From Bacteroidota bacterium (lineage in GTDB: Bacteria > Bacteroidota > Bacteroidia > Bacteroidales > WCHB1-69): a DNA stretch of 49,331 nt. Below, piece by piece: positions 1 through 49,331 of this stretch. Within the stretch, counting starts at the first letter, position 1; each line of letters starts with the position of its first letter. A program made the translations under genes and the position numbers. The notes beneath the pieces were generated by a model. That model did no database searches. It saw only the letters and a program-made list of their open reading frames with translations, and had not been told where the DNA came from. The DNA is taken from contig JAGVVH010000466.1 of NCBI GenBank assembly GCA_019135895.1, positions 1 to 49,331 on the forward strand, in the 5' to 3' direction.

Positions 1-2890
1 GGCAATAAAGGCTATCTCCGAAAGTGACCCTCAGTTTAACGCTTCTGTCGCAGCCTACATAACGGCTGCAGATACTTTGTATTGGAATCACAAACTGGAT
101 GCTGAAGTTGACGGCTCAGTCACCAATGAAATTCAAGCATTGAGTATCAATAAAGATACTATTAAGCTGAGCAATGGTGGTTTTGTTAAATTGCCTGAAG
201 TGATTGACAGCACCAGCTTGGACGATGCCTACAATCATGGTCATTCCATTATGGCCGACGCAGGTCCGGTGACCATAAATGGCACCGATGGTTTTTTGGC
301 TACCGGTATAGATAATTCAGGCTCAATTCCAGCCAGCGGTGCCGGCACCCGAATGATGTGGTATCCGAAAAAAGCTGCTTTCAGAGCAGGTTATATTAAC
401 GGTATACAATGGGATGATGAAAATGTGGGCTGGTATTCAATCGCCATGGGCAAAAATACTACAGCAAGCGGTTATAATTCAACTTCCATGGGCTTTAATA
501 CAATTGCAAGCGAGGAAGCTTCCACCGCCATGGGATATAATACAAGAGCAAACGGTCTTATGTCCACTGCCATGGGCTATAATACAACAGCAAGAAGTCC
601 TGTTTCCACTGCCATGGGCTATAATACAACAACCAATGGGTATGCTTCAACGGCAATGGGAATGAATACTCATGCCCAATCGTTTGCTTCTGTTGTTTTA
701 GGAAGATATAATGTGCTTTCCGGAGATTCATTACAATGGATTCCGACAGATCCACTTTTTGTTATTGGAAACGGAGATGATGCAAGTAATCCTTCCAATG
801 CACTCACGGTTTATAAAAACGGAGATATAGACGTTAATGGAACAGTAACCGCAACCGGCGGCAACTCTACCAATTGGAATGATGCATATAGCTGGGGAAA
901 TCATGCAACGGCAGGTTATTTGACTTCATTTACCGAAGTTGATGGTTCGGTAACCAATGAAATACAGGCATTGAGCCTCAGCCATGATACTGTTTATCTT
1001 AGCAATGGCGGTTTTGTAAAATTACCTGCCGGCTTTGACGGACAATATAGCAGCTTAACAGGATCCCCCACCAATGTGAGTGCGTTTGCCAATGATGCAG
1101 GCTATCTCACTGCCGAGGTTGACGGTTCGGTAACCAACGAAATACAGGCATTGAGTATCAACAAAGATACTATTAAGCTGAGCAATGGTGGAGGTTTTGT
1201 AAGATTCCCTGAAGTGATTGACAGCACCAGTCTGGATGACGCATACAACCATGGTTCCGAGATCATTGCCGATGCAGGTCCGGTGACCATAAATGGCATC
1301 GATGGTTTTTTGGCTACCGGTACATACGGTTCAGGGACAATTCCTGCCAGCGGTGCCGGCACGCGAATGATGTGGTATCCCGGAAAAGCTGCTTTCAGAG
1401 TTGGGCAAATTGATGGTACACAATGGGATGATACCATTGTTGGCCTTTATTCCACCGCCATTGGCTATAATACAACGGCAAGTGGTTATAATTCCATTGC
1501 CATGGGCTATAATACAACGGCAAGGGGAGCTATGTCAACGGCCATGGGCTTTAATACAGCCGCAATCGGGTATAATTCAACAGCTATGGGTGTTAATGCA
1601 ACAGCAAGTGCGCCAATCTCAACTGCCATAGGAGTTAATACAGTAGCAAGCGGTTTTATGTCAACTGCAATGGGAAGTAATTCAACAGCAAGCAGTTCTG
1701 TTTCAACTACTATGGGCTTTTATACCAAAGCAAATGGGGCATTTTCAATTGCAATGGGGGATCATACCACGGCAAGCGGGCAAGCTTCTACCACTATGGG
1801 AGAGTCAACTAAAGCCCAATCTTATGCTTCACTAGTTTTAGGAAGATACAACCTAATTGCCGGAGATTCATTGCAATGGGTAGCAACAGATCCCCTTTTT
1901 GTTATTGGAAACGGAGCTGATGCAAGCAATCGATCCAATGCACTTACGGTTTACAAAAACGGAAATATGGATGTTAATGGAAATATGGACGTTAATGGAA
2001 CAGTAACCGCAACCGGCGGCAACTCTACCAATTGGAATGATGCATATAGCTGGGGAAATCATGCTGGTTTATATCGCCCAATTGATTGGGTTCCTGATTG
2101 GACAGATATATTAAATAAACCAACATTTGCAAATGTTGCTACTTCTGGCAGTTATAATGACCTAACAGATCAGCCTACACCAGCCGATGGTTCCGAAACC
2201 AAAGTAACTGCAGGAGCAAATGTGTCTGTTACTGGCAGCGGAACTAATACAAGTCCTTATGTGGTTAATGCAATTGTAAGTATGACCCAAATGGTAAGAG
2301 ACGCTTTAACACCAATTGAAGGGATGTTTATTTACAATACAACTACGCATAAACCGAACTATTACAATGGAACTGAATGGATGAATTATGATGGTACTTC
2401 GGCAAAAATACTGGAAATTGGGGATAGTTTTCAAGGGGGAATCATCGCTTATATACTGCAACCCGGTGATCCGGGATATGATGCCAATGTTATTCAAGGA
2501 ATAATAGTAGCACCAATTGAGCAAAGCGCTGGCATGCAATGGTACAATGGTAGTTATTTTATAACAGGAGCAAATGCAACAGCATTAGGCACCGGAAATG
2601 CCAATACAAATACAATTGTTGCAGAACAAGGAGAAGGAAGTTATGCTGCTAAATTGTGTGCCGATTTGGATTTAGGTGGGTATACCGATTGGTATTTGCC
2701 AAGTAGAGATGAATTAGAGAAACTATATCTGAATAAAGATGCAATTGGCGGTTTTGCAAGTGCATACTATTGGAGTTCCAGCGAAGTTTCTTTCGATGGC
2801 TCGTATAGTATAAGCTTCACCAATGGCAATACCGGTAGCTATTTTAAGAACATCAATGTTTATAGGGTTCGTGCTGTTCGCTCTTTTTAA
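1..2890 (+). CDS. YadA-head-repeat adhesin or fibre protein with C-terminal DUF1566 domain (5' end outside window)
   Basis: The frame is open to the left edge (first full codon at base 2), so the start lies outside the window; the TTG at 77 is not a credible start. The visible part has two large homologous modules. Each opens with a VDGSVTNEIQALS segment and a linker, then a run of about 14-residue YadA-head-like repeats (core STAMGYNT). The runs lie at about 426-720 (seven repeats) and 1438-1850 (ten repeats). A short third VDGSVTNEIQALS copy sits near 937. The C-terminus (about 2435-2887) is a DUF1566/Lcl_C domain with WYLPSRDELEKLY, YWSSSE and a final RVRAVRSF. YadA heads form trimeric beta-roll stalks in surface adhesins, and DUF1566 is a predicted lectin-like fold, so a surface fibre or tail-fibre-like role is inferred. 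No signal peptide or anchor is visible because the N-terminus is missing. Confidence 0.75.
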   Translation, partial: AIKAISESDPQFNASVAAYITAADTLYWNHKLDAEVDGSVTNEIQALSINKDTIKLSNGGFVKLPEVIDSTSLDDAYNHGHSIMADAGPVTINGTDGFLATGIDNSGSIPASGAGTRMMWYPKKAAFRAGYINGIQWDDENVGWYSIAMGKNTTASGYNSTSMGFNTIASEEASTAMGYNTRANGLMSTAMGYNTTARSPVSTAMGYNTTTNGYASTAMGMNTHAQSFASVVLGRYNVLSGDSLQWIPTDPLFVIGNGDDASNPSNALTVYKNGDIDVNGTVTATGGNSTNWNDAYSWGNHATAGYLTSFTEVDGSVTNEIQALSLSHDTVYLSNGGFVKLPAGFDGQYSSLTGSPTNVSAFANDAGYLTAEVDGSVTNEIQALSINKDTIKLSNGGGFVRFPEVIDSTSLDDAYNHGSEIIADAGPVTINGIDGFLATGTYGSGTIPASGAGTRMMWYPGKAAFRVGQIDGTQWDDTIVGLYSTAIGYNTTASGYNSIAMGYNTTARGAMSTAMGFNTAAIGYNSTAMGVNATASAPISTAIGVNTVASGFMSTAMGSNSTASSSVSTTMGFYTKANGAFSIAMGDHTTASGQASTTMGESTKAQSYASLVLGRYNLIAGDSLQWVATDPLFVIGNGADASNRSNALTVYKNGNMDVNGNMDVNGTVTATGGNSTNWNDAYSWGNHAGLYRPIDWVPDWTDILNKPTFANVATSGSYNDLTDQPTPADGSETKVTAGANVSVTGSGTNTSPYVVNAIVSMTQMVRDALTPIEGMFIYNTTTHKPNYYNGTEWMNYDGTSAKILEIGDSFQGGIIAYILQPGDPGYDANVIQGIIVAPIEQSAGMQWYNGSYFITGANATALGTGNANTNTIVAEQGEGSYAAKLCADLDLGGYTDWYLPSRDELEKLYLNKDAIGGFASAYYWSSSEVSFDGSYSISFTNGNTGSYFKNINVYRVRAVRSF
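101..2064 (+). repeat. Large intragenic tandem duplication within the adhesin gene
   Basis: Bases 101 to about 907 and 1112 to about 2064 are clearly homologous at the DNA level. Both open with nearly the same EVDGSVTNEIQALS-coding stretch, both carry long near-identical blocks such as ACCATAAATGGCA...GATGGTTTTTTGGCTACCGGTA, and both close with GATGCATATAGCTGGGGAAATCATGC. The copies differ in the number of 42-bp head repeats (seven versus ten). Repeat number could therefore change by slippage or recombination. Confidence 0.85.
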
Positions 2891-2985
2891 CAATATAGCT
2901 ATTTTGCAATTTTGCTTTGTATCTGACTAATCGCTTGAATTGTTGTTTTCCAGTGCTCATTGTGTGGGAGAAATCTCTTTGATTT

Positions 2986-3102
2986 AGAAATATATATTTC
3001 GTGCTCATGAAATTTATATTTTGTGCTTAGGAAATTTATATTTTGTGCTTAGGAAATTTTTTTTCTTAAGCATGAAATTTATATTTCGTGCTCATGAAAT
3101 TG
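2986..3102. repeat. Five tandem 22-bp units
   Basis: Units lie at 2986-3007, 3008-3029, 3030-3051, 3052-3072 (21 bp, diverged) and 3073-3094, followed by a partial unit to 3102. The unit core is GAAATTTATATTTYGTGCTYA. The array sits just downstream of the adhesin stop codon. There are no unique spacers between units, so it is a short satellite and not a CRISPR. Confidence 0.85.
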
Positions 3103-3312
3103 TAAGTAAAAAATAATGATTGCCTGTAAGATAAATTTATGAGATAATATCTATCACTCCTCCGTCGGCAATATTCTGCGAACTTACTAATCCACCAATA
3201 TCCACTAATCTCCTTCAATCTCCACCAATATCAGTATATATTTTTTTCATATCTGCTTAGTTTTATTATATATAAATTCACCAGGAGGGACTTATTGTAT
3301 AGAAAAAAGCTT

Positions 3313-3320
3313 TAAATTTG
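3313..3320 (+). promoter_or_regulatory. -7 box of the phosphohexomutase gene
   Basis: TAAATTTG matches the Bacteroidota -7 consensus TAnnTTTG exactly, 17 nt before the ATG at 3338, so the leader would be only about 10-12 nt. The -33 element is weak (TTG at 3295-3297, spacing shorter than usual). Confidence 0.45.
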
Positions 3321-3337
3321 CAGCAAATTTGTTAGTT

Positions 3338-5065
3338 ATGGATAAAAAAATAAAACCTAATGTAGATGCTTGGCTTCACGGAAATTATGACAAAGAAACT
3401 AAAGAGGAAATCAAAAGGTTGAAAAAAAATAATCCCGATGAGTTAGTCGATGCTTTTTATAAATCACTGGAATTTGGTACAGGTGGCCTAAGAGGCATCA
3501 TGGGTGTTGGAACTAACAGAATGAATAAATATACTGTTGGGGCTGCTACTCAGGGTTTAGCCAATTATCTGAAGGCTACTTATAAAAATACAAAACTAAA
3601 AGTGGCAGTTGCTTTTGATTCGCGAAACAATAGTGCCTATTTTGCCAATATTACCGCAGACGTATTGTCAGCCAATAGAATAGAGTGTTTTTTGTTTGAA
3701 GAGCTGAGACCTACTCCTCTGCTTTCTTTTGCTGTTCGTTATCTGGAATGTCACGCAGGAGTGGTGATTACTGCTTCGCATAACCCGAAAGAATATAACG
3801 GTTATAAAGCTTATTGGGGTGATGGAGGACAGTTAGTGCCACCGCATGATAATAATGTTATTAATCAGGTCAATAAAGTTAAGAGTATTGAAAAAATAAG
3901 GTGGGAAAGGAAAGATGCTTATGTTAAAATTATAGGTCCAGAAGTTGATGAGGCCTATTTGCAGTCTGTTGAGAAACTATCTCTTAATCAGGGTGCTATT
4001 TCTAAATGTGCTGATTTTAAAATTGTCTATACCTCTTTACATGGGACCGGCATTACGATGGTGCCGAAGGCACTGAATAGATTTGGCTTCCAAAATGTTA
4101 TTCTGGAAGAGAAACAATGTGTTCCGGATGAGAATTTTCCAACTGTAAAATCTCCCAATCCCGAAGAAAAGAGTGCATTGGAGTTGTCAATAAAGCTTGC
4201 CGATGAAATTGATGCAGATTTAGTGCTCGCAACAGACCCTGATGCTGATAGGGTAGGAATTGCTGCACGGAATCGTAAGGGTGAGTTGATCCTTTTTAAT
4301 GGTAATATGGTGGCAACCATGTTAACGCACTACCTGCTTTCTGAATGGCAAAAACAAAAAAAACTTTCTGATAATGAGTTTGTTGTTAAAACAATTGTTA
4401 CAACGGATATCATTAATAAAATTGCACTTGATTTTAATGTGAAGTGCTATGATGTGCTGACGGGCTTTAAATATATTGCCGAAACTATTAAACTGAATGA
4501 TAATAAAAAGAAGTTTATTTGTGGCGGTGAAGAAAGCTATGGCTTTTTGATTGACGATTTTGTCCGTGATAAAGATGCCGTTTCTGCTTGTTGCCTGATT
4601 GCCGAAATTGCTGCAGTGATGAAAAATAAAGGAAAAACACTGCAGGATTATCTGAATGACATCTACTTAAAATACGGATTTTATAAAGAGGAACAATTGT
4701 CTATTGTGAAAACAGGGAAAAACGGACTATTTGAAATCAGTAAAATGATGACTCATTTGAGAGAAAAATTCCCTAAAAAAATAAATAAAAGCAAGGTCGT
4801 TAAAATTGTTGATTACTTCTTTGGGAAAGGTTATGATTTTGAAAATTCAACATTTTTTGACACAAATCTTCCTATTTCGGATGTGATCCAATTTTTTACT
4901 GCCGATGGAAGTAAAGTTACGATCAGACCTTCAGGTACTGAACCCAAAATTAAGTTCTATTTTAGCGTAAATGAAAAAATTGTCAGCAAAGAACAATACG
5001 CAGACATGGAGCAATTGCTCGCTAAAAGAATCGAAGATATTATTGTATCACTTAAATTTAAATAA
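3338..5065 (+). CDS. Phosphoglucomutase/phosphomannomutase family alpha-D-phosphohexomutase
   Basis: A cytoplasmic alpha-D-phosphohexomutase that interconverts hexose 1- and 6-phosphates, feeding glycogen and nucleotide-sugar synthesis. The 575-residue length fits the longer PgcA/PGM2-like branch. Family signatures are all present: the active-site phosphoserine in TASHNP (Ser147), the Mg-binding DPDADR loop (about residue 305), the sugar-binding GGEESYGF loop, and the phosphate-binding RPSGTEPK loop near the C-terminus. I chose the ATG at 3338; an in-frame TTG at 3329 is less likely and would crowd the promoter. The next gene starts 6 nt after the stop, so the two are probably co-transcribed. 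Substrate preference (glucose, mannose or pentose) cannot be read from the sequence. Confidence 0.9.
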   Translation: MDKKIKPNVDAWLHGNYDKETKEEIKRLKKNNPDELVDAFYKSLEFGTGGLRGIMGVGTNRMNKYTVGAATQGLANYLKATYKNTKLKVAVAFDSRNNSAYFANITADVLSANRIECFLFEELRPTPLLSFAVRYLECHAGVVITASHNPKEYNGYKAYWGDGGQLVPPHDNNVINQVNKVKSIEKIRWERKDAYVKIIGPEVDEAYLQSVEKLSLNQGAISKCADFKIVYTSLHGTGITMVPKALNRFGFQNVILEEKQCVPDENFPTVKSPNPEEKSALELSIKLADEIDADLVLATDPDADRVGIAARNRKGELILFNGNMVATMLTHYLLSEWQKQKKLSDNEFVVKTIVTTDIINKIALDFNVKCYDVLTGFKYIAETIKLNDNKKKFICGGEESYGFLIDDFVRDKDAVSACCLIAEIAAVMKNKGKTLQDYLNDIYLKYGFYKEEQLSIVKTGKNGLFEISKMMTHLREKFPKKINKSKVVKIVDYFFGKGYDFENSTFFDTNLPISDVIQFFTADGSKVTIRPSGTEPKIKFYFSVNEKIVSKEQYADMEQLLAKRIEDIIVSLKFK

Positions 5066-5071
5066 AACAGA

Positions 5072-7132
5072 ATGATTAATCCGAAATTATTAACCCCCGG
5101 TTCAATTGTGGTAGTTGGAGCTTCCAATGATATTCATAAGCCGGGCGGCAAAGTGCTGAAAAATTTACTCGATAGCAATTTTAAAGGGGCTGTTTTTGCA
5201 GTTAATCCAAAAGAAGATGAAGTTCAAGGTATCAAATGCTTCAAAAATGTGGATGATTTACCGGATGTGGACTGTGCTATTTTGGCTATCGCTGCAAAGT
5301 ATTGTCCTGCTTCGGTCAATACACTTGCTATGACCAAGAAGTGTGGTGGTTTTATCATTTTATCTGCCGGCTTTGGAGAAGAGAGTGCTGAAGGCGCTGC
5401 TTTAGAACGCGAAATTGTTAAAACCGTTAATAGTGTCAACGGAAGTCTTATCGGTCCTAATTGTACAGGCTTTTTGAATATGAACTACTGTGGAGCTTTT
5501 GATGCACCCATTCCGCCGCTGAACTCCAAAGGGATTGATTTTGTTACCGGCTCCGGCGCTACTGCTGTTTTTATTAAGGAATATGGCATTACCAACGGGT
5601 TGTCTTTCAATAGCGTCTGGGCAGTCGGAAATTCAGCCCAAATAGGTATTGAGGAAGTTCTGGAACATCTTGATACGACTTTTGACCCTGAAAAGAGTTC
5701 TAAGGTTATTATGCTTTACATGGAGAATGTGAGGAATCCACGCAAATTATTGCTTCATTCCACTTCTCTCATTAACAAAGGATGCAAGATCGCCGCCATT
5801 AAGTCGGGTGGCTCTGCTGCCGGAAGTCGTGCCGCTTCTTCTCACACAGGAGCACTGGCTACTTCAGATGTTGCAGTTGATGCTCTTTTCCGTAAAGCCG
5901 GAATCGTACGGTGCCATAATCGTGAAGAATTGACTACGGTTTGTGCTGTCTTTATGCACCCTGAAGTAAAAGGTAAAAGAGTGGCTATTATCACCCATGC
6001 CGGCGGACCTGCAGTTATGCTAACGGATGTCCTCTCTAACAACGGCCTTGAAGTGCCTCATATTGAAGGTCCTGCAGCAGATGAACTGCTCTCTAAACTC
6101 TTCGCCGGTTCTTCGGTGGGGAATCCTATCGATTTTCTTGCTACAGGTACTGCAGAACAATTAGGAACCATTATTGACTATTGTGATAATAAATTCGATA
6201 ATATTGATGCAATGTGCGTCATCTTCGGCTCGCCCGGGCTTTTCTCCAATTGGGATACCTATAAGGTCTTGGATGAAAAAATGAAAAGCTGTAAAAAACC
6301 GATTTTCCCTATTTTACCTTCTATCATCAATGTGAAAGATGAAATTGCTGATTTTATTATTAATAAAAAGAGAATTAACTTCCCGGAAGAGTGTGTTTTG
6401 GGAAATGCGCTGGCAAAAGTTATTAATACGCCAAAACCGCAACCACTGAATCCTGCTATGCCCGAAATTGACTATACTGCAATTCGTAAGGTTATTGACA
6501 GTTGTGATAACGGGTATCTCTCTTTGGATAATATCCGTGCTTTGTTGGATGCTGCAAGTATCGGCTGTAAAAAAGAGGTAGAAGTGAGAACCGAAGCCGA
6601 AGCTGTCGATTATGCCCGCAAAACAGGTTATCCCCTTGTGATGAAAGTGGTTGGGCCCCTTCATAAATCGGATGTTGGTGGGGTTGTCCTGAATGTCAAA
6701 AATGAAGAAACTGTCAGAAAGGAATTTCAAAGACTGATAAAAATTCAGGATACATATGCAGTGGAATTGTATCCGATGCTCTTTGGAACAGAGATGTTTA
6801 TTGGGGCTTCCCGAGAAGAGAAATTTGGCCATCAGGTGCTCTTTGGGCTGGGCGGTATTTTTGTGGAAGTAATGAAAGATGTGAAAGCTGCTCTCGCTCC
6901 GGTTAATGTGGAAGAAGCTAAAGCCCTTATCAAGGATTTGAAAGGATATAAGATAATTAAAGGAGTGCGTGGTCAACAACCTGTCAATGAAGATTATTTT
7001 GCCGAAACTGTTGCTCGTGTATCGGCATTAGTGACTGCAGCGCCGGAAATTGCCGAGATGGATCTCAATCCTTTGTTGGGGACTCCTGAATCTATAATTG
7101 CAGTTGATGCAAGAATCAGAATTGAAAAATAG
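5072..7132 (+). CDS. Acyl/acetyl-CoA synthetase (ADP/NDP-forming), fused alpha-beta subunits
   Basis: This family converts acyl-CoA, ADP and phosphate reversibly into the free acid, ATP and CoA, which conserves energy during fermentation. The N-terminal CoA-binding Rossmann domain (residues 1-130, VVVGASND near residue 14) is followed by the succinyl-CoA-ligase-like alpha domains. These carry the phosphohistidine motif SSHTGALA (His258). The C-terminal part (about 480-686) is the ATP-grasp beta domain with VMKVVGP, HKSDVGGV and EMDLNPL. All 686 residues form one chain in alpha-beta order, as in single-chain bacterial and archaeal enzymes. It follows the phosphohexomutase by 6 nt and precedes the flippase by 20 nt, so the three genes probably share a transcript. 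Acid specificity is unknown. Confidence 0.9.
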   Translation: MINPKLLTPGSIVVVGASNDIHKPGGKVLKNLLDSNFKGAVFAVNPKEDEVQGIKCFKNVDDLPDVDCAILAIAAKYCPASVNTLAMTKKCGGFIILSAGFGEESAEGAALEREIVKTVNSVNGSLIGPNCTGFLNMNYCGAFDAPIPPLNSKGIDFVTGSGATAVFIKEYGITNGLSFNSVWAVGNSAQIGIEEVLEHLDTTFDPEKSSKVIMLYMENVRNPRKLLLHSTSLINKGCKIAAIKSGGSAAGSRAASSHTGALATSDVAVDALFRKAGIVRCHNREELTTVCAVFMHPEVKGKRVAIITHAGGPAVMLTDVLSNNGLEVPHIEGPAADELLSKLFAGSSVGNPIDFLATGTAEQLGTIIDYCDNKFDNIDAMCVIFGSPGLFSNWDTYKVLDEKMKSCKKPIFPILPSIINVKDEIADFIINKKRINFPEECVLGNALAKVINTPKPQPLNPAMPEIDYTAIRKVIDSCDNGYLSLDNIRALLDAASIGCKKEVEVRTEAEAVDYARKTGYPLVMKVVGPLHKSDVGGVVLNVKNEETVRKEFQRLIKIQDTYAVELYPMLFGTEMFIGASREEKFGHQVLFGLGGIFVEVMKDVKAALAPVNVEEAKALIKDLKGYKIIKGVRGQQPVNEDYFAETVARVSALVTAAPEIAEMDLNPLLGTPESIIAVDARIRIEK

Positions 7133-7152
7133 GCTGCGCTAAATATTCTTAC

Positions 7153-8694
7153 ATGGGTGTCATTATCCGGCAGAGCATAAAAGGAACTATTGTCAACTAT
7201 ATAGGCTCTTTCATTGGGTTTATTACTACTTTCTTTATTATAACCCGCTATCTTACTACCGAAGAGATAGGTCTTACCAGAGTGCTTTTGGAAGTATCGG
7301 GATTATTTGCCGGAATAGCACAATTGGGGACAAATTCCTCTGTGATGAGGTTTTTCCCCTATTTTAAAGATCCCGAAAAGAAAGACCATGGCATTTTCTT
7401 CTGGTCTCTGATTGTCCCGCTTGCGGGGTTCCTCTTTTTTCTTATCCTCTATCTCTGTCTGCAAGGACCAATTACAAGTTTCTTTTCCGAAAAATCACCC
7501 CTTTTTCTGGATTACTCTTATTATGTGATTCCATTGTCCTTCTTTTTGTTGTATATCAGCGTTTTTGAGACCAATTCAAATGTTCTCTACCGTATTGTGG
7601 TTCCAAAGCTGATTAGAGAGGTGATAATTCGGCTGATGCTGATTGTGGTCTATTTACTCTATGCTTTTCGGGTTCTGAATTTAGACGGTTTTATTATTGC
7701 TTTTTGTTTGACTTATGGAATAGCCCTCTGTATCAATATCTTTTATCTCTTCTCTCTGCAACGGGTTTCCCTGAAACCTGACATGGAGCACATAACAAAG
7801 CCTATACGAAGGGATTTCTTATTTTATACTTTATTTCTGATTACTGCTGCCTTAGGTGGAGCAATTACTCCAAGTATCAATACTATTTTTGTCAGTGCCC
7901 GTATGGGACTCTCTTTTACGGGTGTTTTTGCGGTAGCTACTTTTATTGCTGCTATTATCGAAATTCCGTATCGTTCTCTGGGTGCTATTTCGCAACCTCA
8001 TATCTCGCAAGCTATCAAAGATAACGATATTAAAGCAGCTAACGATTTGTGCAAGAGTGTTTCACTCCATCAGTTGTTGGTGGGGAGTTTTATTTTCTTT
8101 TTTATATGGATCAATATTGACCTTATTTTTGCCATTCTTCCAAATGGGCAAGAGTATGTTGCTGGGAAATGGGTGGTCTTTATTGTTGGGCTCTCCCGTC
8201 TTTTTAACTCTGCTTTTAGTGTGGGAACTTCAGTGTTGGGATATTCCAAATACTACTATTTCTCTCTAATCTTTACTTTTTTACTAACGGGTACGGCGAT
8301 TTTGCTCAATATCGCTTGGATTCCTGTATGGGGTTTAAACGGAGCAGCATTGGCGACGTTAGTCTCTTATGTTATATATTATTTTTTCTTACTCGGACTG
8401 GTGAGATGGAAAATTAAAACCTCTCCTTTCTCTTTTAAACAGGTTGTTGTGGTGTTGATAATATTGGCCCTTTTTGCTTTAAATATCATTTGGGAAGCTT
8501 ATCTTTCTCCGTTATTTTTATCTCTCCCGATGAAACCAATTTGGAGTAATATTGTTGACGGAGTTATTTCTTCTGTTTTGTTTGGAGTTGCCGGCGGATT
8601 AGCTGTTTATCATTTTAAAGTTTCCGAACAGATTAATAGTCTGGTTAGAAAGTATTGGAAGAAATCTCTTGAATGGATTCATCTGAAAAGATAG
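7153..8694 (+). CDS. Polysaccharide flippase/exporter (MOP/Wzx-like superfamily)
   Basis: A 513-residue, very hydrophobic protein with about 12-14 membrane segments. The N-terminal stretch (GTIVNYIGSFIGFITTFFI) and the following segment around TEEIGLTRVLLEVSG resemble Wzx/RfbX-type polysaccharide biosynthesis proteins of the MOP superfamily, which flip lipid-linked sugars across the inner membrane. A short basic C-terminal tail follows the last segment. Its place 20 nt after the acyl-CoA synthetase suggests co-transcription. No glycosyltransferase cluster lies beside it, so the glycan it handles is unknown. Confidence 0.8.
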   Translation: MGVIIRQSIKGTIVNYIGSFIGFITTFFIITRYLTTEEIGLTRVLLEVSGLFAGIAQLGTNSSVMRFFPYFKDPEKKDHGIFFWSLIVPLAGFLFFLILYLCLQGPITSFFSEKSPLFLDYSYYVIPLSFFLLYISVFETNSNVLYRIVVPKLIREVIIRLMLIVVYLLYAFRVLNLDGFIIAFCLTYGIALCINIFYLFSLQRVSLKPDMEHITKPIRRDFLFYTLFLITAALGGAITPSINTIFVSARMGLSFTGVFAVATFIAAIIEIPYRSLGAISQPHISQAIKDNDIKAANDLCKSVSLHQLLVGSFIFFFIWINIDLIFAILPNGQEYVAGKWVVFIVGLSRLFNSAFSVGTSVLGYSKYYYFSLIFTFLLTGTAILLNIAWIPVWGLNGAALATLVSYVIYYFFLLGLVRWKIKTSPFSFKQVVVVLIILALFALNIIWEAYLSPLFLSLPMKPIWSNIVDGVISSVLFGVAGGLAVYHFKVSEQINSLVRKYWKKSLEWIHLKR

Positions 8695-8806
8695 TCTTCC
8701 GATTGTTGTCGATTTATTCTTTAATAGACGCTATTTGATGTGGACAAGAATCTTATATAAGTTCACTGAATTCAAGTCTTTTTATTGAAGATGTTTCGTT
8801 CAAGGT

Positions 8807-9555
8807 TTATTTGCTTTTCTCTTTTTTCACTAACTCAATTGTATGAGTAGGGAGTTCAATTCCCCCATAATCACTGTGTCCCGGGATTACAGTTTGAATA
8901 CCAATATATTTGTTCAGGAGCTTTTTTATGGTCAAATCCCAATCTGCAACAACTGCATCTGATAAGTTCCCTGAGTCTTGAGAATCTGATGATTTTACCA
9001 AACAACCGCCAAAAAGTATTTTTTTATCCGGAATCCAGACAGTAATATTGTCAAAGAAGTGACCTGCACCAAAAAATCTACATTCAATTTGTTCTCCGTT
9101 AAAGTCAAAAGTCAACGAATCGCTGAAAGCGATTGAAGGGATAGGCAAACCTATCTCTTTACATTTTTCTACTGTCATTGAATTGGCAATTGACTCAACT
9201 CCTATACTTTGCAAATATTCTAATCCACCTAAACAATCATTGTGGAAATGTCCTATAATTAATGAAGTCAAATTGACTGAAAATGAATCCCTAAGAAATT
9301 TAGTTAACCTCTCGGTTTTATCATTATCCATTGGAGTATCAATCATTAAAGCCTCACCCTCTTTGATCAGAATCAGCCCATTTGAAGAAAAATATCAATT
9401 TCCAACATGTTTCCAGGTTACATGTGAAAAAAGGAATCTTACAGATGTATCAATTGAATATCATCATCAATCTTTATAACATTATCTTTCTGCGCTTTGG
9501 AGCTTACTACTAAACCAATCAAAGTAATAATAATAAAATTCCTCTTTTTAATCAT
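8807..9555 (-). pseudogene. Disrupted subclass B1 metallo-beta-lactamase gene
   Basis: The longest intact piece (8807-9346, 179 codons) holds every B1 zinc ligand: HFHND (His116, His118, Asp120 in standard numbering), GAGHFFDN (His196), FGGCLVKS (Cys221) and PGHSDYGG (His263). The N-terminal part is present upstream but broken. An ATG at 9555 encodes a signal peptide (MIKKRNFIIITLIGLVVSS, then KAQ) and the usual B1 start VIKIDDDIQLIHL, and then hits TAA at 9439-9441. Homology resumes in another frame (HVTWKHVGN), which meets TGA at 9395-9397 before FSSNGLILIKEGEALMIDTP. Two nonsense codons plus a frameshift near the T-rich run at about 9425-9435 make a functional secreted enzyme unlikely. The closest family member I can name is CcrA of Bacteroides fragilis. 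A truncated protein from the ATG at 9346 would lack the signal peptide and the first beta strands. Confidence 0.85.
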
Positions 9556-9687
9556 TTATTTCTATTAATACTTTTATTGATTCTTTCTTTTATTGTGAGC
9601 ATAAATAAAATCAGAAAATAATAAGAAACGAAATATCATTATTCTTTCAAAAATTATGGTTTAAATTATTTATAAGAAGAAACAAGA

Positions 9688-10695
9688 TTATTTATACTCA
9701 AAAAATCTATTAACTCTAACTTGAGCATTTTCTCTAAGATTATAGTAATAGAAAGGAATATCAAAACTGTGATAAACACCTAGCCCCATAGCACCTGAAA
9801 TATTAAACATGCTGCTATCGTTCACACTGGTACACTCAAGAACTCCTTTTTCAAGATTAATACGGGCATCTGCAAAATTGGGAATCATTCCACAATTACC
9901 TTGATTATCGATAGGCATGTAGGAACCCAAACTTTCAGCTGTGGTAGCTAATGTCTCATCTCTTCTCCAGTTTATGGGATTAATAACCAACCCTATATTG
10001 TCTGCCATTACAATATTTCCACCGGGAGCTAAAGAGGGTGATTGTGTATTATAGGAAATAATTACTCCTGTATCATCAGGACCTTCAGCAAATTTGAGAT
10101 GGGGATTTGTATTCATATACTCGGCAGTTACTGGATATCCTATCACGTATGCACAAACCATATGTCTGTAAACATCAGGATTTGTATGCATGTAATTTTT
10201 TAATAAAAACAACAGTACATTAGCCCCTTGTGAGTGACCGACCAAAATAAAAGGTCTTCCTGAGTTGTAATGCTTTATGTAATAGTCAAATGCGTTGGTG
10301 ACATCTGTAGCAGGGATACTGCCAACAACATTCCAACGTTCATCTTCCGGGAGAGAAAGAGTATATTCCGCATCAGCTTGTCTATAATAAGGGGCGTATA
10401 TATTCCCAACAGTCTCAAAAGCAGTGGCCTGTCTGTCAAAGGCCATTTGAGAGCCGATAAGCATTATCGGATTGTTAATTGCACAAAAATTTGGTTCTGA
10501 TGAGTCTTCTTTGTACCAAGCAGTTGGGTAAACATAGAAAATATCTACCTCTTTTGTAATATTGTTAGGGAGAGATAACCAGTTTTCCCGTTTTGAATAA
10601 TCGGGAAAAGAGGATTGATCTGGATTGTCTGTCTTTTTGCAAGAATAAAGCGATAGAAAACAAATTATCACTAATAGTTTTGTCGTAATTTTCAT
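9688..10695 (-). CDS. DUF3089-family alpha/beta-hydrolase lipoprotein
   Basis: A 335-residue predicted lipoprotein: the signal peptide ends in the lipobox LYSC (Cys19). The body is an alpha/beta-hydrolase of the DUF3089 type, with the nucleophile elbow GHSQG (Ser155) after a beta strand (RPFILV) and an upstream FYVYPTAW segment typical of the family. A late GVYHSFDIPFYY segment may supply the catalytic histidine. The substrate is unknown; an ester or lipid is likely from the fold. The gene stands alone, downstream of its own promoter-like element and upstream of the beta-lactamase pseudogene on the same strand. Confidence 0.8.
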   Translation of the reverse strand: MKITTKLLVIICFLSLYSCKKTDNPDQSSFPDYSKRENWLSLPNNITKEVDIFYVYPTAWYKEDSSEPNFCAINNPIMLIGSQMAFDRQATAFETVGNIYAPYYRQADAEYTLSLPEDERWNVVGSIPATDVTNAFDYYIKHYNSGRPFILVGHSQGANVLLFLLKNYMHTNPDVYRHMVCAYVIGYPVTAEYMNTNPHLKFAEGPDDTGVIISYNTQSPSLAPGGNIVMADNIGLVINPINWRRDETLATTAESLGSYMPIDNQGNCGMIPNFADARINLEKGVLECTSVNDSSMFNISGAMGLGVYHSFDIPFYYYNLRENAQVRVNRFFEYK

Positions 10696-10804
10696 AATAC
10701 ATTTCTTTTTATAAATTCTATTTTAACCCTTATTTTGTTTCGTTAAATAGCTATCAGAATTAATTTTAATTCTATTGATCCACTAAATATTGAACTTTCT
10801 TTTG

Positions 10805-10812
10805 CAAATGTA
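10805..10812 (-). promoter_or_regulatory. -7 box of the DUF3089 gene
   Basis: On the minus strand this reads TACATTTG, an exact TAnnTTTG match, about 110 nt upstream of the ATG at 10695. No clear -33 element was found. Confidence 0.35.
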
Positions 10813-10966
10813 TATATTTTTTTGACTTAATTCTCTCCTGAAGAGTGATATCAGAATCCCCTTTGGCAAATTTATTGCAACCTTAATACTCAATTGAAGT
10901 TGATTTCTTTTATTATATGCAATTTTATTCTGTTTAATATCAATAAGTTGGCAAAAAATGTGTTTT

Positions 10967-11007
10967 TTTAAACAAAAAGTTTAAACAGATGTTTAAAACA
11001 AATGTTT
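10967..11007. promoter_or_regulatory. Candidate TetR operator: three adjoining dyads
   Basis: AAACAGATGTTT (10983-10994) and AAACAAATGTTT (10996-11007) are two copies of the palindrome AAACAnnTGTTT with start points 13 bp apart. Just upstream, TTTAAAC-AAAAA-GTTTAAA (10967-10985) is a perfect inverted repeat overlapping the first copy. The cluster ends 59 bp before the TetR start codon. Repeated dyads upstream of a TetR gene heading an efflux operon are typical of self-repression, so this is inferred to be its operator. Confidence 0.6.
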
Positions 11008-11066
11008 TTTATATTATTTTTACTGCGTCAAAATTATTAGATAATACACTTTAAAATTAATAGGTT

Positions 11067-11675
11067 ATGACGGATGCGATAACTGAGGAAAAAATAAAAA
11101 ATGCTGCAAGAGTGATATTTACCCAAAAGGGATATGCCTCGGCAAAAATGCGAGATATTGCAACTTTAGCTGGGGTTAATCTTGCCTTGGTCAATTATTA
11201 TTTCAGGAGCAAGGATAATATTTTCAAAATAATCATGCGAGAGAAGATGTACAAAATATTCGGCATGATTTTTCCTTATATGCAGGATGAGAATACTACG
11301 TTAGAAGAAAAAATTACCAAAATTTCTGAAATATATATAGATATGTTATCTGAGGATCCGAATTTACCGATTTTTGTTTTTGGGGAAATACAGAAAGAAC
11401 CGGAAAATTTCACTTCAATGTTGCCAATTACGAGTGCTAATATCAAGGAAATGTCTATTGCTAAACAATTTAGTCAGTATGATACCGGTATTAGTCCGGT
11501 TCATTTTATGCTCAATTTTCTTGGTATGACCATTTTCCCATTTATAGCTATGCCACTTCTTGAGAAAATTAAGGTGGAATCTCCAGAAAATTTAAAATTG
11601 CTGATTAAGGAGCGTAAGAAGATGATTCCTATTTGGATGAAAAATATGTTCAACAATGACAATTATAAAAAATAA
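11067..11675 (+). CDS. TetR/AcrR-family transcriptional regulator
   Basis: A 202-residue one-component repressor-type protein. The N-terminal TetR DNA-binding domain (about 8-55) is clear: AARVIFTQKGY, then MRDIATLAGVN and LVNYYFRSKDNIF, which together make the helix-turn-helix. The C-terminal helices would form the ligand pocket and dimer face. It is the first gene of the efflux operon (19 nt before the TolC gene), like cecR/ybiH ahead of ybhGFSR in E. coli. The dyads at 10967-11007 are its likely target, and the inducer is unknown. Confidence 0.9.
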   Translation: MTDAITEEKIKNAARVIFTQKGYASAKMRDIATLAGVNLALVNYYFRSKDNIFKIIMREKMYKIFGMIFPYMQDENTTLEEKITKISEIYIDMLSEDPNLPIFVFGEIQKEPENFTSMLPITSANIKEMSIAKQFSQYDTGISPVHFMLNFLGMTIFPFIAMPLLEKIKVESPENLKLLIKERKKMIPIWMKNMFNNDNYKK

Positions 11676-11693
11676 TATAAACACAGAGATAAG

Positions 11694-12971
11694 ATGAAAA
11701 AACTGATTCTAAATATTTGTTTATTACTATTCGTCTCGCAGTTGTTTTCACAAACTATTACGCTTGACGACTGTTATATGGCGGCAAGGAAGAATTATCC
11801 TTTGATAAAGCAGTATGACCTGATTGAGCAGTCTAAAGGCTATAATCTTGCTACTGCCGCAAAAGGCTATTTTCCTCAAATCTCTCTGAATGCCAGAGCT
11901 TCATGGCAATCTGATGTGACAGAATTTCCGGATGCTTTCATGGTTATAATGAATCAGATGGGGATTGATGGAATTTCATTTCCCGACAAAGATCAATATC
12001 GTATAGTGTTTGAGTTATATCAAACCATTTGGGACGGAGGAATGATTTCTGCGGTGCAAAAGCAAGTGAAAGCGCAGTCTGAGATTGATAAACAGCGAAT
12101 AGAGGTTGATCTTTATACGGTTAACAATCAGATCAACCAGCTTTATTTTGGCATTCTGCTGTTGGATGAACAACTGATACAAAATGATCTTTTCCAAAAG
12201 GAGCTTCAGCGCAACTACGACCGTATCAGCAGCTATGCCGACAATGGGTTGGCAAATCAATCTGACCTTAATAAAATCAAAGTAGAGATTCTCTCCCGTC
12301 GTCAAGCTGCCACAGAAATGAAAAATAGTCGGGATGCTTTTTTGATGATGCTTTCTTTGTTTATTGGCGAAAAACTTGGAGAAAACGCCGTATTGGAAAA
12401 ACCTACGGATTCATTGTCAATTTCGGAAGAGATAGATCGTCCCGAACTTAAACTTTTTGATGCTCAGTTGCAACAGTTTGATAGTCGGAAAAGTGGAATA
12501 CTTGCGAAAGGAATGCCTAATATTGGACTATTTGCCCAAGGAGCTTATGCTGACCCCGGGTTAAACATGTTCAATAGTGGCTTTCAACCCTATTTCATTG
12601 GGGGAATCAGCTTGTCATGGAATTTTGGCAGACTATATTCCTACAGGGATGAATGCGATAATGTAGAAGTGGGTAAAAAAAGTATAGAAGTTCAAAGGGA
12701 AGCTTTTTTGTTTAACTTAAATCAGAAAATTGTCAAAAGCAACTCAGATATAGAGAAAATAAGGGAATTAATCAAAAATGACGATGAAATCATTCTATTG
12801 AGGGAGCAAATCAAGGCAGTATCTGAGGCAAAAGTAGAAAACGGCACAATGAGCATTAACGACTTCCTGCAGGATATTGTCCTGGCGGATTTGGCAAAGC
12901 AGAATAAGTCGCTTCATGAAATGCAGTTACTGCTAACGCTTTATCAATTGAAAGTGGAAAAAGGTAAATAG
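11694..12971 (+). CDS. TolC-family outer-membrane efflux channel
   Basis: A 425-residue secreted protein with a signal peptide ending near LFSQ (residues 1-19). Two outer-membrane-efflux-protein repeats follow. The mature start TITLDDCYMAARKNYP is the usual TolC/OEP opening, and the rest is rich in long coiled helices that in TolC form the periplasmic tunnel. It lies between the regulator and the adaptor (24 nt before the latter), so it is the dedicated outer-membrane exit duct. E. coli ybhGFSR has no such gene in its operon. Confidence 0.88.
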   Translation: MKKLILNICLLLFVSQLFSQTITLDDCYMAARKNYPLIKQYDLIEQSKGYNLATAAKGYFPQISLNARASWQSDVTEFPDAFMVIMNQMGIDGISFPDKDQYRIVFELYQTIWDGGMISAVQKQVKAQSEIDKQRIEVDLYTVNNQINQLYFGILLLDEQLIQNDLFQKELQRNYDRISSYADNGLANQSDLNKIKVEILSRRQAATEMKNSRDAFLMMLSLFIGEKLGENAVLEKPTDSLSISEEIDRPELKLFDAQLQQFDSRKSGILAKGMPNIGLFAQGAYADPGLNMFNSGFQPYFIGGISLSWNFGRLYSYRDECDNVEVGKKSIEVQREAFLFNLNQKIVKSNSDIEKIRELIKNDDEIILLREQIKAVSEAKVENGTMSINDFLQDIVLADLAKQNKSLHEMQLLLTLYQLKVEKGK

Positions 12972-12995
12972 TAATAATTTTAATAATATAATAAA

Positions 12996-13901
12996 ATGAA
13001 AACAACTCATGTCAGAATTATCTTACTGGTTTCTTGTTTAATAGTATGTTTTGCATCTTGCCGCAAATCGGCTGTAAACTATGATGCTGCTGGAACTTTT
13101 GAAGCAGTGGAAGTGATTGTTTCTTCGGAATCAAGCGGAAAGATTTTATTTTTCGATGTGGACGAGGGTAGGGAGGTCAAGTCGGGCGAATTGTTGGGCT
13201 ATACAGACACTACGCAGCTTTTTCTTAAAAAACTGCAACTTCAGAGCAGTGCCAAAGCGGTTTTAAACAGAAAGTCGGATGTTGGCAAACAGGTCGCCGC
13301 TCTTCAGCAGCAGATTGCTACTGCCAAAGTTGAGAAAAAACGGATCGAAAATCTGTTAAAGGCCAATGCTGCGAATACCAAGCAATTAGATGATATCAAT
13401 GCTCAAATTACAACGTTGGAAAAACAACTTGATGCACAGAAATCAATGCTTGAAAATGCCAACAGCAGCATTTCAGAAGAGAGTAGTGCCATGGGAATTC
13501 AGATTGCACAATTGAATGACCAGCTAAAGAAATGCTATATTACAACTCCTATCAATGGGACCATTCTGGTCAAGTATTCCGAGCAGGGAGAGTTGGCCAT
13601 TCCGGGGAAAGCTCTCTTTAAAGTGGCAGATGTGAGCAATATGATTTTGCGGGCTTATGTGACCTCCGGTCAATTGACAAAACTTAAAATTGGACAGCAG
13701 GTGAAAGTGGGAGCAGATTTTGGAGAAGATGGGATTCGTGAATACAAAGGAACTATCTCATGGATTTCATCAAAGTCGGAATTTACCCCCAAGACCATTC
13801 AGACTCAGGATGAACGTGCTAATTTGGTCTATGCTGTCAAAATTAAAGTTAAAAATGACGGCTATCTGAAAATTGGAATGTACGGAGAGGTAAACTTTTA
13901 A
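12996..13901 (+). CDS. HlyD/YbhG-like membrane-fusion adaptor lipoprotein
   Basis: A 301-residue periplasmic adaptor anchored as a lipoprotein: the signal peptide ends in the lipobox FASC (Cys22). The split biotinyl-lipoyl half-motifs (GTFEAVEVIVSSESSGKI and, after the hairpin, YITTPINGTIL) flank a long coiled-coil hairpin (about residues 75-175, rich in Q, K and E). A beta-barrel domain follows (VSNMILRAYVTSGQLTKLKIGQQVKV). It would link the inner-membrane ABC transporter to the TolC-like channel. Gene order matches YbhG ahead of YbhF. Confidence 0.88.
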   Translation: MKTTHVRIILLVSCLIVCFASCRKSAVNYDAAGTFEAVEVIVSSESSGKILFFDVDEGREVKSGELLGYTDTTQLFLKKLQLQSSAKAVLNRKSDVGKQVAALQQQIATAKVEKKRIENLLKANAANTKQLDDINAQITTLEKQLDAQKSMLENANSSISEESSAMGIQIAQLNDQLKKCYITTPINGTILVKYSEQGELAIPGKALFKVADVSNMILRAYVTSGQLTKLKIGQQVKVGADFGEDGIREYKGTISWISSKSEFTPKTIQTQDERANLVYAVKIKVKNDGYLKIGMYGEVNF

Positions 13902-13924
13902 GGGGAAGTTATTAATAGGGAAAA

Positions 13925-14869
13925 ATGTTAAATAGCATGATTACTGCAAATAACATAAAAAAGAAATATGGCAAGGTGGAAGCTTTGAATAATATCTCTT
14001 TCGAGGTAAATAAGGGAGATATTTTCGGCATTATTGGTCCTGACGGGGCCGGCAAAACCACCCTGTTTCGTATTCTCACTACGTTGCTTTTGGCTGATAG
14101 TGGTAGCGCTACTGTTAACGGACTTGACGTCATTAAAGAGTTCCGTAAGATTAGAAATATCATTGGCTATATGCCGGGGCGATTTTCACTTTATCAGGAT
14201 TTATCGGTGGAAGAAAATCTCAATTTTTATGCCAGCATCTTCAATACCACTATTGAAGAAAACTATGCGATGATTAAGGAAATCTATCAGCAGCTTGAAC
14301 CTTTCAAAACTCGCCGTGCAGGGGCACTTTCGGGTGGAATGAAACAGAAGTTGGCACTCTGTTGTGCGCTGATTCATAAACCTGTTGTTTTGTTCTTAGA
14401 TGAACCGACTACCGGTGTGGATCCTGTTTCCAGAAAAGAGTTTTGGGAAATGCTAATGAGAATTAAAAAGGAAGGAATTACCATTATGGTATCCACTTCT
14501 TATATGGATGAAGCCGGCCTTTGCGACCGTATTGCCCTGATTCAAAATGGCTCTTTTCTCAAAGTAGATACTCCTCAAAATATTGTTAGTCAGTATTTTG
14601 AAACCCTTTGGGCAGCTTCTTCGGAAAATATGTCGAAATTACTTACTGCTCTCAAAGATTTTCCGGTAGTTAAAAAATGTTATCCTTTCGGTGATGTACA
14701 TCACATTACTATCGACCTTCAACAAAATAATTTGATAGGTCCTTCATCTCTCCCTTTTACACCAGAGTTACTGAAAGAAGAGCTTGAAAAATTGGGACAT
14801 TGCGGGGTTATCGTGAATAAAATAGAGCCTACCATTGAAGATTGTTTCATGGAACTCTCAAAAAATTAA
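13925..14869 (+). CDS. ABC transporter ATPase, equivalent of the N-terminal half of YbhF
   Basis: A 314-residue ATPase with Walker A GPDGAGKTT (38-46), signature LSGGMKQK and Walker B VVLFLDEPTTGVDP. The unusual Asp in the Walker A motif (GPDGAGKT) is shared with the N-terminal ATPase half of E. coli YbhF as I recall it. The Q-loop reads GYMPGRF, where YbhF has GYMPQKF, so the Gln is replaced by Gly. The C-terminal 80 residues are an extra domain. An internal ATG at 13937 is an alternative start. It pairs with the next ATPase to power the two permeases. Confidence 0.9.
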   Translation: MLNSMITANNIKKKYGKVEALNNISFEVNKGDIFGIIGPDGAGKTTLFRILTTLLLADSGSATVNGLDVIKEFRKIRNIIGYMPGRFSLYQDLSVEENLNFYASIFNTTIEENYAMIKEIYQQLEPFKTRRAGALSGGMKQKLALCCALIHKPVVLFLDEPTTGVDPVSRKEFWEMLMRIKKEGITIMVSTSYMDEAGLCDRIALIQNGSFLKVDTPQNIVSQYFETLWAASSENMSKLLTALKDFPVVKKCYPFGDVHHITIDLQQNNLIGPSSLPFTPELLKEELEKLGHCGVIVNKIEPTIEDCFMELSKN

Positions 14870-14899
14870 ATCAATTAAAGATTATAATAGTAATAAACA

Positions 14900-15679
14900 A
14901 TGAATATGCCTGATGACAAGCTCTTTCCACAGTCTGCCGACAACAGAGAACTGTCTATAGTAGCCAATCAAATCACCAAGCGATTTGGCTCTTTTACTGC
15001 TGTTGACCATATCAGTTTTGATGTGAAGAAAGGAGAAATCTTCGGTTTTTTGGGGGCAAACGGTGCGGGAAAAACAACTGCAATGAAAATGCTTTGCGGA
15101 TTGAGTAAGCCAACTTCCGGGAAAGCCACAGTAGCAGGTTTTGATGTCACCACTCAATCGGAACAAATTAAAAAAAATATCGGCTACATGAGCCAGAAGT
15201 TTTCTCTTTATGAAGATTTGAAGGTATGGGAAAATATGCGCCTCTATGCCGGAATATACGGAGTGGAGGAAAAAGTTATTGATTCCCGTATTGATGAGTT
15301 TTTGGAACAATTGGGCTTACAGAAGGAGAAAAATAGTATGGTCAAATCACTCCCTTTGGGTTGGAAACAGAAATTGGCTTTTACAGTTTCTATTATTCAT
15401 AAACCCGGAATAGTCTTTCTGGATGAACCTACCGGAGGAGTAGATCCGGCTTCCCGCCGACAGTTTTGGGAGTTGATTTATCAGACAGCCGATAAAGGAA
15501 TTACTGTATTTGTGACCACTCACTATATGGACGAAGCTGAATATTGTGATCGTATATCCATCATGGTAGATGGAAAAATTGTAAAATTAGATACTCCGGC
15601 AAATCTGAAAAAGGAGTTTGCAGCTAAAAATATGGATGAAGTGTTCCGTCTGCTGGCTAGAAAAGCAATAAGAAATTAA
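14900..15679 (+). CDS. ABC transporter ATPase, equivalent of the C-terminal half of YbhF
   Basis: A 259-residue ATPase with Walker A GANGAGKTT, Q-loop MSQKFSLYEDL, Walker B IVFLDEPTGGVDP and H-loop TTHYMDEAEYCDRI. The signature motif is degenerate, LPLGWKQK instead of LSGGxxQ. The C-terminal half of E. coli YbhF carries nearly the same variant (LPLGFKQR). The two ATPases are therefore the separated halves of a YbhF-type protein, encoded 30 nt apart. In the heterodimer one site would use the canonical LSGG and the other this variant, so ATP hydrolysis is probably asymmetric. Confidence 0.9.
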   Translation: MNMPDDKLFPQSADNRELSIVANQITKRFGSFTAVDHISFDVKKGEIFGFLGANGAGKTTAMKMLCGLSKPTSGKATVAGFDVTTQSEQIKKNIGYMSQKFSLYEDLKVWENMRLYAGIYGVEEKVIDSRIDEFLEQLGLQKEKNSMVKSLPLGWKQKLAFTVSIIHKPGIVFLDEPTGGVDPASRRQFWELIYQTADKGITVFVTTHYMDEAEYCDRISIMVDGKIVKLDTPANLKKEFAAKNMDEVFRLLARKAIRN

Positions 15680-15690
15680 ATGAATAAAAA

Positions 15691-16818
15691 ATGAAAAAGA
15701 CCGCTCATTCTGCTTTTTACTCGTTTGCCATAAAAGAATTTTATCACATCTTTCGTGACAGGTGGACAACCATCATTTTGCTGATAATGCCGATTCTGAT
15801 GATTATCCTTTTTGGATTTGCTATCACTACCGAAGTTAAAAATGCCAAGATTGCCATTTTGGATCCTTCTCAAGATGCCGCCACTCACGCCATTGTAAAC
15901 AAACTGGGCACCAGCGAATATTTCATCATCGACCGTTATCTCCATTCAAAAAATGAGGTGGATGAGATTTTTAAAGAAGGGGATATCGGTATGGTCGTAG
16001 TTTTTAGCGAAAATTTTTATGAAAATATGATGCATACGGGCAATGCCCAAATAGAGCTTATTGCCGATGGTAGTGACCCTAATTCTGCGTTAACGTTGAC
16101 TCGCTATGCCACTGCTCTGATAGCAAGCTACCATCAAGAGTTATTGGCAACCCCTGAATTGCAAATGCCATTTCAAATTAACAGTGAAGTGAAATTTCTC
16201 TATAATCCTACTCTAAAAGGGGCTTATAACACTGTTCCTGGGGTAATGGGAATGGTGCTGATGCTGATCTGTGCCATGATGACAGCCGTTTCTATTGCCC
16301 GCGAAAAAGAATTGGGAACGATGGAAATTCTTTTAGTTTCACCTCTAAAACCTATTACCATCATCCTTTCAAAAACGGTGCCCTATATTGTTTTGTCATT
16401 AATAAATCTTGGTACTTTGCTATTGCTTTCGGTATTTGCACTTAAAGTTCCTATTGCGGGAAGTCTGTGGCTGATCATTTTTATTTCCCTTATTTTCATT
16501 TTTGTCTCGCTTGCTCTGGGGTTGCTTATCTCTACTGTTGCCAAGTCACAAATGGTGGCAATGCTCATATCGGGAGTGATTCTGATGCTACCTGTAATTT
16601 TGCTTTCCGGAATTATTTTTCCTACTGAGAGTATGAATCTATTTTTCCTATGGCTTTCTAAAATTATCCCTGCCAATTGGTATATCTCCGCTATTAAAAA
16701 AGTGATGATTCAAGGCTTGGGATTTGCTTCGGTGATAAAAGAATTATCTATTCTTGCAGGAATGGCAATCCTATTAGTTGCCCTTAGTCTCAAAAAATTT
16801 AAAGTAAGATTGTCGTGA
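15691..16818 (+). CDS. ABC-2 type permease (YbhS/YbhR family)
   Basis: A 375-residue inner-membrane permease of the ABC-2 type. One N-terminal membrane segment (TTIILLIMPILMIILFGFA) is followed by a large periplasmic domain (about 50-180) and five C-terminal segments. The family loop EKELGTMEILLVSPLKP lies before the third segment. It forms the translocation path with the next gene product, 18 nt downstream. E. coli YbhFSR has been linked to cation and drug export; the substrate here is not readable from sequence. Confidence 0.9.
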   Translation: MKKTAHSAFYSFAIKEFYHIFRDRWTTIILLIMPILMIILFGFAITTEVKNAKIAILDPSQDAATHAIVNKLGTSEYFIIDRYLHSKNEVDEIFKEGDIGMVVVFSENFYENMMHTGNAQIELIADGSDPNSALTLTRYATALIASYHQELLATPELQMPFQINSEVKFLYNPTLKGAYNTVPGVMGMVLMLICAMMTAVSIAREKELGTMEILLVSPLKPITIILSKTVPYIVLSLINLGTLLLLSVFALKVPIAGSLWLIIFISLIFIFVSLALGLLISTVAKSQMVAMLISGVILMLPVILLSGIIFPTESMNLFFLWLSKIIPANWYISAIKKVMIQGLGFASVIKELSILAGMAILLVALSLKKFKVRLS

Positions 16819-16836
16819 TTATAAAATATTACTATC

Positions 16837-17952
16837 ATGCTGAAATATTTGTTGGAAAAGGAGTTTAAACAGTTTATAAGAAACAGATTTCTTCCAAAAT
16901 TTGTGATAATCTTTCCATTTGCTGCTCTGGCGATTTTTCCGCTGGTTGCCAATATGGAGATTAAAAATAGTAAATTGGCAGTGGTGAACCACGATAATAG
17001 CACTCTCTCAACCCGTTTGATTGAAAAGATAAAATCCTCCGGCTATTTTATAATTACTGATGTTTCCAATAGCAAATCACATATTTATGATTGTATAGAA
17101 GAGGGAAAGGCTGACGAGGTACTTGAAATTCCTGCAGGGTTTGAAACTGATCTTATCAAAGAAAATAAAACAAAAGTGATGATTTCCGCTAATGCCGTCA
17201 ACGGGATGAAGGCCGGTTTGAGCAGTGCTTATCTTGGGGAAATAATTGCCGATTTCAACGGGGATATCCGGATGGAGCTGATGCAACCCTCTAATCGATT
17301 GTCAGCCCCGAAATTCTCTATCATTCCTCTATACCGCTACAATCCCATGATGAAATCACTCTACAATATGATTCCGGCCTTGTTGGTTATGTTAATGGCA
17401 ATGGTTTGCGGATTCTTGCCGGCACTTAATATTGTGAGTGAAAAGGAAAATGGAACCATTGAGCAGATGAATGTAACTCCTGTTAATAAATTCACTCTCA
17501 TTCTTTCTAAGCTGATACCTTTTTGGTTGGTGGGTTTTATTGCCCTGACCATCTGTATATTTGTAGCTTGGCTCTTTTACGGGTTTTTCCCGTCCGGAAA
17601 TGTAATGACAATCTATTTGTTTGAAGCCGTTTTTGTTTTGGCAATGTCCGGTTTTGGTCTGGTGATTTCTAATTATGCCAAAACTATCCAGCAGGCAATG
17701 TTCATCATGTTTTTCTTTGTGCTTACTTTTATTTTCCTGAGCGGTCTATATACACCTTTTTCTAATATGCCGCAATGGGCACAGGTGCTCGGTCATTTCA
17801 GCCCGTTAAAGTACATTATTCAGGTGATAAGACTTATTTATCTCAAAGGTAGTGGTTTCCTTGAGATGATGCCCCAGTTCTTTGCTTTGCTTGGATTGGC
17901 AATATTTTTCAATATCTGGGCTGTTTTTAGCTACAGAAAAAGAGTAGGTTGA
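16837..17952 (+). CDS. ABC-2 type permease (YbhR/YbhS family)
   Basis: A 371-residue paralogue of the preceding permease with the same layout: an N-terminal membrane segment, a periplasmic domain and a C-terminal five-segment bundle. Its ABC-2 loop reads EKENGTIEQMNVTPVNKF. It is the last gene of the efflux operon. The convergent S33 peptidase gene ends 17 nt further on, leaving little room for a conventional terminator; none was seen. Confidence 0.9.
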   Translation: MLKYLLEKEFKQFIRNRFLPKFVIIFPFAALAIFPLVANMEIKNSKLAVVNHDNSTLSTRLIEKIKSSGYFIITDVSNSKSHIYDCIEEGKADEVLEIPAGFETDLIKENKTKVMISANAVNGMKAGLSSAYLGEIIADFNGDIRMELMQPSNRLSAPKFSIIPLYRYNPMMKSLYNMIPALLVMLMAMVCGFLPALNIVSEKENGTIEQMNVTPVNKFTLILSKLIPFWLVGFIALTICIFVAWLFYGFFPSGNVMTIYLFEAVFVLAMSGFGLVISNYAKTIQQAMFIMFFFVLTFIFLSGLYTPFSNMPQWAQVLGHFSPLKYIIQVIRLIYLKGSGFLEMMPQFFALLGLAIFFNIWAVFSYRKRVG

Positions 17953-17969
17953 TAGATTGCTCTATTAAT

Positions 17970-18923
17970 TTATCTTTCTGCCTTTCTCAGAAAATCAGAC
18001 ACAACTTTTAGATATTCATCTTCCTTTTCAATATGATGGGAATGAGAGGCATCTTTGAAAACATATATTTCAGAATCTTGAATTTTGCTCTGGTAATAAG
18101 CTGTAGTCCATGGGGTTGCTTCATCAAATTCTCCGCAGGTGAACAATACGGGGCATTTGATTTTATGGAGTTGATCCGTCAGATCTGTCTCTTTCAACGT
18201 GCCATTTAAAGTAAATTCGCTTGGACCAATCATATAACCATATATGTCACTGCTCGATTTCTCCAGTGTGGCAATTAAGTATGGAGGCCAGGGATCAAGC
18301 CTGCATAGGTGTTTATTGTAAAATATTGTCATCGCTTCTTGATACGCCTTTGAGGCAAAGTCGCCGCTTTTTTCATATTTGGCGATGGTATCTTGTATGG
18401 AAACAGGAAGTTGTGAAACCCATTTTTTCTGGTCGGCAATCCATCTTGGAGAACTTAAATAAGCTCCCGAAAAGATAAGACTGACAATACCTTTCGGATT
18501 TTTCTCTATCATGTAACTTGCCGCAAGCATGCTTCCCCATGACTGCCCTAAAATATGGAGTTTGTCGAGATGTAACGCCGTGCGCACCTGTTCAAGCTCT
18601 TCCACAAAACGCGGCAAATTCCATAACGAACTATCCGAAGGCTTGTCAGAATTTCCACATCCCAGTTGGTCGTAAAAGATGACAGGCCGCTCTTTAGCAA
18701 TTTCTTCAAGGGGCTGTAAATAGTCATGAGGGGCTCCCGGACCTCCATGCAATACCAATAAAGGAATTCCTTTTTTATCGGCTCCGCAGATTTTGTACCA
18801 CACTTTTCCGCCGGTTACTGCTACATAGCCTTCCTTTGTAATTGGTAATTCTTTTTCTTTCTTAGAATTACAGGAAAATAATACGATGGTCATCATGGTT
18901 ATTATTAGTAAGTTTAATTTCAT
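17970..18923 (-). CDS. S33-family proline iminopeptidase-like lipoprotein
   Basis: A 317-residue alpha/beta-hydrolase of the prolyl aminopeptidase (S33) type, exported as a lipoprotein (lipobox LFSC, Cys18). Diagnostic motifs are the oxyanion loop HGGPG (59-63), DQLGCGNSDKP (from 85) and the nucleophile elbow GQSWGS (Ser128). The acid GEFDEATP and the His in DASHSHHIE complete the triad. S33 enzymes release N-terminal proline or other residues from short peptides. The lipoprotein signal places this one in the envelope, where it could process imported or periplasmic peptides. Confidence 0.85.
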   Translation of the reverse strand: MKLNLLIITMMTIVLFSCNSKKEKELPITKEGYVAVTGGKVWYKICGADKKGIPLLVLHGGPGAPHDYLQPLEEIAKERPVIFYDQLGCGNSDKPSDSSLWNLPRFVEELEQVRTALHLDKLHILGQSWGSMLAASYMIEKNPKGIVSLIFSGAYLSSPRWIADQKKWVSQLPVSIQDTIAKYEKSGDFASKAYQEAMTIFYNKHLCRLDPWPPYLIATLEKSSSDIYGYMIGPSEFTLNGTLKETDLTDQLHKIKCPVLFTCGEFDEATPWTTAYYQSKIQDSEIYVFKDASHSHHIEKEDEYLKVVSDFLRKAER

Positions 18924-18937
18924 TTATGTTTTTTTTA

Positions 18938-18945
18938 CAAAAATA
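18938..18945 (-). promoter_or_regulatory. -7 box of the S33 peptidase gene
   Basis: The minus strand reads TATTTTTG, an exact TAnnTTTG match, 14 nt upstream of the ATG at 18923. It implies a leader of roughly ten nucleotides. Confidence 0.45.
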
Positions 18946-19227
18946 AAAATAGTTTACATAAAAATGATTATGAAATTAAGAAATTATCTATCAGAGCAAT
19001 TTACGAATATTCATCTTCTGAAGAAAATGATACTTTTCAGTAATAAATTTTCGATAATTTTACCACATCTCATGCAAATCGAGGAGAAATTTTCTCAAAA
19101 GATTCATCAAATGATTCTCCTGATAGCGCATTCATAGTTAAATCGGAAAGCCTAATAGCGTGGTAAAGCGAGCTATGGGGCCAAATAAGTATAATAATTG
19201 ATATGAATTAAATTAATTGTTTATTTT

Positions 19228-19261
19228 TTTGGAAGTTCTATTTTGTTATTATTTATCTTTG
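19228..19261 (+). promoter_or_regulatory. Bacteroidota-type promoter of the outer-membrane barrel gene
   Basis: A -33-like TTTG (19228-19231) and an exact -7 box TATCTTTG (19254-19261) are separated by 22 bp, within the range reported for this phylum. Transcription would start near 19267, leaving a leader of about 100 nt. Confidence 0.55.
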
Positions 19262-19369
19262 CCAAGTATATTGCTATGATAAAAATAGACAAGAATTAGA
19301 ATTTTTATTAAGAAGATTTCTGTTTACATAATTCTAGGCTATTTTTTGTAATTAATATGTGAAAATCAA

Positions 19370-20659
19370 ATGAATGCAACTATGTGTAAATCTTTAATTG
19401 TAGCTTTTCTGTTTGCGGTTTTGTTAGTGAATACCAACGCACAGGAAAATCAGGATTTCAGTCCATTTGATGGTTTTAACCTTGGAGTAACAGGGCAGAT
19501 TGAATTAGTTAAAAAAGTTAGTTTATATCCTTATTTGGGGGAGTATTATCAGCCGATTGCGAAAAAAAGTTTTGGTTGGGAGTCTGGGTTTGAGCTTTCT
19601 TATAATTTTGCGAAATATTTTGGCATTTCTGCTGGACTCAATATTGGGACTATCGCTGCAATTAATTATGATGTCTATACACCTTACTCAGATTTGACAG
19701 GCAATACCACCTATGATGGTTATACTTCTGCTGGAAGGGAAGAGATGAAAGATCTTATGATTCCATTGTCTTTTGAATTTCATTATCCTGTTAGTCGTAA
19801 TTTTTATTTAATGTTTAATGTTGGTGCTAAATTAAGTAGGATTTTTTGTTCTTCAAATGATGCTTGGTACTACGGTACTTCTCATGTTCTTTCTGATGCA
19901 AATGGTGATATTAATATGACTTATTTTGAAATGGAGTATGCACATCTTCCATACATCAGGGCAAGTCTTATTTTTGGAGGCGGATTTTATTATAGACTTC
20001 CTTATGATGATTTATTAAGGCTAACTGTTGGAGCAAACATCTCCTTTGAAAATTTTGCAGAAGGCTATTATTATTATCCTTATCATAATTGTTTAGGTAC
20101 AGTAAAGATTCGAAATAATTATGCTGCACTGCAATTGTCTTATATTCATACATTTAAAAAAGCAAAAATTAAACATAGACAAGCGGTTGATTCTGTTGCA
20201 AATACCTATAAATATTTTGGTGTCGTTGAGATACAGGGAGGATATTACATTTCAAAGATGATGGCAGACTATTTTGCAGATTATGAAGAATTTGTTCCAT
20301 TTACATACGGAATACATCTTATTAATGGGGTACATTTTAACAAGCATTTATCTTTGGGCATGGGAGTTGGCTACAATTCATTGCCCTATATGACATCCGG
20401 AAGTTGTATGATTCCGTTGTATGCCGATTTAAGATATAACATTTTAAAATCTAAATATACGCCTTATATAAATGCAGAGTTGGGAGCAGCATTTATTTAT
20501 TATAATCTTGGATACAAGTATTCTACCTGGCAAAGCGGCATGTTTCTCGGTATCGGGGCGGGAGTTTCTATACGACTTGAAAAAACATCTGCCGTTAATA
20601 TTCATTTGGGTTATGAAGGTGGTCTTGGAATTGTCGCTGCTGTCGGCTATCTGTTTTGA
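19370..20659 (+). CDS. Secreted outer-membrane beta-barrel protein with two barrel-like halves
   Basis: A 429-residue protein with a signal peptide ending near NTNAQ (residues 1-25). The mature chain consists of alternating aromatic/hydrophobic strands typical of small outer-membrane barrels. The first half (about 30-260) and the second (about 275-429, opening KYFGVVEIQGGYYISK) each look like a complete set of strands, and the chain ends in a terminal Phe (AAVGYLF). No enzymatic motif is seen. I cannot assign a function. It precedes ispG in the same direction, but ispG has its own promoter-like element. Confidence 0.65.
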   Translation: MNATMCKSLIVAFLFAVLLVNTNAQENQDFSPFDGFNLGVTGQIELVKKVSLYPYLGEYYQPIAKKSFGWESGFELSYNFAKYFGISAGLNIGTIAAINYDVYTPYSDLTGNTTYDGYTSAGREEMKDLMIPLSFEFHYPVSRNFYLMFNVGAKLSRIFCSSNDAWYYGTSHVLSDANGDINMTYFEMEYAHLPYIRASLIFGGGFYYRLPYDDLLRLTVGANISFENFAEGYYYYPYHNCLGTVKIRNNYAALQLSYIHTFKKAKIKHRQAVDSVANTYKYFGVVEIQGGYYISKMMADYFADYEEFVPFTYGIHLINGVHFNKHLSLGMGVGYNSLPYMTSGSCMIPLYADLRYNILKSKYTPYINAELGAAFIYYNLGYKYSTWQSGMFLGIGAGVSIRLEKTSAVNIHLGYEGGLGIVAAVGYLF

Positions 20660-20720
20660 TTAGTTCTTTTTCAGCATCTTTTTACATTTTTTCGGATTAA
20701 TTCCATCTTTTCTTTTTTAT

Positions 20721-20728
20721 TATTTTTG
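20721..20728 (+). promoter_or_regulatory. -7 box of ispG, implying a leaderless transcript
   Basis: TATTTTTG is an exact TAnnTTTG match ending only 7 nt before the ispG ATG at 20736. With the usual spacing the transcript would begin at or within a few bases of the start codon. The -33 element is not clear. Confidence 0.4.
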
Positions 20729-20735
20729 CACTCTT

Positions 20736-22103
20736 ATGATAAAAGCTAAGCGCAAAAAAACGATTCCTGTTAAGGTTGGCACTATTGCCATTGGAGGAAA
20801 TAATCCTATTGCTATTCAGTCAATGACCAATAGTGACACCAATGATGTGGCTGCCACTGTCGGGCAAGTGAAAAGACTTGCAGAAGCAGGGGCTGATTTG
20901 GTGAGAATTACGGTTCCTTCAATGCAGGAAGTCCTTAAAATGTCACAGATAAAAAGCTGCTTGAAAAGCGACGGCTATTCTTTGCCGCTGATCGCCGATG
21001 TGCATTTTAATCCTAAAGTGGCGGAGGCAATGGCTTCTGTGGTGGAAAAAGTGCGCATTAATCCGGGAAATTATGTAGATAAACGTAATTTTAAACAGCT
21101 TGAATATAGTGATGCAGAGTATAAAGCCTCACTTGAGAAGATGTCTTTGCGGGCTGCCCCTTTGTTGGCAATATGCAAGGATCGTGGGACTGCTATCCGT
21201 ATCGGGACCAATCACGGCTCTTTGTGCGACCGTATTGTAAGTCGCTACGGCAACACTCCTTTGGCCATGGCCATGTCGGCAATGGAATGGGTTGACATTT
21301 GTCGTAAGTATGATTTCCACAACATAGTACTTTCCATGAAATCAAGCAATGTAAACAGCATGATAGAATCGACCCTTTTATTATCGGAGTTTATGGAAAA
21401 GAGCGGCTATGAATACCCTTTGCATATTGGGGTAACTGAAGCCGGAGCCGGGATTGAGGGGCGGGTGAAATCAGCCGCCGGAATCGGAGCACTTTTATTG
21501 TGTGGGGTGGGGGATACTATCCGTGTTTCATTGACCGAAAAACCGGAAAATGAAATTCCGTTTGCCCGTCAAATTCTTGATGCCGTTGATGCTCTTGAGG
21601 ATGATTTTTATTCCTTGGACGAAAACGGCCTGTTGACTTTTTCTCATCCTGAGAAGAATCCTGAAATGTTGATGGCAGAAGTTGCTGCCGTTTGCGGTTT
21701 CGAAAGTTATCACAAAAGAGTGAAGGATTTAGTAATCCTGAATCCTTTTTTCAGTAAACAAGACAATGAAAATCTGGCACTTGCTGTTTTGCAGGCTTGT
21801 CGTTTAAAGATGTCAAAGACTGAATTTATTTCGTGTCCTTCATGTGGTAGGACACAGTATGAAATTGAAAAGGTCTTGGCGTTGGTAAAAGAGCGGTTTT
21901 CAGACCATCCGGGATTAAAAATCGGGGTAATGGGTTGTATTGTTAACGGTCCCGGAGAAATGGCCGATGCTCACTTTGGCCTTGTTGGAGCAACAAAAGG
22001 CTTGGTGGCAGTTTATAAAGGAAAAAATAGAATTTCCGACATTATATCAGTGGAATCAGCCTTGGATATGCTGGAAAGAGAAATTGAAAAGTCGAATTTT
22101 TAG
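20736..22103 (+). CDS. ispG: 4-hydroxy-3-methylbut-2-enyl diphosphate synthase (GcpE/IspG)
   Basis: This [4Fe-4S] enzyme makes HMBPP from methylerythritol cyclodiphosphate in the MEP isoprenoid pathway. The N-terminal TIM barrel is intact (IQSMTNSDTNDV, LIADVHFNP, VRINPGNY, HIGVTEAG). The C-terminal cluster domain has the cysteines of SCPSCGRT and GCIVNGPGE, the latter with the catalytic Glu. The 455-residue length is odd: two-domain bacterial enzymes have about 370, and the three-domain form I expect in Bacteroidota has about 600. Here only about 75 residues lie between the barrel (ending near RQILDAVDAL) and the iron-sulfur domain. The ispG stop codon overlaps the stop of the convergent barrel gene by 2 nt. 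Confidence 0.93.
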   Translation: MIKAKRKKTIPVKVGTIAIGGNNPIAIQSMTNSDTNDVAATVGQVKRLAEAGADLVRITVPSMQEVLKMSQIKSCLKSDGYSLPLIADVHFNPKVAEAMASVVEKVRINPGNYVDKRNFKQLEYSDAEYKASLEKMSLRAAPLLAICKDRGTAIRIGTNHGSLCDRIVSRYGNTPLAMAMSAMEWVDICRKYDFHNIVLSMKSSNVNSMIESTLLLSEFMEKSGYEYPLHIGVTEAGAGIEGRVKSAAGIGALLLCGVGDTIRVSLTEKPENEIPFARQILDAVDALEDDFYSLDENGLLTFSHPEKNPEMLMAEVAAVCGFESYHKRVKDLVILNPFFSKQDNENLALAVLQACRLKMSKTEFISCPSCGRTQYEIEKVLALVKERFSDHPGLKIGVMGCIVNGPGEMADAHFGLVGATKGLVAVYKGKNRISDIISVESALDMLEREIEKSNF

Positions 22104-22804
22104 AAAGCTAAAATTCCGATTCCTACTTTGATACCAAACCAATATGCTCCCAAAATTTTTCCTTTAGCCCAAGAATTATTGGAATATTGGGGATAACTAT
22201 AAAAATAATAATTAGAAAAATCAGGATCATATAATGCTGTTCTATAACCTCCAAATGTAGAACCAAGGGATCCGGCCAATGAAAGATGCAACCTGTTTAA
22301 AAGGAGCCAGTCTTTTCCAAATTCAATTTTACATCCTAATATTTTATCGATAGATGCAGCTTCATTTGGGGTATAATTATAAATGAAACAATCCATTTCA
22401 AATTTAAAAAACAAGCCGAAAGGGGCATGGGATTTCCCAAAATATTGCTTGTAAAAAAATCCAAAACCACCAACTTCTAAATCATCAACCCCATCAACTG
22501 AGGAAAATATCGGATTATTCTCATCGTCATAATATACAACTTCGTGTTCATATTGGGTCTTGAAAAAATGACCAACCACTCCTGCCGTGCCTTTTTTCCA
22601 TGCAATTACTTCAATATTAGGGGAGAAGATATAATTAAAAGTATAATATTGAGGTTCTCCCATAAAAGAGTAATTTAGCCAAGCCGGGGAAAGAGAAATA
22701 TCTGCATTGATGAGCACTCTTTTTCCCATGTAGCCGCAATTTTGAGAAAACCCACAGAGTACAGCAAAGGTAATGAACGTTAGAATAATCAGCTTCTTTT
22801 TCAT
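22100..22804 (-). CDS. Secreted barrel-like protein of unknown function
   Basis: A 234-residue protein with a signal peptide ending near CGFSQ. The remainder alternates aromatic and small residues in strand-sized stretches and ends in GIGILAF, so an outer-membrane barrel is likely. No known family is recognised. It is the last gene of a four-gene operon, starting 3 nt after the M48 peptidase stop codon. Its stop codon (TAA, 22100-22102) overlaps the ispG stop (TAG, 22101-22103). Confidence 0.6.
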   Translation of the reverse strand: MKKKLIILTFITFAVLCGFSQNCGYMGKRVLINADISLSPAWLNYSFMGEPQYYTFNYIFSPNIEVIAWKKGTAGVVGHFFKTQYEHEVVYYDDENNPIFSSVDGVDDLEVGGFGFFYKQYFGKSHAPFGLFFKFEMDCFIYNYTPNEAASIDKILGCKIEFGKDWLLLNRLHLSLAGSLGSTFGGYRTALYDPDFSNYYFYSYPQYSNNSWAKGKILGAYWFGIKVGIGILAF

Positions 22805-22807
22805 GGA

Positions 22808-24940
22808 TTATTTTCCTTTCTTTATTTGATAATATTTATTATATATAAATGAGTTTATGTAGCTTTGCCTTGATTCACTGCTTACAGAATAAGTATTGTT
22901 CATTGTAGTCTCTCCTGTTTCAGGATTAAAAACAATAAAACTTACATTGGTATAATAAGTTGGCATGATAACGTTAAGTAATAAAAAAGGTGCCGATGCA
23001 ATTGACAATGGACTCATAAATAAGAAAGGAAATAGTTTTCCCATATTAAATCCATCGGGTCTCGTGTAAATTGAAATGATGTTGATTGAATTAAGTCCCA
23101 TTTCCCCAATTACATTTGAGAAATCAGGTGCTTGATAAAGTATCATTTTGTTGAATTCGCTTTTTACAAAGTCGGTCTTAAATGCTTCTACCCTACAAAA
23201 TTGATTATACTGGTCAGTATTTAGCTCAGTAAGCATTTTGTCTGAATAAAAAATATTATCGATTCCGATCTTGTCAACAGAATATTGAATTGTTTTTTCA
23301 AGATTTGTTCTTTCTTGTTGGTAATTTTTGTTTATGCCCGATATGGTTTTAGTACATGATTTGTTACTATATTTAATATAAATGGGTTTGGCAATCAATA
23401 TTTTATCTACCTTAACAACCTTATCTTTATCGGCAATAATCTCATTTACTTTTTTGTCCTCGGAATAATTGAGGGCATCGTTAAGGAGTTTAACAAATTC
23501 AGGATCTTTTTTCAGATCAACCAGCATGTAATTGAAGGTCTTGAATTTTGCATTCGGTTTAATAAGGCTGCTTTGGCTCTTATTTTGCTGTTTGATTTTT
23601 TCATATTTACTGGTTGGTTTCTGCGTAGTAGTGTCGGGAGTCTCAACTTCATCAATAATATCTTCAGCATTTGTTCCCATCGGATAATCCGAGAAATCAG
23701 TATAATCCAGTTTGTTTCTTCCGACAAGGTCTCTTGAAATATCTGTTAAAATCGAAGTGATATAAACATTATTGGGATAATTCTTATGAATATTCCACAA
23801 ATATCTTAAAGCTAAGAGATTAAATTCATTTTTGTTAAGTTTGCTCAAGAAATAGTTTACCTGTTGTTTCTCCCCTTCAATTGATTTATAATTTTCAATT
23901 ATTTCACTAATTCCACCATAGGTTTTATGTTTAGAAATGCCGTAAAGCGCAGCTCCCATGGCAACATTAAGAAACTCACTGTTTGGGTGAGATTGCATGA
24001 GCACATGGGTATTGTATATGGCATCATCATATTCATGACGAGTAAGAAAAATATTTATCGATTCAAATCTTGCCAGTTCGCGAATTTCAAAAAAGAGCGA
24101 TTCTGATTGCACAAATGTATTTCTACCGTCATTGTTCAAACCTGAAACAATCTGTTTAACATTTTCACGGCGCTTCATAATATTGGGGTGAGTGCTCATG
24201 GTATCAATATAATCTTCACGACTTCTGATAGGATTAATATTTGTCAGGAAGTAATTATCTGGAAACTTATAGAAATCGGTCTCAATAAAATTTCTGGGAA
24301 AAACAATCTCATCAAAAGGGAGATAGTCGTATTGGAGAACATCAAAAACACCGTCTAAAACAGAATAACTGTAGGGAGAACTTTTGTAGTAACGTTCGAG
24401 AGCCAGCCGATCGGCTTCCAATTCATTTTCGCGGGAACGATTGTGATACTTTAAATAAAATTCCTTGTAGTCATTAGATTTATTTTTATCCTTATAATCA
24501 TTCAAATCCAGGATATGATGTTCTGCAAAATGGGCAATTTCGTGTGCCATGATGTATGCCAGCTCACTTTCGTTAGAAAGTTGTGCAATCAGTCCGATAT
24601 TTATAAACATAATCCCTTTTTCTGTACAGTAAGCATTAACATCGGTTGACCTAACAATATAAAATCTGAGTTTCTCTTTCAGGTCAGGGTACTCCTTGAG
24701 CAAATTATCGGCAACAATGTTAACATAATCATTCAGCTTTGATCCATAAAGAATATTGCCACTGCCAAACTGTTCTTTGATATAAAAGTCAGAAGCGTCA
24801 TTAATTTTAGATTTTACAAATTGCTTAAAATCAATAGGAATATCTCCTGAAGATTCCAGTCGAGTAAAATTGTCAATCGAGGGTTGAGCAAATAGCCCTA
24901 TCGTGAATAAACAGCAGAGTAATAAACAATATTTTTTCAT
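22808..24940 (-). CDS. Secreted M48-like zinc metallopeptidase with long C-terminal extension
   Basis: A 710-residue exported protein with a signal peptide ending near GLFAQ. The peptidase part (about 60-260) has the zinc motif HEIAH (His133, Glu134, His137) and the downstream ligand motif ELEAD (Glu173), as in M48 peptidases. Upstream, NAYCTEKGIMFINIGLI is the usual M48 substrate-strand segment. The part after residue 270 begins with helical repeat-like sequence and continues into a region with no known domain. Near residues 630-670 there are hydrophobic stretches (LFPFLFMSPLSIASAPFLLL) that might touch a membrane. Family members such as BepA act in outer-membrane protein quality control. 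The flanking genes are a barrel protein and two secreted paralogues, so a joint envelope role is inferred. Confidence 0.78.
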   Translation of the reverse strand: MKKYCLLLCCLFTIGLFAQPSIDNFTRLESSGDIPIDFKQFVKSKINDASDFYIKEQFGSGNILYGSKLNDYVNIVADNLLKEYPDLKEKLRFYIVRSTDVNAYCTEKGIMFINIGLIAQLSNESELAYIMAHEIAHFAEHHILDLNDYKDKNKSNDYKEFYLKYHNRSRENELEADRLALERYYKSSPYSYSVLDGVFDVLQYDYLPFDEIVFPRNFIETDFYKFPDNYFLTNINPIRSREDYIDTMSTHPNIMKRRENVKQIVSGLNNDGRNTFVQSESLFFEIRELARFESINIFLTRHEYDDAIYNTHVLMQSHPNSEFLNVAMGAALYGISKHKTYGGISEIIENYKSIEGEKQQVNYFLSKLNKNEFNLLALRYLWNIHKNYPNNVYITSILTDISRDLVGRNKLDYTDFSDYPMGTNAEDIIDEVETPDTTTQKPTSKYEKIKQQNKSQSSLIKPNAKFKTFNYMLVDLKKDPEFVKLLNDALNYSEDKKVNEIIADKDKVVKVDKILIAKPIYIKYSNKSCTKTISGINKNYQQERTNLEKTIQYSVDKIGIDNIFYSDKMLTELNTDQYNQFCRVEAFKTDFVKSEFNKMILYQAPDFSNVIGEMGLNSINIISIYTRPDGFNMGKLFPFLFMSPLSIASAPFLLLNVIMPTYYTNVSFIVFNPETGETTMNNTYSVSSESRQSYINSFIYNKYYQIKKGK

Positions 24941-24948
24941 TAAAAAAA

Positions 24949-26520
24949 TTAATTTGGCAATGTAAATTTAGAAAGAGAATTCGATTTTACAGAATAAGCA
25001 TCAAAAACAATCTCATTTCCGTTGATAAACATAATTTGGTTATAGACTTTTTTAGCGGTATTGCAATCCATAATATTCCATTTAGTAACATTATCGTTTT
25101 CATCTATTTGAGTAAGTGTGACACAGGATTTTTTATTGATTTTATAAAAAGGATTCCCAATCTTGAATATTTCCTCATTTAGTGTTTCAGGAGATAAGTT
25201 ATTTGTGTGGTCGTTGTAAATTAAATAAACATTTTTTCCATTATCAAATGCAGCATAGGAAACAAATAAATCTTCGGGACTTGAATATTGCATCCCAGAC
25301 GTTGCAGATTGATTTTTTTTAATCATAAAATAGGAATCATAATCACCTCCGGGAGTAAAAGTATTGGTTAAAATATTTTTGGCATAACAGGTGAAAGTAG
25401 AAAAGCCATTTGAGTATGTATAATAATCGGCTCTCTGTTCTCCCATCATAATAATTTTCCCATTGTTAAGTTCGAAAATATAATCGCAATTTACTCTATG
25501 CTGTTGATTCGCAAGTTTAACTTTTACTGGATTGTAAACAAAAGTCTCTTTATAATCATCACTGAAGAGCTGATGGTTTTTATTTATTATTTCCAAAGAA
25601 ATGGGATTAATGGTAAATGAAAAACTGCCGGTTGCATTTTCGTTAGGTGTTTCACTGTAATAGCCACCGATAAATAATTTTCCATTTTTTAAAAATTTCA
25701 TTTTCATATCTTTGATGATTCCAAAATCAATATCATCGTATTGAATATCGGTTGAGTTATCTTCAACAGTGTATAAATGAAACTTATAATCGAATGATTT
25801 GTTTCCCTCTTTTGAGTATGAATCAATACAATAATAGACGATTCCATCATTTGAAACCTGCATATCGGCAATATTGAAATAGTTGTTTTCTAAAGAGGGA
25901 GTAGAGGTGGTCTGCCATATTACTTCACCATCATTGTCAAAGGTTGCCGTATATAAATCTTTAAGCAGACTTTTTTTGTCGGTTAGCAACATGGAAATAG
26001 CAAACAATTGTTTATCATTAGATGCGGCACAGATGAAAGAAGGGTTATCTTTATTTTCAAGATGAAAATCCAATATATCTTCAATCAAGGGTGCAGCAGT
26101 AATGTTATTTTTATCAAGAGTTGCTTTCTTAATAGTCAAAATGTCAGATTCTTTGTCATACTTTTTATAGAAAATAATAATTGATTTTATATTGTCAGCA
26201 CAGTAAATAAAAGAATTATAATCAGGAATATTGATGTTGGCAAAGCTATAAGAATTCAGATTTTTACTTACTTTGAAGAGAACACCCTCAGGGAGATTCT
26301 TATTTTTATCAAAAAGGATTATGTTGGAGTTGTATTCGTTACTACAATAAATAAAAAAAGAGTCGTCTTCAGCTTCTGAAACAAAAGAATGGAAAGAATA
26401 TTTTATGGGATTTGAAGAAACAACAAAATCGGGAATTGCCAATTGAGTCAGATTGACAATTCCCTGAGAAAATGTATTTACTACGCAGAAGCATAAAACT
26501 ACTAGCAGAAATTTTTTCAT
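24949..26520 (-). CDS. Secreted protein of unknown function, paralogue A of a tandem pair
   Basis: A 523-residue protein with a Sec signal peptide (MKKFLLVVLCFCVVNTFSQ). I chose the ATG at 26520; a TTG three codons earlier (26529) would abut the preceding stop. The mature part is beta-rich with repeated Tyr/Phe/Asn segments and may be a propeller, but no known family is recognised. It is clearly homologous to the gene before it: both have DMQVSNxG, KFLKNGKLFIGGYYS or a close variant, ATGSFS, ANQQ, AKNIL and FTPxGxY in the same order. The M48 peptidase gene begins 8 nt after its stop. Confidence 0.65.
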   Translation of the reverse strand: MKKFLLVVLCFCVVNTFSQGIVNLTQLAIPDFVVSSNPIKYSFHSFVSEAEDDSFFIYCSNEYNSNIILFDKNKNLPEGVLFKVSKNLNSYSFANINIPDYNSFIYCADNIKSIIIFYKKYDKESDILTIKKATLDKNNITAAPLIEDILDFHLENKDNPSFICAASNDKQLFAISMLLTDKKSLLKDLYTATFDNDGEVIWQTTSTPSLENNYFNIADMQVSNDGIVYYCIDSYSKEGNKSFDYKFHLYTVEDNSTDIQYDDIDFGIIKDMKMKFLKNGKLFIGGYYSETPNENATGSFSFTINPISLEIINKNHQLFSDDYKETFVYNPVKVKLANQQHRVNCDYIFELNNGKIIMMGEQRADYYTYSNGFSTFTCYAKNILTNTFTPGGDYDSYFMIKKNQSATSGMQYSSPEDLFVSYAAFDNGKNVYLIYNDHTNNLSPETLNEEIFKIGNPFYKINKKSCVTLTQIDENDNVTKWNIMDCNTAKKVYNQIMFINGNEIVFDAYSVKSNSLSKFTLPN

Positions 26521-26529
26521 AAAAAACAA

Positions 26530-28089
26530 TTATTCCGCAAGTGTTATTTTAGAAATAGAGTTGGCTTTTTTACCGTAAGTAGCAAAAAAGATATCATTGT
26601 CATTGCAGAAAAGAATCTTATGAAGTACTCTCCCAATGGCTGAGCAATCCATTGCTTTTACTTTATTCAAACCACCATTTTCATCAAGTGTAGCTAAAGT
26701 CAGGCAGGAATTTTTCTTAATAAAAGAGAATGCTACATTTAATTCAAATAGTTCATCTTTTGTAGATCCCTTGAGCACATTGTCAGCGTTATCATTATAG
26801 AGCAGATAGATATTATTTCCCTTTTGAGTTGCATAATATGAAAGCAGAACTTCTCTCGGATCGTAAGTGAATAATTTTTGAAGATTGATTCCTTGGTGTT
26901 TTTTAAGCATAGTGAAACCTTCATATTCTCCTGCTGGAGTAAAGGAATTGCATAAAATATTTTTTGCAAAAATGACATAAGATTTTTCTATAGTATTGCC
27001 GTTTTGAGTAATAATTGTCTTAATATATTTCTGTTCTCCAAGCATTACAATATTTCCGCTTTCAAGTTCAAAAATATATTGACAAACTGCAGTATATTGT
27101 TGATTTGCATATTTTGTAGTAAGAATAATATCCGGACGGGGAGCACTGATATAGTCTTCACTGAATTGTTGATTAGTTCTGCTTGTAAACTCTTCATTAG
27201 CAGGATTAAAAATATAAGAGAAACTGCCTGTAGCATTACTCATCAGATTATCACTATAGTAACCTCCCATAAAAAGATTGCCATTCTTTAACAATTTAAG
27301 TTTCATGTCTCTTATTAAACCGTAAGAAACAGTTTCAGTAAAGAGCTGCCCCTCTTTTTCGTTAATCACATAGAGATGAATTTTTTCGTTTTCTGATTTA
27401 GGACCTTTATTAGAAAAAGAAGAAATTCCGATATAGGCAACTCCTTCATTTGAAACCTGCATATCTTCAATTTCAAAATTTTCGTTTCCTAAAGAAGGAA
27501 TTTCTTTATTTGACCAAATTAATTCTGCTCCATTGAATACAGCTGTAAAAATTCCTGTGAAATCACCCTTAGCTGTCGTATGCAAGATGTTAATGGCAAA
27601 TTTGCTTTTATCGGAAGATTTTGCAGTCAGAGTAACACACATATCCCTATTATCAAAAGGCATGTTGGTGAGTTCCTCAATATTGGCTTCTGCTCCAAGA
27701 TTGTTCTTGTCAAAAACCACTTTCTTAATACTTAAAAAATCATTTTTCTTGTCCTGCACCGAATAAAAAGCAATGATTGATTCATTGTTGTCAGTACAAC
27801 CTATAAATTTATAATCATCAGAAGGAAAACTGATAATGGAACTTTTAGCTGATTGAAGGTCGTTATCAACTTTATAAATGATTGCTTTTGTCACTTTTTT
27901 CGATTCCTTTTCTGCAGAGTAAACGAAAAAATAGCCTTCATCGCCTTCACAGGAATTTAAGTAATATTCGCTGGGGTGTCCCATGAATTCCATGTCAGCG
28001 GTTGATAAATGTTTAATTTGAACGGTGGTTTGGGCTTTAACGCCAACAAAAGCAATTAATAAAGCCAATAAAATCAGATTTTTTTTCAT
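26530..28089 (-). CDS. Secreted protein of unknown function, paralogue B of a tandem pair
   Basis: A 519-residue protein with a signal peptide ending near GVKAQ. It aligns over its whole length with the next gene in the operon, sharing DMQVSNEG, DMKLKLLKNGNLFMGGYYS, ATGSFSY, YIFELESGNIVMLGEQ and a C-terminal SISKITL. The pair arose by an old duplication, since identity is scattered instead of continuous. No catalytic motif is apparent. It is the first gene of the operon and carries a -7 box upstream. Confidence 0.65.
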   Translation of the reverse strand: MKKNLILLALLIAFVGVKAQTTVQIKHLSTADMEFMGHPSEYYLNSCEGDEGYFFVYSAEKESKKVTKAIIYKVDNDLQSAKSSIISFPSDDYKFIGCTDNNESIIAFYSVQDKKNDFLSIKKVVFDKNNLGAEANIEELTNMPFDNRDMCVTLTAKSSDKSKFAINILHTTAKGDFTGIFTAVFNGAELIWSNKEIPSLGNENFEIEDMQVSNEGVAYIGISSFSNKGPKSENEKIHLYVINEKEGQLFTETVSYGLIRDMKLKLLKNGNLFMGGYYSDNLMSNATGSFSYIFNPANEEFTSRTNQQFSEDYISAPRPDIILTTKYANQQYTAVCQYIFELESGNIVMLGEQKYIKTIITQNGNTIEKSYVIFAKNILCNSFTPAGEYEGFTMLKKHQGINLQKLFTYDPREVLLSYYATQKGNNIYLLYNDNADNVLKGSTKDELFELNVAFSFIKKNSCLTLATLDENGGLNKVKAMDCSAIGRVLHKILFCNDNDIFFATYGKKANSISKITLAE

Positions 28090-28145
28090 AATTGAATGTA
28101 TTTAATGATTTAAAAATGTTTCTTTTCAGAAATACTACTAAAATG

Positions 28146-28153
28146 CAAAAATA
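28146..28153 (-). promoter_or_regulatory. -7 box of the paralogue/M48/barrel operon
   Basis: The minus strand reads TATTTTTG, an exact TAnnTTTG match, 56 nt upstream of the ATG at 28089. It lies 25 bp from the divergent box at 28179-28186, so the two transcripts start almost back to back. Confidence 0.45.
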
Positions 28154-28178
28154 AAAAAAATGTAATAAAAAAAATAAT

Positions 28179-28186
28179 TATATTTG
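28179..28186 (+). promoter_or_regulatory. -7 box of the secreted coiled-coil gene
   Basis: TATATTTG is an exact TAnnTTTG match, with the start codon 92 nt further on at 28279. No clear -33 element was seen in the very A+T-rich sequence upstream. Confidence 0.45.
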
Positions 28187-28278
28187 CTGTATTGAAAATA
28201 ATCAAATATTTTATAGATTTTCGAACTAATATATTATTAAAATGTTACATAAACAATAATATTTAAAATTATAAAACA

Positions 28279-28917
28279 ATGAAAAAATTTGCTCTATTGA
28301 TTGTAATTGCATTTTGTTATTCAGTTTCATTAACTGCTCAAAATGCACATGAAGAGATGATTTCTATTGATAAGAAGAGTGTTCCGGGTTTCTCAGTAAC
28401 TTTTCCGGACATGACTGTTGAGGCTGTTGAAGCAGCATTAATAAAAAAAATGGAAAAGCAGGTAGGATTGAAAGCATCCAAATTCAGTGGTTATATTGCC
28501 TATTTGAATCAGTCTGTGCCTGATTTAGGTCCTTTATACTATGATATTTATGCCAAAGTAGCTTCTGTGGGGAAAAAAGATAATAAAGCTACTGTTTTAT
28601 ATTTTTTTGTTTCCAAGGGCAATCTGAACCCAGTGACTTCAGCTTTGGAACCGGAAGTATATAATAATATTATAAAATTTCTTGATAATTTTGTTCCTTA
28701 TGCAAAGATAAATGATGCACAAAATCTTGATATTATTTTAAATAATCAGCTTGCTAAAATGGAAAAAGAGAAAAAATCTCTCCTTTCAGAACAAAAGAAA
28801 CTTCAAAATAAGCTGGAGGATTTGAATAAAAAAATTGCAGATAATGAGGCCATAATTAATAAGACAAAGAATGATATTGAGAATAATCAGATACAGCTTA
28901 AATTAATGGTCAAATAA
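28279..28917 (+). CDS. Secreted protein with C-terminal coiled coil, unknown function
   Basis: A 212-residue protein with a Sec signal peptide ending near SLTAQ. The middle part (about 25-150) is a mixed alpha/beta region with no family I recognise. Residues about 153-212 are a highly charged Lys/Glu/Asn-rich coiled coil (KMEKEKKSLLSEQKK and onward). It diverges from the four-gene secreted-protein operon and shares its intergenic region, which suggests but does not prove a common role. The next gene (umuC) is convergent, 46 nt away. Confidence 0.65.
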   Translation: MKKFALLIVIAFCYSVSLTAQNAHEEMISIDKKSVPGFSVTFPDMTVEAVEAALIKKMEKQVGLKASKFSGYIAYLNQSVPDLGPLYYDIYAKVASVGKKDNKATVLYFFVSKGNLNPVTSALEPEVYNNIIKFLDNFVPYAKINDAQNLDIILNNQLAKMEKEKKSLLSEQKKLQNKLEDLNKKIADNEAIINKTKNDIENNQIQLKLMVK

Positions 28918-28963
28918 TTCTCTTTATTATTTTACATATGCAATAGTGATATATTCATTGAAA

Positions 28964-30229
28964 TTATTGTGCCTTAACAATAATACAATCTTTTAATTTT
29001 GTTGAAAAACAAGGAGATACTTGTGTCCTGTTATAGAGCGATTTAGTCCTAAAACCTTCCGCTCCGATTTTAACAGTTTCTCTTCCGTATTGCAAATTGA
29101 GGCGGTCCATTGTTTCCATAAGTTTTTTCTTTTCTGCTCCGGGAAGAGGAACAAAAAGATTGGTCTGAGTGGAGGTGCAATCGACAATATCAGTCACAAT
29201 CACGCCGGCCTGTTTATATAAGAAGTTATCTTTATAGATAGCCTTTAATCCTGTGAGAGCAGCCATTGCAATTTGGGATGAATCAGCCGTGCTTACAGGC
29301 AATTTGACAATTTTGGAATTGTAATAGGATGGCAAATCTTTTCGATGGCGGTTAGTCGCAATAAAAACCATCACAGTGTTGGCAGCGTTTGCTTGTTGTC
29401 GGAGTTTGCCGGCACAATTCACGGCATAAGAGGCAACAGCTTCCGACAAAGTATCATAATTGTCAATCATTGGGGAGAAACTGCGTGATGTACAGATTTG
29501 CTTTTTTTCAGGGGGATAATATTGAAATTCAATGCAGCTATTCCCATTTAGTTCACTCCACGTTCTTTCTCCCACAACGGAAAAATGCTTTCTAACCCAA
29601 TCCTTATCGCATTGTGCAAATTGGAGAGCAGTTGTAATATTTGCAGAGATAAGAGCTTTAGAGTATTGGCGACCAATTCCCCAAACATCCTCAATAGGAA
29701 AATCGTGCAGGGCTTCTTGAATTTCGTGGTTATTTCTAGTCAGTTTGACAGCTCCTTGTTTTCCTATTTTTTTTGCATATTTAGCGGCTACTTTTGCCAG
29801 TGTTTTTGTTGGGGCAATTCCCATACTCAGCGGAATCCCAATTCCTTTGAAAACAGTCTGTACAATAGTTTCCCCATATTTAAGCAAATCAAATCTCTCA
29901 AAAGAACGCAAATCTAAGAAAGCTTCATCAATAGAATATATTTCGATATCGGGAACATAGCTGCCGAGTAATTGCATCATCCTTTGAGACATGTCGCCGT
30001 AAAGAATATAATTAGATGAAAAGACAGTTACTAAATTATCCTCTATCAGTTTCTTTATTTGATACGCAGGGGTTCCCATCTTGATTCCCAAAGCTTTTGC
30101 TTCATTGCTTCGTGCAATAACACATCCATCGTTATTAGACAGAACCACAATAGCTTTATTACGCAATGCCGGATTGAAAACCCGCTCGCAGGATGCATAA
30201 AAATTATTGGCATCAGCAAGTGCAAACAT
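28964..30229 (-). CDS. umuC: Y-family DNA polymerase V catalytic subunit UmuC
   Basis: This subunit carries out error-prone translesion synthesis together with processed UmuD. The 421-residue length is normal for UmuC. The polymerase domain shows the first carboxylate in ALADANNFYASCE (Asp6), the steric-gate region after it, and the YSIDEAFLDL motif (Asp101, Glu102). The UmuC-specific C-terminal part is present (SRSFSPMI, then the little-finger domain). It starts 9 nt after the umuD stop and is the last gene of the efp-lpxD-umuDC unit. Confidence 0.93.
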   Translation of the reverse strand: MFALADANNFYASCERVFNPALRNKAIVVLSNNDGCVIARSNEAKALGIKMGTPAYQIKKLIEDNLVTVFSSNYILYGDMSQRMMQLLGSYVPDIEIYSIDEAFLDLRSFERFDLLKYGETIVQTVFKGIGIPLSMGIAPTKTLAKVAAKYAKKIGKQGAVKLTRNNHEIQEALHDFPIEDVWGIGRQYSKALISANITTALQFAQCDKDWVRKHFSVVGERTWSELNGNSCIEFQYYPPEKKQICTSRSFSPMIDNYDTLSEAVASYAVNCAGKLRQQANAANTVMVFIATNRHRKDLPSYYNSKIVKLPVSTADSSQIAMAALTGLKAIYKDNFLYKQAGVIVTDIVDCTSTQTNLFVPLPGAEKKKLMETMDRLNLQYGRETVKIGAEGFRTKSLYNRTQVSPCFSTKLKDCIIVKAQ

Positions 30230-30238
30230 CGTTGGGAA

Positions 30239-30676
30239 TTAATGTTTTTTAATAGAGAAAGTGACTATACCCCAAATTACAAAGTTGTTTTCTTCAGTAA
30301 CCTTGATAGATTTATAGTTTGGATTTGCAGGGACAAGCCAAATACAATTAGTATCTTTTTTAATAAATTTAAGAGTAAATTCCCCATCAATAAAACAGAC
30401 AGCCACATCTCCCTCTTTTGGAGTCAGGGATTTATCAATAACAATTAAATCTCCGTCATCAATTCCTGCATTTTTCATGGAATCACCTTTAACTTTTCCG
30501 AAGAAGGTAGAAACAGGGTGTGATATCAGCTCTTTATTGAGGTCAATTCCGGTTTCAAGGAAATCCTGAGCAGGACTTGGGAAGCCGGCAGAAATAGGGT
30601 TTTCAATAAATGGAATTGATAATTCAACAGAATTATTAACAGAGATTATTTTGACATTACTTTCTTTATTTTCCAC
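30239..30676 (-). CDS. umuD: UmuD-like S24-family self-cleaving protein
   Basis: This polymerase V accessory protein is activated by RecA-stimulated self-cleavage. In its 145 residues the catalytic Ser is Ser66 (GDSMKNAG) and the Lys is Lys103 (EFTLKF), with the scissile bond probably Ala30-Gly31 (SAGFPSP). The spacings of 36 and 37 residues match those of E. coli UmuD (Cys24-Gly25, Ser60, Lys97). The start is a GTG at 30676 whose first base is the last base of the preceding TAG stop (TAGTG), so translation is probably coupled to the lpxD-like gene. No SOS-type operator can be placed directly upstream because that sequence is coding. Confidence 0.92.
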   Translation of the reverse strand: MENKESNVKIISVNNSVELSIPFIENPISAGFPSPAQDFLETGIDLNKELISHPVSTFFGKVKGDSMKNAGIDDGDLIVIDKSLTPKEGDVAVCFIDGEFTLKFIKKDTNCIWLVPANPNYKSIKVTEENNFVIWGIVTFSIKKH

Positions 30677-31665
30677 TATTTAGACGACTTAATTTCTGAT
30701 TTCAGATTATCAAAATCGTTTTTTAGTTGGTAAAATTCGTCAAATAATTCAGGGAGTTTTTTACTGCAGGCCATTTCTTTCCATTTTTTTCGTGCGTCAT
30801 AAGCCGGAACTCCAAAGAGAACAGTTCCTTCTTCAGTAACACTTTTGTCAATGGCGGACAAAGCCAAAAGGGTAGTGCGTTTGGCAACATATAAATCTTT
30901 GTTGACACTTGACTTAGCCCATAGAGTACATTCATCGTCCACATAAGTGCATCCGGCAATCGCACTCAGCGACCCAATCAGGCAGTGAGCTCCAATATAG
31001 GTGTCATGTCCAACCTGGACAATATTGTCAAATTTAGTGCCTTTACCAATAAAAGTATCTCCTGAAACTCCTTTGTCAATAGTTACATTACAGCCAATTT
31101 CAACATCATCGGAAATGATTGTACGTCCACAGGATTCAAGTTTTACCCATTCCGGATTTCTTTTTTGGAAATAGTAAGCATCAGCTCCAATCACCGAACC
31201 GGAATGAATAATTACATTGTCTCCAATAATGGAATTTGAATAAATGCTTACATTAGAATGAATAATGCAGTTTTTTCCGATGATAACATTTTCCCCGATA
31301 AAAGTATTGGGTTGAATGATTGTATTTTCCCCAATAACGGCATTAGCATTAATTGCCTCATTCTGACTTTTAAATTTGACAAAGTGGCGCACTACTTTAA
31401 TATAATCGCGAAGAGGATCATCCGTAACAAGAAGCGTTTTCCCTTCAGGAACAGCAGCATCGTTATTGATCAGGATAACACTGGCGGTGCTACCAAGAAC
31501 TTTTTCATAATATTTAGGATGGTCAACAAAAGACAAATTACCGGGCTCAACAGAATGAATTTCATTGATTCCGGTAATTAAATTATGTGTATTTCCCTTT
31601 ACTGTAATATTCCCTTGAATTATTTCTAGTAATTCATTCAGGGTTAATGCTTTTTCAAATTTCAT
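30676..31665 (-). CDS. lpxD: LpxD-like UDP-3-O-acylglucosamine N-acyltransferase
   Basis: LpxD adds the second acyl chain during lipid A synthesis. The protein has 329 residues. The N-terminal uridine-binding-like domain (1-100) is followed by a left-handed beta helix of hexapeptide repeats (about 105-290; [16 protein letters not shown] and similar). The catalytic His lies in [11 protein letters not shown]. The C-terminal helix ([15 protein letters not shown]) is shorter than usual. It may be the second LpxD-like paralogue that often sits beside efp in this phylum, rather than the one in the main lpx cluster; that point is from memory. It starts 1 nt after the efp stop codon. Confidence 0.8.
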
Positions 31666-31666
31666 A

Positions 31667-32233
31667 TTATTTTACTCTTTCCGAATATTTATTGGTACGA
31701 GTATCAACTTTAATTTTTTCTCCGGTTTCAATAAAAAGAGGAACAAATACTTCTGCACCGGTTTCAACAATAGCTCTTTTAGCTGCGTTAGTAGCAGTGT
31801 CACCCTTAACACCGGGTTCAGTATAAGTGACTTCCAAATCAACAAAAGGAGGAAGTTCGCATGATAGGGGAGTGTCGGTATCAGTGTGATACATAATTTC
31901 GACAGTTTGCCCTTCTTTGAGTAATCCGGTATTATTGATTAATTCACCTTGAATTTCAAGTTGTTCATAGGTTTCATTATGCATAAAAGTGTATGTGTTA
32001 TCACCTTCTTTATATAAAAACTGATATGGTCGGCGTTCTACTCGGGCTAATTCAATCTTCACGCCTGCCGTAAAAGTGTTTTCCAACACTCTACCTGTTT
32101 TTAAATTTCTAATTCTGGTGCGAACAAAGGCCGGACCTTTACCTGGTTTAACATGCTGAAATTCAACTATTGTCCAAAGTTCATTGTTAAATTCTATACA
32201 TAATCCGTTTTTGAAATCTGCAGTTGTTGCCAT
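31667..32233 (-). CDS. efp: Translation elongation factor P
   Basis: EF-P rescues ribosomes stalled at polyproline stretches. The 188-residue length and three-barrel layout are standard: KOW-like domain (1-64), OB domain and C-terminal OB domain. The tip loop [10 protein letters not shown] presents Lys32, equivalent to the modified Lys34 of E. coli. The modifying enzyme cannot be inferred here. It heads the unit efp-lpxD-umuD-umuC. Confidence 0.95.
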
Positions 32234-32268
32234 ACTTTTTAAATTAATAAAAGTTATTTTAGAGGCTG

Positions 32269-32276
32269 CAAAATTA
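32269..32276 (-). promoter_or_regulatory. -7 box of the efp-lpxD-umuDC unit
   Basis: The minus strand reads TAATTTTG, an exact TAnnTTTG match followed by CAGCC, 35 nt upstream of the efp ATG. It is the only promoter-like element I could place ahead of umuDC. Confidence 0.5.
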
Positions 32277-32396
32277 CATTTTTTTCATCCTTTCTTTTAT
32301 CTGTTAACAATTATTAAGAATTATGACAACCTTCAAATAATGATAATTATTGAATAAATTATTGAATAATAAGTTGAAAAAATAAAAAACCTCGAT

Positions 32397-33530
32397 TTAT
32401 AATCTCTGCGAAATTTTGGGGATCACCTGATTTTTCCATTGAGTAAAAGTGCCCTCTTTGATTTTCAATCGGGCGGTCTTTATCAGGTCGAGATAGAAAT
32501 GGAGATTGTGTAAACTTCCAATCATAGGTCCCAGCATTTCATTTGCAGTGTACAGATGTCTTAAATAGGCGCGGGTATACTCTTGATCTGCAATGAGGTC
32601 ACTGTTTTTATCAAGGGGGGTGAAATCGAATTTCCACTTTTCATTTCTCATGTTCAGAACTCCATCCCAGGTAAATATCATGCCATTACGGCCGTTTCGG
32701 GTGGGCATAACACAATCAAACATATCAATACCCATAGCAATATTTTCGAGAATATTGGCAGGGGTTCCCACTCCCATAAGGTAGCGTGGTTTATCTTTAG
32801 GTAATATTTTGCAACAGATATCAGCCATTTCATACATCAATTCGGTAGGTTCCCCAACGGAGACTCCTCCAATTGCATTCCCTTCACAATTCATGGATGC
32901 AATAAATTCTGCTGATTTAATTCTTAAATCCTTAAATACGCTTCCCTGTACAATTGGAAAAAGAGTTTGCTGATAGCCATATTTGGGCTCAGTTTGATTG
33001 AATCTGTTGATACAACGTTCAAGCCATTTATGGGTAATGAGCATAGAATTCTTTGCATATTCAAATTCACAAGGGTAGGGAGTACACTCATCGAATGCCA
33101 TTATGATATCAGCCCCAATAATGCGCTCAATATCAATTACTTTTTCAGGACTAAAGAGATGTCTGGAGCCATCAATATGAGATTGAAACCATACCCCTTC
33201 TTCCGGTTTAATCTTCCGTTTGTGACTTAGAGAAAAGACCTGAAATCCACCGCTGTCAGTGAGAACAGGCTTTTCCCATCCATTAAAACGGTGAATGCCA
33301 CCTGCAGCTTCCAATACTTCTAATCCGGGGCGTAAATAAAGATGATAGGTGTTACCTAATATGATTTGAGCTTTGATCTCATCCTTTACACTTTTAATAT
33401 GAACTGCTTTAACTGCCCCGACAGTTCCTACAGGCATAAAAATGGGTGTCTCAATTATTCCGTGGTCAGTTGTGATAGTGCCGGCTCTCGCTGAACTTTT
33501 TTCGTCAGTAGTGTTAATTATAAACTGCAT
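32397..33530 (-). CDS. tgt: tRNA-guanine transglycosylase (queuine synthesis)
   Basis: Tgt exchanges the anticodon wobble guanine of Asp, Asn, His and Tyr tRNAs for preQ1. From the ATG at 33530 the protein has 377 residues (MQFIINTTDEKS...). A start 22 codons upstream (33596) is possible but would place the -7 box inside the gene, so I reject it. Motifs present are TPIFMPVGT, DSGGFQVFSL (catalytic Asp), AFDECTP and MPTRNGRNG. The C-terminal zinc site CxCxxC of E. coli is replaced by SDLIAD, so all three Cys ligands are missing. From memory, Bacteroides Tgt proteins lack them too. Confidence 0.93.
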   Translation of the reverse strand: MQFIINTTDEKSSARAGTITTDHGIIETPIFMPVGTVGAVKAVHIKSVKDEIKAQIILGNTYHLYLRPGLEVLEAAGGIHRFNGWEKPVLTDSGGFQVFSLSHKRKIKPEEGVWFQSHIDGSRHLFSPEKVIDIERIIGADIIMAFDECTPYPCEFEYAKNSMLITHKWLERCINRFNQTEPKYGYQQTLFPIVQGSVFKDLRIKSAEFIASMNCEGNAIGGVSVGEPTELMYEMADICCKILPKDKPRYLMGVGTPANILENIAMGIDMFDCVMPTRNGRNGMIFTWDGVLNMRNEKWKFDFTPLDKNSDLIADQEYTRAYLRHLYTANEMLGPMIGSLHNLHFYLDLIKTARLKIKEGTFTQWKNQVIPKISQRL

Positions 33531-33548
33531 TTTGTTAGTAAATTTCGA

Positions 33549-33556
33549 CAAAAATA
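33549..33556 (-). promoter_or_regulatory. -7 box of tgt
   Basis: The minus strand reads TATTTTTG, an exact TAnnTTTG match, 18 nt upstream of the ATG at 33530. It supports that start over the longer reading. Confidence 0.45.
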
Positions 33557-33580
33557 CATCATTTATTCTAATCTTTAAAA

Positions 33581-33588
33581 TATATTTG
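33581..33588 (+). promoter_or_regulatory. -7 box of the glycosyltransferase gene
   Basis: TATATTTG is an exact TAnnTTTG match, 22 nt upstream of the ATG at 33611. It lies 24 bp from the divergent tgt box. Confidence 0.45.
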
Positions 33589-33610
33589 TTTTTCAAATCA
33601 TAACCTATTA

Positions 33611-34744
33611 ATGTTTTTCATGCTACAAAATTATCTTCCAGAATTATCTGCTATTGTATTCGGTTTTTTTGTCATTCTGCAATTACTCTATTATTGGTTG
33701 ATTTTTGCCAGATTTTCATTTCATAAACCGACTAAAATAAAAGATATTCAGCAAAAACCTGTATCGATTGTTGTATCAGCCAAAAATGAAGCTCATAATC
33801 TTATTAAATCACTTCCTGTTTTGCTTACTCAACAATACAATGAATTCGAGGTGGTATTGGTAAATGATAATTCTAACGATGAAACAGAACAGGTTATCCG
33901 AGATTTTATGAGTACCTATCCCCATTTGAAACTGGTAAATCTGACCTCTTCCGTGACCAATATTCAGGGAAAGAAATTTCCTCTCTCAATAGGTATCAAA
34001 TCTGCAAGTTATGACACCATTCTTCTTACAGATGCGGACTGTGTGCCATCTTCTTCATATTGGTTGCAAAATATGGCGAAGCACTTTGTCGGGAAAACGG
34101 AAATTGTATTGGGATATAGTACTTTTGAGAAAAAAAAAGGTTTTTTGAATATGATGATTCACTACGATACCCTTCATAGTGCAATACACTATTTTTCTTA
34201 TGCCTTGGCTAAAATACCTTACATGGGAGTGGGTAGAAATTTAGCCTATTCCAAATCATTGTTTTATCATCAACGAGGTTTTGCTTCGCATAATCATATT
34301 AAATATGGTGATGATGATATTTTTGTAAATCGTGCTGCTAATGACCGGAATTGTGATATTGAGTATTTTAAAGGAGCTTTTACTGTATCACGTCCTAAAT
34401 CAGGTTTTAAAAGCTGGTTCCTTCAAAAAAAACACCATACTTCGACTCGTAGATTTTACAAACCAAAACATAAGTTTTTACTCAATTTTTATGGGTCTTT
34501 AATGCTTCTTTTTTACATCTTATTTGCGGTTGCAATAATTTATACCCGATATGATTATGTTCTTTTATCAGTTGTAATTGCTCTTTTTGTATTTAAATCT
34601 GCAATGCAATATGTGATTTTTGGCATGGCAGCAGCAAAACTTGATGAAAAAAGAATTGTACCTTATATTTTGATTTTTGATATATTGTTTTCAGTTCTTA
34701 ATCCTTTTATATTTTTGACATCTAACTTATTCCAAAAAAAATAA
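33611..34744 (+). CDS. Membrane-anchored family 2 glycosyltransferase
   Basis: A 377-residue inner-membrane protein. One N-terminal membrane segment (about 12-32) precedes a GT-A domain with VSIVVSAKNEAHNL, VLVNDNSNDET and the DxD-type metal motif LTDADC. A later acidic motif GDDDIF follows. The C-terminus has two or three membrane segments (about 295-370). This resembles processive GT2 enzymes that build surface polysaccharide or glycolipid. A second ATG at 33620 is an alternative start. Its stop overlaps the start codon of the sigma factor gene (TAATG), an unusual partner. Confidence 0.85.
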   Translation: MFFMLQNYLPELSAIVFGFFVILQLLYYWLIFARFSFHKPTKIKDIQQKPVSIVVSAKNEAHNLIKSLPVLLTQQYNEFEVVLVNDNSNDETEQVIRDFMSTYPHLKLVNLTSSVTNIQGKKFPLSIGIKSASYDTILLTDADCVPSSSYWLQNMAKHFVGKTEIVLGYSTFEKKKGFLNMMIHYDTLHSAIHYFSYALAKIPYMGVGRNLAYSKSLFYHQRGFASHNHIKYGDDDIFVNRAANDRNCDIEYFKGAFTVSRPKSGFKSWFLQKKHHTSTRRFYKPKHKFLLNFYGSLMLLFYILFAVAIIYTRYDYVLLSVVIALFVFKSAMQYVIFGMAAAKLDEKRIVPYILIFDILFSVLNPFIFLTSNLFQKK

Positions 34745-35352
34745 TGGAAAAAATTGATCACTTTACCGATAAAGCCAAGCGAGATTATTTATTGCTGAGA
34801 GATGCATTGGATAATGGCAATCAAAAAGCGTATGCCCAACTGATGAGCTATTATCGCGACCCAATATACTATTTGTTGTTAAAGATGATCAAAAATCCCT
34901 ATGATGCAGAAGATTTAACTATTGAGGCTTTTGGAAAGGCTTTTCGTAATTTGGATCGTTATACTATTGATTATGCTTTTTCTACCTGGCTTTTTAGAAT
35001 TGCGGTTAATAATTGTATTGATTTCCTTCGTAAGAAAAATTGCACACCTTCTTGTATTGATCAGGACATTTGTGCCTGTGAAAATAGCATGCAAGAATTG
35101 AATAACCCTTATGAGCAAAATACTCCGGAAGATACCTTTATGGAAAAACAACGTATTACGATGATGCGGTGGGCTGTTGAGCAACTTCGCCCCAAGTATC
35201 GCACTTTAATTGAATTACGCTATTTTGAAGAGTTGTCCTACGAAGAAATTTCTAAGGAGTTGAATATAAGCATGTCGAATGTTAAGATTCAACTTTTTCG
35301 TGCAAAGGATATGCTTTCAGCCATTATGGGCAATATGAAACATTCTATTTAA
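34744..35352 (+). CDS. ECF-type RNA polymerase sigma factor
   Basis: A 202-residue group IV sigma factor. Region 2 (about 25-95) is clear from NPYDAEDLTIEAFGKAFRNL and TWLFRIAVNNCIDFLRKKN, and region 4 (about 140-195) from RYFEELSYEEISKELNISM and VKIQLFRAKDML. A Cys-containing linker (CTPSCIDQDICACE) joins them. The ATG shares its A with the preceding stop codon, so translation is probably coupled to the glycosyltransferase. No anti-sigma gene follows: the next gene is convergent, 10 nt away. Confidence 0.9.
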   Translation: MEKIDHFTDKAKRDYLLLRDALDNGNQKAYAQLMSYYRDPIYYLLLKMIKNPYDAEDLTIEAFGKAFRNLDRYTIDYAFSTWLFRIAVNNCIDFLRKKNCTPSCIDQDICACENSMQELNNPYEQNTPEDTFMEKQRITMMRWAVEQLRPKYRTLIELRYFEELSYEEISKELNISMSNVKIQLFRAKDMLSAIMGNMKHSI

Positions 35353-35362
35353 CCTGATTATT

Positions 35363-35863
35363 TTACTTCTCAAGCAAATTGTTCCCAAACGGGTCAATTT
35401 CGTGAATTTTATAATTAGGGGTTGTGAAAAATATTAAGGATGTGGGAACATTATTCTTGTAATAGGTAAGAGATACCATAAATAAAAGCAGTTTAACATC
35501 ATCGGTATTGTCGTTATTCATAATTTCCAGAAATGATTCAGAAGCCTGATAAACCTCATTTAGTGTATATTCTATCTCGACTCCCGCATTTTGATTGCCG
35601 GATTTCATGGCAGCATTATACTGGTTTTCGTATTCTATTTTCATATTTTCCAACATCTCAAGCATGATTTTAGCATATCCCATTGCTGTGATGGTATCAA
35701 TTTTAACAATCTTAACCGAATCCATTTGTTCTGATTTAAGATATTCGTTGCTCACTTCGAGCATTCGGGTTTTTAAAATATCCTGATCCGTTTTCTTTTT
35801 ACACGATTGAGATGAAAAAACAGTAGTGATAATTAAGGCAAATAGCAACAATTTTTTTATCAT
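35363..35863 (-). CDS. Small lipoprotein of unknown function
   Basis: From the ATG at 35863 this is a 166-residue protein with a signal peptide and the lipobox-like SQSC followed by KKK. An upstream start at 35914 would put 17 unneeded residues before the signal peptide. The mature part is mainly helical, with no known domain. The downstream end KIHEIDPFGNNLLEK is polar. It lies 56 nt after the DUF4831 gene on the same strand and is probably co-transcribed. Confidence 0.65.
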   Translation of the reverse strand: MIKKLLLFALIITTVFSSQSCKKKTDQDILKTRMLEVSNEYLKSEQMDSVKIVKIDTITAMGYAKIMLEMLENMKIEYENQYNAAMKSGNQNAGVEIEYTLNEVYQASESFLEIMNNDNTDDVKLLLFMVSLTYYKNNVPTSLIFFTTPNYKIHEIDPFGNNLLEK

Positions 35864-35919
35864 AACTATAAATATTTCTATTAGATTATCAATTTTACTT
35901 GAAGATATATACAATATAA

Positions 35920-37041
35920 TTAATAGATTATGCCATATTGTGTAATATCAAAATTTTTAAGATTAGAAGGTAAAATCTCAATTTTTCCGAACTGATAAAT
36001 AGGAACTATTCCAAATTTGTGCTTGAGCATATCATCATTCCATAATGAGACATTGACAGGTACAGATCTGCGAATGCGAAAACCATTATTGGGCTTATAT
36101 TTTTCGTCTTCAGATTTTTTTTGCATCAAAGAGAACCATTTTTCATTAGAAATTTGAGGCTCAAGAAGCAGATAAAAATTTTCTGCGCTGTCAGAGGAGC
36201 TGTTTTGAGAAACACCATTTTCCCGATTTATAGAAAAAAGAGAAATTCGAGTGTCGTTTGCATCAGGAACAATATTCATAGAATAGTGCAACTCTTCATC
36301 AATAGAAAACCCGGTAAATAGGTTAAGATAATTTTGTTCTGTACGGTTAAGTTCGCTAATCATCAATTCAATAGCTTCTTTTGTATAGGGAACTTCTTGT
36401 GCCCCTATTAATAAGTCATAGCGATCTTTTCTGATTTTAGCAATATAGTCTGCGGCTTGTTGTGCTTGTTGCTCTTTGGTCTTTGAAATCATTTTTGTTT
36501 GGCTAACCGGCACTTGAGTTACAACGCCATTGATAATTTTTGTTTCTACAAAAGAGTCATCAGTTTCTGTGTATGCAAGGTCTGAATAGTATTTGAAAAA
36601 ATCCGGCATTTTAAGAGTAGAAGTTTCATATTGTTGAAGTTGCAAAGTTGATTTCTGATTATTATTTTTTGAATCATAAATATGGGCAAGATAATCATTT
36701 TTAATTTGCACAGGAGTCAATTCGACAGCATAGATATATTGGTTATCTGGAATTTCATAAGAAGTCAGGGAAACATCCTTTACTTTATAAGTTGTCTTAT
36801 TATCAGTGATAACATTAGATAGCCCAAGAAATTTCTCTGCATAGTCAGCATAATAACCTTTAATCTCTTTTGTTTTCACAACCGTAACATTCACCTGAAT
36901 GACAGTTTTAGGTAGTAAATAGTAAAAACTATAATTATTTGGCAGAATCTGATTGCTATCGGCAAGTGGGATAACTTGTTTTTGCCCGAAGAGGCAAAAT
37001 GCGGGCAAGAAAATAAACAGGGCTAAAATTAATTTTCTCAT
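35920..37041 (-). CDS. DUF4831-family secreted protein
   Basis: A 373-residue protein with a signal peptide ending near CLFGQ. The opening of the mature part (SFYYLLPKTVIQVNVTVVKT, then YADYAEKFLGLSNVI) is what I associate with DUF4831, a family mostly confined to Bacteroidota. Later RYDLLIGAQEVPYTKEAIELMISELN also fits. The function is unknown. It starts 4 nt after the stop of the SSS symporter gene. Confidence 0.7.
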   Translation of the reverse strand: MRKLILALFIFLPAFCLFGQKQVIPLADSNQILPNNYSFYYLLPKTVIQVNVTVVKTKEIKGYYADYAEKFLGLSNVITDNKTTYKVKDVSLTSYEIPDNQYIYAVELTPVQIKNDYLAHIYDSKNNNQKSTLQLQQYETSTLKMPDFFKYYSDLAYTETDDSFVETKIINGVVTQVPVSQTKMISKTKEQQAQQAADYIAKIRKDRYDLLIGAQEVPYTKEAIELMISELNRTEQNYLNLFTGFSIDEELHYSMNIVPDANDTRISLFSINRENGVSQNSSSDSAENFYLLLEPQISNEKWFSLMQKKSEDEKYKPNNGFRIRRSVPVNVSLWNDDMLKHKFGIVPIYQFGKIEILPSNLKNFDITQYGIIY

Positions 37042-37045
37042 AACG

Positions 37046-38518
37046 TTATTTGTTTATAATTTCAATAGAATAATTTTTTTTGCTGATTAACAGCATACTC
37101 AAAAATATAAGCAGGCCATTAAAAATAAGCATTTCAAACCCAAATTTGTATCCGGAAAACAGAACTTCGGAATATTTAGAGATAAAAAAACATATTGTGG
37201 GAATCAAAATTGCGATAACGGGAATTAACGGAGGATATTTAATAGTACGTTTAGTGAAAATTCCAAAAGAAAAAATGCCCAGAATAGGACCATATGTATA
37301 ACCGGCAATGGTGAATAAAATCCTTATTAATGCGTCATTGTGGTAATTTGAAAAGATAATTATAATTGATAGAAACAGGAGTGAAATGACAATATGTACA
37401 ATTCTGCGAACCCAAAGTTGTTTTTTTACTGATTTATATCTTTTTTCAATATTTAAAAAATCATAACAAACGGAGGTTGTCAATGCTGCAAAAGTTCCGT
37501 CTGCACTTGAAAATCCTGCGGCAATCAAGCCAATAACAAATACGATAGCCGTAATTTTTCCGAGATGATTAAAGGCCAGTTCAGGAAATATCCGGTCGGT
37601 GGGCATGGCGCTGATGTCAACTCCCAGTTTGTTTGCATAGACAAGAAGAAATCCCCCAAGCAAAAGAAACATTGCATTGACGACTACCAATATTCCGGTA
37701 AAGGTTAGCATATTACGTTGAGCATCTTTAAGATTTCTACAGGTTAGATTTTTTTGCATCATATCCTGGTCTAATCCGGTCATGGCGATGGTAATAAACA
37801 TTCCGCCGAATATCTGTTTAAGATAGAAAGTGTTTGAATGCCAATCTGTTTGAAATACTTTTGTATAACCAGCATTATTCATGGAGCTCCAGATATCGGC
37901 AAAAGGGCAATTCATTTCTCTGAAAATGATGATGAGTGTTATGATTAATGCGGTAATAAGAAAAGTAGTCTGCAGCAGGTCTGTCCAAATCACAGTTTTG
38001 ATACCACCCCTGAAAGTATAGAGCAGAATTATGAAAATCATGATGATGGCAGTTAACCAAATAGGAATTCCCCAATCATCAAAGATGAAAATTTGAAGAA
38101 CAAAAATTACCAGATACATTCGTAGTGCTGAGCCGACAAGTCTGGAAATAATAAAAAGCAAAGACCCTGTTTTATGAGCTTCAATTCCAAATCTTTTGCC
38201 TAAATATTCGTATATGGAAACTAAATTCATTTTGTAATAAAGTGGTAGGAGGATATAGACAATTGAGAGATATCCCAAAATATATCCCAAAACAACTCCA
38301 AAATAGGTGAATTGGGTCGTCGCAACATCTCCGGGAACCGACATAAAAGTTACTCCTGAAAGCGAAGCCCCAATCATGCAATATGCCACTACAAACCAAG
38401 GAGATTTACGGTTTCCGGTAAAGTATGTGTTATTGTCGGCTTTTCTTGAAGTAAGCCAGGATACTAAAAATAAAAGAATGGTGTAAATAATAAAACAGAC
38501 GAAGATAATGGTGCTCAT
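37046..38518 (-). CDS. Sodium:solute symporter (SSS family)
   Basis: A 490-residue inner-membrane transporter with about 13 membrane segments. SSS-family features include the N-terminal TGNRKSPWFVVAYCMIGASLSG stretch (shown in parts: TGNRKSPW and SLSGVTF) and the later AAGFSSADGTFAALTTSV segment, which contributes to the Na2 site. Substrates in this family range from sugars to amino acids and sialic acid, and the sequence does not settle which. It heads a likely operon with the DUF4831 protein and the small lipoprotein. Confidence 0.88.
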   Translation of the reverse strand: MSTIIFVCFIIYTILLFLVSWLTSRKADNNTYFTGNRKSPWFVVAYCMIGASLSGVTFMSVPGDVATTQFTYFGVVLGYILGYLSIVYILLPLYYKMNLVSIYEYLGKRFGIEAHKTGSLLFIISRLVGSALRMYLVIFVLQIFIFDDWGIPIWLTAIIMIFIILLYTFRGGIKTVIWTDLLQTTFLITALIITLIIIFREMNCPFADIWSSMNNAGYTKVFQTDWHSNTFYLKQIFGGMFITIAMTGLDQDMMQKNLTCRNLKDAQRNMLTFTGILVVVNAMFLLLGGFLLVYANKLGVDISAMPTDRIFPELAFNHLGKITAIVFVIGLIAAGFSSADGTFAALTTSVCYDFLNIEKRYKSVKKQLWVRRIVHIVISLLFLSIIIIFSNYHNDALIRILFTIAGYTYGPILGIFSFGIFTKRTIKYPPLIPVIAILIPTICFFISKYSEVLFSGYKFGFEMLIFNGLLIFLSMLLISKKNYSIEIINK

Positions 38519-38542
38519 ATAATTCTATTCATTTTAGAAAGG

Positions 38543-38550
38543 CAAAAATA
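38543..38550 (-). promoter_or_regulatory. -7 box of the SSS symporter gene
   Basis: The minus strand reads TATTTTTG, an exact TAnnTTTG match, 24 nt upstream of the ATG at 38518. A TTGGCA lies 20 bp further upstream (38576-38571) and could serve as the -33 element. Confidence 0.55.
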
Positions 38551-38599
38551 ACATTTATTCATCAGAATAATGCCAACTCAGCATAAAAATTATAAATCT

Positions 38600-38620
38600 T
38601 AAATAGTATAATACTATTTA
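38600..38620. promoter_or_regulatory. Perfect 21-bp palindrome, candidate operator
   Basis: Arms TAAATAGTAT and ATACTATTTA flank a single central A. A one-base loop argues against an RNA hairpin terminator and for a DNA-binding site. It lies about 50-70 bp upstream of the SSS symporter -7 box, where an activator might bind. A plus-strand TATTTTTG begins inside its right edge (38619-38626) but leads only into the antisense of the next gene. Confidence 0.45.
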
Positions 38621-38648
38621 TTTTTGCGTTAAGATACTGTATAAATAT

Positions 38649-39410
38649 TCACTCAAAAGAAATGTAAGGCAAAATTTTCTCCATTAATTCCGGATAGGCA
38701 TGGGTGGCTTTCTGTAACTCTTCTTTATTGCTGATTTTACCTTCTTTTTTGCGATAGTTGAGGATTGACTTGCAGAGATAGCTGTCGAAATAAGGATGCT
38801 TAATAAGATCTTTATAATCAGCCTTGTTAATCACTATTTTTTTTATTTGATCCTGATTGATATAAAAATATTTCTCCATGTGTGAGAGTTCGATATTTTG
38901 CATGATGTAGATTTCTTTCATTTGTTGAAAAGAGTAAAAGCCCCCAAGTCTCTCTCTGTATTCAATAATTTTTTTTGCTCTTTTAGAGCCAAATTGAGGA
39001 ACAACGCAAATTTCTGTTGTGTCACAACTGTTTAAATCAATCTTGATAATGGCATATTCTCGCCGCTGATTTTGTTTCTTATATTCTTCATAATTGAGGC
39101 CGATTTTTGAAGAGTCTTTTGTGAAACGATTATATTGAGAATAATGGATATAATGATTCTTATCTTGATTTATAGCATATCTGTTCCTATAGTATTCATT
39201 TTTTATCAGTCGTTCATTATTTATTGAATCTGATATTTCTTGTTGACGTTTTTCAAATGCTTCAATTTCTTTTTGAAAAGAAGTTGTATTCCAAGAACTT
39301 TCTTTATGATAATCATATAGGTAATAAAAAATAAAGGAAGCGATAATGATTGATACAAGGAAAATTGCCGCGATCCATTCGCCGGAGGTGAAATGAAAGA
39401 AAGATTTCAT
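38649..39410 (-). CDS. Membrane-anchored helix-hairpin-helix protein (ComEA-like domain)
   Basis: A 253-residue protein with one N-terminal membrane segment (about 13-31) and a charged linker. A helix-hairpin-helix domain follows (about 125-175; KIDLNSCDTTEI, FGSKRAKKIIEYRERLGGF, FQQMKEIY). A second, weaker hairpin unit follows (KIVINKADYKDLIKHPYFD and onward). ComEA-type domains bind DNA during natural transformation. In Bacteroidota similar proteins are common and their role is less certain. It lies 65 nt after the MetS-like gene on the same strand. Confidence 0.75.
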   Translation of the reverse strand: MKSFFHFTSGEWIAAIFLVSIIIASFIFYYLYDYHKESSWNTTSFQKEIEAFEKRQQEISDSINNERLIKNEYYRNRYAINQDKNHYIHYSQYNRFTKDSSKIGLNYEEYKKQNQRREYAIIKIDLNSCDTTEICVVPQFGSKRAKKIIEYRERLGGFYSFQQMKEIYIMQNIELSHMEKYFYINQDQIKKIVINKADYKDLIKHPYFDSYLCKSILNYRKKEGKISNKEELQKATHAYPELMEKILPYISFE

Positions 39411-39475
39411 AATAATTGAAGAGAAATGATTTAGTTATTTGATTGTAAGTGAATTGAGTGTTTAAATGAGTAAAA

Positions 39476-39577
39476 TTATTTTTTATCTTTTTTGATTAAT
39501 TTGAAAATAAATAAAACCATAAGACAAGTTACCGGAATATGAACAAACAACATTAAGAGTAAAGCAGTAGTATTCAT
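39476..39577 (-). CDS. metS: MetS-like small subunit of an NSS transporter (33 residues)
   Basis: A 33-codon ORF starts at the ATG 39577, just 4 nt after the NSS transporter stop. It encodes one hydrophobic helix (MNTTALLLMLFVHIPVTCLM, then VLFIFKLI) ending in the basic tail KKDKK. NSS transporters such as MetP of Corynebacterium glutamicum need a small single-helix partner, MetS, encoded directly downstream. Position, size and topology match that arrangement. It is too short for most gene callers. Confidence 0.75.
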   Translation of the reverse strand: MNTTALLLMLFVHIPVTCLMVLFIFKLIKKDKK

Positions 39578-39581
39578 TGTT

Positions 39582-41417
39582 TTAATATTTATTTGTTTTA
39601 ACTCTTTTTCTTGATGCAACAATCACAAAAATGGAAATAAGTACAAAAAGTAAAATAAGATAGTATCTTGAGAGGGAAATATAGAGGGCATTATTTATAA
39701 ATCGGCCTTTCATTATTGGGTCTCCAGTCGAAATGAGATCCCCTTCTTTGACAATAGGTTTATTCCCTGCTTTAACTTCATATTGTTTGATATAGCCAAA
39801 TTCTTCCCCTTTTTCATTTGTACAAGAAATATTCATAAATAAGCTGCCTTGAACTTCATATAAGTTTTGATAATAGCCATTAACTTCTGAATATAGAGTA
39901 TCTGCAATCCATTGACTATTAGGGCCTGCATCTTTACCTTGTATTTTGCCAATCAGACTTGATTTGTCAACTTCCCATCCACTAAAACTAAGGCTTGCCC
40001 AGTTATCATTGGCAGGTTTGATAAGGGCGGAGATGAAAATGATAATGAGTAGAGTAGGGGTAATAAATTTTAGAATATATTTATATATTTTGGGAATTTT
40101 AATATCTGCCGCATGATTAAATTCTTTCCAGCTATTATTGATGCCATGTGACCAGGAAAAGAGGATGCATTCAACCATTGCGAAAAAAAAGAGGGAGACA
40201 GTTCCCGCCCAGTAATCATATTCGTCAAAGACCCCTTTATTATAAAAGATAACTGTTGGTAAGCCCCAAATAAGAATAATAATTCCGATAATGACCGCTG
40301 ATTTTTTCTTATCAATATTAAATTCGTCTTTAAGAAAACTTTGGGCAGGAGTGCACATAGCCAAAGAAGAAGTGATCCCTGCAAGAAAAAGGAGGCCAAA
40401 AAAAGCAACTCCACACAAAAGAGCCATCACAACACCCCACTTTTGAAAGAGGAAAGGCATTGTTTGAAAAGCAATTCCGAATCCGCCTTCATTGGCAACC
40501 ATTGATTTAACACTATCTAAACCGAAAAAGCCTACTGCTATTGAGAGCAGAATGGTCCCTCCGAGAACGATTTCAACAAATTCATTGACAAAGCTTGTAG
40601 TAAGAGATCCTAATGCAATATCTTCATCATGACTCATATATGAGGCATAGCATTGAATACACCCCATTCCCACTGATAGGGTAAAAAATATCTGACCGGC
40701 AGCTGCAAGCCATACTTTGGGATCCAGAAGTGAAGAGTAGTGCGGAGTCCATAAGAAATTTAATCCCGCCAGTCCTGATTCAACTGCCCCGTTAACACCT
40801 TCTTTAATTGTCACTCCTTTAATAGCTAAAAAAATACCAAAAACAATCAAGAGCGGAACCCCCCATTTTGCTACAACTTCAATGCCTCCTTTTAGCCCTT
40901 TGCTTAATATCCATACATTAAGGGCAAGGCAAAAAACAAATGCAATAATATTTTCAAAGGGAATGCCGCTGTGAGTAGTAGAAAGATAGTGATATTCAGT
41001 AAAGATCTGCTTTATTTCACCCTGTGACATGTGGTTAAAAGTGCCGATAATGGAATGGTAAATATATGAGATTGTCCAACTTTCAAGATAACAATAATAT
41101 GAAGCAATCGCAATAGTTGAAAAAATGCCAAAGACTCCAAAATATCGCCATGCCCTGCCTTTCCCCATTCTTCCCATAATAAAAGGAGTGGAATGGTCCC
41201 CAAACTGTCCTCCGTAACGACCGATAGTCCACTCAACAAACATTAAAGGTATTCCCAGCAGCAATAAGCAGACAATATAAGGAATAATAAATGCACCTCC
41301 TCCGTTTTCTACAGCCTGAACAGGAAATCTAAGAAAATTACCAAATCCGACAGCATTGCCGGCCATTGCTAAAACTATTCCAAGCCGACTGCCCCAGGTT
41401 TCATTAGTAGTTGCCAT
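39582..41417 (-). CDS. Neurotransmitter:sodium symporter (NSS) family transporter with extra C-terminal domain
   Basis: A 611-residue sodium-coupled transporter, probably for amino acids. The N-terminal segment has the NSS hallmark WGSRLGIVLAMAGNAVGFGN and FPVQAVENGGGAFIIPY, which contribute to the substrate and Na sites. About 12 membrane segments are visible. The length exceeds the usual 440-520 because about 115 residues (about 467-583) lie between the last two segments. That insert is hydrophilic and beta-rich and includes VKEGDLISTGDPIMKG, like a barrel-sandwich turn. A 33-residue MetS-like gene follows after 4 nt. Confidence 0.9.
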   Translation of the reverse strand: MATTNETWGSRLGIVLAMAGNAVGFGNFLRFPVQAVENGGGAFIIPYIVCLLLLGIPLMFVEWTIGRYGGQFGDHSTPFIMGRMGKGRAWRYFGVFGIFSTIAIASYYCYLESWTISYIYHSIIGTFNHMSQGEIKQIFTEYHYLSTTHSGIPFENIIAFVFCLALNVWILSKGLKGGIEVVAKWGVPLLIVFGIFLAIKGVTIKEGVNGAVESGLAGLNFLWTPHYSSLLDPKVWLAAAGQIFFTLSVGMGCIQCYASYMSHDEDIALGSLTTSFVNEFVEIVLGGTILLSIAVGFFGLDSVKSMVANEGGFGIAFQTMPFLFQKWGVVMALLCGVAFFGLLFLAGITSSLAMCTPAQSFLKDEFNIDKKKSAVIIGIIILIWGLPTVIFYNKGVFDEYDYWAGTVSLFFFAMVECILFSWSHGINNSWKEFNHAADIKIPKIYKYILKFITPTLLIIIFISALIKPANDNWASLSFSGWEVDKSSLIGKIQGKDAGPNSQWIADTLYSEVNGYYQNLYEVQGSLFMNISCTNEKGEEFGYIKQYEVKAGNKPIVKEGDLISTGDPIMKGRFINNALYISLSRYYLILLFVLISIFVIVASRKRVKTNKY

Positions 41418-41438
41418 ATTTTTTCAAAAAAGTTACGG

Positions 41439-41446
41439 CAAATATA
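41439..41446 (-). promoter_or_regulatory. -7 box of the NSS transporter gene
   Basis: The minus strand reads TATATTTG, an exact TAnnTTTG match, 21 nt upstream of the ATG at 41417. No clear -33 element. Confidence 0.45.
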
Positions 41447-41475
41447 AAAATTATTTAACTTGGAATAAAAAAAAA

Positions 41476-42378
41476 TTAAGCTGTTATATTTTTCTTTTGG
41501 ACAAGAAAAAGCCCTGTAACGACAATGAAGATTCCAAAAATTTTATTTACCGGAAAATTCTCGTTTAAAATAAAAAAAGATAGAATAGCTGTGATGACCG
41601 GAATTAAATTTGTAAAAGTGTTAGCTTTTCCTAATCCAAGATACCGAAGCCCTTTGATGTAAAATATGAAAGCTAATGATGAACAGAAAACAGCCAGAAT
41701 GATTAAAAATAATAAATTTTGAAAACTGTCAAGGGAAGCTATCCCGTTTGAAATTTCTTCTTTAGTGTTTAATAATAGAAATAGGGGTAAAAATAAAAAT
41801 AGCCCAATAAAATTTTGATAGGTTATTACAGCAACAGGATGGATTGTCTGCGGAATTTTTTTTAAGGTAACACTATAGGCAATAGAAGTCATAACAGCGC
41901 AAAAAGCGAGCAAAACGCCGGTCATGTTTCCGGCAAGTTGTGAAATACTTGGAGAGAGCATCACTAATATTCCCCCAAAAGAAATAATAACGCCAAAAAA
42001 ATTTAATTTTGTAAAGACTTCTTTGAAATAATACTTGGAAATTAGGGCAGTAAATAAAGGTATTGTTGCAATAATGATAGATACTACTGATGCCTCACTG
42101 TATTGTAAACTGTATGTTTCAAAAATAAAATAGAGAAAAGGTTCAAAAAGGCTGAGAATTAAAATTTGAAATATCGATTTTTTTGGAATTATAAGTTCTT
42201 TCCGAAAGAAAATCAAACATATTGCAATCATCAATATGGAAGCAATCACCAACCTGAAAAAAATAATAAAAGTCGGGGTTTGAAATTCGAGAAGGTATTT
42301 GGTGAAAACAAAAGACCCACCCCAAAATAAGGCAGTGAAAAATAGTAATAAAAAGTAAAAAGGATCACGATTCTTCAT
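41476..42378 (-). CDS. EamA/DMT-family transporter
   Basis: A 300-residue inner-membrane protein with ten predicted membrane segments, made of two EamA repeats (about 7-140 and 155-295). The first repeat opens with LLFFTALFWGGSFVFTKYLL and the second contains SIAYSVTLKK and LAFIFYIKGLRYLG. Members export metabolites or amino acids, and specificity is not evident. It begins 15 nt past the secG terminator, so it may need its own promoter. Confidence 0.88.
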   Translation of the reverse strand: MKNRDPFYFLLLFFTALFWGGSFVFTKYLLEFQTPTFIIFFRLVIASILMIAICLIFFRKELIIPKKSIFQILILSLFEPFLYFIFETYSLQYSEASVVSIIIATIPLFTALISKYYFKEVFTKLNFFGVIISFGGILVMLSPSISQLAGNMTGVLLAFCAVMTSIAYSVTLKKIPQTIHPVAVITYQNFIGLFLFLPLFLLLNTKEEISNGIASLDSFQNLLFLIILAVFCSSLAFIFYIKGLRYLGLGKANTFTNLIPVITAILSFFILNENFPVNKIFGIFIVVTGLFLVQKKNITA

Positions 42379-42392
42379 GGTCGAAATTTTAA

Positions 42393-42434
42393 TTCAATAA
42401 AAAAGAGGATTGAAAAACCCTCTTTTTTATTGAA
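42393..42434 (-). terminator. Strong intrinsic terminator after secG
   Basis: A perfect 16-bp inverted repeat (arms 42393-42408 and 42419-42434) encloses a 10-nt loop. On the minus strand the stem core GAGG...CCTC is followed by TTTTTT, as in a rho-independent terminator. It ends the glyA-to-secG transcript. The run of A/T on both arms could let it act in both directions. Confidence 0.85.
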
Positions 42435-42449
42435 AAAACCTTCTAGTAT

Positions 42450-42737
42450 TTATTCAGCTTCTTCACCTTCAGTTTGTTCTGTTGGTGCTTGAGCCGGTAA
42501 ATCTCTCTTAAATTCATTTTTTGTCATAAAAGCAACGACAAGACACATTATCATAATGGCGGAGGCCAATCCCCAAGTGGCTTTTTCCAAAAAGTCTGTT
42601 GTTTTTCTAACACCCATGATCTGATTTGATGATGAAAAATTGGAAGCTAAACCACCTCCTTTTGAGTCTTGAATAAGAACGAAAAAGGCTAAAACAAAAC
42701 AGGCTAAAATGACTAAAATAACTATTAACGTTAACAT
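42450..42737 (-). CDS. secG: Preprotein translocase subunit SecG
   Basis: SecG is a small inner-membrane partner of SecYE. The 95-residue chain has two membrane segments (about 3-22 and 53-72) around the conserved cytoplasmic loop IQDSKGGGLASNF and DFLEKATW. The acidic tail (EQTEGEEAE) is typical of this phylum. It follows the TPR gene by 11 nt and is terminated directly downstream. Confidence 0.94.
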   Translation of the reverse strand: MLTLIVILVILACFVLAFFVLIQDSKGGGLASNFSSSNQIMGVRKTTDFLEKATWGLASAIMIMCLVVAFMTKNEFKRDLPAQAPTEQTEGEEAE

Positions 42738-42748
42738 TTTAATTGTAT

Positions 42749-43432
42749 TTAAATATTATTATCTTTTTTATTTTTTATTTTTTCAATTTGGGTTGCAAAG
42801 TAACTACTTTTTTCCGGAAAATGCAAGCTCAATTTTTTATAAATTTTCATAGCCTTCCCATAATACCCTTGCTGTGCGTATATAATTGCTAATGTTTCAC
42901 TTATAAGATTCGGGTCTTCAATTAAGCTGGATTTTCCATAGTTAGTGCTTCCATCATGTTTCTCGGGATCAAAGTGAATTTTCGGAGGATCATTGCTAAA
43001 TTGGTCAATTAAATGATCTAATACTTTTTCTTCTTCTTCTTTAGGAATTATTTTTTGTGTAAAAGTAATGACTTCTTCATCAGATGAATGAGCTGTTGAA
43101 ATTGATTTAGGTTTTAATGTATTAGTAATGGAATCTGAATGGCTGTTTTTTTCTAACTCTTCATCTTCATAAATTTCTGATTCTGCAACATAATTATTAT
43201 CAAATTGATATTGATAAAATTTATTGCGATCAAGAAGGGACAATAATAGCTTGGCTTTTACTTTTTCAAATTGATTTGAATGATATTTCTTCAAAAGTAT
43301 CAGGTAAACGAAACTAATCATTTGAGAAGCAGGATATTCTATCATCATTTCCTCAAGCTGTGCAAGAATGTTTTTTTGTTCCTGAAGAGATACTGTCTTG
43401 TATTGAGATAAAATCGTACGGTCAATTTTCAT
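42749..43432 (-). CDS. TPR-like protein of the lptE-secG cluster
   Basis: A 227-residue soluble protein of unknown function. The middle is acidic and low-complexity. The C-terminal 60 residues ([20 protein letters not shown] and onward) resemble one or two tetratricopeptide repeats. No signal peptide is seen, so it is probably cytoplasmic. It is held between lptE (11 nt) and secG (11 nt), a neighbourhood I recall as conserved in Bacteroidales. Confidence 0.65.
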
Positions 43433-43443
43433 AATATATTATT

Positions 43444-43890
43444 TTACCAATTCACAAAAGCTTTGTTGAATATGTCATCAGTGAGTGCTTCGTTTATGGC
43501 ATTAACTAAAGAACTTTCAACAGAGGTGAAATTTTGAGTGCTTAAATAATCTGCATAGCGAGAAAATGATTGGTCAAAACTTTTGGTTTCGTCAAAAGTA
43601 TTTGTGAAAACAACATGCACAGTGATGGTAAGTCGGTTCATGGCAGCAGTCTCATTTCCTTGAATGGCAACAGGAGAAATGGTGTAGTTGGTGATTTCTC
43701 CTTCAATGGAATAATCTCCGGCTGAATTGATAATAGTGAGCGGAGTCTGACTTTGAATCATATCTTTAAGAGCATTGGTAAATTCCTGACTGAGGGTTGG
43801 ATTTACTAATGAGGAGTTGTTTATAAAGGTTTGAACATAGACTGTTTTGGCTTTCGGATCAATATCTCCTCCGGTTAGTGAAACAGTCAT
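43444..43890 (-). CDS. lptE: LptE-family LPS-assembly lipoprotein (true start upstream, non-ATG)
   Basis: LptE plugs the outer-membrane LPS translocon LptD. AKTVYVQTFINNSSLVNPTLS, in parts AKTVYVQTF and NPTLSQEFTNAL, and later SPVAIQGNETAAMNRLTITV are characteristic of the Bacteroidota form. The first ATG (43890) lies two codons after a perfect lipobox LVAC, so it would remove the signal peptide. The frame stays open upstream to 43980 and encodes AKSKSTILLINSLVAC inside the 3' end of the sigma-54 gene. No ATG, GTG or TTG exists there; ATC 43944, CTG 43959 and ATT 43923 are the candidates. The coordinates given are the conservative ATG. Confidence 0.8.
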   Translation of the reverse strand: MTVSLTGGDIDPKAKTVYVQTFINNSSLVNPTLSQEFTNALKDMIQSQTPLTIINSAGDYSIEGEITNYTISPVAIQGNETAAMNRLTITVHVVFTNTFDETKSFDQSFSRYADYLSTQNFTSVESSLVNAINEALTDDIFNKAFVNW

Positions 43891-43909
43891 GCGACATGCA
43901 ACTAAACTG

Positions 43910-45142
43910 TTAATAAGTAAAATCGTACTCTTTGATTTTGCGATAAAGGGTCCTCTCAGAGATTCCCAGTTCTTCAGCTGCTAACTTTCTCTTATTGCCA
44001 TGCTTTTCCAATGCTTTTTTAATAAACTCTTTTTCACTTTCCAATAGGGAGTAATTATCATCCAATACGATTGAATCGTCAAGTTGTTCAGTCAATGGGT
44101 GATGAGTTGAATAATGATATTGAGGAGATCCGGAGATGTGAAAAGATGCTTCACTATCAGCTTTTTTTATGTCATCAATATAGGAATGTTGAAGGGCAGG
44201 AGCATGGATGTCCCCCTTTACTATCTGATTTACAATGGATTTTAACTCTGATACCTCACGTTTCATATCAGCGAGAAACTTAAAAACCAATTCCCTTTCA
44301 AAATGTTCTGTCTTTTCATTATCGACCTGAAGAAGCATAGGAACACTTGAAATATTTTTATTGACTAAATAGTTGCTTAAGGTAACTTCATCAATCAATC
44401 TGTTTTTTTCAATCAGGGACATCTGTTCAGTGATATTTTTCAATTGACGGATATTCCCCGGCCATAAAAAGTTTTTCAGTTCTTCGATAGCTTCATTTGT
44501 CATTTCTAATTGAGGAAAACGGTATTTTTCGGCAAAATCGGATGCGAATTTTCTGAAAAGTAAATAGATATCCTCTTTTCGTTCACGCAGAGGCGGAATA
44601 TGTATGGGAACAGTATTGAGTCTGTAGTATAAATCTTCCCTGAATTTTCCTTTTGATATTCTGTCCAAAATATTGACATTGGAAGCAGCAACAACTCTGA
44701 CCTTAGTCTTTTGAACTTTTGATGAGCCCACTTTGATAAATTCTCTGTTCTCTAAAACTCTGAGAAGTCTAACTTGTGTTGCTAAAGGTAGGTCTGCTAC
44801 TTCATCAAGAAAAATGGTTCCTCCGTCAGCTACTTCAAAATAGCCTTTTCTGGTTTCAGTTGCACCCGTGAAAGAACCTTTTTCATGCCCAAATAACTCA
44901 GAATCAATAGTTCCTTCAGGAATGGCACCACAATTGACAGCAATGTAGGGTCCATGTTTTAATGGGCTGAATTCATGAATGATTTTTGGGAAAGATTCTT
45001 TCCCAACGCCACTTTCACCTGAAATCAACACTGATAAATCAGTAGCTGCAACTTGGACAGCAATATGAATAGCATAATCCAATGCAGGATCATTCCCGAT
45101 GATTCCAAATCTTTGCTTAATACCAATGATATCAAATTCCAT
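43910..45142 (-). CDS. Sigma-54-dependent transcriptional activator (no receiver domain)
   Basis: A 410-residue AAA+ activator of RpoN promoters. There is almost no N-terminal sensory domain: the ATPase begins by about residue 10. Walker A is GESGVGKE, the sigma-54-contacting loop is GSFTGA (common variant of GAFTGA), and Walker B is GGTIFLDEVADLP. The arginine-finger region FREDLYYRLN and the WPGNIRQLKN motif follow. The C-terminal Fis-type helix-turn-helix contains LAAEELGISERTLYRKI. Its 3' end overlaps the apparent signal-peptide coding region of lptE in another frame. Confidence 0.92.
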   Translation of the reverse strand: MEFDIIGIKQRFGIIGNDPALDYAIHIAVQVAATDLSVLISGESGVGKESFPKIIHEFSPLKHGPYIAVNCGAIPEGTIDSELFGHEKGSFTGATETRKGYFEVADGGTIFLDEVADLPLATQVRLLRVLENREFIKVGSSKVQKTKVRVVAASNVNILDRISKGKFREDLYYRLNTVPIHIPPLRERKEDIYLLFRKFASDFAEKYRFPQLEMTNEAIEELKNFLWPGNIRQLKNITEQMSLIEKNRLIDEVTLSNYLVNKNISSVPMLLQVDNEKTEHFERELVFKFLADMKREVSELKSIVNQIVKGDIHAPALQHSYIDDIKKADSEASFHISGSPQYHYSTHHPLTEQLDDSIVLDDNYSLLESEKEFIKKALEKHGNKRKLAAEELGISERTLYRKIKEYDFTY

Positions 45143-45198
45143 TACCTACAGTTACAATTTTCTGATTTATTAAAAAATGCAGAAGATTAATATTCCAA

Positions 45199-46479
45199 TT
45201 ACCAAACATTTAATGGTCTTTCGGCCATCATTTTATTTACTTTCTGGCGAATAGCGTCAATATTTGCCTGATCTTCAGTATTACTTAATACTTCATCAAT
45301 AAGACCCACAATAGTATCCATATCATCTTCTTTAAGACCACGGGTAGTGACTGCAGGAGTTCCAACGCGGATACCGGAAGTGGTAAACGGGGTTCTACTG
45401 TCAAAAGGAACCATATTTTTATTGATAGTAATATCGGCTTTAACCAGCGTATTCTCGGCTACCTTCCCTGTCAAATCAGGAAATTTTGTTCTTAAATCAA
45501 TTAACATTAAGTGATTATCAGTTCCTCCGCTAATAACTTTATAGCCTCTTTTCATAAAAGCAGCGCACATAGCCTGTGCATTTTTCTGAACTTGTTTAAC
45601 ATATGCAAGATATTCATCGCTGAGAGCTTCTCCAAAAGCTACAGCTTTGGATGCAATAACATGTTCCAGCGGTCCCCCTTGAATTCCGGGAAATACTGCG
45701 CTGTCAAGTAATTGTGACATTTTTTTAATTTCTCCTTTTGGAGTAGTTAATCCCCATGGATTGTCAAAATCTTTACCCATCATAATCAAACCGCCTCTTG
45801 GTCCTCTTAAAGTCTTGTGTGTTGTAGTCGTAACAATATGGCAGTAGGGCATCGGGTTATTAAGCAAACCACGGGCAATAAGTCCGGCAGGATGTGAAAT
45901 ATCTCCCATCAGAATAGCTCCAATTTTATCTGCAATCTCTCTCATTCTTTTCCAGTCCCAATCGCGAGAATATGCTGAAGCTCCGCCAATGATCAATTTA
46001 GGACGTTCCCGAAGGGCAACTTCTTTCATTTTATCATAATTAATAGTACCTGTTTCTTCATCAACACAATAGGCAACAGCTTTATAGAGAATACCGGATG
46101 AATTAACCGGTGAACCATGTGAAAGATGTCCGCCGTGAGATAAATCCAAGCCCATGAAGGTGTCTCCGGGTTTTAAGCAAGTAAGCAAAACTGCCATGTT
46201 GGCCTGAGCTCCGGAATGAGGTTGAACATTTGCCCATTCAGCGCCAAAGAGTTCTTTAATACGATCTATTGCAAGTTGTTCTGTCTGATCCACAATCTGG
46301 CATCCCCCATAATAACGTTTTCCGGGATAGCCTTCGGCATATTTGTTTGTCAAAACCGAGCCCATGGCTTCCAGTACTTGTTCACTAACAAAATTCTCCG
46401 AAGCAATCAATTCAATTCCTGAAGTTTGCCTTTTACGTTCTTTTTCAATTAAATCAAAAGTTACTAAGTCTCTTTTCAT
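45199..46479 (-). CDS. glyA: Serine hydroxymethyltransferase
   Basis: This cytoplasmic PLP enzyme converts serine and tetrahydrofolate to glycine and methylene-THF. The 426-residue length and motifs are standard: IASENF near the start, [27 protein letters not shown], and the PLP-binding [14 protein letters not shown] (Lys222). The sigma-54 activator gene follows after 56 nt on the same strand with no promoter match between, so glyA may lead the operon ending at secG. Confidence 0.96.
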
Positions 46480-46515
46480 ATTTTAAATTTTTTATTGTGT
46501 CAAATAATTAAAATG

Positions 46516-46523
46516 CAAAATTA
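46516..46523 (-). promoter_or_regulatory. -7 box of glyA
   Basis: The minus strand reads TAATTTTG, an exact TAnnTTTG match followed by CA, 36 nt upstream of the glyA ATG. The efp promoter has the same 8-mer at the same distance from its gene. Confidence 0.5.
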
Positions 46524-46564
46524 CATTTATTTTTCAATCATTCTATGTCAGAAGGTATAAAGAA

Positions 46565-47347
46565 TTATTCGTAAATGCCTTTCTTTTTCCCAAAATGATA
46601 GGAAATGTAGGCGCATAAATAAAACGGATTGGCTTTTCTATATGCAAATTGCTGAATATAAGGAAAAACCATATCAATAGTTGCTCCTACTTCAACAGCA
46701 TGAATGACCATATCTTTGTCGCTGAAATCAAAATTGAGGCCTGTTTTGCAATAAAACCCGGGTCTTAGTTGGGTCTCAAGAATCCCTTCAAAAAAAGCAG
46801 CCCTACCAATAATATTGTCAATATTGTGAATGGTGGGGGCATAACGTTCAGTCACTTTATAAACAGAAGTCCCGTCAGGAGTATAGTAGACCACTTCGAG
46901 GTAAACAGGTAATCCCATTCCCAAAGAAAAGCCACCTGATAGGGTATATCTAACCTGAACACCGCCCCAGTAAGGTTTGTGGTTAAGAATCCGCTGATAC
47001 CCGTAGCCGGCTCTGAAAAAAAAGAGATCTACCAATTTGCCGTAACTGTATGGCGTCGCATTTTCATAGTAAATATTTCTTGTCCTGACAGCCTTTGGAT
47101 TTTGGTTGTATGAAAAATTAATTTCCCAAAAATGTTTGTTGTAGTAGTCAGGAGTCCATCCCTGCTGAAAACCTAATCCACCGCCTGCTGTGTTTAAAAA
47201 TAACTCAATTGTCCATTCACTTCTGGTAACAGCTGCTTTTTCAGGTTCTCCAACATCCTGACTTATAAGAGCGTTACTAAAGAATAAAAAAAGCATGATT
47301 AAACATGCTTGTGTTATCCTTTTTAGAAAAAAAACAGACGATGCCAT
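46565..47347 (-). CDS. Secreted outer-membrane-associated protein of unknown function
   Basis: A 260-residue protein with a long signal peptide (about 1-30, ending ALISQ). The mature part has repeated aromatic strands (WTIELFLNTAGGG, HFWEINFSYNQNP, LVDLFFFRAGYGYQR), which suggests a beta barrel. No family with a known function is recognised. It starts 3 nt after the small lipoprotein gene, so the two are co-transcribed. Confidence 0.65.
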   Translation of the reverse strand: MASSVFFLKRITQACLIMLFLFFSNALISQDVGEPEKAAVTRSEWTIELFLNTAGGGLGFQQGWTPDYYNKHFWEINFSYNQNPKAVRTRNIYYENATPYSYGKLVDLFFFRAGYGYQRILNHKPYWGGVQVRYTLSGGFSLGMGLPVYLEVVYYTPDGTSVYKVTERYAPTIHNIDNIIGRAAFFEGILETQLRPGFYCKTGLNFDFSDKDMVIHAVEVGATIDMVFPYIQQFAYRKANPFYLCAYISYHFGKKKGIYE

Positions 47348-47350
47348 TAA

Positions 47351-47491
47351 TTATATATCATTTTGCGATGCCTGGCTATTTTCATATTGTGAAACATGGC
47401 CATAAGCAGGGCATTTTTCCTGAGCTGAACAAGAAGAAAAAACTATGATTCCGGATACAACAAATACTATTAATACAATAAATTTCTTCAT
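47351..47491 (-). CDS. Small lipoprotein (46 residues)
   Basis: This ORF is shorter than the usual gene-calling cut-off. The ATG at 47491 opens MKKFIVLIVFVVSGIIVFSS followed by the lipobox Cys21, and the mature peptide begins CSAQEKCPAYGHVSQ. A clear hydrophobic core, a lipobox-like VFSSC and a -7 box 22 nt upstream support it. The mature 26 residues hold a second Cys. Small lipoproteins of this type (CxAxxxCPAY) are familiar from Bacteroidota, but their function is unknown. The next gene starts 3 nt after its stop. Confidence 0.75.
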   Translation of the reverse strand: MKKFIVLIVFVVSGIIVFSSCSAQEKCPAYGHVSQYENSQASQNDI

Positions 47492-47513
47492 TTTCGTTAT
47501 TTTTTTAACTTTG

Positions 47514-47521
47514 CAAAAGTA
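47514..47521 (-). promoter_or_regulatory. -7 box of the small lipoprotein operon
   Basis: The minus strand reads TACTTTTG, an exact TAnnTTTG match, 22 nt upstream of the ATG at 47491. Confidence 0.5.
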
Positions 47522-47584
47522 ACGAAAAAATGGAATTGAATATTCTATAATTTATCAATAGTATGCTTTAAATTATTTAACTAA

Positions 47585-49324
47585 TTGAAAAACAATATAT
47601 TATTTTTATTTTTGCTAATTATTTTTATGATAGGAAATCCCCTGTCAGCACAAAAAAATGTTATTGTAATTAACGAAAATAATGCTGTTTTACCGCTTGT
47701 AAAAAAAAGCATACTTCCTTCAAAAGTTAAATCCTGTGCAAAGCTTTATTCTAAAATTCCAAAATTTGTAGATTATTATCATTCATTAGGTTATCTTGCT
47801 TTTTCTGTTGATTCCATAATGGAGGATTCTGCTGTGTGCAAGGTATGCATTTTTCAGGGAAATCAATATAAATCAACTGTAATTATTGTTGAAGAGGCTG
47901 AAAATAATCTTATTGAGGAGGCAAATTTATCTTCTTACAGTAAGAATGGCTTGTTGTCTTTAGGAAATTATCCCACGCTCTCCGGAAAACTTATTGATTA
48001 TTATGAAAACAATGGCTTCCCATTTGTCGAGGTCTATTTGGATAGTCTTTCATTACACCCGGATTCAATTATATCCAGATTAATTATTGATAAACATGAT
48101 TACATTACGTTTGATTCTATAATCCTTCAGGGAGATGTGAAATTGTCCGGGAGTTTTTTATATCCATACCTGGGTCTCAAAAAAAAACAAAAATATAATG
48201 AAAGTTTGATCAGAAAGATTCCTCAGTTGATTTCTGAACTCGATTTTGTTACGGAAGTTCGACCGGCAGGAGTTGAATTTATTGAAAAGTCAGCTTATCT
48301 ATATCTCTATCTGAATAAACTGAAAGTAAATCAGTTTGATGGCTATTTGGGTATTATTCCTGAAGAAAGAAATTCCGGAAAATTTACGCTTAATGGTGAA
48401 ATAAGTCTTAGTTTAAACAATGTTTTTACATTAGGAGAATCATTGAATTTGCTTTGGAGAAGCCCTGAACGCTATTCTCAGTATCTTAATATAAATGTTG
48501 ATTTTCCGTATTTGCTAAAGACGCCTTTTGGATTTAATTTTAATTTTATTTTGGATAAAAATGATACTTCCTATTTGACAATGAATTATATTGTCGGTCT
48601 TCAATATTCTTTTCAGGGAAATAATTATCTGAAAGCATATTTTGATTATTCAACTTCTGCAATTCTTGCTGCCGATTTGCTGGTTGTGGATAATGAAAAT
48701 ATTAATTTTGCTGACTACAAAAGATCAATGTATGGTGTTGAGTTTAAATATAGAAAACTAGACTATATTTATAATCCTCATAAGGGATATTCATTTCTAC
48801 TCAATGCTTCGGTGGGAAATCGGAAAATTGTTAAAAATAGCAAAGCTGATGATAGCTTTTATGATGGAATAGAAATGACCAGATTGCTTTACAAGTTTTT
48901 TGCAGATCTGAATGGATTTATTCCTTTACATAAAAAGTGGGTTTTGGCACTCTCGGCAAAATTGGGAACTTTAATGGGTAGTGCAAATCTTGTTAATGAA
49001 CTCTTTAAAATTGGAGGATTCAATACCATTCGCGGATTTAATGAATTTGAAATAAATGCCTCTACATATGCTGTCGGGCAATTTGAATTGCGATTTATTT
49101 TTGCAAGAAAATCTTACCTGAATGCATTTTTTGACATAGGGTGGTATGAAAAGAATATTGCCGGAAAATATCTTAATGATACCCCTTTCGGTTTTGGACT
49201 TGGAATAGCCTTTGATACCAAAGCAGGATTGTTCTATTTAATGTATGCTTTGGGAAGCCAATTCAATAAACTTGCCTCACTTAAATCCGGAATATTGCAT
49301 TTTGGAATTAAGGTGAATTTCTGA
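47585..49324 (+). CDS. Omp85-family outer-membrane protein (BamA/TamA-like)
   Basis: A 579-residue protein starting at TTG 47585, with no ATG available before the signal peptide, which ends near PLSAQ. A periplasmic part (about 25-245) includes a recognisable POTRA-like unit (ITFDSIILQGDVKLSGSFLY, in parts FDSIILQGDV and YNESLIRKIPQLISELDFV). The C-terminal barrel (about 250-579) carries the family lid-loop motif IRGF in NTIRGFNEF and ends in a terminal Phe (GIKVNF). It is shorter than BamA, so it is probably an accessory Omp85 protein for protein or lipid insertion. It diverges from the small lipoprotein operon. Confidence 0.85.
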   Translation: MKNNILFLFLLIIFMIGNPLSAQKNVIVINENNAVLPLVKKSILPSKVKSCAKLYSKIPKFVDYYHSLGYLAFSVDSIMEDSAVCKVCIFQGNQYKSTVIIVEEAENNLIEEANLSSYSKNGLLSLGNYPTLSGKLIDYYENNGFPFVEVYLDSLSLHPDSIISRLIIDKHDYITFDSIILQGDVKLSGSFLYPYLGLKKKQKYNESLIRKIPQLISELDFVTEVRPAGVEFIEKSAYLYLYLNKLKVNQFDGYLGIIPEERNSGKFTLNGEISLSLNNVFTLGESLNLLWRSPERYSQYLNINVDFPYLLKTPFGFNFNFILDKNDTSYLTMNYIVGLQYSFQGNNYLKAYFDYSTSAILAADLLVVDNENINFADYKRSMYGVEFKYRKLDYIYNPHKGYSFLLNASVGNRKIVKNSKADDSFYDGIEMTRLLYKFFADLNGFIPLHKKWVLALSAKLGTLMGSANLVNELFKIGGFNTIRGFNEFEINASTYAVGQFELRFIFARKSYLNAFFDIGWYEKNIAGKYLNDTPFGFGLGIAFDTKAGLFYLMYALGSQFNKLASLKSGILHFGIKVNF

Positions 49325-49331
49325 TTTTTTA

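What the first reader, a model, noticed from the sequence alone, without database searches (positions are those of the whole stretch)
8807..9555. Decaying chromosomal subclass B1 metallo-beta-lactamase
All six zinc ligands survive, yet the N-terminal 70 codons carry a TAA (9439-9441), a frameshift near 9425-9435 and a TGA (9395-9397). The remnants upstream still read as a signal peptide and B1 N-terminus once frames are switched. This implies an ancestral periplasmic carbapenemase-type enzyme that was lost recently enough to stay recognisable, in a setting with no mobile element.
Basis: seen in the sequence. Interest (0 to 1): 0.55.

Follow-up and report, generated by a model that had tools for sequence, protein, structure and literature searches.

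The report
Broken carbapenemase-type gene in environmental bacterium
An uncultured relative of gut Bacteroides carries a recently broken copy of an antibiotic-degrading (metallo-beta-lactamase) gene, most likely picked up from a distant relative and then lost; this is an ordinary kind of gene decay, and intact versions exist in related bacteria.

Summary
Positions 9555-8807 (-) are a subclass B1 metallo-beta-lactamase gene. Its last 179 codons are open and keep all six zinc ligands. Its front, about 70 codons, carries a TAA, a frame change and a TGA, and is one codon shorter than in eight relatives. Its three readable pieces match an intact relative (0 of 5000 shuffles each). Of 19 near relatives, 17 are intact. 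The remaining frame shows no relaxed selection (omega 0.039 against 0.067; rough, synonymous sites saturated), so the loss is recent, or the lesions are an artefact. No reads were available; other genes of the contig look whole. 'Ancestral' is not supported: 3 of 104 host-family genomes (own included) have any relative, the other two remote, and nine family genomes lack it beside the conserved flippase. The two nearest copies in genomes I could test (75% and 70%, other families) lie in genomes whose phosphoglucomutase is only 53% and 52% identical. Best reading: an acquired CcrA-like chromosomal B1 gene, recently lost. Ordinary; low interest.

The parts
8807..9346 (-). remaining open frame (179 aa) of the B1 metallo-beta-lactamase, zinc ligands kept
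9347..9555 (-). broken N-terminal part: signal peptide and start of the mature protein, readable in three pieces
9439..9441 (-). in-frame TAA
9424..9435 (-). place where the frame changes relative to relatives
9395..9397 (-). TGA in the resumed frame; the stretch beside it is one codon shorter than in eight relatives
7153..8694 (+). convergent flippase-type gene (Polysacc_synt, 27.1 bits, just under its cut-off 28.2), found in 12 of 13 family genomes tested at 49-63% identity
9688..10695 (-). DUF3089 protein gene upstream on the same strand

Best explanation
It is a pseudogene of a CcrA-like subclass B1 metallo-beta-lactamase. Intact relatives have a signal-peptide-like start and the two-zinc ligand set, so they are expected to be secreted enzymes that hydrolyse beta-lactams (inferred from the family, not tested here). 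This lineage most likely gained the gene from another Bacteroidales family; the gene stayed under purifying selection almost to the present, here or in the donor lineage, and was then lost through lesions in its first 160 bases. Without signal peptide and first strands, the remaining 179-aa frame should give no working periplasmic enzyme (inferred). The lesions are seen directly; acquisition and timing are inferences.
For: Family: B1 model 199.5 bits over positions 44-217 of 217; CcrA 2.7e-52; intact relative of G293 260.7 bits, over the cut-off. Lesions. Orthologues: 17 of 19 near relatives intact. Recent loss: foreground omega 0.039 v. background 0.067, LR 1.47, p 0.23; a final neutral phase is below about 0.11 substitutions per codon (2dlnL 3.19 at 0.10, 6.21 at 0.15), and at 0.10 about 1.1 stops in 249 codons are expected, 2 seen. 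Acquisition: 3 of 104 family genomes have a relative, the other two remote; none beside the flippase in nine family genomes; lactamase/phosphoglucomutase identity to the window 75/53 (G293), 70/52 (G175), 67/56 (G415), 64/56 (G352), 63/56 (G338), 60/52 (G330), 58/53 (G226), 51/52 (G432), while phosphoglucomutase is 57-58% to its own genus and up to 62% within the family.
Against: No reads, so an assembly error is not excluded; the three lesions lie within 47 bases (chance 0.011 if spread evenly, post hoc). The broken mature part is less like six of eight relatives than the rest is (for L051 98/143 v. 401/537), but equal for L019 and L025; five intact pairs show differences of either sign. Substitutions at conserved positions (3 of 58) are within the range of the 19 relatives (0-6), so they show no decay. 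Synonymous sites are saturated: a control branch, L025, gave omega 0.020, p 0.0026, on a length of 20. The tree is weak around the window (supports 15-58, 25 at its own split), and the lactamase may simply evolve more slowly than phosphoglucomutase, so transfer is not proven. The three family carriers are outside the high-quality set (0 of 53 there), and many family genomes are incomplete.
Confidence: 0.78

Rival explanations
1. The lesions are an assembly or consensus error in a mixed metagenome bin; the organism has an intact enzyme.
For: The bin has 579 contigs and 8.77% contamination. The lesions are clustered in 47 bases. The remaining frame is under full purifying selection.
Against: The contig is 92% coding in 41 ORFs, and other conserved genes run to the ends of their profiles, e.g. 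GcpE 2-343 of 343, TGT 2-354 of 357, SHMT 5-398 of 399, SecG 2-70 of 70, LptE 2-117 of 118. Two stops, a frame change and a length change in one short stretch are many for base-call errors.
Confidence: 0.12
2. The gene is ancestral in this family and was lost vertically; this copy is a last remnant.
For: B1 genes are frequent in Bacteroidetes: 22.4% against 3.0% in other phyla (PMC5637372, Results part 1).
Against: 3 of 104 family genomes have a relative, the other two at 36% and 49%; nearest copies in other families; nothing beside the flippase in nine relatives.
Confidence: 0.1
3. The 179-aa frame is still translated from the internal ATG at 9346 and has a function of its own in the cytosol.
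For: No relaxed selection in this frame; the three lesions lie upstream of that ATG (chance 0.022, post hoc); L020 also lacks the N-terminus and shows no relaxation (omega 0.077 v. 0.065, p 0.66).
Against: The frame begins at chain position 50 of CcrA, so the first strands are gone, as is the signal peptide. A recent loss explains the same omega. In L020 the remnant has no usual start codon at its front and runs on into another domain.
Confidence: 0.04

Closest known systems
CcrA/CfiA subclass B1 metallo-beta-lactamase (Bacteroides fragilis)
   Same: Best solved-structure match of 167; best plasmid match, cfiA2, 45.1% identity; zinc ligands kept
   Different: The window copy has a broken N-terminus and scores 177.5 bits against the CcrA family cut-off of 550
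Group B1-3 of Bacteroidetes chromosomal B1 enzymes (PMC5637372; passages, Results part 1)
   Same: Chromosomal B1 genes of Bacteroidetes, in a group that contains CcrA
   Different: I did not place this copy in that paper's tree; it is broken, whereas 18 of 21 genes tested there were active
Copies in Anaerophaga thermohalophila (L015, 78%), G293 (L051, 75%) and HGW-Bacteroidetes-4 (L016, 74%)
   Same: Nearest relatives over the 179 aa
   Different: L051 and L016 are intact; L015 has no ATG in frame at its front (an alternative start or a draft error is possible). None of the 16 loci shares a convincing flanking gene with 26 window genes (tblastn 1e-8, flanks 0.7-5 kb a side; only weak ABC and polymerase matches at 21-25%)

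Membership tests
Subclass B1 metallo-beta-lactamase (as gene descent) | Match to the curated B1 model over its cut-off | tested here: inconclusive
   199.5 bits, cut-off 200, best of 54 families listed, with the front 43 of 217 positions missing; the intact relatives L099 and L016 pass with 260.7 and 254.5
Subclass B1 metallo-beta-lactamase (as gene descent) | Six zinc ligands HxHxD, H, C, H | tested here: met
   (motif recalled)
Subclass B1 metallo-beta-lactamase (as working enzyme) | Single open frame with signal peptide | tested here: not met
   TAA, frame change, TGA
Subclass B1 metallo-beta-lactamase (as working enzyme) | Beta-lactam hydrolysis | not testable with these tools
   needs an assay
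CcrA/CfiA family | NCBIfam CcrA cut-off | tested here: not met
   177.5 v. 550 bits; intact relative 236.7 v. 550

The most novel reading that the evidence does not exclude
N-terminally truncated B1 proteins (the window copy and L020) are kept under purifying selection as cytosolic zinc hydrolases started at an internal codon, so that this clade repeatedly turns a secreted lactamase into a cell-internal protein.
Probability: 0.03. Interest if true: 0.55.

Novelty: new member of a known kind. Interest (0 to 1): 0.13.

Why it matters
It adds one case of gain and loss of a chromosomal carbapenemase-type gene in environmental Bacteroidales, and shows a B1 clade (58-78% identity to this copy) with a patchy distribution over several families. 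It reminds that finding such a gene in a sequence survey does not equal resistance. It does not change any open question.

Tried and rejected
Rejected: contaminant or chimeric contig. The order phosphoglucomutase-CoA ligase-flippase is shared with two of four same-genus genomes, G001 and G003, CoA ligase 80-81% identical. In the other two, G002 and G004, the stretches fetched around the flippase hold neither of the other two genes. GcpE/IspG further along is nearest to family genomes of genus g7 among 393 sampled. So both sides of the lactamase look like the host family. Against: phosphoglucomutase is nearer to other genera of the family (up to 62%) than to the bin's own genus (57-58%), so the contig may belong to another member of the family.

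Rejected: an intact second copy in the genome (the only other match is 24% identical, E 0.41; a class A search gave one match under its cut-off). Rejected: mobile element, as far as 41 of the 43 ORFs and the repeats of 8300-11100 show (two overlapping ORFs, 6994-7302 and 18886-19137, were left out by hand). Plasmids: 2714 of 72,556 records match, all under 60% identity, so no close plasmid copy. Rejected as evidence: substitutions at conserved positions.

Led nowhere: a scan for TAnnTTTG upstream found nothing. Paper searches, listings only: pseudogene with CfiA, 0 papers; frame-break terms, 12 listed of 1,160, none on lactamases by title; six phrasings of lactamase pseudogene, 2 papers on other germs; Anaerophaga with lactamase, 0. 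A search on novel B1 enzymes listed 15 of 18, one of which I read in part.

Full report
What is there. On the minus strand at 9555-8807 lies a gene of the subclass B1 metallo-beta-lactamases. The mechanical ORF is 9346-8807, 179 aa. It scores 199.5 bits with the curated B1 model, 0.5 bit under the cut-off, over model positions 44-217 of 217. Its best solved relatives are CcrA chains (1znb, E 2.7e-52), where the alignment starts at chain residue 50. The six zinc ligands are in place (motif recalled). Pfam found no family for the fragment at E 0.001, whereas the intact relative of G293 passes both Pfam Lactamase_B (25.3 v. 22.7 bits) and the B1 model (260.7 bits).

The break. From the ATG at 9555 the frame runs to a TAA at 9441-9439; it then changes between about 9435 and 9424, meets a TGA at 9397-9395, and is open from there on. 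Against eight relatives the stretch is also one codon short. The pieces 9555-9442, 9424-9398 and 9394-9347 match the signal peptide and N-terminus of an intact relative (the G293 protein, read from L099) at the right places; none of 5000 shuffles reached the score of any piece.

Relatives. A scan of the genome collection gave 16 loci, the nearest in Anaerophaga thermohalophila (78%). Among 393 genomes drawn from the host order, 25 (own included) have a match at E 1e-45 or better. Of 19 distinct near relatives (58-78%; L015-L029, L051, L053, L055, L056), 17 have an intact frame with an ATG start and N-terminus. The exceptions are L015, whose signal-peptide frame has no ATG at its front (a TTG start or a draft error next to a run of A is possible), and L020, which lacks the N-terminal part and continues in frame into a SnoaL-like domain. 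A stop reported in the G001 match is simply the gene's end.

Time of loss. A codon model that I wrote, on a tree of 18 sequences, gives omega 0.039 for the window branch against 0.067 for the rest, LR 1.47, p 0.23. If the branch ended with a neutral phase, that phase is below about 0.11 substitutions per codon, when its functional part is about 2.3-3.2. So the frame was under selection almost to the present. The two stops fit such a short phase (1.1 expected at 0.10). Synonymous sites are near saturation, and of the nine branches tested L025 gave a low omega of 0.020 (p 0.0026) on an implausible length of 20, so these values are rough.

An oddity. The three disabling lesions lie within 47 bases, chance 0.011, and upstream of the internal ATG, chance 0.022; both tests are post hoc. 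The broken mature part is less like six of eight relatives than the rest of the gene is, but not less like L019 and L025. A compound local mutation or a local assembly error would give the same picture. Other genes on the contig argue against poor sequence: 41 ORFs, 92% coding, several conserved ones running to the ends of their Pfam profiles.

Origin. The contig looks like the host family: the order phosphoglucomutase-CoA ligase-flippase is shared with two of four same-genus genomes, G001 and G003. Of 13 family genomes searched for the flippase, 12 have it; I fetched nine of these. In none of the nine does a lactamase, DUF3089 or TetR-efflux match (tblastn 1e-8) lie in the fetched stretch, which reaches 1 to 8.5 kb beyond the flippase. 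Across the family 3 of 104 genomes have any relative (E 1e-10), the two others at 36% and 49% and in genomes 75% complete; among 53 high-quality family genomes none has one. In seven of eight carriers from other families the lactamase is more like the window's than phosphoglucomutase is (75 v. 53 down to 58 v. 53), in the eighth not (51 v. 52). Acquisition from another Bacteroidales family followed by loss is therefore more likely than an ancestral gene; the weak tree does not name the donor. The phosphoglucomutase of Anaerophaga was not tested. No plasmid record among 72,556 carries a copy at 60% identity or more.

Known background. Berglund and colleagues (PMC5637372; passages, Results part 1) found B1 genes in 22.4% of Bacteroidetes genomes, a Bacteroidetes group with CcrA, and 18 of 21 tested genes active. 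The window copy fits this background as a broken member of that kind. Four paper searches (listings only) showed no report of it, which is weak evidence.

Verdict. Observation confirmed; interpretation right on decay and recency, probably wrong on 'ancestral'. Interest low.

Noticed in passing
L020:4959-5909: A B1 relative in MAG GH48 lacks its N-terminal part and runs in frame into a SnoaL-like domain.
   Followed up: partly
L015:530-760: The nearest relative (Anaerophaga thermohalophila) has no ATG in frame with its signal peptide: a second broken copy, an alternative start or a draft error.
   Followed up: partly
L058 (G432), 421-aa frame: A B1 domain at 198-412 with an extra N-terminal part of about 190 aa; it looks NTF2-like by eye, not tested.
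   Followed up: no
window 11067-17952: TetR, outer-membrane efflux, HlyD-type, two ABC ATPases and two ABC-2 permeases in a row; no match to these in the stretches fetched around the flippase in nine family genomes.
   Followed up: partly
whole bin G000: The bin has 5.09 Mb and 8.77% contamination, while the 58 family genomes listed have 1.6-4.6 Mb, and phosphoglucomutase of this contig is nearer to other genera of the family than to the bin's own genus. It may hold more than one genome.
   Followed up: partly
window 28964-30478: Error-prone polymerase (impB/mucB/samB family) with a 79-aa S24 peptidase partner that matches only profile positions 45-115 of 116.
   Followed up: no
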